Source: Acidilobaceae archaeon
GTDB lineage: Archaea > Thermoproteota > Thermoprotei_A > Sulfolobales > Acidilobaceae
DNA length: 36,034 nt
Assembly (NCBI GenBank): GCA_026986415.1
Contig: JALSOR010000081.1
Location: 1-36,034 of the forward strand
Direction of reading: 5' to 3'
Shown here: positions 1 to 36,034 of the stretch, piece by piece
How positions within the stretch are numbered: the stretch's first letter is position 1
Layout: the number at the start of each line of letters is the position of its first letter
Notes under the pieces: model-generated
Seen by the model: the letters and a program-made list of their open reading frames with translations, nothing else
What the model was told of the DNA's origin: nothing
Databases searched by the model: none
Made by a program: the position numbers and the translations under genes

Positions 1-1661
1 GTCGGCGCGTACTGGCGGGCCTTCCTGAATATCTCCCTTATAGCCTTCTCGCTTTCTCCTACCCACTTGCTCAGTATCTCGGGGCCCCTCACGGCTATGA
101 AGTTAGCACCACTCTCAGTAGCAGCAGCCTTAGCAAGCAGAGTCTTACCAGTACCAGGAGGCCCAAACAACAGTATGCCCCTCGGCGGCTTGATGCCGAG
201 CCGCTCGAACGCGTGGGGGTACTTTAGGGGCCATTCTACCGCCTCCCTGATCTCCTGTTTGATCTGGGACAGGCCGCCGATATCCTCCCAGCGAACCTCT
301 GGCACTTCGACCTGTATCTCCCTGAGACCGCTGGGAGTTATCTCCTTGTAGGCCTGGAGGAAGTCCTCCATTTTCACAACCATCTTCTCGAGTATCTCGA
401 CCGGTATCTTCTCCTGCTCGATATCTATCTCGGGCAGGTAGCGGCGTAGAGCGTTCATAGCAGCCTCCTTTGCGAGCGCTGCCAGGTCGGCTCCCGTGTA
501 GCCCTTCGTCATCTCTGCTATCTTCTCGAGGTCCACGTCTTCTGCTAGCGGCATGTGGCGGGTGTGTATCTGGAGTATCTCGAGCCTGCCCTGCTTGTCG
601 GGGAGTGTGACTTCTATCTCCCTGTCGAACCTGCCAGGCCTTCTCAGCGCCGGGTCAATAGCGTTAGGCCTGTTGGTTGCTCCGATAACTATGACCTGCC
701 CCCTGCTCTCCAGGCCGTCTAGGAGTGCTAGGAGCTGTGCTACAACCCTCCTCTCTACCTCGCCCACTACCTCGTCACGTTTAGGAGCGATAGCGTCTAT
801 CTCGTCAATGAATATTATGCTTGGAGCGTTCTTCTTCGCCTCCTCGAATATCTCCCTGAGCCTCTGCTCGCTCTCACCGTAGAACTTGCTCATGATCTCC
901 GGGCCGTTGATCGCTATGAAGTTGGCGTCGCTCTCGTTTGCTACAGCCTTTGCTAGCAGGGTCTTACCGGTACCGGGCGGGCCGTAGAGGAGCACGCCCT
1001 TCGGCGGCTCAATGCCGAGGCGGGCGAAGAGTTCTGGGTGGCGTAGGGGGAGCTCTATGAGCTCTCTTACCTTCACTATGACGTCCCTGAGCCCTCCTAT
1101 GTCCTCATAGGTGACTTTTGGCACGCCGCTCATTGATACGGGCTTCTCTAGTATCTCTATAATTGTGTTATCGGTTATGACGACAGGGCCTCTAGGCTTG
1201 GTTAGCACTGCTGTCAGGTGTATCTCCTGGCTTAGGACTGGTACTATGAGTATGTCTCCCTCTATAAGGGGCATGCCTCTAAGCTTTTTCTTCACGTAAT
1301 TCCTGAACCCCTCATCAACACTTATAGTATGGGTTGTAGGCGCCAGTTTAACCTTAACAGCAGGCCTCACCCTAGCCTTCCTAACAACAACCCTGTCTCC
1401 CAGGTTAACATTAGCGTTCTTCCTGAGTATCCCGTCCATCCTTATAATGTCTCTCCCGTGATCCTCCGGGAGCGCGGGCCACGCTATAGCAACGGTCTTC
1501 CTCTTACCCTCTATCTCCACAATATCTCCAGGCTCAATACCGAGCTTCTTCATGACAGTAATGTCTATCCTGACCCTCCTCTTCCCATGATCCCTCTGGC
1601 CAGCCTTTTCTACTCTAAGAACAACCTCTTTAACCCTGTCATCTCTACTTGTCGCAGACAT
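1..1661 (-). CDS. cdc48: CDC48/VCP-type AAA+ ATPase, C-terminus truncated by window edge
   Basis: Reverse-strand reading from ATG at 1661: [61 protein letters not shown]... (CDC48 N-domain). Two Walker A motifs ([14 protein letters not shown] near 960-1000 and [13 protein letters not shown] near 145-180). No stop before position 1, so it is missing from the ORF track. Confidence 0.95.
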
Positions 1662-1838
1662 TGTTCCACGCCCTCAAACACCGTGTCGCACGCTAATCCA
1701 AAGCTTCACCTGGACCTGGGACCTCTTATTCCCCCGCTTCCTCTACTGTTAAGGAGCGTACTTATAGGTGAGGTAACACTAATGTTAACTAAAAACTGGG
1801 AAAATATGGAATAATTCCAAGGATAATATTGGTCGCGT

Positions 1839-2111
1839 CTAGCTTAGCCTGTGTACGGTCTCTACCTCTACTTCCTCGACAATATCGATATTCCTGATTA
1901 GCTCTTCCAGCTTCTCAGTGCCTCCCTCTGTCTCCTCCGGTATGGCAATTATTATTTTCAATGCTTTCAGGCCGAAAGCTATAGGCTCCTCACCGCTAGA
2001 CATTATCTGGTAGTCCCCGGGGAGGACCTCCTTTATTTTCTCGAGAAGCTGTGAGGGCTGTATGCTAACATCGTTCGGGAGTACCTTCATGACGACAGCA
2101 ACCCTAGCCAT
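1839..2111 (-). CDS. ef1b: Translation elongation factor aEF1B (EF-1 beta)
   Basis: MARVAVVMKVLPNDVSIQPSQLLEKIKEVLP...EPIAFGLKALKIIIAIPEETEGGTEKLEELIRNIDIVEEVEVETVHRLS is typical of the family. Start moved to the internal MARV. Confidence 0.92.
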   Translation of the reverse strand: MARVAVVMKVLPNDVSIQPSQLLEKIKEVLPGDYQIMSSGEEPIAFGLKALKIIIAIPEETEGGTEKLEELIRNIDIVEEVEVETVHRLS

Positions 2112-2140
2112 CAAAACCACCCCTACACGGAACTCTAACG

Positions 2141-2350
2141 CTACGGGCCCTTGAACCCACAGTTCGGGCAGACGTAAGGCGTCCCCTGAGCCCTACACTT
2201 ACTGCAACGCCATATTATCGCCTGGCCACAGTTCGGGCAGACGAAGGCCACAGCCTTCTCTCCGGGCGCGATAATCTTTCCACAGCTCGTACAGATCGGC
2301 GGGTTAATATTATCGTAGACGTCCATCTTCCTTATCTGTATCGTGCTCAA
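2141..2350 (-). CDS. Small zinc-ribbon protein, four CxxC motifs, often next to aEF1B in archaea
   Basis: CTSCGK...CPNCGQ...[21 protein letters not shown]. Confidence 0.85.
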
Positions 2351-2452
2351 CTCCTTCCCACACCCAACATCCAGGTGATAGGAGGCTCCTTATAAAAGAG
2401 TATCCCTGGAGAACCCATTCACGGGAACCATAACAAGGGGAGGAGGGCAGAG

Positions 2453-3151
2453 ATGGGCGAAGAGAGTATCGTGGAAGTTCTACGGTCCAACCTATCAGAG
2501 GAGTATGTGGAAGACGCTAGGAGGAGGCTTACAGAGTCTGTAAGCAAGATACAAGAGTTCCTAGACGAGCGTGACAAAGTGAGGGAAGAGGCGATCCGCC
2601 TTAGCAGGGAAATAATAAGGTCGTCCGGCTGGGCCATAACAGAAATCCACAAGGGAAACGTTGACAAGGCCCTGGAATACCTTGGAGAGTGCGAGGAGAA
2701 GACGCGCAAACTCCTCAACATGCTTTCCAGCTATCCGGACCTGCTCTATAGCGGAATGGTGTACAACTGCGTGTCAGAATATGTTGAGGCTAGACTCTTC
2801 ATAGATCTCATCACAGGCAACAGGCTAAGAGGGCCCGAGGAGCTGGGCGTCCCCCCAGTACCGTACCTCCAGGGGCTCGGCGATCTGGTGGGCGAGATTA
2901 AGAGGGTCGCCCTCGAACTGGTGAGACTTGAAGAGTACAGTATAGCTTGGAGGCTGTTACAGGTTGCCGAGCATATCTACCTCCTACTTAGAGGTCTAGA
3001 CTATCCCGACGCCATCGCCCCCGGGATCCGGAGGAAGGCCGATATCGCCAGGCGCGTGGTCGACGATCTCAAAGCAATGCTTGTAGACCTGGATAGTAGG
3101 AGCAGGCTCTCTAAACTCCTAGAGGAGAGCATACGGCTCAAAACCCACTAA
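2453..3151 (+). CDS. Translin family protein
   Basis: All-helical; EEAIRLSREIIRSSGWAITEIHKG..., YLQGLGDLVGEIKRVALELVR..., GLDYPDAIAPGIRRKADIARRVVDDLK matches the translin pattern. Confidence 0.8.
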   Translation: MGEESIVEVLRSNLSEEYVEDARRRLTESVSKIQEFLDERDKVREEAIRLSREIIRSSGWAITEIHKGNVDKALEYLGECEEKTRKLLNMLSSYPDLLYSGMVYNCVSEYVEARLFIDLITGNRLRGPEELGVPPVPYLQGLGDLVGEIKRVALELVRLEEYSIAWRLLQVAEHIYLLLRGLDYPDAIAPGIRRKADIARRVVDDLKAMLVDLDSRSRLSKLLEESIRLKTH

Positions 3152-3195
3152 TAAAGCCTTGGAGCCCACTATCCCGTACTGGAGGTGGTCTAATA

Positions 3196-4038
3196 GTGAG
3201 TAGCAGCGGCGAGTCTAAGAAGCTAGTGCTCAAACCACGCCACCCCCTACCAAAGGTCGGGGAGCTGGTAGTGGGTACGGTAGAAGAAGTATACGATTTC
3301 GGCGCGTACCTCAGCCTAGACGAGTATGGAGGAATAAGAGCGTTCCTCCCATGGAGCGAGGTCGCCAGTAGGATGGTTAGGAACATAGCCCACGTCGTGA
3401 AGCCAGGCCAGAAGATCGTTGTTAAAGTCATCAGGGTCTACAAGAGGAGGAACCAGGTAGACGTAAGCCTAAAACGCGTCATGGAGGGCGAGAAGCGGAG
3501 GAAAATGATGCAGTATAAGAGGAAGGTTAAGGCCGCGACCCTTGTGAGCATCGTAGCGGAGAAGCTCGGCAAAACAGTTGACGACGCGTACCGCGAGGTC
3601 ATCTGGAAGCTGGAGGACGCCTACGGCGATGTTATGACAGGGCTAGAACAGGCAGTAATATATGGCGAGCAGGCCCTACGCGAGGCCGGAATACCCGAGG
3701 AGTGGATAGAACCGCTCCTAGAAGCGGCCAGAACTCATGTCGAGATAAAACAGTTCAAACTCTCATGGATAGTCAATGCCACATCAACAGAACCCGACGG
3801 GGTCGACAGGATCCGCGAAGTCCTCATAACACTGCGCGACACTATTAAGAGTAAGATTGACGGGCAGGGCAGAACTACAGTCAGGATCTACAGCATAGGG
3901 GCTCCAAAGTATAGGCTCGACATCGTGACGCACGACCCTAAAACCGCGGAGAAGACCGTTGAGACTGTTTCCTCCTCGGTTGCAAAGAAGGCTAGTAAGC
4001 TGAAAGTAACGTTTAAAATAGAAAAACTTAAGCAGTAA
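3196..4038 (+). CDS. eif2a: Translation initiation factor aIF2 alpha subunit
   Basis: S1 domain (GELVVGTVEEVYDFGAYLSLDEYGGIRAFLPWSEVASRMVRN) followed by aIF2a domains 2 and 3; GTG start. Confidence 0.97.
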   Translation: MSSSGESKKLVLKPRHPLPKVGELVVGTVEEVYDFGAYLSLDEYGGIRAFLPWSEVASRMVRNIAHVVKPGQKIVVKVIRVYKRRNQVDVSLKRVMEGEKRRKMMQYKRKVKAATLVSIVAEKLGKTVDDAYREVIWKLEDAYGDVMTGLEQAVIYGEQALREAGIPEEWIEPLLEAARTHVEIKQFKLSWIVNATSTEPDGVDRIREVLITLRDTIKSKIDGQGRTTVRIYSIGAPKYRLDIVTHDPKTAEKTVETVSSSVAKKASKLKVTFKIEKLKQ

Positions 4039-4239
4039 TTATTCTAAACTCTACAATCCTAGGCTATATATTATCGTTCCGGATCAAAATATGTACTCGA
4101 TATCTGTTTAACACCTGTTTTTACATACAGCCTAGACAGTCCAGCGATCACAGCACTTACCTAATGATATATTCTTTCCATTAACTGTCTAGTTATAATA
4201 TGAGGATCTAGATCGAAACAGTATCGAGGTGACCGGGAC

Positions 4240-5199
4240 TTGATATTTTCCAGGCTGTTAAGCTTCCTGAGAGGCGGCCTCTTCGGTAGGAGGAGGTACG
4301 AGGAGGACTTCATAAAGCGGATCGAGAAAGGAGATATCGAGTATATACTGAATGTCGGTGTTCCCCGAGTAGAGGCCCCTCCAACACCTGGTCCTCAGCC
4401 GTGGAAGGAGTTGAATCTTATAGCCACAGGGTTCGAGACTACAAGCAATATTCTCAGAGACCCTGAGGCTCTCATGTACATACTCACGGCAACCGACAGG
4501 CAGGGCGAGCCGTTAGAGGTCAAAGGGACAGGCATAGAACTGTTGAGAACCGCCGTTAACTACACTAGAGAGCACCCAAACAATATCTATTATTTCGAGG
4601 GGGTCCAAGGCGGTATTGAAACCAGGATGCTCGCCTATAACGGTCTAGTCTCCGGAATATACTTCTCCGTGAACAATGTGGAATACTCAGGGCTTAGAGC
4701 TGTAGATAAACTTGGAGAGTTCTACTTCGACGCCATGCCACTATGGGCCACCCGCGTGAAGGACGAGCTCGCCAAGTGGAGCGATGAGAAGCTCAGCGTC
4801 TATGTTAGAGGACTAGACCACCAGCACATGTACCTGGTGAACACGCTCAACAGCCTGTACAGGTCCACCGTTATAGGTGAGAGTGAGAAGGTCCTGAACA
4901 CTATACTCAAGAGGCTTGTCGACTATACCAAGTTCCACTTTAGAAGCGAGGAGATACTAATGGACAAGTATAACTACCCGCAGGACAAGTTCCTCAGGCA
5001 CCAGAGGGAGCATAACGCTTTCGTCAAGACAGTAACAAGGTTCAAAGAGAAGTATGACGCTGGAGAGGCCGACCTAACGCTAGACGTGTTCAAATTCCTA
5101 GCCACATGGATAATAAACCATGTCGCTGGAACCGACAGGGACTACGGGCTATACTTCCTCCAGATAGGAGTAGCAAACAAGAAACCAGTACACAACTAG
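4240..5199 (+). CDS. Hemerythrin-domain protein with N-terminal region of unknown fold
   Basis: C-terminal hemerythrin ligand pattern: LDHQHMYL, HFRSEEI, HQREH, NHVAGTDRDYG. Residues about 1-180 not recognised. Confidence 0.85.
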   Translation: MIFSRLLSFLRGGLFGRRRYEEDFIKRIEKGDIEYILNVGVPRVEAPPTPGPQPWKELNLIATGFETTSNILRDPEALMYILTATDRQGEPLEVKGTGIELLRTAVNYTREHPNNIYYFEGVQGGIETRMLAYNGLVSGIYFSVNNVEYSGLRAVDKLGEFYFDAMPLWATRVKDELAKWSDEKLSVYVRGLDHQHMYLVNTLNSLYRSTVIGESEKVLNTILKRLVDYTKFHFRSEEILMDKYNYPQDKFLRHQREHNAFVKTVTRFKEKYDAGEADLTLDVFKFLATWIINHVAGTDRDYGLYFLQIGVANKKPVHN

Positions 5200-5306
5200 C
5201 CTACACCAACATTATCCTCGACTACAAGCACGAATAAAACCCATAACACACCTCTTACTTTACACCCCGTGGAGAACCAACACTTGGAACCTCCAGGTGC
5301 CACAAG

Positions 5307-5483
5307 TTGAAATGGCTGATGAGGAAATGTACCAGATGCGGGAGATACACGCTCAGGAGAGATAAGTGCCCCGTCTGTGGCGGGCCGGTCCGTGTCCCAC
5401 ACCCGCCAAGGTTCTCGCCAGACGATAGATTCCTACTCTACAAGTACCTCATGTTGAAGAAGGCGGGCAAGATACCCGATTAG
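5307..5483 (+). CDS. nop10: H/ACA RNP component Nop10 (58 aa, not in ORF track)
   Basis: TTG start; (M)KWLMRKCTRCGRYTLRRDKCPVCGGPVRVPHPPRFSPDDRFLLYKYLMLKKAGKIPD*. Four-Cys zinc ribbon plus the HPPRFSP(D/E)D motif. Confidence 0.93.
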   Translation: MKWLMRKCTRCGRYTLRRDKCPVCGGPVRVPHPPRFSPDDRFLLYKYLMLKKAGKIPD

Positions 5484-5581
5484 ATCCTTATAGTTTCCCT
5501 GTTAGAATTTAGAAGACTAAAATAGTACGCACAATAGCAAGCTAACCATCATTTTCCAGGAAGCTTGGCTTAGAAGGTGGG

Positions 5582-5714
5582 TGGTCCCGCCGCGGGGATT
5601 CGAACCCCGGACCACCCGGTATCTGCGGGGGGACACGCTCCCATACAACGTGTCCCCCGGCCCTACGCCCGTGTCCCACTACAGCCGGGCGCTCTGCCGC
5701 TGAGCTACGGCGGG
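5582..5714 (-). tRNA. trnY: tRNA-Tyr (GTA) with a 58-nt intron after position 37; CCA encoded
   Basis: Acceptor CCCGCCG/CGGCGGG, D-arm GCTCAGCGGCAGAGC, anticodon stem CCCGG/CCGGG, GTA anticodon, T-arm CGGGGTTCGAATCCCCG, 3' ACCA. Intron 5621-5678 fits a bulge-helix-bulge: CTGT/GCAG central helix, bulges AG|T and AT|A. Confidence 0.93.
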
Positions 5715-5811
5715 TAGTCCCATGTTCTTAGATTGGAGGGTGATCCTGCAGGTTTAAAGCTTTCCGTCTTAGAGGCCCGTTTAACTTTATAACCTGGCCA
5801 CTAGTACTGGC

Positions 5812-6036
5812 GTGTTACGGTGGCTTGATATGGGAGGCAAGCATGGGAAGTACGTTTACGTTGCTAGGAGAGATGGCTGGTATGTTAAGGTGAGAGTGCT
5901 TAAGAGCCGGGCGGAGGATGATCCTTCGCGCTATATTGTTGTGGGCCCCAAGGTGAGGGAGCCCCCATATACTTTTACGGTTGTATCAGAGGATGACCTT
6001 CCCGATGAGGTTGTCGGCAAGCTCTACTCGATATAA
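5812..6036 (+). CDS. Small hypothetical protein (start possibly at 5830, MGGKHGKYVYV)
   Basis: Compact ORF with balanced composition and a preceding AT-rich promoter-like sequence; family not identified. Confidence 0.65.
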   Translation: MLRWLDMGGKHGKYVYVARRDGWYVKVRVLKSRAEDDPSRYIVVGPKVREPPYTFTVVSEDDLPDEVVGKLYSI

Positions 6037-6110
6037 TTCTATGTATTTCACTATATTGATTTAAATTCCCGGCTAGGATATAACATGATTATTACGTCTC
6101 GCTCACCAAT

Positions 6111-7274
6111 ATGTACATGTACGCTGGGGTGCAAGCATTGGGCACAACCGAGGCCGAGACAGAGAAGACATCAACAAGTAAACCGCTGGTAACAATAGTG
6201 GTGCCAACATACAATGAGGCCGAGAATATAGGCCGCCTCATAAGGGAGATCACGAAGTCCATGGAAAACAGTGGATACAAAGATAATTTCGAGATCCTGG
6301 TTGTCGACGACGACTCGCCCGACGGCACCTGCCTAGAAGTGCGCCGGCTAGCTGAGAAGGATCGCAGGATTAGATGCCTCCTCAGGAGGAACAAGAAGGG
6401 GCTGGCAACAGCCATACTCCGGGGCATACACTGGGCCCGCGGCGAGTATGTAGTGGTGATGGACGCCGACTTCCAGCACCCGCCCGAGGTTGTCCCCAAG
6501 CTCGTGGAGACCGCTATAAGAACGGGGGCAGACATAGTTGTAGCGTCAAGATACACGCGGGGCGGCGGGGTTTCGGGGTGGAGTAGGCTCCGCCTGCTCA
6601 TGAGCAAGACGGCAATATTGATAGCGAGAATACTTGTCCCAGGGGCGAGGAGCACTAGCGATCCCATGAGCGGTTTCTTCCTTGTAAGGAAAAGTGTTGT
6701 GGAAGAGGAAAAGCTCAACCCTAGAGGGTACAAGATACTAATGGAGATGCTTGAGAAGCTATCTTACAGCAAGGTTGTCGACGTGCCCTACGTGTTCCGC
6801 AACCGGCTAGCCGGGAAGAGCAAGCTAGGGGCCAGAACAATTATTGACTTCCTAATACACGCGCTCCAGCTTTCACCGATGACAAGGTTCGCAACTATAG
6901 GGCTTCTCGGAGCCCTGGCGAACCTTATAGTTATGAGCCTGCTCCTCATCCTGGGGGTCAACAAGTACCTGGCAAGCCTGGCCGGCATTGAGGCCGGAAT
7001 ACTATTCAACTTCGTCTTCCACGAGGCGTGGACGTTCAAGACGAAGTTGAAGGGTAACTGGAAGGAGAGGCTAGTGAAATACCACCTCGCATCTGCAGGC
7101 GGGACTTCGACCACCTTCCTGACAATGGCGTTGCTCACCAGCCTGGCGGGCTTCTCAGCCGTGGCAGCCCAGGCGGCTGGGATAGCAGCCGGGTTCGCGT
7201 TAAATTATGCCCTATCCCTCACAAAGATATGGAGTAGGAAGGTGAGGGCGACTGTCAAAACAGGACGAGTATAG
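6111..7274 (+). CDS. GT2 dolichyl-phosphate-mannose-synthase-like glycosyltransferase with C-terminal GtrA-like membrane domain
   Basis: VTIVVPTYNEAENIGRLIREI, VVDDDSPDGT, VVMDADFQHPPE, then four hydrophobic segments (FATIGLLGALANLIVMSLLLILG...). Confidence 0.9.
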   Translation: MYMYAGVQALGTTEAETEKTSTSKPLVTIVVPTYNEAENIGRLIREITKSMENSGYKDNFEILVVDDDSPDGTCLEVRRLAEKDRRIRCLLRRNKKGLATAILRGIHWARGEYVVVMDADFQHPPEVVPKLVETAIRTGADIVVASRYTRGGGVSGWSRLRLLMSKTAILIARILVPGARSTSDPMSGFFLVRKSVVEEEKLNPRGYKILMEMLEKLSYSKVVDVPYVFRNRLAGKSKLGARTIIDFLIHALQLSPMTRFATIGLLGALANLIVMSLLLILGVNKYLASLAGIEAGILFNFVFHEAWTFKTKLKGNWKERLVKYHLASAGGTSTTFLTMALLTSLAGFSAVAAQAAGIAAGFALNYALSLTKIWSRKVRATVKTGRV

Positions 7275-7281
7275 GCGTCTA

Positions 7282-7866
7282 GTGGAGGAGATAATGGCGT
7301 GCAGGAAGTGCAGCCTACACCTTTCACGTAAGAATCCCGTGCCTGGGGAGGGCCCTCTGGACGCGGAGCTCATGCTGGTGGGAGAAGCCCCTGGGAGGAA
7401 TGAGGACCTCCAGGGCCGCCCTTTTGTTGGGCAGGCCGGTAAAGTGTTGAACGCTCTGCTCGGATCGATAGGCCTTTCGAGGAGCAATGTTTATATAACG
7501 AATGTTGTGAAGTGTAGGCCTCCTAACAACCGGGATCCTAGGCCGGAAGAGATACGGGCATGCCTCCCGTTCCTCAGGAGGCAGGTAGAGCTCATAAGAC
7601 CGAGAATTATCGTGGCGCTCGGAAGGCACGCGGGTAAGACGCTGTATGAGGAGGCCGGTCTCCGATGGAGAGGCATATCGAGGGAGCATGGGAGGCCTCG
7701 TGAAGCGGTGCTCTGGGGTGTGCGAGTGGTACTCTTCCCGACGTATCATCCTGCCGCGGCACTGTACAAGCCTGAGATCCGCGGCGTGCTGGAGGAGGAT
7801 TTCAAACGGCTGGCAGGCCTGCTCGGCGGAGGCTCTAGGGGGAGGAGCCTTCTAGACTATTTCTGA
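7282..7866 (+). CDS. udg: Type 4 (Fe-S) uracil-DNA glycosylase
   Basis: CRKC near N-terminus, MLVGEAPGRNEDLQGRPFVGQAGKVLN, NVVKCRPPNNRDPRPEEIRAC, TYHPAAAL. Confidence 0.93.
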   Translation: MEEIMACRKCSLHLSRKNPVPGEGPLDAELMLVGEAPGRNEDLQGRPFVGQAGKVLNALLGSIGLSRSNVYITNVVKCRPPNNRDPRPEEIRACLPFLRRQVELIRPRIIVALGRHAGKTLYEEAGLRWRGISREHGRPREAVLWGVRVVLFPTYHPAAALYKPEIRGVLEEDFKRLAGLLGGGSRGRSLLDYF

Positions 7867-9757
7867 CCAGCTCCACCGCCCACCTGTAAGCTATGAGGAG
7901 CCCCACTATTAGGCCTGCCAGGCCCGCGATAACCAGCGGGAGGTAGCCGTATCCCGGCATCTCTGGGAGGATCTGGCCTGGCCCTGCCTGGGGCATGCCC
8001 TGGCCTCCCTGCGGGCTCATCTGTTTCTGGAGCGCGTAGAGGTACCATTCGATCGTCGATGCGAGAGCTTCCATGGCTGTCCCTAGAGCGTCCTGCTTGT
8101 CCCCGTTGGAGTAGAGTATTTCCGAGTAGTTCATATAGGCTGGAGCCAGGCCTGGGGGGAACCCTCTCGCCTCTAGCTGGAGTATGAGCGTGTTATAGAT
8201 GTTGACCGACTCGTTCAGGTAGCCGTCGATAGTCATGTTGTAGAGGGTAGTATTATTCTGGGGCATGATTATGAAGAGGTCGTCCATACTACGGCTGATC
8301 GCTTCCCTGTAGAATCCTAGCGCTGCAATATAATACCCGTTGGCCTGGTAGCTGTCCCCTTTGCTTATCAGGCCCTGGAGTATTGATATGTAGTTCTCGA
8401 GCAGCTTCTTTTTCTCGATATTATTAATTATACTCACAGTATACTCTGCCAGGCTTATAGAATAGCTCGATGATATGTGGGCGTAATCTCCCAGCATTAA
8501 CGTGAGATTCTCAACCTCGGCACTAGACATTACCGGGGGAGCCTCTCTCAGCGCCTGAGCCACTTCAAGCCACGACTCTATACTGGCAATCCTCGCCCTA
8601 GCATACGCTAGTGTCGAGATAGCATCGTAGGGGCTGTACCCTGCCAGCAGGCTAAGGTCTTGGAGGCTGGAGAGCGCATCGGCGGTCCTGGAGAATGCCG
8701 TTCCTAGAAACTCAACATAGTATATCGAGCCGTTATCGGGCATCTCCTCCATACTGTCCAGAAGGCTCTGCAGTTCTCCCCGTATCATGTTGGCCTGCTC
8801 TAAAATATAGCTTGTAAGCCCCTTGCCGACACTCATGTTCGAGACTTGATAGTAATAGTATGCGGTATACGCCTGAATAAGGGCTGTGAACGCGTAGCTT
8901 GCCGAAGCGTAGGGGCTCTTGTTGAGCAGGGTCCTGCTCATGTTAATGTTCTTCCATGCCTCCTTGTAAAATGTGAGTGCAGAGCCGCCAAGCTTATCCG
9001 CTGGGAGACTGGACAGTACCTCTACGGCTTCCTGGGACATGTTTTCGGACGCGTTAACCATGCCTCTAAGGAAAGCTTCTGGTAACCCAACAGTAACAGG
9101 CTTCTCGGCGCCTGTAGTTTTGATGCCGAGCATTTTAGAGACGGAACCGTAAAGTCCTGCTACGGGCGTGCCGTTAGGGCATTCAGATATTATTTTCGAG
9201 TTCACGTTGGCCAGGGGATAGTAGAATTTGAGTCCTGCATCCATAGCCGCGTGACACTTATACTCGACCCCTCCGACAGGCCCGAATAGGCCTACCGGTG
9301 TTATTGCCCCGGTCATGGTTGTCTTGTTTAGCATCTCTAGTATGGGGCTTCCAGTTATGAGGGAGTAGAATATGAGGGTTATGTAGGCGCTACCGCTAGG
9401 GCCGCTAACATCTGAGGCGTTAAGAAAGTCTACCTTGAAATCATAGCTTCTCCAGTCCACGCCTGCAAGAATACTAGCTATTGCTGCCGCCTGCACGATA
9501 CTGCTTCTAGTAGTACTACCGACGTTCCCCCCGGAGGACACCTTCACGTTGCCCGATCCTGGAGATACTGATACTAGTGTTGCTACTAGTGTTCCCTTCT
9601 CTCCGGCGCCCACCTCTTCTACCGCTGGGATGTATACTATGACGCTCCCGCCCGTCTTGCTGGAGGACGAGTACAGTAGTGGGGCGGGCAATCCTAGTAT
9701 TACGGCTAAAACTATCATTGACGCGATTAATGCTTGGAGCCTAGTCCTGTGCTTCAA
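7835..9757 (-). CDS. Secreted, membrane-anchored Lon-fold (S16-like, COG1750-type) archaeal serine protease
   Basis: N-terminal signal peptide, Ser motif SGPSGSAYITL, Lys motif GLFGPVGGVEYKCHAAMDAGLKFYYP, long helical region, C-terminal TM (LVIAGLAGLIVGLLIAYRW). Confidence 0.8.
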   Translation of the reverse strand: MKHRTRLQALIASMIVLAVILGLPAPLLYSSSSKTGGSVIVYIPAVEEVGAGEKGTLVATLVSVSPGSGNVKVSSGGNVGSTTRSSIVQAAAIASILAGVDWRSYDFKVDFLNASDVSGPSGSAYITLIFYSLITGSPILEMLNKTTMTGAITPVGLFGPVGGVEYKCHAAMDAGLKFYYPLANVNSKIISECPNGTPVAGLYGSVSKMLGIKTTGAEKPVTVGLPEAFLRGMVNASENMSQEAVEVLSSLPADKLGGSALTFYKEAWKNINMSRTLLNKSPYASASYAFTALIQAYTAYYYYQVSNMSVGKGLTSYILEQANMIRGELQSLLDSMEEMPDNGSIYYVEFLGTAFSRTADALSSLQDLSLLAGYSPYDAISTLAYARARIASIESWLEVAQALREAPPVMSSAEVENLTLMLGDYAHISSSYSISLAEYTVSIINNIEKKKLLENYISILQGLISKGDSYQANGYYIAALGFYREAISRSMDDLFIIMPQNNTTLYNMTIDGYLNESVNIYNTLILQLEARGFPPGLAPAYMNYSEILYSNGDKQDALGTAMEALASTIEWYLYALQKQMSPQGGQGMPQAGPGQILPEMPGYGYLPLVIAGLAGLIVGLLIAYRWAVELVRNSLEGSSP

Positions 9758-9846
9758 CCCTGCAGACCCGCTTTTACTCTACGGCATTGTGCGGGTCTTT
9801 TTTATATTGGTTGGAGGGGTTATGTGATTCTACTGGTGCCGGGGTT

Positions 9847-10368
9847 ATGGCGAGGAAGAAGGAGGAGAAGGCTAAGAGTGGCGAGAAGGAGAAGGCTGGC
9901 AAGGAGCTCAAGATTACTACTGTGCACGTTGTTACTCCCGAGAAGGTTATGGAGAATGATAGGCAGATGGCGCTCCTCTACATTATAAGCAAGCTGGGGC
10001 CCATACATGAGAAGACGCTCCAGCATATAATCTATGATCTCAAAGAGGAGTACGGCGTAGATCTAGGCTATAAGATGAGGAAAATAGGGAGCGTGCCCTA
10101 CAGCCCCGAGCTGAAAAGCGACATAGTAGCACTACTATATGTCGGGTTCGTTGAGACCGAGCCGAACATGTACCGGAAGCTCAGGGTCACCGGGAAGGGC
10201 AGGGACGCCCTAGAGGCTAAAAAGCCCCCAGCAGGCATTGTCGCCGCAGTCGAGAAAAACTATGAGGCACTAAGGAACAAGGCGAGCATGCTGGACAGCG
10301 TCCAGGACGCCGAGATCAGGAGGCTACAGAGAACAATACAGAGGCCCAGAAGGAGACCCCTATTCTAA
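9847..10368 (+). CDS. Hypothetical protein, winged-helix-like
   Basis: ATG at 9847 in frame with ORF 9787; basic N-terminus, then QMALLYIISKLGPIHEKTLQHIIYDLKEEYG... resembling a wHTH. Confidence 0.7.
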   Translation: MARKKEEKAKSGEKEKAGKELKITTVHVVTPEKVMENDRQMALLYIISKLGPIHEKTLQHIIYDLKEEYGVDLGYKMRKIGSVPYSPELKSDIVALLYVGFVETEPNMYRKLRVTGKGRDALEAKKPPAGIVAAVEKNYEALRNKASMLDSVQDAEIRRLQRTIQRPRRRPLF

Positions 10369-10401
10369 CATTCCTACCCCGCCCCGACACTAAGCGCCCC
10401 C

Positions 10402-10956
10402 GTGGGAGACAGGATGTTTTCACCCCTCCAGAGGCTCCTCCACCACGGCCCGGTACTCGTATACGGGGAGGCGGGATCGGGCAAGACACACCTAGCATAT
10501 GAGGCCTGTAAAACCATAATGCGAAACCGGGAATGCAGGCTCCTCGCGACAGAGCCCGGTACCAGGCTATTCCTGGAGCATGCCGGTCTAGCCTACGAAA
10601 ACATTCTAACACTGGACGCGCTAGCAAGGGAAGCAGCCTATAATGCTGTTAGCGGGCGGTGTAGTGTTGTCGACAGTATCAACTGGCATTATAGGGAGAA
10701 CCCGTCTCTCGGCTCCGCGCGGATGCTAGCGTTCACGAGCGCTATAATAGGGGGCTCCTGCGGGTTCGCCACCGCCCAGGTCTCAGAGGAGGACGGGGAG
10801 GTAAAGCCTTCGGGCTACAAGTATATCGTGCCGTGGTTCCCCGTTATAGCCCGCACGCTTAAAAGAGAGAATAGCGTTTTCCTGCTCGAGGTTTTAAGGC
10901 CTGAGAGGAAAGTATATGCTTTCAAACTTAGGGGTAAGAGTCTAGAATGGATCTGA
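10402..10956 (+). CDS. RecA/RadB-like P-loop ATPase
   Basis: Walker A VYGEAGSGKTHLAYEA; Walker B-like CSVVDSI; short RecA-core-only length. Confidence 0.7.
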   Translation: MGDRMFSPLQRLLHHGPVLVYGEAGSGKTHLAYEACKTIMRNRECRLLATEPGTRLFLEHAGLAYENILTLDALAREAAYNAVSGRCSVVDSINWHYRENPSLGSARMLAFTSAIIGGSCGFATAQVSEEDGEVKPSGYKYIVPWFPVIARTLKRENSVFLLEVLRPERKVYAFKLRGKSLEWI

Positions 10957-11462
10957 GAAGCCTGTTTGAGACGCTACTATACATACTCCCCGCGATGACC
11001 GCTAACGGGTCTCCAGTTGTAGCCTCCCGCTTCTACGGCAAGGGCACCCCCATCGATGGGGGGAGGAGCCTGGGAGGTAAGCGGCTGCTGGGAGACGGTA
11101 AAACGTGGGAGGGCCTCGCGACGGGAACTATTGTCGGGCTCCTAACCGGTATCATAATAGGGGTCCTTCTAGACCGGCCGGTAGCGTATTGGGCCTCTAT
11201 CGGAGCCCTCTCAGGATTCGGGGCGATGCTGGGGGATATTGTTGGAAGCTTTATTAAGCGTAGGCTAGGACTGCCGCGGGGGTCACCGGCGCCCCTGCTC
11301 GACCAGTTAGACTTCTATGTGGGGGCTCTCGTAGTCCTCTACTTTGTAGGGGTTCGATTAAGTCTTAGCTCTGTAATTATCTGGGCCGTTATCATATTCT
11401 TCCTCCACAGGGCAACCAACTATCTCGCATACAAGTTGAAGCTGAAGAGCGTCCCCCACTGA
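10947..11462 (+). CDS. carS: CDP-archaeol synthase
   Basis: LPAMTANGSPVVASRF, PIDGGRSLGGKRLLGDGKTWEG, GDIVGSFIKRRLGLPRGSPAPLLDQLDF. Confidence 0.95.
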   Translation: MDLRSLFETLLYILPAMTANGSPVVASRFYGKGTPIDGGRSLGGKRLLGDGKTWEGLATGTIVGLLTGIIIGVLLDRPVAYWASIGALSGFGAMLGDIVGSFIKRRLGLPRGSPAPLLDQLDFYVGALVVLYFVGVRLSLSSVIIWAVIIFFLHRATNYLAYKLKLKSVPH

Positions 11463-11471
11463 GCGGGCTGT

Positions 11472-11551
11472 GGGCGTCAGCTACGACCGCACACTTCATC
11501 CCCTCCTAGAGGGTTAAGGGTCCCTGTAAGCCCACCAGTCATCATACGCCC
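11472..11551 (-). ncRNA. C/D box sRNA candidate
   Basis: Minus strand: GGGCG T ATGATGA CTGGTGGGCTTACAGGGACCCTTAACCCTCTAGGAGGGGATGAAGTGTGCGGTCGTAG CTGA CGCCC. Consensus C box (ATGATGA) and D box (CTGA), directly flanked by a 5-bp GGGCG/CGCCC stem; C'-like GGATGA upstream of D; lies in the 102-bp gap between convergent genes. Confidence 0.55.
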
Positions 11552-11564
11552 TGGAGCCGAAGTG

Positions 11565-12098
11565 CTAGTTCTCATCGTCTAGCGACTCCAGGATTTCTTT
11601 TGCTTTACGATCAACATAAATATAAAGCTCGTCCAGTATGCCTAGCTCGTCCGCCCGCGTGTATGCGAGCTCGAGATTCCTCTCTGCCTGGTCCAGGTGG
11701 AGCGCGTCCACCCTTTCAGGATTCTTAACTGTCATTTCAAGCCCGTAAGATGCCCTGTAGAGTGGGGCCAGTACTCTGGCTTTTAGCGCGGGTGTCAGTT
11801 CCGACCAGCGCTTCGTGCACTGTGCGAGGAAGAGTGTCTCTGTCATGCCTCTAAGTATGAGTATCTTCTTAACCGTTTCGTCCTCGGAAGCCTCCGCTAG
11901 GGCGTCAAGCCTTATAAGGTTCAAGACGGACTCCGGGCTCGAGCATATCTTTTTCCTCTTCTCGAGCAGGAGACTCCTCAAGTCTTCATCCATAGCCTCC
12001 AGGTATGCCTGGAGCCGGCGCACAGCCTCCTCAACATCATCCTCCCAGTAGATTTCCTCTACTATCTTCCTGAAAGCCCTACTAATAGGGTCCTCCAA
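11565..12098 (-). CDS. Hypothetical helical protein
   Basis: 177 aa, balanced composition; TATA-like CAAGTATAAGG about 12126-12136 on the minus strand. Confidence 0.75.
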   Translation of the reverse strand: MEDPISRAFRKIVEEIYWEDDVEEAVRRLQAYLEAMDEDLRSLLLEKRKKICSSPESVLNLIRLDALAEASEDETVKKILILRGMTETLFLAQCTKRWSELTPALKARVLAPLYRASYGLEMTVKNPERVDALHLDQAERNLELAYTRADELGILDELYIYVDRKAKEILESLDDEN

Positions 12099-12279
12099 TA
12101 GTCTCGTACACCTCCACTGCGAGGATCCTTATACTTGTCCTCCCCCGCCCTGCGGCCTGGACCAGGCGTGCCGCCCGTATTGTTTTCTGGGATGCTTGCG
12201 GAGGGGATAAGTGTTTCCCTAGGAGTACTATTAGAATTCAGTTTTTAGAATTCCGTTTGTGGTACGGGAGGAAACACTG

Positions 12280-12516
12280 CTATCCTAGGACCCTCTCTAT
12301 CTTGCCCAGGATCTTCGCCTTCCCCCCTGTCGGTTTGACCAGGAGGGCGCCGCACGAGTTGCATCTAACAGGGAAAGTTGCGTGGCTGAAGACAACCTGC
12401 TTGTTCCCACACTCTGGGCATACTACGAGCAGGAACCTGCTCCTGGGCTTGGGCACGAGCATTTTCCTCTTCTTTGTTATGAAATACTGCGGCACCCTGT
12501 TACACCCCCGAAACAC
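12280..12516 (-). CDS. rps27e: Ribosomal protein eS27 (S27e)
   Basis: [61 protein letters not shown]; exact start uncertain within the ORF. Confidence 0.93.
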
Positions 12517-12542
12517 TCATGTCGTGTACCCGGCTAGTTTTT

Positions 12543-12830
12543 CTATCTTGTGACGTCTACAAGCTCTATCTTCTTAAGCCTGATACCGAGTATGTGCCTC
12601 TTATAGCCGCACTGGGTGCAGGTTATGCGGAGCACCACTTTCTTAGTGACCTTAGCGTACCTCTTCTGTTCCGGCCTTCTCTTGCTACCGTAACCCTCCT
12701 GCTTACGCATGTATCTCCTCTGTCCCTCGCTCATCGTCCTCCTCTTCCCATGCTTGTAGACCTGGACCGTGTGTACCGTGTGGGTTTTACATCTGGGGCA
12801 GTATGTTCGAATCCTCTTCGGAAACTTCAC
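12543..12830 (-). CDS. rpl44e: Ribosomal protein eL42 (L44e)
   Basis: GTG start at VKFPKRIRTYCPRCKTHTVHTVQVYKHGKRR...GYGSKRRPEQKRYAKVTKKVVLRITCTQCGYKR. Confidence 0.95.
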   Translation of the reverse strand: MKFPKRIRTYCPRCKTHTVHTVQVYKHGKRRTMSEGQRRYMRKQEGYGSKRRPEQKRYAKVTKKVVLRITCTQCGYKRHILGIRLKKIELVDVTR

Positions 12831-13321
12831 TCCTCCTCCCTCCACCCTCCTATGCACTGCTTACCTACCTTTATAGCTGTCGCTTCCACGGGCTCTGCAA
12901 GGCCCGCGGCATATAGTGCTGCCGCCTTCTCTAGGGGGAGCCTCGCTATTTCGCCCTCCTGTAAGACTGTGGGCCCGTACTGTACGACCCCCCTGATGAT
13001 CATGAGCGGGTCCTCTCCGAACGTCGCTATGAAGCCTGCAATGTATTTCGCGTAGAACTCTGTTATCCTTCTAACTATTCCTAGGATTCCAGCGTCTAGA
13101 CCGGAGTATTCGGTGTTCCATGAGAGGTCCTCTATCCTTGCCCGTGCCACTAGGCTGGAGACCTCTGAGAGCCTGCCTATAATCTCGCGGCAATAGTCTC
13201 TTCCAGCACTACAGTAGATGCTTAGCACTCGTTTAGCTTCTACTATATGCTCCAGGTTGAGGCTCTCATGGAGTCCCACAGCCGCCTTATAGGGTCCTCC
13301 CGCAGGGATACGCTCTGACAA
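12827..13321 (-). CDS. gins51: GINS complex subunit (GINS51/Gins15 type)
   Basis: Helical N-terminal domain then a C-terminal B-domain-like segment (EGEIARLPLEKAAALYAAGLAEPVEA); follows pcna and priS, as in other crenarchaea. Confidence 0.75.
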   Translation of the reverse strand: MSERIPAGGPYKAAVGLHESLNLEHIVEAKRVLSIYCSAGRDYCREIIGRLSEVSSLVARARIEDLSWNTEYSGLDAGILGIVRRITEFYAKYIAGFIATFGEDPLMIIRGVVQYGPTVLQEGEIARLPLEKAAALYAAGLAEPVEATAIKVGKQCIGGWREEE

Positions 13322-14441
13322 GTATTGACCCCCCAGTAATTCTAACCAGGCCCTTCCCCGCCAGGTGTAAGGCTACCCCGGCTGGGAGGCTCGAATGCTC
13401 CCCCTTCGCCCCTGAAACCTCCACGCTAAGGATACTAATAGGCTCCAGGCGGGTATTGTATTCTACCTCTACCTCCCCCTGGAAAGGGGTGAGGCTGAGG
13501 TTCGGCCTGAAGCCTTCCCGTACAGGTGCGACGAGGAAGTGGCCCTTACCGTTAAGCGTGCCATATATTCTCGTCAGCCTGCTCGGGTCTGCCGTCACCA
13601 TCGCGTCTATAGGCACGATGGCCTGGCGGATCGCATCCTCCACAATAACATCCCACTGCTGGCCGAACGCTTCCCTCATCCCTTTAGGCTTCCCGCTTGC
13701 ACGCGAGGCTAGGATGCGCGCAATCCAGCCTCTCAACCCTGGATCGCTTGGCGATGGGAAGGCCGGGTCCAGCATTTTCCTTGTCTTCCTACCCCGCCTG
13801 ACTATCGAGCCGGTGGGGAATAATGCTTCGACCCTCACGCCTTCCCCTGCAAAGTATGATGCTATCTGCCTCCTCTCCTCCCGGCCCAGCTCGAAGCACG
13901 CCTTGCAGTGGACTCTAACATGGTACCCTCTATGGCCGGTATAGTATGATTCTATCTTTTCCGGCTTGAGATCCCTCCTGATCATGGCTTCGAGCTTCGC
14001 GACCTCGCGGAGGCCTTCTATGAGGCACTCGTCCCCTAACAGCAGGGTACCATCAACATTCTGCGAGTTCTCACTGCAGGGCTCATAGTGGTCCAGGTCG
14101 AGGTCGAATAATAGTATCGCACCCCGGTATCCTTTCTCCTCCATCGTTTTTGCTTCTGGGAGGTCATAGTACGCGACACTATAGTACGCGTTTTTCGGCG
14201 CCTCCCTGGCGAGATACTCTTGCAGCTCGCCTCTAGACTGGAAGGATATGTGCCTCACGTAGGCCTCCGGCTCGAAGAGCTGGAAAGCGAACTCCCTATT
14301 AGCAATACTGTCCGGCTCCTCGACGCAGGGCTTCAGCCTATAGTATATCTTGTAGAGCGCCCTGACTAGTTCTTTAGTGTCAGCGGGCCCTCTAACCCTA
14401 TACTCCGCGGTCCTCCCTCTACTCGATCCTGGGCGATACAT
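13287..14441 (-). CDS. priS: DNA primase small (catalytic) subunit
   Basis: REFAFQLFEPEAYVRHISFQS, GAILLFDLDLDHYEPC, SYYTGHRGYHVRVHC, DAMVTADPSRLTRIYGTLNGKGHFLVAPV. Confidence 0.95.
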   Translation of the reverse strand: MYRPGSSRGRTAEYRVRGPADTKELVRALYKIYYRLKPCVEEPDSIANREFAFQLFEPEAYVRHISFQSRGELQEYLAREAPKNAYYSVAYYDLPEAKTMEEKGYRGAILLFDLDLDHYEPCSENSQNVDGTLLLGDECLIEGLREVAKLEAMIRRDLKPEKIESYYTGHRGYHVRVHCKACFELGREERRQIASYFAGEGVRVEALFPTGSIVRRGRKTRKMLDPAFPSPSDPGLRGWIARILASRASGKPKGMREAFGQQWDVIVEDAIRQAIVPIDAMVTADPSRLTRIYGTLNGKGHFLVAPVREGFRPNLSLTPFQGEVEVEYNTRLEPISILSVEVSGAKGEHSSLPAGVALHLAGKGLVRITGGSILVRAYPCGRTL

Positions 14442-15168
14442 AGAATGTCAGCCTTCCCCCCTGCTGGTATTCCAGGTCCACACGTACTGGAGCCTCATGA
14501 CTGTACCTTATAACCGTGGAGCCGGCCGCCTGTGCGGCTTGTAGCATCTCGCTGAAATACTCTAAACTGTAAGCGCTCCTATCCGGGCTCTCAATTTCCA
14601 GGTCGAGGAGACTTCCCCTCTCGACGCTGAGCTCTAGTTCCGCCTTCTCGATATCGCCCTCGCCCCTGAAGAAGAGCCTCTCACCCTCCGGGTCGGCCTC
14701 CAGGATTATTGAGTCGGCAATAGGCTCCACGGTACGAACAGCCTCCCTGAATGTTGTTCCCGTTAGCCTTGCAGTGACGGTGTATGATAGTTTAGGCTCG
14801 GGGAGCTTCTCATAGCTCAGCATTATCTGGGGTATGCTGAACTTCCTTACACCTCTCCCATGGAAGATAACGCTGATCCTTGTCCCGTCTATCGAGAGCT
14901 CCAGCTCGTCGTCCTTCTTCGCCCTCCTCAGGATTTTAGATAGTAGGCTGAAGCTGACTCCAAACTCTGCCTGGTCAGAGTCTATCTCATACTCGTGGAA
15001 CGCGTCGCGCGGATAGTAGAGGTCAACCATGGCGACCCTGCTAGTGTCTAGGGCTCTCAGCGATAGGCCCTCACTGGTGGCAACGAAAACCCCCTCATCG
15101 ATTATTTTTTCTATGCTCGCAACCATGTAACGCCATGTCCTAGCGTCGGAGAACCTGAACCGGAACAA
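14419..15168 (-). CDS. pcn: DNA polymerase sliding clamp (PCNA)
   Basis: FSDARTWRYMVASIEKIIDEGVFVATSEGLSLRALDTSRVAMVDLYYPRDAF... and YSLEYFSEMLQAA. Confidence 0.97.
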   Translation of the reverse strand: MFRFRFSDARTWRYMVASIEKIIDEGVFVATSEGLSLRALDTSRVAMVDLYYPRDAFHEYEIDSDQAEFGVSFSLLSKILRRAKKDDELELSIDGTRISVIFHGRGVRKFSIPQIMLSYEKLPEPKLSYTVTARLTGTTFREAVRTVEPIADSIILEADPEGERLFFRGEGDIEKAELELSVERGSLLDLEIESPDRSAYSLEYFSEMLQAAQAAGSTVIRYSHEAPVRVDLEYQQGGRLTFYVSPRIE

Positions 15169-15207
15169 ACCCCTGGCACCCAGAAATCAATAGTATGGTG
15201 GATACTC

Positions 15208-15453
15208 TCATTTTAAGGGTGGACGTCCGGTCTCCCCGCACAGCATGCCGGCCAGCTCCGACGCGAGGCTCTCGAGCCCGAGCGCTAGCCGGGAGCCCTC
15301 CTCTAGGAGGTGCCTGCTCGACACGGTGGGCGGCGTTCTCACGCTCGCCTCGAAAAGATTCTCTCTAAGCTTCACCAGGCCTCTCTCGAGGGCTCTAGCA
15401 ATATCGCAGGGCTCTAAGCGTACTCCCTCCACGTGTACCCGCATTTCAGACAC
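15208..15453 (-). CDS. Hypothetical 81-aa protein between TFS and PCNA
   Basis: Overlaps the TFS 3' end by 40 bp, same strand and tight spacing; no recognised domain. Confidence 0.65.
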   Translation of the reverse strand: MSEMRVHVEGVRLEPCDIARALERGLVKLRENLFEASVRTPPTVSSRHLLEEGSRLALGLESLASELAGMLCGETGRPPLK

Positions 15454-15791
15454 CTGTAGAATCTCGTCGGGGGCTCGTCCGCGCTTCTGGTCTGCATCAT
15501 CCAGACCATTACCTCGTCATGGCCGCATTTGGGGCATCTAACCTGTCCTTTGACAACGACGGCATCCGGCGGTGGCTGGCTCTTATCGACAACGACAAGC
15601 CTCTCCTTCGGGCTATGCTTAATCTTGACCTTTATCTTATAGGGGCTCTCCCCCTCTAAAGGCTCAGTATAACCGCATTTGGGACAGTATAGCTCCTTCC
15701 TACCGTTTCTAACCCGAGGTATCATGAGGCTCCCACATTTCGGGCAGAACTTTAGCCCGCCTCTCCTCCTTCTCGCCGACACGCCCGTCAC
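15414..15791 (-). CDS. tfs: Transcription factor S (TFIIS/RPA12-like)
   Basis: KFCPKCGSLMIPR...YCPKCGY, then VRCPKCGHDEVMVWMMQTRSADEPPTRFYRCLKCGYTWREY with the acidic DE tip. Confidence 0.95.
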   Translation of the reverse strand: MTGVSARRRRGGLKFCPKCGSLMIPRVRNGRKELYCPKCGYTEPLEGESPYKIKVKIKHSPKERLVVVDKSQPPPDAVVVKGQVRCPKCGHDEVMVWMMQTRSADEPPTRFYRCLKCGYTWREYA

Positions 15792-15860
15792 ACCCGTCCG
15801 CCTGCCTGGTTTGACAGTCTCTATGGAACATTAAATTGTGCTACCCACCTCTGGAACCCT

Positions 15861-17207
15861 GTGGGTTCTCTGGCAGGAGGAGGCTTGACAGGGGTGGCAA
15901 ATGAGGCTGAAAGCATTACCGGGAAAGCACTCAACGCGCTAAGGAAATACCCTCTATGCGATAGATGCCTCGGAAGGCTGTTCGCACGGCTGGGCTACGG
16001 CTGGTCTAACAGGGAGAGGGGGGAGGCTCTTAAGAGGCTCATAGTGATGGAGCTTCATAGGAGGATGCTGGAGGGTGACGATACCGCTAGAACAGTATTC
16101 CTTGAGCTGGCGCCACGACTCTACCCATACTCCCAGGGCCTCTACGAGAAGCTTACAGGGAAAGAGCTGGGCCCTGAGGCATGCATCATTTGCGGGGGCA
16201 CGCTAGACGATTTCATAAGGAAGGCCGCGGAGAACGGGGCGGCCCTGCTAAAAGCCCATGATATTAGCAGGTTTGTTGTCGGAGTCCGCCTTTCCGGGGG
16301 TATCGATAGGCTTGAGGATGAGATCAAGGCGGCTGTAAGGGCAGAGCACGGCGAGAGTATTAAGAGCGAGATTAGGAGGGAGGTCGGAAAGCTCATCCAG
16401 TCTATCGGCACGGGCCTTACAGTCGACTTCGACGATCCGGAGGCCACGCTTCTAATCGAGTATCCAACTGGGATGCTGTGGCTCCAGGTGAACAGTATAT
16501 TCTATAAGGGTAGGTACTGGAAGAAGGGCCGCCTGATAAGCCAGGCGTACTGGCCAACCCCTACGGGGCCAAAGTATTATAGTATAGAGGAGGCTCTCTG
16601 GGGCCTTCTAAGCCTACACAAGGCCGAGAGGCTCGTGCTCCACGCCTCTGGGAGAGAGGATGTCGACGCCCGGATGCTCGGGACCGGGAGGCCTATGATT
16701 ATCGAGCTGAAATCCCCCAGGGTTAGAAGGGTGCCCGTGGAAGCCGTTGTTAGGGCCGCCAATAAGAATAAGGCTCTCGTAGAGGTGGAGATTGAGGGTT
16801 CAGCCTCTAGAAGAGAGGTCCGCCTTTACAAGGAGGGTGTTGCTAGGACGACGAAGACCTATAAGGCCCTCATCGTGTCGAGATCGCCCTTATCCGATAG
16901 TATTATTAGAAGGATAGAGGATTTCTTCTCCGAAAGGACGATAATGCAGAGAACGCCTAAACGGGTGCTACATAGGAGGCCGGATATACTGAGGAGGAGG
17001 AAAGTCTACACTATAAAATGTAAGCGCATCAGCAACTACACTATGGAGTGCGTTATAGTTGCCGAGGGCGGACTCTACATTAAAGAGCTGGTTAGCGGGG
17101 ACGAGGGTAGGACCACGCCCAGTATGTCGGAGATCACGGGCTCCCGTATGGAGTGTGTCGAGCTCGACGTGATAGGTGTAAAGCACGAGGCGGAGATAAC
17201 AGCTTAA
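15861..17207 (+). CDS. pus10: tRNA pseudouridine(54/55) synthase Pus10
   Basis: LCDRCLGRLFARLGYGWSNRERGEALKR, CIICGG, AHDISRFVVGVRL, YKGRYWKKGRLISQAYW, ASGREDVDARMLGTGRPMIIELKSPR. Confidence 0.95.
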   Translation: MGSLAGGGLTGVANEAESITGKALNALRKYPLCDRCLGRLFARLGYGWSNRERGEALKRLIVMELHRRMLEGDDTARTVFLELAPRLYPYSQGLYEKLTGKELGPEACIICGGTLDDFIRKAAENGAALLKAHDISRFVVGVRLSGGIDRLEDEIKAAVRAEHGESIKSEIRREVGKLIQSIGTGLTVDFDDPEATLLIEYPTGMLWLQVNSIFYKGRYWKKGRLISQAYWPTPTGPKYYSIEEALWGLLSLHKAERLVLHASGREDVDARMLGTGRPMIIELKSPRVRRVPVEAVVRAANKNKALVEVEIEGSASRREVRLYKEGVARTTKTYKALIVSRSPLSDSIIRRIEDFFSERTIMQRTPKRVLHRRPDILRRRKVYTIKCKRISNYTMECVIVAEGGLYIKELVSGDEGRTTPSMSEITGSRMECVELDVIGVKHEAEITA

Positions 17208-17249
17208 AATACCCTTCGGGGGAGGCTATTTGTTAGAGGTGCGAGAGTC

Positions 17250-17549
17250 ATGGTCAAGCCTCCACGGGGGTACAGGCATAGGACTAGGAAGCTGCTAACC
17301 AAGAAGATTAGAGAGAAAGGGGCTGTACCCAAACTATCCGTAATACTCTACCCTTACAAGGTGGGCGACAGGGTAGCTATCAAGATAGACCCGAGCTTCC
17401 ACTACGGCATGCCCCATAGAAGATTCCACGGCCTGACCGGCGTGATAACAGGGAAACGAGGTAGCGCCTACCAGGTAGAGGTCTATCTTGGCAGGAAGAA
17501 GAAGGTGCTCTTCGTCCCGCCAGAACACATACGGCCCCTGAAGGGCTGA
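17250..17549 (+). CDS. rpl21e: Ribosomal protein eL21 (L21e)
   Basis: GYRHRTRKLLTKKIREKGAVPKLSVILYPYKVGDRVAIKIDPSFHYGMPHRRFHGLTGVI. Confidence 0.97.
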   Translation: MVKPPRGYRHRTRKLLTKKIREKGAVPKLSVILYPYKVGDRVAIKIDPSFHYGMPHRRFHGLTGVITGKRGSAYQVEVYLGRKKKVLFVPPEHIRPLKG

Positions 17550-17637
17550 AGCCTCGGGGTAGCCATAGCTTACAGACCGATACTGCTAGCCACTCCTAGG
17601 GAAAGGCTGGCAGTCCAACAGCCCAGAGCCTACACGT

Positions 17638-18018
17638 ATGCGCGTATCCGGGGTGTGGAATGTGACTAGAAAGGTGGTTTCAGAGAAGAGTATAACATGG
17701 GCTGAGGCCATGCGGCTGCTGCAGGAGCGGGTGAAAGATGAGACTTCAGGTGTGGTGCTCATTCAAGAGCGAACCCTCGAGTATCTGAAAACAGTCTCTC
17801 TTCTCGACGCTGAGAATGCTGAGAGGCTTGCTGCCGAGCTCGAAACTGCCGGGATCCCTCGCGATGTTGCCGTGGTGATAGCAAATATCTGTCCTCAGAG
17901 TCCAGGCGAGGTTAGGAGTATACTGGAGATGGATAAGGAGAAGAAGTATGATGAGGAGCTAGTTAATAAGATCCTGGAAATCGTCTCCAAGTACTGTGGC
18001 TCGCAGAGCGAGGCATGA
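17638..18018 (+). CDS. rpoF: RNA polymerase subunit Rpo4 (RpoF)
   Basis: KSITWAEAMRLLQERVK...RTLEYLKTVSLLDAENAERLAAEL...VVIANICPQSPGEVRSIL. Confidence 0.9.
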   Translation: MRVSGVWNVTRKVVSEKSITWAEAMRLLQERVKDETSGVVLIQERTLEYLKTVSLLDAENAERLAAELETAGIPRDVAVVIANICPQSPGEVRSILEMDKEKKYDEELVNKILEIVSKYCGSQSEA

Positions 18019-18151
18019 CTGTTAGCCCATGCATCTCCCACTCCTTTATTAGCCCGTGGGAATCCTATATTGTAAATACTGTGTAGCAGGGAAGCCTAAT
18101 GCTATGAGGCTAGAGTACTCCATCACCAGCATGATGAGGAGTTGTTGGACT

Positions 18152-19039
18152 ATGAGGCCGGGTAAGGGGAGAGATAGGGGTAGGGGGAAGCCTCCCGAGC
18201 AGGCGCAGGCGTACCATCCGGCCCGGGAGGTGACAGCAATAGTCCTCGACTACTTCCCCGAAGGCTACTATGCGGACCCCCACAAGGAGCATAGGAATAA
18301 GCCTGTAGCGCAAGCGTTAGGTCTCAGATCATTCCTACTCTTAGACGGTATCCCTCTAGAACCTGTTGACAGTCTCGAGTATGTGAGCCTGGCAAGGGAG
18401 ATAGAGAGGACGCTCCCAGTCCCGGGTCCTGGCAGGGTTAGGGAGAAGACCTTCAAGCTTGCATGCATGCCGGGGGCTGACAAGAATATCTATTGTCTAC
18501 CGTTAAACGTCAGGGACCCTGCACTGGTACGCCTGCTTGCAGAGACTATAGAGTCTGAGAATCCTAAGGTTACAGTGGTTACCGATCTCAGGGCTTTGAA
18601 GAGTGTAGCCGCAGAGCGGGGGCTCCCGGACAAGATCCTTGTGGTCCCGAGGAGACCGTTAACCTTCAACGACCTGTCTGATTATGCTAAGAGTGTTCTG
18701 GAGGAGGCCGTGAAGAAGGTGATACGTGATAATGAGGATGTCTTCGTAGAGTTCTTTAACATTGCCGAGCCCATAAATATCCGCCTCCACAGCCTGAACC
18801 TGCTCAAAGGCATCGGTAGGAGGACCCTCCTACAGCTCATAGAGAAGAGGCCCTTCAAAAGCCTGGCGGAAGTCAAGAAGATTATACGTACAGACCCCGT
18901 AGAGAGCCTGGCAGAGAAAATACTGGAAGAGATCCGCGGGGAGGCAAAATACTATCTCTTCGTCCGCCCACCGCCCGGGGTCGAGGCCCCCTTCTTCAAC
19001 TACTATGAGGAGGCTCGAAAGAGGGCTAAGAGAAAGTGA
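18152..19039 (+). CDS. DUF655 family protein (OB-fold plus helix-hairpin-helix) with apparent internal insertion
   Basis: AIVLDYFPEGYYADPHKEHRNKPVAQALGLRSFLLLDGIP... and FVEFFNIAEPINIRLHSLNLLKGIGRRTLLQLIEKR-PFKSLAEV. The ORF extends to 18056 but conserved-looking sequence begins after ATG 18152. Confidence 0.85.
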   Translation: MRPGKGRDRGRGKPPEQAQAYHPAREVTAIVLDYFPEGYYADPHKEHRNKPVAQALGLRSFLLLDGIPLEPVDSLEYVSLAREIERTLPVPGPGRVREKTFKLACMPGADKNIYCLPLNVRDPALVRLLAETIESENPKVTVVTDLRALKSVAAERGLPDKILVVPRRPLTFNDLSDYAKSVLEEAVKKVIRDNEDVFVEFFNIAEPINIRLHSLNLLKGIGRRTLLQLIEKRPFKSLAEVKKIIRTDPVESLAEKILEEIRGEAKYYLFVRPPPGVEAPFFNYYEEARKRAKRK

Positions 19040-19869
19040 CATGCACTCCAAACCCGCTCCTCTACCCTAGAAGAGTTCTCGCTAGGATTGTAATGCAAAC
19101 CCTGGAGAGCAGTAGGCCACGCAAAAAGCTAGGACAAAGCTTCCTTGTGGACCCCCGAGGCTTCCAGGTTTTCAGGAAGGGTATAGATAGTGTGGGGTGC
19201 GCCGATACTATCATAGAGCTCGGGTCCGGCCCCGGCCTCCTATCAATGCTCATACTCAACAGTTGCAACGGCAAGCTATTATCGGTCGAGGTTGACCGCT
19301 GGCTCGCGTTCGCCTCATGGAAGAACTTGGGGTGCAACGGGAGAGTACAGGTGCTCGCAGGCGATGGGGTGCCGCTTATCGGCATGGCAAGACTCCTAGT
19401 CTCGAACACGCCCTACCATTTGACCGGGAGGATTATAGCTGAGGCTGCAAGGTCTGGCGCGCTCCCCGAGAAGATGGTTTTGGGCATGCAATCTGAAGTT
19501 GCGGAGAGGGTGGTCGCCCGGCCTGGATCCAGAAATTATGGTAGGCTAACAGTGATCTCAAAGCTTTTCTTCGATGTTGAAAAGGTAGGCGTTCTCGACA
19601 GGAGATGGTTCACACCCACGCCGAAGGTTGACGGCGCGGTCCTAGCTTTCAGGAGGAGATTGAGGTGGGAGGAGTGGATGGACGGCTTCGAGGCTTTCAC
19701 TGCCTGCATATTTTCCCAGCGTAACAGGCTTGCCGACAAGGTCCTGGCCAGGTGCTTGTCCACAAGTAGGGGCGCCTTCAGGGATCTTGCAGGGTTCCGG
19801 GTCAGGGATCTTCAGCCCGAGACCATATTAGAGGTGTACAGGGAGTGGGCTCTCGGAGCTTACAGCTAG
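19036..19869 (+). CDS. ksgA: 16S rRNA dimethyladenosine transferase (KsgA/Dim1)
   Basis: KKLGQSFLVDP, ELGSGPGLLSMLIL, SVEVD, NTPYHLTGRI, WFTPTPKVDGAVLAFRR. Confidence 0.93.
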   Translation: MTCTPNPLLYPRRVLARIVMQTLESSRPRKKLGQSFLVDPRGFQVFRKGIDSVGCADTIIELGSGPGLLSMLILNSCNGKLLSVEVDRWLAFASWKNLGCNGRVQVLAGDGVPLIGMARLLVSNTPYHLTGRIIAEAARSGALPEKMVLGMQSEVAERVVARPGSRNYGRLTVISKLFFDVEKVGVLDRRWFTPTPKVDGAVLAFRRRLRWEEWMDGFEAFTACIFSQRNRLADKVLARCLSTSRGAFRDLAGFRVRDLQPETILEVYREWALGAYS

Positions 19870-20456
19870 AGATAGGAGGTATACCTGTCTCGCTGAGCGT
19901 TGGAGACTGCACCTACCCTCCACTCGAAGATTCCCTCCTCGCTGTCAGGCTCTTGGAAAAACTGAAGGATGAGAATCGGACGTATGATAGGGTGCTGGAC
20001 CTGTGCACGGGCAGCGGCATACTAGGCCTGGCGGCAAGCATACTGTTCGGGCCTAAACTTCTAGCGGCTACAGACGTTTCACCATACGCGCTTAGCGACT
20101 CGAGGCTAAACCTTCCACGGACCGCTCTCGTGGTGGGATGCGACTGTGCAGACTGCCTGCTAGGGGAGTGGGACCTGGTAGTTGTTAACCCCCCATACCT
20201 CCCAGAGGAGGAGTATATGGTTAGGGATGGATGTGGCGGTTACAGTGAGAGGTCCTGGTCTGGTGGGAGGAGGCTGCTGGAGAAGTGCTGTGTCGAGAGT
20301 ACAAGTCTTGGAAGAGAGATTGTTTTCGTCTATAGTAGCCTGTCACCGTTCAACATTGAAGAGTGCCTCAAGAATAGAGGGTTCCGTATTGACAGGAGGT
20401 TATCTGAGAAGTTCTTCATGGAGGAGGTTATCGCCGTGCATGCGGTCCGCTCGTAG
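19845..20456 (+). CDS. HemK/PrmC-type glutamine (release factor) methyltransferase
   Basis: PPLEDSLLAVRLLEKL, VLDLCTGSGILGLAAS, ATDVSPYAL, VVVNPPYLPEEE; GTG start overlaps ksgA. Confidence 0.88.
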   Translation: MGSRSLQLEIGGIPVSLSVGDCTYPPLEDSLLAVRLLEKLKDENRTYDRVLDLCTGSGILGLAASILFGPKLLAATDVSPYALSDSRLNLPRTALVVGCDCADCLLGEWDLVVVNPPYLPEEEYMVRDGCGGYSERSWSGGRRLLEKCCVESTSLGREIVFVYSSLSPFNIEECLKNRGFRIDRRLSEKFFMEEVIAVHAVRS

Positions 20457-20468
20457 GGGGAGGCTTTA

Positions 20469-21203
20469 ATGGACAGGCTCAGGCTTGTGCTGGTTGGTGT
20501 TGAGGGTCCCGTTAACCTTGGGATGATAGCTAGGCTTTCCGATAATTTCGACGTTGACGAGCTATACCTTGTTAATCCCAAGGCCAGCCTAGAAGAAGCT
20601 AAAAGATACGCCGTGCACGCCGCGTACAGGCTAGACACGGCGACCATTGTAGAATCGCTAGAACAGGCTATTAGCGATGTTAGACTCTCGATTTGCACGA
20701 GCGCTAAGACGAGCCAGACAAGCATTCTCCGCGAGCCAATCACGCCCTGGGAGGCCGCCGAGATAGCGGCTGCAACCCCTGGAACGGTCGCGATCGTCAT
20801 GGGTAGAGAGAGCGTTGGCCTAACAAGAAGCGAGCTGGCACGGTGCGGGCTCCTCGCCACAATACCTGCCAGCAGCAGATATCCCGTCTTGAACCTTGCA
20901 AACGCGACCGCCATTATGCTGTACGAGTTCTACAAGGCGCGCCGTGGCGGCCCGGCCAGCGGGGAGCCTGTTAGCAGCGATGATCTACGCCTGCTATCGG
21001 CATATGCGAGAGCTCTTGCAGAGTCTACGATTAGCGATAATAGAAAGCTGTGGGAGGCGGCGGTTTCCCTCGAGAGGATAGCGCTTAAGAGTCCCACGAG
21101 AAGGCGTGAGATTAAACTGGTAATCTACCTGCTCGCAAAGGCATGCAGGAGGATAGAGGGCTGTGAGGAGAAAGTATCTCGCTACCTGCAACCCGGGGCT
21201 TGA
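20469..21203 (+). CDS. SPOUT-type tRNA 2'-O-methyltransferase (TrmJ-like)
   Basis: LVLVGVEGPVNLGMIARL, VAIVMGRESVGLTRSELARC, PASSRYPVLNLANATAIMLYE. Confidence 0.92.
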   Translation: MDRLRLVLVGVEGPVNLGMIARLSDNFDVDELYLVNPKASLEEAKRYAVHAAYRLDTATIVESLEQAISDVRLSICTSAKTSQTSILREPITPWEAAEIAAATPGTVAIVMGRESVGLTRSELARCGLLATIPASSRYPVLNLANATAIMLYEFYKARRGGPASGEPVSSDDLRLLSAYARALAESTISDNRKLWEAAVSLERIALKSPTRRREIKLVIYLLAKACRRIEGCEEKVSRYLQPGA

Positions 21204-22230
21204 GGATGTAACAGCTGAGGAGGTGGGATCTGTACTTCCCGGCTCGCGGATAGTTGAGGTCCGAGACAAGAGGGGCCGGGTCGTCTTCGAGTCTCCTTAC
21301 GGGGAGAAATGGCTCGCCTCGCTCTACACATTGAGAAGCACGCACAGTATATCCCTGTTACTTCTAGAGGCGAGGGTTGGGAAGGATAGGGGTGCGCTCG
21401 CCAAGATAAGAGATCTCAGCAGGAGCAGTGGGGCGGCAAGGCTTATCCCGGAGGGTGCCAGCTTCGCTGTTAGGGCTGAAAGGATAGGTGAGGGGCACGA
21501 GTATACGAGTATTGATATTGCGAGGTATGCTGGGGACGGGATAGGGGCCGCATACGAGGAGGTGTATGGTGTCAAGCCTCTCGTAAGGCTCGGGGCTCCC
21601 AGCATTGTTTTCCACGCAGAGGTTGACGATGAAATATTCAGGCTCGGAGTTCTCATTGCCGGCGAGAAGAGCATGCACAGGCGGGGCTACCGGGTCTACG
21701 ACCATCCTGCCGCTCTCAAGCCGACAATAGCTTACGGCCTGCTCAGGCTGGCAGGGGCGAGGGATGGGTCCACAATAATGGATCCCATGTGTGGCGGGGG
21801 GACCGTTGCGATCGAGGCCGCGCTACTCTTCGAATCGCCAGAGTCTATCATATGTGTGGACAAGAGTCCCCGCCATATCCGGGGCGCTGTTCTAAACAGT
21901 ATGGCAGCCAGGGTCTCTAGCAGGATAAGATTCCTGGTCCACGACGCTACCAGGCTGGAAGAGAAGATTAGCCCTGGCAGTGTCGACTACGTAGCCAGCA
22001 ACCCGCCTTACGGTATTAGGCTCGGGGACCCGTGGAGTGTGAGACGCCTATACGACAGGTTCCTGCCGAGCCTCCACCGCGTCATGAAGGGCGGGGGTAG
22101 GGCCTCTATTATCACGGCTGACAGCGAGTATTTTGAGAAGGCCGCCAGGAGGGCAGGGTTTAGAGTCCTACACGCGAGGAAGGTACGGCACGGCGACCTA
22201 TGGGCTAGCGTCCTAGTCCTAGAAGCATAG
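21163..22230 (+). CDS. THUMP-domain tRNA guanine-N2 methyltransferase (Trm14-like)
   Basis: YLATCNPGLEDVTAEEV, LRLAGARDGSTIMDPMCGGGTVAIEAALL, YVASNPPYGIRLG. Confidence 0.9.
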   Translation: MRRKYLATCNPGLEDVTAEEVGSVLPGSRIVEVRDKRGRVVFESPYGEKWLASLYTLRSTHSISLLLLEARVGKDRGALAKIRDLSRSSGAARLIPEGASFAVRAERIGEGHEYTSIDIARYAGDGIGAAYEEVYGVKPLVRLGAPSIVFHAEVDDEIFRLGVLIAGEKSMHRRGYRVYDHPAALKPTIAYGLLRLAGARDGSTIMDPMCGGGTVAIEAALLFESPESIICVDKSPRHIRGAVLNSMAARVSSRIRFLVHDATRLEEKISPGSVDYVASNPPYGIRLGDPWSVRRLYDRFLPSLHRVMKGGGRASIITADSEYFEKAARRAGFRVLHARKVRHGDLWASVLVLEA

Positions 22231-22291
22231 CTTATAATGGCCCTAGCCCTATAACCATGCTGGAGTTGGAAGCTGGAGAGCGTGTTGAGCC

Positions 22292-22804
22292 ATGCCCTTG
22301 AGACCGGCTAGGTGCTATACACATTTCAGCGGTCCCCCCTACACGAGAAAGGAGTACATCCACGGCGTCCCCCAGCCCAAGATAACAAAGTTCGAAATGG
22401 GTAACAGGGAGATGATGGAGAAGGCGGAGGTTAAAGGGGAGCTCATAGCAGTAGAAGCCGGGCAGATCCGCCATAACGCGCTCGAAGCCGCTAGGATCGC
22501 CGTCAACAAGTATCTCAGCAGCACCGCGGGAGACGCCAACTTCTATTTCAGGATCAGGGTATACCCGCACCATGTGCTGCGCGAGAACAAGATGATGGCG
22601 TTCGCCGGTGCAGACCGACTCCAGGACGGCATGAGGCAGGCTTTCGGGAAGCCCGTCGGGACCGCGGCTAGAGTATACCCAGGCCATATAATACTGGAGG
22701 TTTGGGGCCTGAAGAGGCATATCGAGAACATAAAAGAAGCCCTACGCCGCGGCGGAGATAAGATGCCCATACCCACCAGGATCGTGATAAGAGAGCTACA
22801 GTAA
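22292..22804 (+). CDS. rpl10e: Ribosomal protein uL16 (L10e)
   Basis: [38 protein letters not shown]...[24 protein letters not shown]. Confidence 0.97.
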
Positions 22805-23021
22805 GGGGGACTGCAGCCTCCAAGCCCGGACACGGCCATCCTTTTATTTGCAGTTGGCCCGATCCACTATCACCTTTCCGGACCCTAACAATCCGCACTG
22901 TTATAGGGGGAGGACCCTTTACACTCCTCGTATGCACTGCTAGCCTTGGGCTGGAGTGCACAGATTAATGCTCTGGAATTCCCGGTTCTCTTCTCCGGGT
23001 ATAGTGCTTGGACTGGTGTTG

Positions 23022-23741
23022 GGCGTGAATGGCTGGAATACTAGATTAGTGGTGGCAGCGCTTATCATAATAGTTCTACTATCTGGAGTAGTAATACTTG
23101 TTAATAATAAGTCGAATAATAATACTAGCAGCATAAGCCCAAAGCAAAACGAGACAACCCCACCCACAGCGTGCAGGGCAGGCTGGGCTCGCAACAGGAC
23201 AGTAATCGTTTCAGGGCTGGACCTTGGAAACGTCTACTATACTATACCTAAGGGCGAAGGCAAGGTTCTAGTCTATAAAACACTCCTGCAATTCCTAACA
23301 GCCGAGAGCATTCTGCCAGCAAACTCCTCCCTCTCAGGGCTCAAGACCCTACTGTCAGAGAACAGCACACTAGCAAAGATCGCATCCCTAGCGGGCAATA
23401 CCAGTATTGTTTCCAGGACAGTAGTGAGCCCGACAGAGGGCTACGAGATACTACTGCCCGAAGGCAAGACTCCCGACTGTATAAAGCCTGGATTGAAAGC
23501 CCTCTACCCGAGAGATTACCTCAAGCTTAAACTAGAGTTCGCCGGGTACAGTAAGATACCATACCCCAGCCCCAACTGGTCATACTATAACCAGAGCCTG
23601 CCCGCCTGGTACGTTATCGGGCCCGACGGCAAGATGTTCTCAACGATATGGGTAGACCCGCAGCTGGGCGTGATAGTCGCTGAGAAGGACCCGTATACCC
23701 TGCACATCTGGGCCCTTATCACTATACAGGTGGGAGGCTAG
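23022..23741 (+). CDS. Hypothetical N-terminally membrane-anchored extracytoplasmic protein (start uncertain within ORF 22956-23741)
   Basis: NGWNTRLVVAALIIIVLLSGVVILVNN signal anchor followed by an Asn/Ser/Thr-rich ectodomain with several N-x-S/T sequons. Confidence 0.65.
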   Translation, partial: GVNGWNTRLVVAALIIIVLLSGVVILVNNKSNNNTSSISPKQNETTPPTACRAGWARNRTVIVSGLDLGNVYYTIPKGEGKVLVYKTLLQFLTAESILPANSSLSGLKTLLSENSTLAKIASLAGNTSIVSRTVVSPTEGYEILLPEGKTPDCIKPGLKALYPRDYLKLKLEFAGYSKIPYPSPNWSYYNQSLPAWYVIGPDGKMFSTIWVDPQLGVIVAEKDPYTLHIWALITIQVGG

Positions 23742-23743
23742 CA

Positions 23744-24790
23744 GTGATGGCACTGGAAGGCTGCGGAGATCTTCCCTACCAGTTAGACTTCTCCCCGCTA
23801 GAACAGGTGGGTTTCACCCCTTCAACCGTGGTCGTACAGCTTCCCCCAGGACTTAAACAGTACTCTACAACAATAGCCGAGTGCATATCTAAGATCACGG
23901 GGTGGAAGAACATAATACTGCATGGGGATCCAAGCTACGGGGCGTGCGACCTCTCCTACCCGGAGCTCTCAACAGTACTCGGCGCCGACCTAATAGTGCA
24001 TGTAGGACACACACCGTATCCTAAGAGTCTATCCCCTACTGTTGAGCCGGGAGGGCGCCCCCGAATAGTCTATGTTCCCGCAAAAAGCAAGACAAGCATA
24101 TCCGAGGATGCCGCCGCCAGGGCCGCGGAAATACTCTCACCGAACGCTAGACGTGTGGGGCTAACCAGTACGGTCCAGCACGCACACCTTCTCCCCGCTC
24201 TAGCGTCAATGCTCATGAATCATGGGCTCGAAACTGTACTACCCCGAGGGAGGCCCCCATACTTCCTGCCCGGCCAGGTCTTAGGGTGCGATTACACTAC
24301 AGCCCTAGCTGCCGGCCCGGTTGACGCCTACATATTCCTGGGCGGGGGGTTCTTCCACCCGCTCGGGCTCTATCTCGCCACGAGGAAGCAGGTAGTACAG
24401 GTCGACCCCTACAGTTCTACTGTTAGAGACGTGACCCCAGATGCTGAGCGCGTGTACAAGGTCAGGCTCTACAAGGTGTCGCAGGCGTTCGACGCTAGAG
24501 TGTGGGGGATTATTGTTGGGCTCAAAACCGGCCAGTACAGGCCGATGTTAATAAGGAGGATAACAAGACTGGTAGAGGAGAAGGGGGCGAAATACAGTCT
24601 AATAGCGTTCGAAAGGGTAACCCTCCAAGAACTGCGCGATATCGCAACACAATACGACGCCTTCGTAGTGACAAGCTGTCCCCGGCTGCCCATAGACGAT
24701 CTCTCACACTGCGAGAAGCCCGTGCTCACCCCGGGCGAGGCCAGGATGGCCCTGTCAGGAAGGCTCGAACCCTACCTTTTCCCCTGGTGA
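23744..24790 (+). CDS. dph2: Diphthamide biosynthesis protein Dph2
   Basis: VVVQLPPGLKQY, HGDPSYGACDLSYPELSTVLGADLIVHVGHTPYPKS, VVTSCPRLPIDD; three conserved Cys positions. Confidence 0.95.
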   Translation: MMALEGCGDLPYQLDFSPLEQVGFTPSTVVVQLPPGLKQYSTTIAECISKITGWKNIILHGDPSYGACDLSYPELSTVLGADLIVHVGHTPYPKSLSPTVEPGGRPRIVYVPAKSKTSISEDAAARAAEILSPNARRVGLTSTVQHAHLLPALASMLMNHGLETVLPRGRPPYFLPGQVLGCDYTTALAAGPVDAYIFLGGGFFHPLGLYLATRKQVVQVDPYSSTVRDVTPDAERVYKVRLYKVSQAFDARVWGIIVGLKTGQYRPMLIRRITRLVEEKGAKYSLIAFERVTLQELRDIATQYDAFVVTSCPRLPIDDLSHCEKPVLTPGEARMALSGRLEPYLFPW

Positions 24791-25440
24791 TGCTAGCGAT
24801 GGAGCCCCGCCTTAATCTAGGCAGGCTGTCAATCCTGGTGGAGCGTTGCACGCCTCCGATCCCGGCGCCTAGAAGGGATTTAGAGCAGTACACGACTCCT
24901 GGAGAGATAGCCGCGGTTATAGCCTGGGATGCCCTCCTGAGGGGCTACCTCGACAGTTCAAGCAGGATTCTAGACCTTGGATCCGGCACTGGGAGGCTAT
25001 CGCTCGCCCTCCTCTATGTGGGGGCGGGGCTCGTGGTGGGTATTGATGCCGATCCCAGACTGCTGAGGATCTCTAGTAAAGCATTATCTACGGCAGGATT
25101 TAACGGTAGATACCAGCCCGTCCACTACTATGTTTCTAGGAGGGCGGGGCTCCCCGTGGAGAAGGGTTCAATCGATATTATAGTTTCGAACCCTCCCTTC
25201 GGCGTGTGGAAGAGAGGGGCGGACACTGTCTTCCTACGTGCAGGGTTCGAGCTGGAACCCAGGGTTTTCTACGCTATTCTTAAGGCCGGCAACCTTGACT
25301 ATCATACTAGGATAGCGGGAGAGCACGGGTATAGGGTCAGGCTGCTAGGAAGGCACGTGTTCCCTATCCCGGCCTCTATGATGCACCATAGGAGTAGGAT
25401 CAGGAGGGTTGATGTAGATGTTGTCGCGTTCGAACGTTGA
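24790..25440 (+). CDS. METTL5-like N6-adenine methyltransferase (COG2263 type)
   Basis: LEQYTTPGEIAAVIAWDA, ILDLGSGTGRLSLALL, VSNPPFGVWKRGADTVFL; ATG overlaps the dph2 stop (ATGA), so the track start at 24502 is too far upstream. Confidence 0.9.
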   Translation: MLAMEPRLNLGRLSILVERCTPPIPAPRRDLEQYTTPGEIAAVIAWDALLRGYLDSSSRILDLGSGTGRLSLALLYVGAGLVVGIDADPRLLRISSKALSTAGFNGRYQPVHYYVSRRAGLPVEKGSIDIIVSNPPFGVWKRGADTVFLRAGFELEPRVFYAILKAGNLDYHTRIAGEHGYRVRLLGRHVFPIPASMMHHRSRIRRVDVDVVAFER

Positions 25441-26056
25441 AGAGAGGCCTGTCGCGCCGGGGGACGCTCTGGGAACTATTGAAGAGTATGATGCCGGCCC
25501 GGGAACTTATGCCGGCGTGGATGGCATCATAAGGGCGGCTGTCGCGGGGACAGCTGTTATAGATATGACTGCTAGGATCGTCACGGTCAAACCCGTCAGA
25601 AACCTGAAGCTACCCAGGGCTGGAAGCGACGTTCTAGGAGTTGTTACAAGTGTTCGACACGATGTCGTATTGTTAGATCTCTTCGCCGCTGTCACCTTGA
25701 AACCTGTGCCGAGATTCCTGTACGAGTTTCCTAGCAGGCTCTCCGGCGCTGTGACCATAGCTAATATTGCCGAGGAATACGTGAAGGACATATACGACTA
25801 TTACAGGCCTGGAGACATCGTCCTTGCCAGAACTCTTAACTCGTCAACCCCCTACCACTTGACTACGAGGGGCCCCCAATACGGAGTCCTATACGCCCGG
25901 TGTAGCGTTTGCGGGGCCATAATGGAGCCTGTCAACAACAGGATGATGAGATGCCCCAAGTGTAGGAGGACGGAGAAGAGAAAAGTCTCATCCCTGGCAG
26001 GATCACGCCTCCTATCAATTAACGTCCGATACGGCCTCCAGATAACCTATAGCTAA
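25418..26056 (+). CDS. csl4: Exosome RNA-binding subunit Csl4
   Basis: VAPGDALGTIEEYDAGPGTY, S1-like domain, C-terminal zinc ribbon CSVCGAIM...MRCPKC. Confidence 0.93.
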   Translation: MLSRSNVEERPVAPGDALGTIEEYDAGPGTYAGVDGIIRAAVAGTAVIDMTARIVTVKPVRNLKLPRAGSDVLGVVTSVRHDVVLLDLFAAVTLKPVPRFLYEFPSRLSGAVTIANIAEEYVKDIYDYYRPGDIVLARTLNSSTPYHLTTRGPQYGVLYARCSVCGAIMEPVNNRMMRCPKCRRTEKRKVSSLAGSRLLSINVRYGLQITYS

Positions 26057-26101
26057 ACCTCTAGCGGCCGTTCCCCCGCAGAGGAGTGATGGTGCAGGCG
26101 C

Positions 26102-26746
26102 ATGGCTAGGCGGAAAATCCTTGTTGTCAGGATACCTCCCTCCGCAAGGGGGGAGCTAGAAAAGTTCCTTGAGAGGCTCGAAGAGTCCGTGTATGCCGAC
26201 ACTGTAGTGGCTAGGGTGAGCGGCGACTATGTGAGGCTCTACATGTATGGTAGCAGCACTGCGATAGAGAGGTCTGTTAGAAACGTTAGAAGGATACTGA
26301 GAGAGTACAGCGTGCCCAGAAGGGGGAGACTGAAATACTACAGTCTCCGTGGACTCTCCAGGGCTGCCGGCACCGCAATACCTGGCGATGTACTCGAGGC
26401 CATACTAAAAACACGGGGACACAAGGCGGAACTCTCAGACGATAGGATCGGAACCGACGCTCCCGAAAACACTGTTTACGCTGCCGCACAGCTAGTCGGC
26501 GATGCTATCCGAGAGACAGAGAGGCTGCATGCGACGAGAACCTGTAAGAAGCTGGTTGTAGCCGCCAAAGCGCTTGTCCCCCACCTAACATATAAGGATA
26601 TCATTGAGAGGGCGATAGAGAATGGCGTCGCCGCTGAGGACAATGAGGGTAAATGCCATGTCATAGGCGACTGGAGGGAAGCCCTAAAAATGCTCTATAA
26701 ACAATACGCTGGGAGTGGTGTAGAGTATGGTTTTGAAGGAGATTAG
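26102..26746 (+). CDS. Conserved archaeal protein of unknown function (DUF2067-like)
   Basis: Position between csl4 and rpoL and overall length/composition fit; family call from memory only. Confidence 0.7.
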   Translation: MARRKILVVRIPPSARGELEKFLERLEESVYADTVVARVSGDYVRLYMYGSSTAIERSVRNVRRILREYSVPRRGRLKYYSLRGLSRAAGTAIPGDVLEAILKTRGHKAELSDDRIGTDAPENTVYAAAQLVGDAIRETERLHATRTCKKLVVAAKALVPHLTYKDIIERAIENGVAAEDNEGKCHVIGDWREALKMLYKQYAGSGVEYGFEGD

Positions 26747-27044
26747 ATCGGTTGGAGACGGAGAGTACGAGATCGAATTCGAGGGGGAAGACGATACCCT
26801 AGGAAACCTTCTAGCCTCGTACCTTGAAGATATGGAGGGGGTACGCCTGGCATACTATAAGAGGCCTCACCCGCTCGAGGAGCGGATAATACTCTACGTG
26901 AAGCTCGAGGAGGGCCGCGATATCAAGGATCTATTGAGACGTACTCTAGAATTAATACTTAGAGATATCGACGATCTCCACTCGAAGTACATTGAAGCCC
27001 TCCCACCCGACGTCAAATCGAGGCTGGAAGAATCCAAAATATAA
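26727..27044 (+). CDS. rpoL: RNA polymerase subunit Rpo11 (RpoL)
   Basis: YEIEFEGEDDTLGNLLASYLEDMEGVRLAYYKRPHPLEERIILYVK. Confidence 0.93.
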   Translation: MVLKEIRSVGDGEYEIEFEGEDDTLGNLLASYLEDMEGVRLAYYKRPHPLEERIILYVKLEEGRDIKDLLRRTLELILRDIDDLHSKYIEALPPDVKSRLEESKI

Positions 27045-27056
27045 GGGTTAAAAGGT

Positions 27057-27338
27057 TTGAAGCGGGAGACAAGGGTTCTCGTATCCTCCTGTTCCAGTAT
27101 AGGATGCGTAGCCCTAATAGTTAGGGGGGAAGGGCTCGACAGGATCATCGCCGGGAAGAGCTGCGAGGACCTCTGTAGAAGGCTCAGGGAAACGGGATTG
27201 ATCGGCGAGCTCAGATACTATGAGGGCACATGCTCCTGCGGTTTGACCTCCCTCCCGGGATCCACGGGCAGGCTAGACGAGGCGGCCGGGCTCGCCCTAT
27301 CATTAGAGGAGTGGTTCCCTCTAGCGTTCGACCCCTAA
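27057..27338 (+). CDS. Small cysteine-rich hypothetical protein
   Basis: 93 aa with SSCSSIGC, KSCEDLC and GTCSCG; collinear and closely spaced after rpoL. Confidence 0.65.
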   Translation: MKRETRVLVSSCSSIGCVALIVRGEGLDRIIAGKSCEDLCRRLRETGLIGELRYYEGTCSCGLTSLPGSTGRLDEAAGLALSLEEWFPLAFDP

Positions 27339-27403
27339 ACGTCTAGACCGTCTATTGCTAACCGTTTTAAACCTGGACCTCCAATATTCGACTGTGGGCT
27401 TCA

Positions 27404-28039
27404 ATGCCTGTGCGTGTGGTCGGAGAGTATCTCCCATATGCTAGGCTAGTCCTTAGACACTTGAGGGATCGGAATACGAGTGTAGCAGGGTTCAGGTTCT
27501 GGCTGGAAAAGGCTGGCGAGATACTGGCTGTAGAACTCTCCAGGGAACTATCGTGGAGAGAGGTAACGGTCGAAACCCCGCTTGCCAGAACCACCGAGTT
27601 GGAGCTGGAACGTCCACCCCTGATCGTTAGCGTTCTTGGTGCCGCAACATTTCTAGTTTACGGTCTTAGCAGGGTTTACCCTGAGGCGCCGCTAGCGCTG
27701 GTGAGCGCTAAGAGGATCGAGGAGAATGACAGTGTAGAGGTTAGAGTCTACTATAAACGGCTTCCCAGGGAGTGGAAAGGGGAGGTTATAGCCGCGGACC
27801 CGATGCTCGCCACGGGTAAAACTATTGCGGGCATAGTGGATCTCGCCAAGGGTATCGGCGCCTCCAAAGTCCTGATAGCCACGGTCATCTCGAGCAGGCA
27901 GGGGATAGAGTATGTTCTAGGTAAGCATCCAGACGTTACCATCTACACGCTAGCCGTAGACCCAGAACTCAACGATAAAGCGTTCATCGTACCAGGGCTA
28001 GGCGATGCCGGGGATAGGAGTCTTGGGGTCGAGTACTAG
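27404..28039 (+). CDS. upp: Uracil phosphoribosyltransferase
   Basis: PRTase motif VIAADPMLATGKTIAGIVDLAK; C-terminal AFIVPGLGDAGDRSLG. Confidence 0.93.
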   Translation: MPVRVVGEYLPYARLVLRHLRDRNTSVAGFRFWLEKAGEILAVELSRELSWREVTVETPLARTTELELERPPLIVSVLGAATFLVYGLSRVYPEAPLALVSAKRIEENDSVEVRVYYKRLPREWKGEVIAADPMLATGKTIAGIVDLAKGIGASKVLIATVISSRQGIEYVLGKHPDVTIYTLAVDPELNDKAFIVPGLGDAGDRSLGVEY

Positions 28040-28049
28040 CTGGCAGGGT

Positions 28050-29240
28050 TCAGCCTGCGTTCTCGGTAGTACCGAGAACTGCTAGCGAGACCCTGTCCCT
28101 GCCTAGAACGATCTTTTCGGGCCGGCACGTAGTGTAGACCTGTATTCTACCTTTAGAGTAGAGTATCCTCTTCACTACACCGGGAACACCGCTATTATCG
28201 GCACATTCCACGTGCGCTATGAGCCCCCTCTCCCACCCGTCCTCCAATACTTTCACGCTACCGGTCTTCCTAGTGTTCCTCCAGCCTCTCCTGTACACGA
28301 CTATTAGCCCTATACCGGGCGCCTCCTCCGCGTATAGGACGCCCGGCTCTCCCAGGTCTATCCTTTGCCCGACGAGAATAGGGGCCCCCTCCACGCGTTG
28401 CGGTTCTAGCGGTATACTGTACAGCTTAGCGCCGGCAAGCAGCCTGGCTAGCAGTCTCTCGCGGTGGGTCCTCCTCTCCTCCCTGGTCTTCATTGTTTCC
28501 TCTGCTAGCGGTTTGACCCGGAGCTTCTCGCCTGGGAGCTCGGCCTCTAACCATCCGGCTATCTTCTCTGGGAGTCTCCCTATTATTACCGTCACGTCTG
28601 TCCCGAGCGAGTACGCGAGGGCCTGTTTGCTGTAGACCCCGTCCCATGGTTCTAGCCATCCGTCAGTGTCGACCACGATGCTCGTGGCCATCCTTGATAG
28701 TCTCGACGCGCACGTAAGATATCTTGATAGGGCCTTCTTAGGCGTGAACGCTCCGACGAAACAGTTCTCCGCCTCCACGGTATTAGTGCTACCAGGTATG
28801 AACACTGTACCCTCTTTCCCGTGGCCCTCACGTCTGGCCAGGCTCTCATACGCCGGGGAGAACAGCTCGTTCTGCCCCACATCAACTGTTAGCATGCTAT
28901 TCCCGCATATGTTGTAGGTGAAGGAGGCCAGCGTGGTCTTACCGGAATCCCCCGGTCCTAATAGTAGTGCCCTCCTACCGCACAGCTTGAGCGCTAATAA
29001 TCTATAGTTAGTGTAGGCTTCCCTGGAGGTTCGACTGAGCGCCTTGCACGTGGTTTCGACCGATGCCCTCTCTTCGACAAGCACGAGAGCGCTCCTACCC
29101 TGCGGTATCAGGATCGTGCTACCCCTACTAGCGTTGCCCCCGTTAACCTCTAGACTCCCATTTTCAACTGTTAAAACGCATGGCCCCCTAACAGTGTAGG
29201 CCCCCTTTTCCAGCACGAGCTTTCCGTCCATCGTGCCCAT
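28050..29240 (-). CDS. Clp1/Grc3-type polynucleotide 5'-kinase
   Basis: LLLGPGDSGKTTLASF (Walker A), TVDVGQNELFSPAYESLA, IVVDTDGWLEPWDG. Confidence 0.85.
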   Translation of the reverse strand: MGTMDGKLVLEKGAYTVRGPCVLTVENGSLEVNGGNASRGSTILIPQGRSALVLVEERASVETTCKALSRTSREAYTNYRLLALKLCGRRALLLGPGDSGKTTLASFTYNICGNSMLTVDVGQNELFSPAYESLARREGHGKEGTVFIPGSTNTVEAENCFVGAFTPKKALSRYLTCASRLSRMATSIVVDTDGWLEPWDGVYSKQALAYSLGTDVTVIIGRLPEKIAGWLEAELPGEKLRVKPLAEETMKTREERRTHRERLLARLLAGAKLYSIPLEPQRVEGAPILVGQRIDLGEPGVLYAEEAPGIGLIVVYRRGWRNTRKTGSVKVLEDGWERGLIAHVECADNSGVPGVVKRILYSKGRIQVYTTCRPEKIVLGRDRVSLAVLGTTENAG

Positions 29241-29244
29241 GCCA

Positions 29245-29886
29245 TCATGTCCTCCTTGCGGCCGCGATAATGCCTGCCCCTAGCAGGAGGGCTATGATCG
29301 ACACGCCTGTGATGTAAGTTTTCTTGTGCGCTGGGGCCTGCGCGGTATTGTTTGGCTCTGCGTTGGATGCTTGTCCGGTTGTGCTGGCCGTCGCGGCCTG
29401 GTGCTGCCGTGTGGTTGTCGGGCTTGACTCTGCCATGTTCTGTTTGAACGCTGTTTCCGGCTTGCAGGGTCCTTCGAAGCCTTTCGTACCGTTAACGTTT
29501 ACTATAACTTTTAGGGGTGTCATGTTAACCCGGAAGCTTACCGCCTCATAGGTTATTACTTGTGCCACCGGGAAGTTGGGCGGGACTAGTGTAAGGTTCG
29601 CTATTAGGACTGGTCCCTTCACGATGTGGGAGGCGTTAATCTTGTATCCCGGTGTTGGGAGCTTCAGGGTAATAGTAATTATAGTGGTATTGTTCTCGGA
29701 CCTGCAAGACACGCTCTCGATACTCCACCACACGGGTCTCACACCGCCCTTATCACCGCTACCCGCTACTAACGTGGGGGCTACCCCTAAGAGTGCTAAC
29801 ATGGTTAGTGCCAGGAGTATGACGCCTACTAGCAGTCTAGGGGTGCCTCCCTCTCCCTTGCCGTAGGCTTTGCCGGGATTACGCAT
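29245..29886 (-). CDS. Hypothetical secreted protein, signal peptide plus C-terminal TM after Ser/Thr/Ala-rich linker
   Basis: LLVGVILLALTMLALLGVAPTLVAG, N-glycosylation sequons, TTTRQHQAATASTTGQ linker, TGVSIIALLLGAGIIAAARRT. Confidence 0.7.
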   Translation of the reverse strand: MRNPGKAYGKGEGGTPRLLVGVILLALTMLALLGVAPTLVAGSGDKGGVRPVWWSIESVSCRSENNTTIITITLKLPTPGYKINASHIVKGPVLIANLTLVPPNFPVAQVITYEAVSFRVNMTPLKVIVNVNGTKGFEGPCKPETAFKQNMAESSPTTTRQHQAATASTTGQASNAEPNNTAQAPAHKKTYITGVSIIALLLGAGIIAAARRT

Positions 29887-30251
29887 ATGAATCTCATCCC
29901 CTGGTCTCCAGCCCAGTATTCGTGTTCCACGTTAGGAGGAATATAGACTGCGAACCCTTCCCTCACGTCAACCTTTGTCTTGCCAAGCCTTATAGTGCCG
30001 GTACCCTCGAGAATGTAGATTTCATGCTCCCAAGGATGGAAGTGAGCATTTATATGCCCTCCAGGCTCCACCCTGAAAAGCCTCATATAGAAGTTTCCAG
30101 CCCCATCACTAGGACCGACAAGCCATCGTATAAAGGTTCTACTCGCCAGGGATCTCGGAACAGGCTCTTCGGGGATTTCATCCACCGATGCAACCTTACC
30201 GCCACAAGGCCTAAGCACCAACGTGGACCTCCCATGCATAACCTGTGACAC
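29829..30251 (-). CDS. Cupin-domain protein
   Basis: VEPGGHINAHFHPWEHEIYILEGTGTIRLGKTKVDVREGFAVYIPPNVEHEYWAGDQGMRFICV. Confidence 0.9.
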   Translation of the reverse strand: MSQVMHGRSTLVLRPCGGKVASVDEIPEEPVPRSLASRTFIRWLVGPSDGAGNFYMRLFRVEPGGHINAHFHPWEHEIYILEGTGTIRLGKTKVDVREGFAVYIPPNVEHEYWAGDQGMRFICVIPAKPTAREREAPLDC

Positions 30252-30294
30252 TAAACACTTAAATCCCCCATTCTACCAACCCCCAATATTCGGT

Positions 30295-30372
30295 GCCGCG
30301 GTAGTATAGCCTGGCCTAGTATGCGGGCCTGTCAAGCCCGTGACCCGGGTTCAAATCCCGGCCGCGGCGCCA
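30295..30372 (+). tRNA. trnD: tRNA-Asp (GTC), CCA encoded
   Basis: Acceptor GCCGCGG/CCGCGGC, anticodon arm GCGGGCCTGTCAAGCCCGT, T-arm CCCGGGTTCAAATCCCGG, GCCA end. Confidence 0.95.
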
Positions 30373-30391
30373 CTTTATTTATGTTCGATAA

Positions 30392-30997
30392 TTATTTACT
30401 ACTCTTATATTGTTCTCCGGGCTCTAGTTTTCTAAGCAGTAGGCCTGCTGCAAGTATAAGTAAGAGGTGTGCCAGGCTTAGGCCTCCGAAGAGCTTGTTT
30501 TCGGCTAGCTGTTGCGAGTATTTTATGCTCCAGAGGCTTAGGTAGACTGGTGCTCCGTGGGCTGCAAGTATGATGCTTAGCCTGTCCGCGGCTCCCATGA
30601 GTGCAGTGTAAACTATGAATAAGCCCAGTGCTGCCAGGTATTTTGCTCCTGTTGTTCTTGCTATGCCCCATGCTATGTCTAGGTAGCCCGCTGCGACTAG
30701 TATTATTCCCAGGCTTCCAAGGCCGTAGTCGGATAGGAATACTGCTAGTATGACTCCTGTAGTGAGTATTAATAGTCCCCGTGTTGATGCAATGATAAGC
30801 TTTTCGAGGCTGTACTTCCACGTGGAGGCTGCTATGTAAGCATACCCGACGGTTGCTAGTATTCCCGTGGAGATTCCTGTTGTTAGAGCGGCGATTATTC
30901 CCGTGCTCCTGCTGACTGTGTGCGCGATCGTGTATGGTATTGTGAAAAGCTGTGCTAGTGCCGCGTAGAGTAGTACTAGTTTTATCTCGTCCCTCAT
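30392..30997 (-). CDS. Hypothetical multi-pass membrane protein
   Basis: About six hydrophobic segments; directly downstream of the large secreted-protein gene on the same strand. Confidence 0.7.
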   Translation of the reverse strand: MRDEIKLVLLYAALAQLFTIPYTIAHTVSRSTGIIAALTTGISTGILATVGYAYIAASTWKYSLEKLIIASTRGLLILTTGVILAVFLSDYGLGSLGIILVAAGYLDIAWGIARTTGAKYLAALGLFIVYTALMGAADRLSIILAAHGAPVYLSLWSIKYSQQLAENKLFGGLSLAHLLLILAAGLLLRKLEPGEQYKSSK

Positions 30998-31029
30998 CCT
31001 CCCTCACCCTATATTTTGTGGTTTCCTTC

Positions 31030-33654
31030 TCATGGAGTTCCGCTCGTGTTCCAGGGATTGTCTTGTAGCCCCCACTCGCAGACTGTGGTCCATTCTCCGG
31101 GGGCGGGAGTGCTTGCCTGTAGGGAGTCGCTGGTGGTGACTGTTACGCTACCTATTCTAGCGTTTGCGCACCCGGTGGTGCCTGGCTGGTAGGCGTTGGG
31201 GAGGATTATCATTATGGCGTTCTCGAAACTGTTCGGGGCCCAGCCGGTGTTCGATCCTTGGATGTAGTATGTTTGGTGTGGCCCGTTGCACGCTCCTGTA
31301 ACTCCAATATTAACTATACTTTTAGTTTTAATAATAAAATCTATAAGTGAAATTGAATCGGCCACCTCGCTCGCCAGGCGGGAGAACATGCTCGAGAACG
31401 CTGAAACCTTGGAAAGCACACCCATAAACCTGCCCAGAGATCCTGGCACGTGTCCCCCGCTCGACACGCCGCGCGCCACAAACCCTATACTGCCATTATT
31501 GCAGTCGTAGTCTGAACCGTAATAGTTAACATCTATAATAGCGTTAAAACCGGTTATCCTACCAGCACCCAGTATAGTCTCCCCGCCAGTATAGTATTCC
31601 ATGGTTCTCGGTTGCAGGTTGAGGGTAAACACTATATTATCCCTTGTAAAGTACAGGCGCGTGTCCAGGTAGGCATACCGGTACTTGTTCGAGTACCTAT
31701 ACATGTAGTTGTAGAGTAGTCTCTGCCTCAAAACCGGGCGGCCAGCAATATAGCCGTCACTGTTGAAAACAAAATCCACGCCGGCAACAGGGAGTAGCGC
31801 CCTATTGTAGCCCGGCATCCCAGCCTCTGGGTGCTCGTAGGGCAGTATGGGCAGCTCTCTCAGCGTGAATGGTATGTAAGCAGAAGAGGTTCCTGTCGCG
31901 GGAATATAGACTTTAACAGTGTATAACCTGTCCGCTGCCGATCCTAGGACTAGGTAGGCGTAGACCAGGTGTAACGGTTTCGATATTATACCCAGAATCT
32001 CCCCGCGGTTCCAGCTTGTTGTCAGGTTCACGCTCGTATCATAGATCACAGTCTTATCAGTAGGATTACTTGGAATCCCCACTGTAAACCCGTAAACCCC
32101 TGGGATCCCAATAATACTTAGAGCTCCGCCTGGAAAGCCTGGAGGTATAAGGATCCTCAGGGGGAGGCGGGAATACCGGAAGCTCTCCTCCTGGAGCACG
32201 GCAACACCGTTAGGCGCCGCCACCGGGATTACGCTCGTGTTAGGGTCTGACTCCTGCGATCCTGCTGGGACCACCAGTGTTAGGAGGGGCCTGCCGGGAT
32301 CATAAACGGACTGGGATAGAACGCCGTAGCTCGAGTTCGCTATGAACCCGTCGGGTATATAGTTTGTAAAGTTGAGAACCCTCATATTATACCCTACAAG
32401 AAATGATAGCCTCGCACTGGTATTGCCTGCGTACGAGTACTCTATTCTCACGTGGAGCCTGTCAGTATGAATCCCGTAGGGGCGGCCCTCTGTCATGTTG
32501 AGGAAGACCGTCCCGTACCCCGCATGGGACTCCCCATGCAGACTCCAGCTGGCCAGCTCTACCGACCCGGTACCGTTATACTCGTCAGGCCCTTCGGATT
32601 CGACAACAATGTTCGCGTCTAGAATTTGCAGGTCGAAGTCTTTCGTGGGAGCAGGGCTCATTGTTATCGTCAGGGTTATTGTTTTCAAGTAAATATCGCT
32701 CAGGTGGACCCCGACGCTGGGCGACGACGGGTATAGGTCGAACTCGATAGTGCCGTAGTGGTTTCCACCGGTAATATTGTATTCTAGAGGCTTCCAAACA
32801 TGGACCCCGTTAACGGTCTCGGGAACCAGTACTGGGCCTGCCCAGGAAATACTCTTTGCTGGGCCCGGTATTTCTCCCCCGCCGCCTCCACCGTCGGGTA
32901 ATGGATGGGTATAGAGCGGGCTTACGGTCACATTCAGGGTGGCTGGAGGCTTATGCAGCCCAATAACGGTTTCAGTGTCCATTCTTATCCCGTGTTTGAG
33001 CGCGTATAGTACAGGGTACGGGGGGTCTCCCATTATTATCGTCCCCTGCACGAGTCGAGCCTCATCATACGCTACGAACGGTATATGGCCGCACATCCCG
33101 CCTATCTGGGGGCCGTCCATCACGACGAGAAGAGGATAACTGTAGCCTCCAACACTTAGGTTCAGCCAGAACCACCTTCTAGCCCCCCGGGCCGGCGCCG
33201 GCACTAGAACCCTAGGGTCCACGAACTTGGGAGTATAGCTTGGGAGATCTATGAGTAGCTTAGAATCCCTAGTAAGCCTATCCGTAACCCCGAAGACCAC
33301 AGTCTTACCGGCCCTCACCATACTCTTGAACGGCACGAAAACTACAGGGTGCCAGCCCCCACTATAGTATGCCAGTATACAATAAGAGCCGGTGCTCCTG
33401 CCCTCCAAATATGGGATCCTCGCCGGATCCAAGAATACTGTCCTGCCACTGAGCTCCTCAACATACACTCTCACCCTAGGATCCCTAACATTCTCAAGCG
33501 CCAACGCGAGGATCTGATCCGCTCTAGAACCTCCTTTCCCACCCCTAACAGGCAACCCGGTTCCAGCATACAACGATAAAACAATAATAATAAATAATAA
33601 AATAGTGATAAACCTGCCAGCAGGAGAACCCCGCTGAAAATAGAAACCCGACAT
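31030..33654 (-). CDS. Large hypothetical secreted/surface protein (start probably at 33654, MSGFYFQRGSPAGRF; ORF opens at 33711)
   Basis: N-terminal TM/signal FITILLFIIIVLSLYAGTG, beta-rich, Gly/Pro/Thr/Tyr-rich ectodomain, GGGGGGE linker, C-terminal Cys cluster; TATA-like TTTAAATATAAG lies inside the longer ORF start. Confidence 0.75.
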   Translation of the reverse strand: MSGFYFQRGSPAGRFITILLFIIIVLSLYAGTGLPVRGGKGGSRADQILALALENVRDPRVRVYVEELSGRTVFLDPARIPYLEGRSTGSYCILAYYSGGWHPVVFVPFKSMVRAGKTVVFGVTDRLTRDSKLLIDLPSYTPKFVDPRVLVPAPARGARRWFWLNLSVGGYSYPLLVVMDGPQIGGMCGHIPFVAYDEARLVQGTIIMGDPPYPVLYALKHGIRMDTETVIGLHKPPATLNVTVSPLYTHPLPDGGGGGGEIPGPAKSISWAGPVLVPETVNGVHVWKPLEYNITGGNHYGTIEFDLYPSSPSVGVHLSDIYLKTITLTITMSPAPTKDFDLQILDANIVVESEGPDEYNGTGSVELASWSLHGESHAGYGTVFLNMTEGRPYGIHTDRLHVRIEYSYAGNTSARLSFLVGYNMRVLNFTNYIPDGFIANSSYGVLSQSVYDPGRPLLTLVVPAGSQESDPNTSVIPVAAPNGVAVLQEESFRYSRLPLRILIPPGFPGGALSIIGIPGVYGFTVGIPSNPTDKTVIYDTSVNLTTSWNRGEILGIISKPLHLVYAYLVLGSAADRLYTVKVYIPATGTSSAYIPFTLRELPILPYEHPEAGMPGYNRALLPVAGVDFVFNSDGYIAGRPVLRQRLLYNYMYRYSNKYRYAYLDTRLYFTRDNIVFTLNLQPRTMEYYTGGETILGAGRITGFNAIIDVNYYGSDYDCNNGSIGFVARGVSSGGHVPGSLGRFMGVLSKVSAFSSMFSRLASEVADSISLIDFIIKTKSIVNIGVTGACNGPHQTYYIQGSNTGWAPNSFENAIMIILPNAYQPGTTGCANARIGSVTVTTSDSLQASTPAPGEWTTVCEWGLQDNPWNTSGTP

Positions 33655-34365
33655 AACCCCCCAACTAATACTAATAATATACATAAACTTATATTTAAAC
33701 ATTCCTCTCACCAGAACTCAGGTCATCACACCTTGGAAGAACTCAGAGGCCTATCCTAGAGGATCTGCTGCTTCGCGTAATGTCTTGATTTTTATATAAA
33801 ATATATTTTTAATTATTTTGAATTTTTATATAAAACTTATAAAACTTCTAGGACAACGAATATTAATTCTAATAACATAATTGCAAATCCTGATACAAAT
33901 TCTATAACAACTAAAACGCCATCCTTGACCCGTTCTTTAGTTAGAGAAGATGTTATTCTCTAACCTATATTTATGTATTGTGTTGATAGAGGCACGAGCC
34001 CAGATTGCATTTTGAAAAGCATTCTATAATTTTAATAGAGAGCCCTAAGGAGCCATTAAGGTTGGTGGGCAGCAAGGTGTTGTCTTATTCGACTTGTATA
34101 CTCTTTTCTTGAGTATTGAGAAAAATTGGAGAGAGCTGTGGCCCTACATACTAGGCTTTGCCACTAGGGATGCTAGGCTAACTTATTTTACTGTGAAGAA
34201 CGTGAAGTACTTGCTATAGAGTAAGCAAAAACTTTTTTCACATTTAACTAAAGCTAAAACTCATAAGTGCAGATCTTGTTGAAGAATAAATATTATTAAA
34301 ATAAATGAAATATTATAATTTAATAGATAGAGGAAATCAGCTGAGCGCTCAAACTCTTGTATAGA

Positions 34366-34382
34366 TTTCCCGCTCGGGGAAA
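34366..34382. other. Small hairpin TTTCCC-GCTCG-GGGAAA inside a GC-rich island
   Basis: 6-bp perfect stem with 5-nt loop within AT-rich flanks. Confidence 0.35.
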
Positions 34383-34504
34383 AGACTTTGTTTTCACCCA
34401 GGGAGAGCCCACATTTCCCATACGGGCAGACTGCTCAGATGCGTCTCTGCATTATCATTAGAATAATTGTTAGAGAATATTTTAGATGGGGTTAGTTTCC
34501 TTCT

Positions 34505-34831
34505 CTAACCGAGCCAGGACAGGTTGTTTAGTTCCTGCTCAAGCCCGTCTCCGAGGAGTTCGGCGCATTCTGCGAGCAGCTCATCGAGCTTTTCTACCGC
34601 TTCTTTCTCTCTTATAGCGTCCCGCGCCCTTTTCAGCCAGACCTCTGATGCCTCCCGCCGGATCTCCTCCGAGGGGCAGAACCTCACGAGCCAAGAAGCC
34701 CTCGCCCAGGACCCCAGAGATCCGTTCTCCTCCCGCTCCTTTAGCTCGAGAAGGAGCTGGACCGCCGCCTCCTCTATCTCCCTCCCAACCTCTCTCCCTA
34801 CAAATCTGCTCGCGAGACGAGTATCCTCCAA
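34505..34831 (-). CDS. Hypothetical helical, Glu-rich protein
   Basis: TTG start following GGGAGG; 108 aa of strongly helical, charged composition. The opposing Ser-rich ORF looks like its antisense shadow. Confidence 0.55.
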   Translation of the reverse strand: MEDTRLASRFVGREVGREIEEAAVQLLLELKEREENGSLGSWARASWLVRFCPSEEIRREASEVWLKRARDAIREKEAVEKLDELLAECAELLGDGLEQELNNLSWLG

Positions 34832-34991
34832 CTCCCTCCCCTAGCAATATGGCAAGGTGGTGGAGGAACCCCATAAACGTTCCCCCTAATCACACCAGCA
34901 ATAAACTTCCTAGCAAATTTAGAATCAAACGATACAACAGCTTACCACGCTCCCCAGAATAAACGACAACCTTCTCGTCAACATACTTATC
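34798..34991 (-). pseudogene. Possible frameshifted gene remnant
   Basis: Minus strand: DKYVDEKVVVYSGERGKLLYR followed, after a one-base shift near 34929, by FDSKFARKFIAGVIRGNVYGVPPPPCHIARGGSWRILVSRADL*. Confidence 0.3.
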
Positions 34992-35373
34992 TTACACCTC
35001 GGGATAGTCGCTATAGCTCTAAATATATTGCTTGAAAAATCCTCTTTCCAGATCCTAGCAGTCTAGCAGTTCCACTCGGTAGCGGCCCCAATCTGATAGT
35101 ATGTCTGGTAGATGATGACACCTAGCATCTGGGTAATTTCTCTAAGCACAGTAAGAATTCTATATTATAACATCTTAATAAGCCGGTCTAAGAGGTTACA
35201 GCTGACGTAATCCTCTTCTTATTGGCACTAATCTCGCTATAAGCACCCCCATATTTTTGGGCTCGGTATAACAACCCTACAGCAAATCGGGAAACTCTTA
35301 TTGAAAATTGTACTAAGAAACGATCGAATACATTTTAAATCGTAATTTAGGTGAGAATCTTGATGCTATTGTG

Positions 35374-35450
35374 TGGCGCCGGGGAGGGGACTTGAACCCC
35401 CGACCACCGGGTTAACAGCCCGGCGCTCTACCTAGCTGAGCTACCCCGGC
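35374..35450 (-). tRNA. trnN: tRNA-Asn (GTT), CCA encoded
   Basis: Acceptor GCCGGGG/CCCCGGC, D-arm GCTCAGCTAGGTAGAGC, anticodon arm CCGGGCTGTTAACCCGG, T-arm GGGGGTTCAAGTCCCC, GCCA end. Confidence 0.95.
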
Positions 35451-35882
35451 TCCTCCCCGGCTGCCGGAATTGTATGGTGTATCGTATTCGGGTTTATTAG
35501 GGTTATGCTGGTCTCTTTCTAGGTGTAGGAGGTTTAGGACGAAGTCGTATAGGCCGTCCTTTTTGAGCCCCCTTTCGAGCCTGTAGAGCTGTTCCGGGGC
35601 GATACCATAGTTTCTGGCGACCTTGTAGGGGGCTATCTTCTGGGCCCTGCTGTATAATAGCAGTATTAGGCTGCGTATAGCGCCTGGGTGGGAGAGCCTA
35701 ATTCTAAACTTGTAGTGGCCTATTAGCTCCTCTAGTATGCGCCTGGCCGCCCTGCTATTGTCCAGCCATTTAACGACTTCTGCGGGGAGCCTGATCTCCT
35801 TCGGCCTTCCTATACCCTCTATACGTACCAGGGTGTCCCCGAGTACGTGTATGAGCTTGGTAACATAAGGATTCCTTGACAT
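35412..35882 (-). CDS. Hypothetical protein, possible HTH (YKVARNYGIAPEQLYRLERG); 3' end overlaps tRNA-Asn
   Basis: Plausible coding composition up to about residue 140; last residues GAGVAQLGRAPGC* are the translated 5' half of tRNA-Asn. Confidence 0.6.
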   Translation of the reverse strand: MSRNPYVTKLIHVLGDTLVRIEGIGRPKEIRLPAEVVKWLDNSRAARRILEELIGHYKFRIRLSHPGAIRSLILLLYSRAQKIAPYKVARNYGIAPEQLYRLERGLKKDGLYDFVLNLLHLERDQHNPNKPEYDTPYNSGSRGGAGVAQLGRAPGC

Positions 35883-36034
35883 GCCACTGTCACCATAATT
35901 GAAACTTGTCCGAGGCCGGGGTTTAATCTGTGAGTTAGATAATGATAGGGTTTGTATGAGGAAGAAACTATATTTTATAAAGTTTCGGGAACGGGAACAT
36001 GCCCCGCCGATGGGCGTATATATTATTAAATAAA

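Follow-up and report, generated by a model that had tools for sequence, protein, structure and literature searches.

What, if anything, is encoded in the short gap between two convergent genes of an Acidilobaceae archaeon? We analysed a stretch of 36,034 nucleotides (contig JALSOR010000081.1; hereafter the window), within which carS ends at 11462 on the plus strand and an open reading frame for a 177-amino-acid (177-aa) protein ends at 11565 on the minus strand. A preliminary description had correctly recognized this arrangement and had placed in the gap an unannotated C/D box sRNA candidate, perhaps a variant or one with a single guide. From its sequence and that of its relatives, we are highly confident that the gap encodes a dual-guide C/D box sRNA of the archaeal type, and very probably this RNA guides two methylations to a single spot of 16S rRNA.

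Layout of the element and its locus

The features of the locus, with those of the RNA in minus-strand order, are as follows.

10947–11462, plus strand: carS, CDP-archaeol synthase (PF01864, E = 1.3e-43), the convergent neighbour, adjacent to the sRNA in each of the genus's five genomes
11472–11551, minus strand: predicted body of the C/D box sRNA including the terminal stem; matched in its own genome by covariance model R1 at 4.3e-16, the window being one of the model's 8 input sequences
11547–11551, minus strand: 5' arm of the terminal stem, GGGCG, which pairs with 11472–11476; covariation in 47 homologues
11539–11545, minus strand: C box ATGATGA, exact consensus; 43 of the 47 homologues parsed have RTGATGA or RTGAGGA
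11527–11537, minus strand: D' guide UGGUGGGCUUA, which pairs with 16S UAAGCCCGCCG (E. coli 871–881); predicted target G874; guide core conserved
11521–11525, minus strand: degenerate D' box: AGGG by family register, alternatively GGGA, shifted one base downstream; off consensus
11501–11513, minus strand: possible hairpin CCCTC-TAG-GAGGG in the long D'–C' spacer; present, not above chance in the window
11493–11499, minus strand: C' box ATGAAGT by family register, 12 nt from D as in relatives (which have RTGANGA); overlapped by GGATGA
11481–11492, minus strand: D guide GUGCGGUCGUAG, which pairs with 16S UACGGCCGCA (E. coli 891–900); predicted target G894
11477–11480, minus strand: D box CTGA, exact consensus; 46 of the 47 homologues parsed have CTGA or CCGA
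11472–11476, minus strand: 3' arm of the terminal stem, CGCCC, partner of 11547–11551; covariation in homologues
11565–12098, minus strand: gene for a conserved 177-aa protein, whose stop lies 13 nt before the sRNA on the same strand; likely transcript source

Read from 11551 to 11472, the minus strand runs GGGCG-T-ATGATGA-CTGGTGGGCTTAC-AGGG-ACCCTTAACCCTCTAGGAGGGG-ATGAAGT-GTGCGGTCGTAG-CTGA-CGCCC, with C' in the family register. The exact C box, exact D box and GGGCG/CGCCC stem that had been described are all in place on this strand. We searched the entire window, on both strands, for a C box followed 35–62 nt later by CTGA, with a flanking stem of at least 5 bp. The scan returned a single site, 11472–11551 on the minus strand, and the chance expectation of boxes plus stem, estimated from 300 order-2 Markov sequences, is 0.013 per window.

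The internal boxes, C' (ATGAAGT or GGATGA) and D' (AGGG or GGGA), are degenerate in the window species and canonical in most relatives. The C'-like GGATGA reported earlier is present directly upstream of the D guide, but ATGAAGT (11499–11493) is the better C' by family register and restores the usual 12-nt guide. The D' box had been called unclear. It is degenerate here, ending in GA in the remaining 46 parsed homologues and, in the family register, failing to do so in the window species alone, but the D' guide can be resolved and pairs with UUAAGCCCGCC (predicted Gm 874). The spacer between D' and C' is long, at ~20 nt. The internal hairpin described within it exists at 11513–11501, but it is not significant, being equalled by 25% of shuffled spacers (z = +1.2).

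The gene order is stable. Throughout the window's genus (five of five genomes) the sRNA is flanked by carS on one side and the 177-aa gene on the other. In four other genera of the window's family the sRNA sits beside the 177-aa gene in either orientation, and a homologue of that gene flanks the sRNA in genera g1, g7, g8, g13 and g14. The 177-aa protein has no match in Pfam and a sub-threshold match only in NCBIfam. We saw no TATA-like motif between the stop of its gene and the sRNA. Archaeal sRNAs commonly sit close behind an upstream gene, and most have no promoter of their own (PMC7994747); the transcript of this predicted sRNA is likely derived from the upstream 177-aa gene.

Two other loci in the window deserve mention in their own right. 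Positions 5585–5714 (minus strand) hold an intron-containing tRNA gene of 130 nt that was found by Rfam and missed by ARAGORN in bacterial mode. An open reading frame at 12827–13321 (minus strand), with a weak NCBIfam match to Gins15, adjoins the gene for the DNA primase small subunit (13287–14441), forming a replication gene pair.

Conservation across the order

Using a sequence-only covariance model built from eight members, we found homologues (E ≤ 0.01) in 87 of the 214 genomes of the order, spread over 42 of its 78 genera; the weakest matches in this order-wide list span just one half of the RNA. Clear copies also occur in three families (f12–f14) from other orders of the class. G050, presumably Ignicoccus hospitalis, has no match to this sRNA family. 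A DNA search of 60 relatives identified two guide stretches as the conserved parts.

Terminal stems of at least 4 bp form in 24 of the 47 parsed members, against a mean of 7.3 and a maximum of 18 in 5000 permutations of the 3' flanks among members; related members are not independent in this test, though their stem sequences differ widely (GTAGTG/CACTAC, GGGCGCGGC/GCCGCGCCC and TAGGGGC/GCCCCTA, for example). Across these 47 homologues the C/D boxes are conserved and the stems covary through compensatory changes, two of the signs by which the preliminary description had proposed to judge its candidate.

One copy within the window's genus has a different form. In G004 (L026/L048, downstream of carS), both guides are intact, recognisable C and D boxes are lost, and the copy is embedded in a long G+C-rich stem, GCGGCCCCC/GGGGGCCGC. 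This copy may be a decaying gene or a variant.

Conservation also decides whether the element could be a chance resemblance in a convergent gap, such as a site where transcription of carS or the 177-aa gene terminates. A position between two 3' ends and a G+C-rich hairpin would suit a terminator, but guides, boxes and a covarying stem recur in dozens of genomes, at many other loci, and 0.013 such sites were expected by chance. We rejected this reading as refuted by conservation and assign it next to no probability.

Two proteins that a C/D box sRNA would need, fibrillarin (E = 4e-105) and Nop5 (E = 5e-79), are encoded by adjacent genes on contig C43 of the same genome. These genes, and the boxes, guides and terminal stem conserved in dozens of genomes, uphold the C/D box identity first proposed.

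Predicted targets in 16S rRNA

We found no 16S gene or other rRNA gene in the window's own assembly, and no 16S gene in the other four genomes of the genus. Pairing between guides and targets was evaluated against the 16S rRNA of family and order relatives. The exact complement that had been offered as the D target, CUACGACCGCAC, occurs in ten sRNA-bearing genomes essentially just as the sRNA's own opposite strand. This exact search gave no target because rRNA is absent from most of the searched assemblies and because the true pairing has a G-U. Comparing the guides with rRNA, as had been advised, did locate sites in the 16S of relatives, with the D target, GUACGGCCGCAA, paired through one G-U.

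The D guide forms 10 contiguous pairs with 16S UACGGCCGCA (-16.0 kcal/mol), which is its second best 16S+23S site in G017, presumably Aeropyrum pernix, and joint best in G008. For the homologous D guides of G041 and G017, UACGGCCGCA is the best site. Within 23S, one site scores about equally with the D guide in one relative, and its place differs in another. The D' guide forms 11 contiguous pairs with 16S UAAGCCCGCCG (-17.8 kcal/mol), its best 16S+23S site in G017 and the longest pairing among the D' guides tested. The two target sites lie 20 nt apart, with the D' site upstream, and the window's guide pair fits 16S sites within 60 nt of each other better than 2992 of 3000 shuffled pairs.

In E. 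coli numbering, counted backwards from the universal site at 907, the N+5 rule predicts Gm at 894 (D) and at 874 (D', family register); reading the D' box as GGGA moves the second mark one base, to A873. The G named earlier as the D+5 nucleotide, opposite the fifth guide base, proves correct in the real target, where it is G894. The D guide covers the 5' side and loop of 16S helix 27, and helices 3, 18 and 27 are methylation hotspots according to a seven-species RNA-seq study (Dennis et al. 2015, PMC4644070).

Both targets sit in a region, GUUAAGCCCGCCGCCUGGGGAGUACGGCCGCAAGG, that hardly varies among the 16S genes of 19 relatives. All 19 carry the same D target, UACGGCCGCA, and changes in the D' target, of a single base each, are confined to G008 (AAGCCUGCC) and G042 (AAGUCCGCC). 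The guides themselves come in several types. Three types of D guide, UGCGGUCGUA (21 members), UGUGGCCGUA (21) and UGCGGCCGUA (2), each pair over 10 nt with UACGGCCGCA, and a fourth, UGCAGCCGUA (3), has one A-C mismatch with the target. The D' guide types GGUGGGCUU (37), GGCGGGCUU (8) and GGUGGGUUU (2) all pair with AAGCCCGCC. Core pairing is free of mismatches in 44 of 47 D guides and 47 of 47 D' guides, with G-U pairs shifting position among types.

This variation bears on the idea that a tRNA or mRNA is the real target. No exact D-guide complement turned up in the searched genomes, most of whose rRNA is missing, and some archaeal sRNAs do target tRNAs (PMC7994747). Both guides nevertheless find 16S sites 20 nt apart, and guide variants track those sites, which makes a tRNA or mRNA target highly improbable.

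Two side observations concern the D guide and its site. The full Watson-Crick D guide UGCGGCCGUA contains the palindrome CGGCCG and is found in just 2 of 47 members; nearly all the others have a G-U pair instead, 21 members at each of two positions. Avoiding the palindrome possibly limits guide self-pairing or over-stable binding. The 16S genes of G017 and G025 (L032, L240) carry an insertion after GGCUGAAA, near E. coli 908 and close behind the D target, and in these two genomes the predicted target abuts an rRNA intron site.

The suggestion that the RNA has a single guide is not supported, since the D' guide, despite the degenerate D' box, matches a conserved 16S site of its own, 20 nt upstream of the D target. 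The RNA could still be effectively single-guide in the window species, with the D guide (G894) active, the D' half decaying, and the spacer and weak hairpin left as debris. Such decay would fit a D' box (AGGG/GGGA) that alone among 47 does not end in GA in the family register, a C' off consensus, a spacer hairpin that is not significant, and the same-genus G004 copy, which kept both guides without recognisable C and D boxes. However, the D' guide is intact, its 11-nt pairing is the longest of the D' guides tested, and GGGA one base later still supplies the GA needed for a kink-turn. We consider this reading possible but on balance unlikely. Activity at G874 in the window species is less certain than at G894 because the D' box is degenerate.

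The locus combines C and D boxes, a terminal stem, a D guide whose N+5 position falls inside the duplex, a second guide with its own target (N+5 is G874 in the family register and shifts by one base with D' read as GGGA), together with genes for fibrillarin and Nop5 in the same genome. As a dual-guide sRNA, the RNA would be processed from the 3' end of the 177-aa gene transcript, bind L7Ae at the C/D and C'/D' motifs as it folds, and then recruit Nop5 and fibrillarin. The D guide would pair with 16S 891–900 (the 5' strand and loop of helix 27) and the D' guide with 16S 871–881, and fibrillarin would 2'-O-methylate G894 (D) and G874 (D') by the N+5 rule. Simultaneous binding at both sites might also hold this stretch of 16S open during small-subunit folding. 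We infer transcription, RNP assembly, methylation and the chaperone role from sequence.

That chaperone role might even be the main one, with methylation secondary and the sRNA serving chiefly to help helix 27 of 16S, and the strand upstream of it, to fold. Most members retain the two guides together though 16S is nearly invariant, and the two sites are 20 nt apart; a chaperone role for such sRNAs is proposed in PMC4644070. Against this, the register from box to target (N+5 on G) is kept in parsed members, which a pure chaperone would not need, and we judge the chaperone-first reading improbable. Our preferred reading, a dual methylation guide, would place two methyl marks at exact positions near the decoding centre, a prediction testable in cultured Aeropyrum.

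Relatives with altered guides and comparison with known sRNAs

Spacer hairpins are stronger in some relatives. G001 has a 7-bp hairpin, CTCCCCC/GGGGGAG, directly between D' and C', matched by 0.4% of shuffles, and the spacer hairpin of G177 is matched by 1.2%. By their sequence, strong hairpins abutting both boxes would give a k-turn in place of the usual k-loop. Both internal k-turn and k-loop forms at C'/D' are known (PMC8413462). Like the k-turn form, some homologues (G001, for example) close C'/D' with a stem, whereas the hairpin of the window is set off from D' and is not significant.

Guide order and guide identity also vary among families. The guides stand in the opposite order in f2 (G036, G056, G157, G139) and f3 (G037, G124, G128, G129, G134). 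At L219, L220, L221, L222, L224, L225 and L226 of these two families, the 894 guide comes first and the 874 guide second, each with its own boxes. Either circular permutation of the gene or independent assembly could account for this swapped order. In f9, genera g43 and g45 retain the D guide and have an altered or replaced D' guide; L214 and L209 of g43 keep the D guide for 16S 894 and carry CGGCGAGCAUC in place of the D' guide, a change of partner guide.

We propose, tentatively, that these sRNAs form an uncatalogued, order-wide orthologous family with nearly constant 16S targets, whose guides were swapped by circular permutation in two archaeal families with both targets retained. If true, the f2/f3 permutation would be evidence for circular sRNA forms feeding back into genome evolution.

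Searches of Rfam at gathering and permissive thresholds assigned no family, all matches falling below the gathering score; the unannotated element belongs to no Rfam family at threshold. Four entries, sR44 (RF01129), sR39 (RF01122), snoPyro_CD (RF00095) and sR12 (RF01147), share its box architecture, a likeness confined to the boxes. An Aeropyrum-type homologue scores 27.6 bits with sR44, below gathering, and the guides of sR44 differ. The predicted sRNA is a new member of a well-known class, its family is widespread in relatives and absent from Rfam, and its annotation adds one gene that Rfam missed.

That class is the archaeal dual-guide C/D box sRNAs targeting 16S, as set out in PMC4644070 and in a review (PMC7994747). 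The order C, D', C', D and the terminal stem are alike, as are guides of ~12 nt, two nearby targets in one rRNA with N+5 for each, and the helix 27 hotspot. Compared with the sRNAs in PMC4644070, the window's spacer is longer and its D' box is poorer than consensus; in the species set given there, just Ignicoccus hospitalis and Sulfolobus acidocaldarius are near the window organism. Both sources describe archaeal sRNA guides as evolving fast, with most predicted methylation sites unshared between species. A dual guide kept across many genera, with near-invariant 16S targets, offers a long-lived family for studying the co-evolution of guides and rRNA sites.

The swapped guides have a counterpart as well. 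Circular guide rearrangement has been proposed for one Methanopyrus sRNA (PMC4644070); Mka sR39/119 and sR88 are duplicate genes with circularly rearranged guides. The order is likewise swapped between f2/f3 and the other families, but unlike in those Mka genes, both guides here still match their targets despite the change of order, which runs along family lines.
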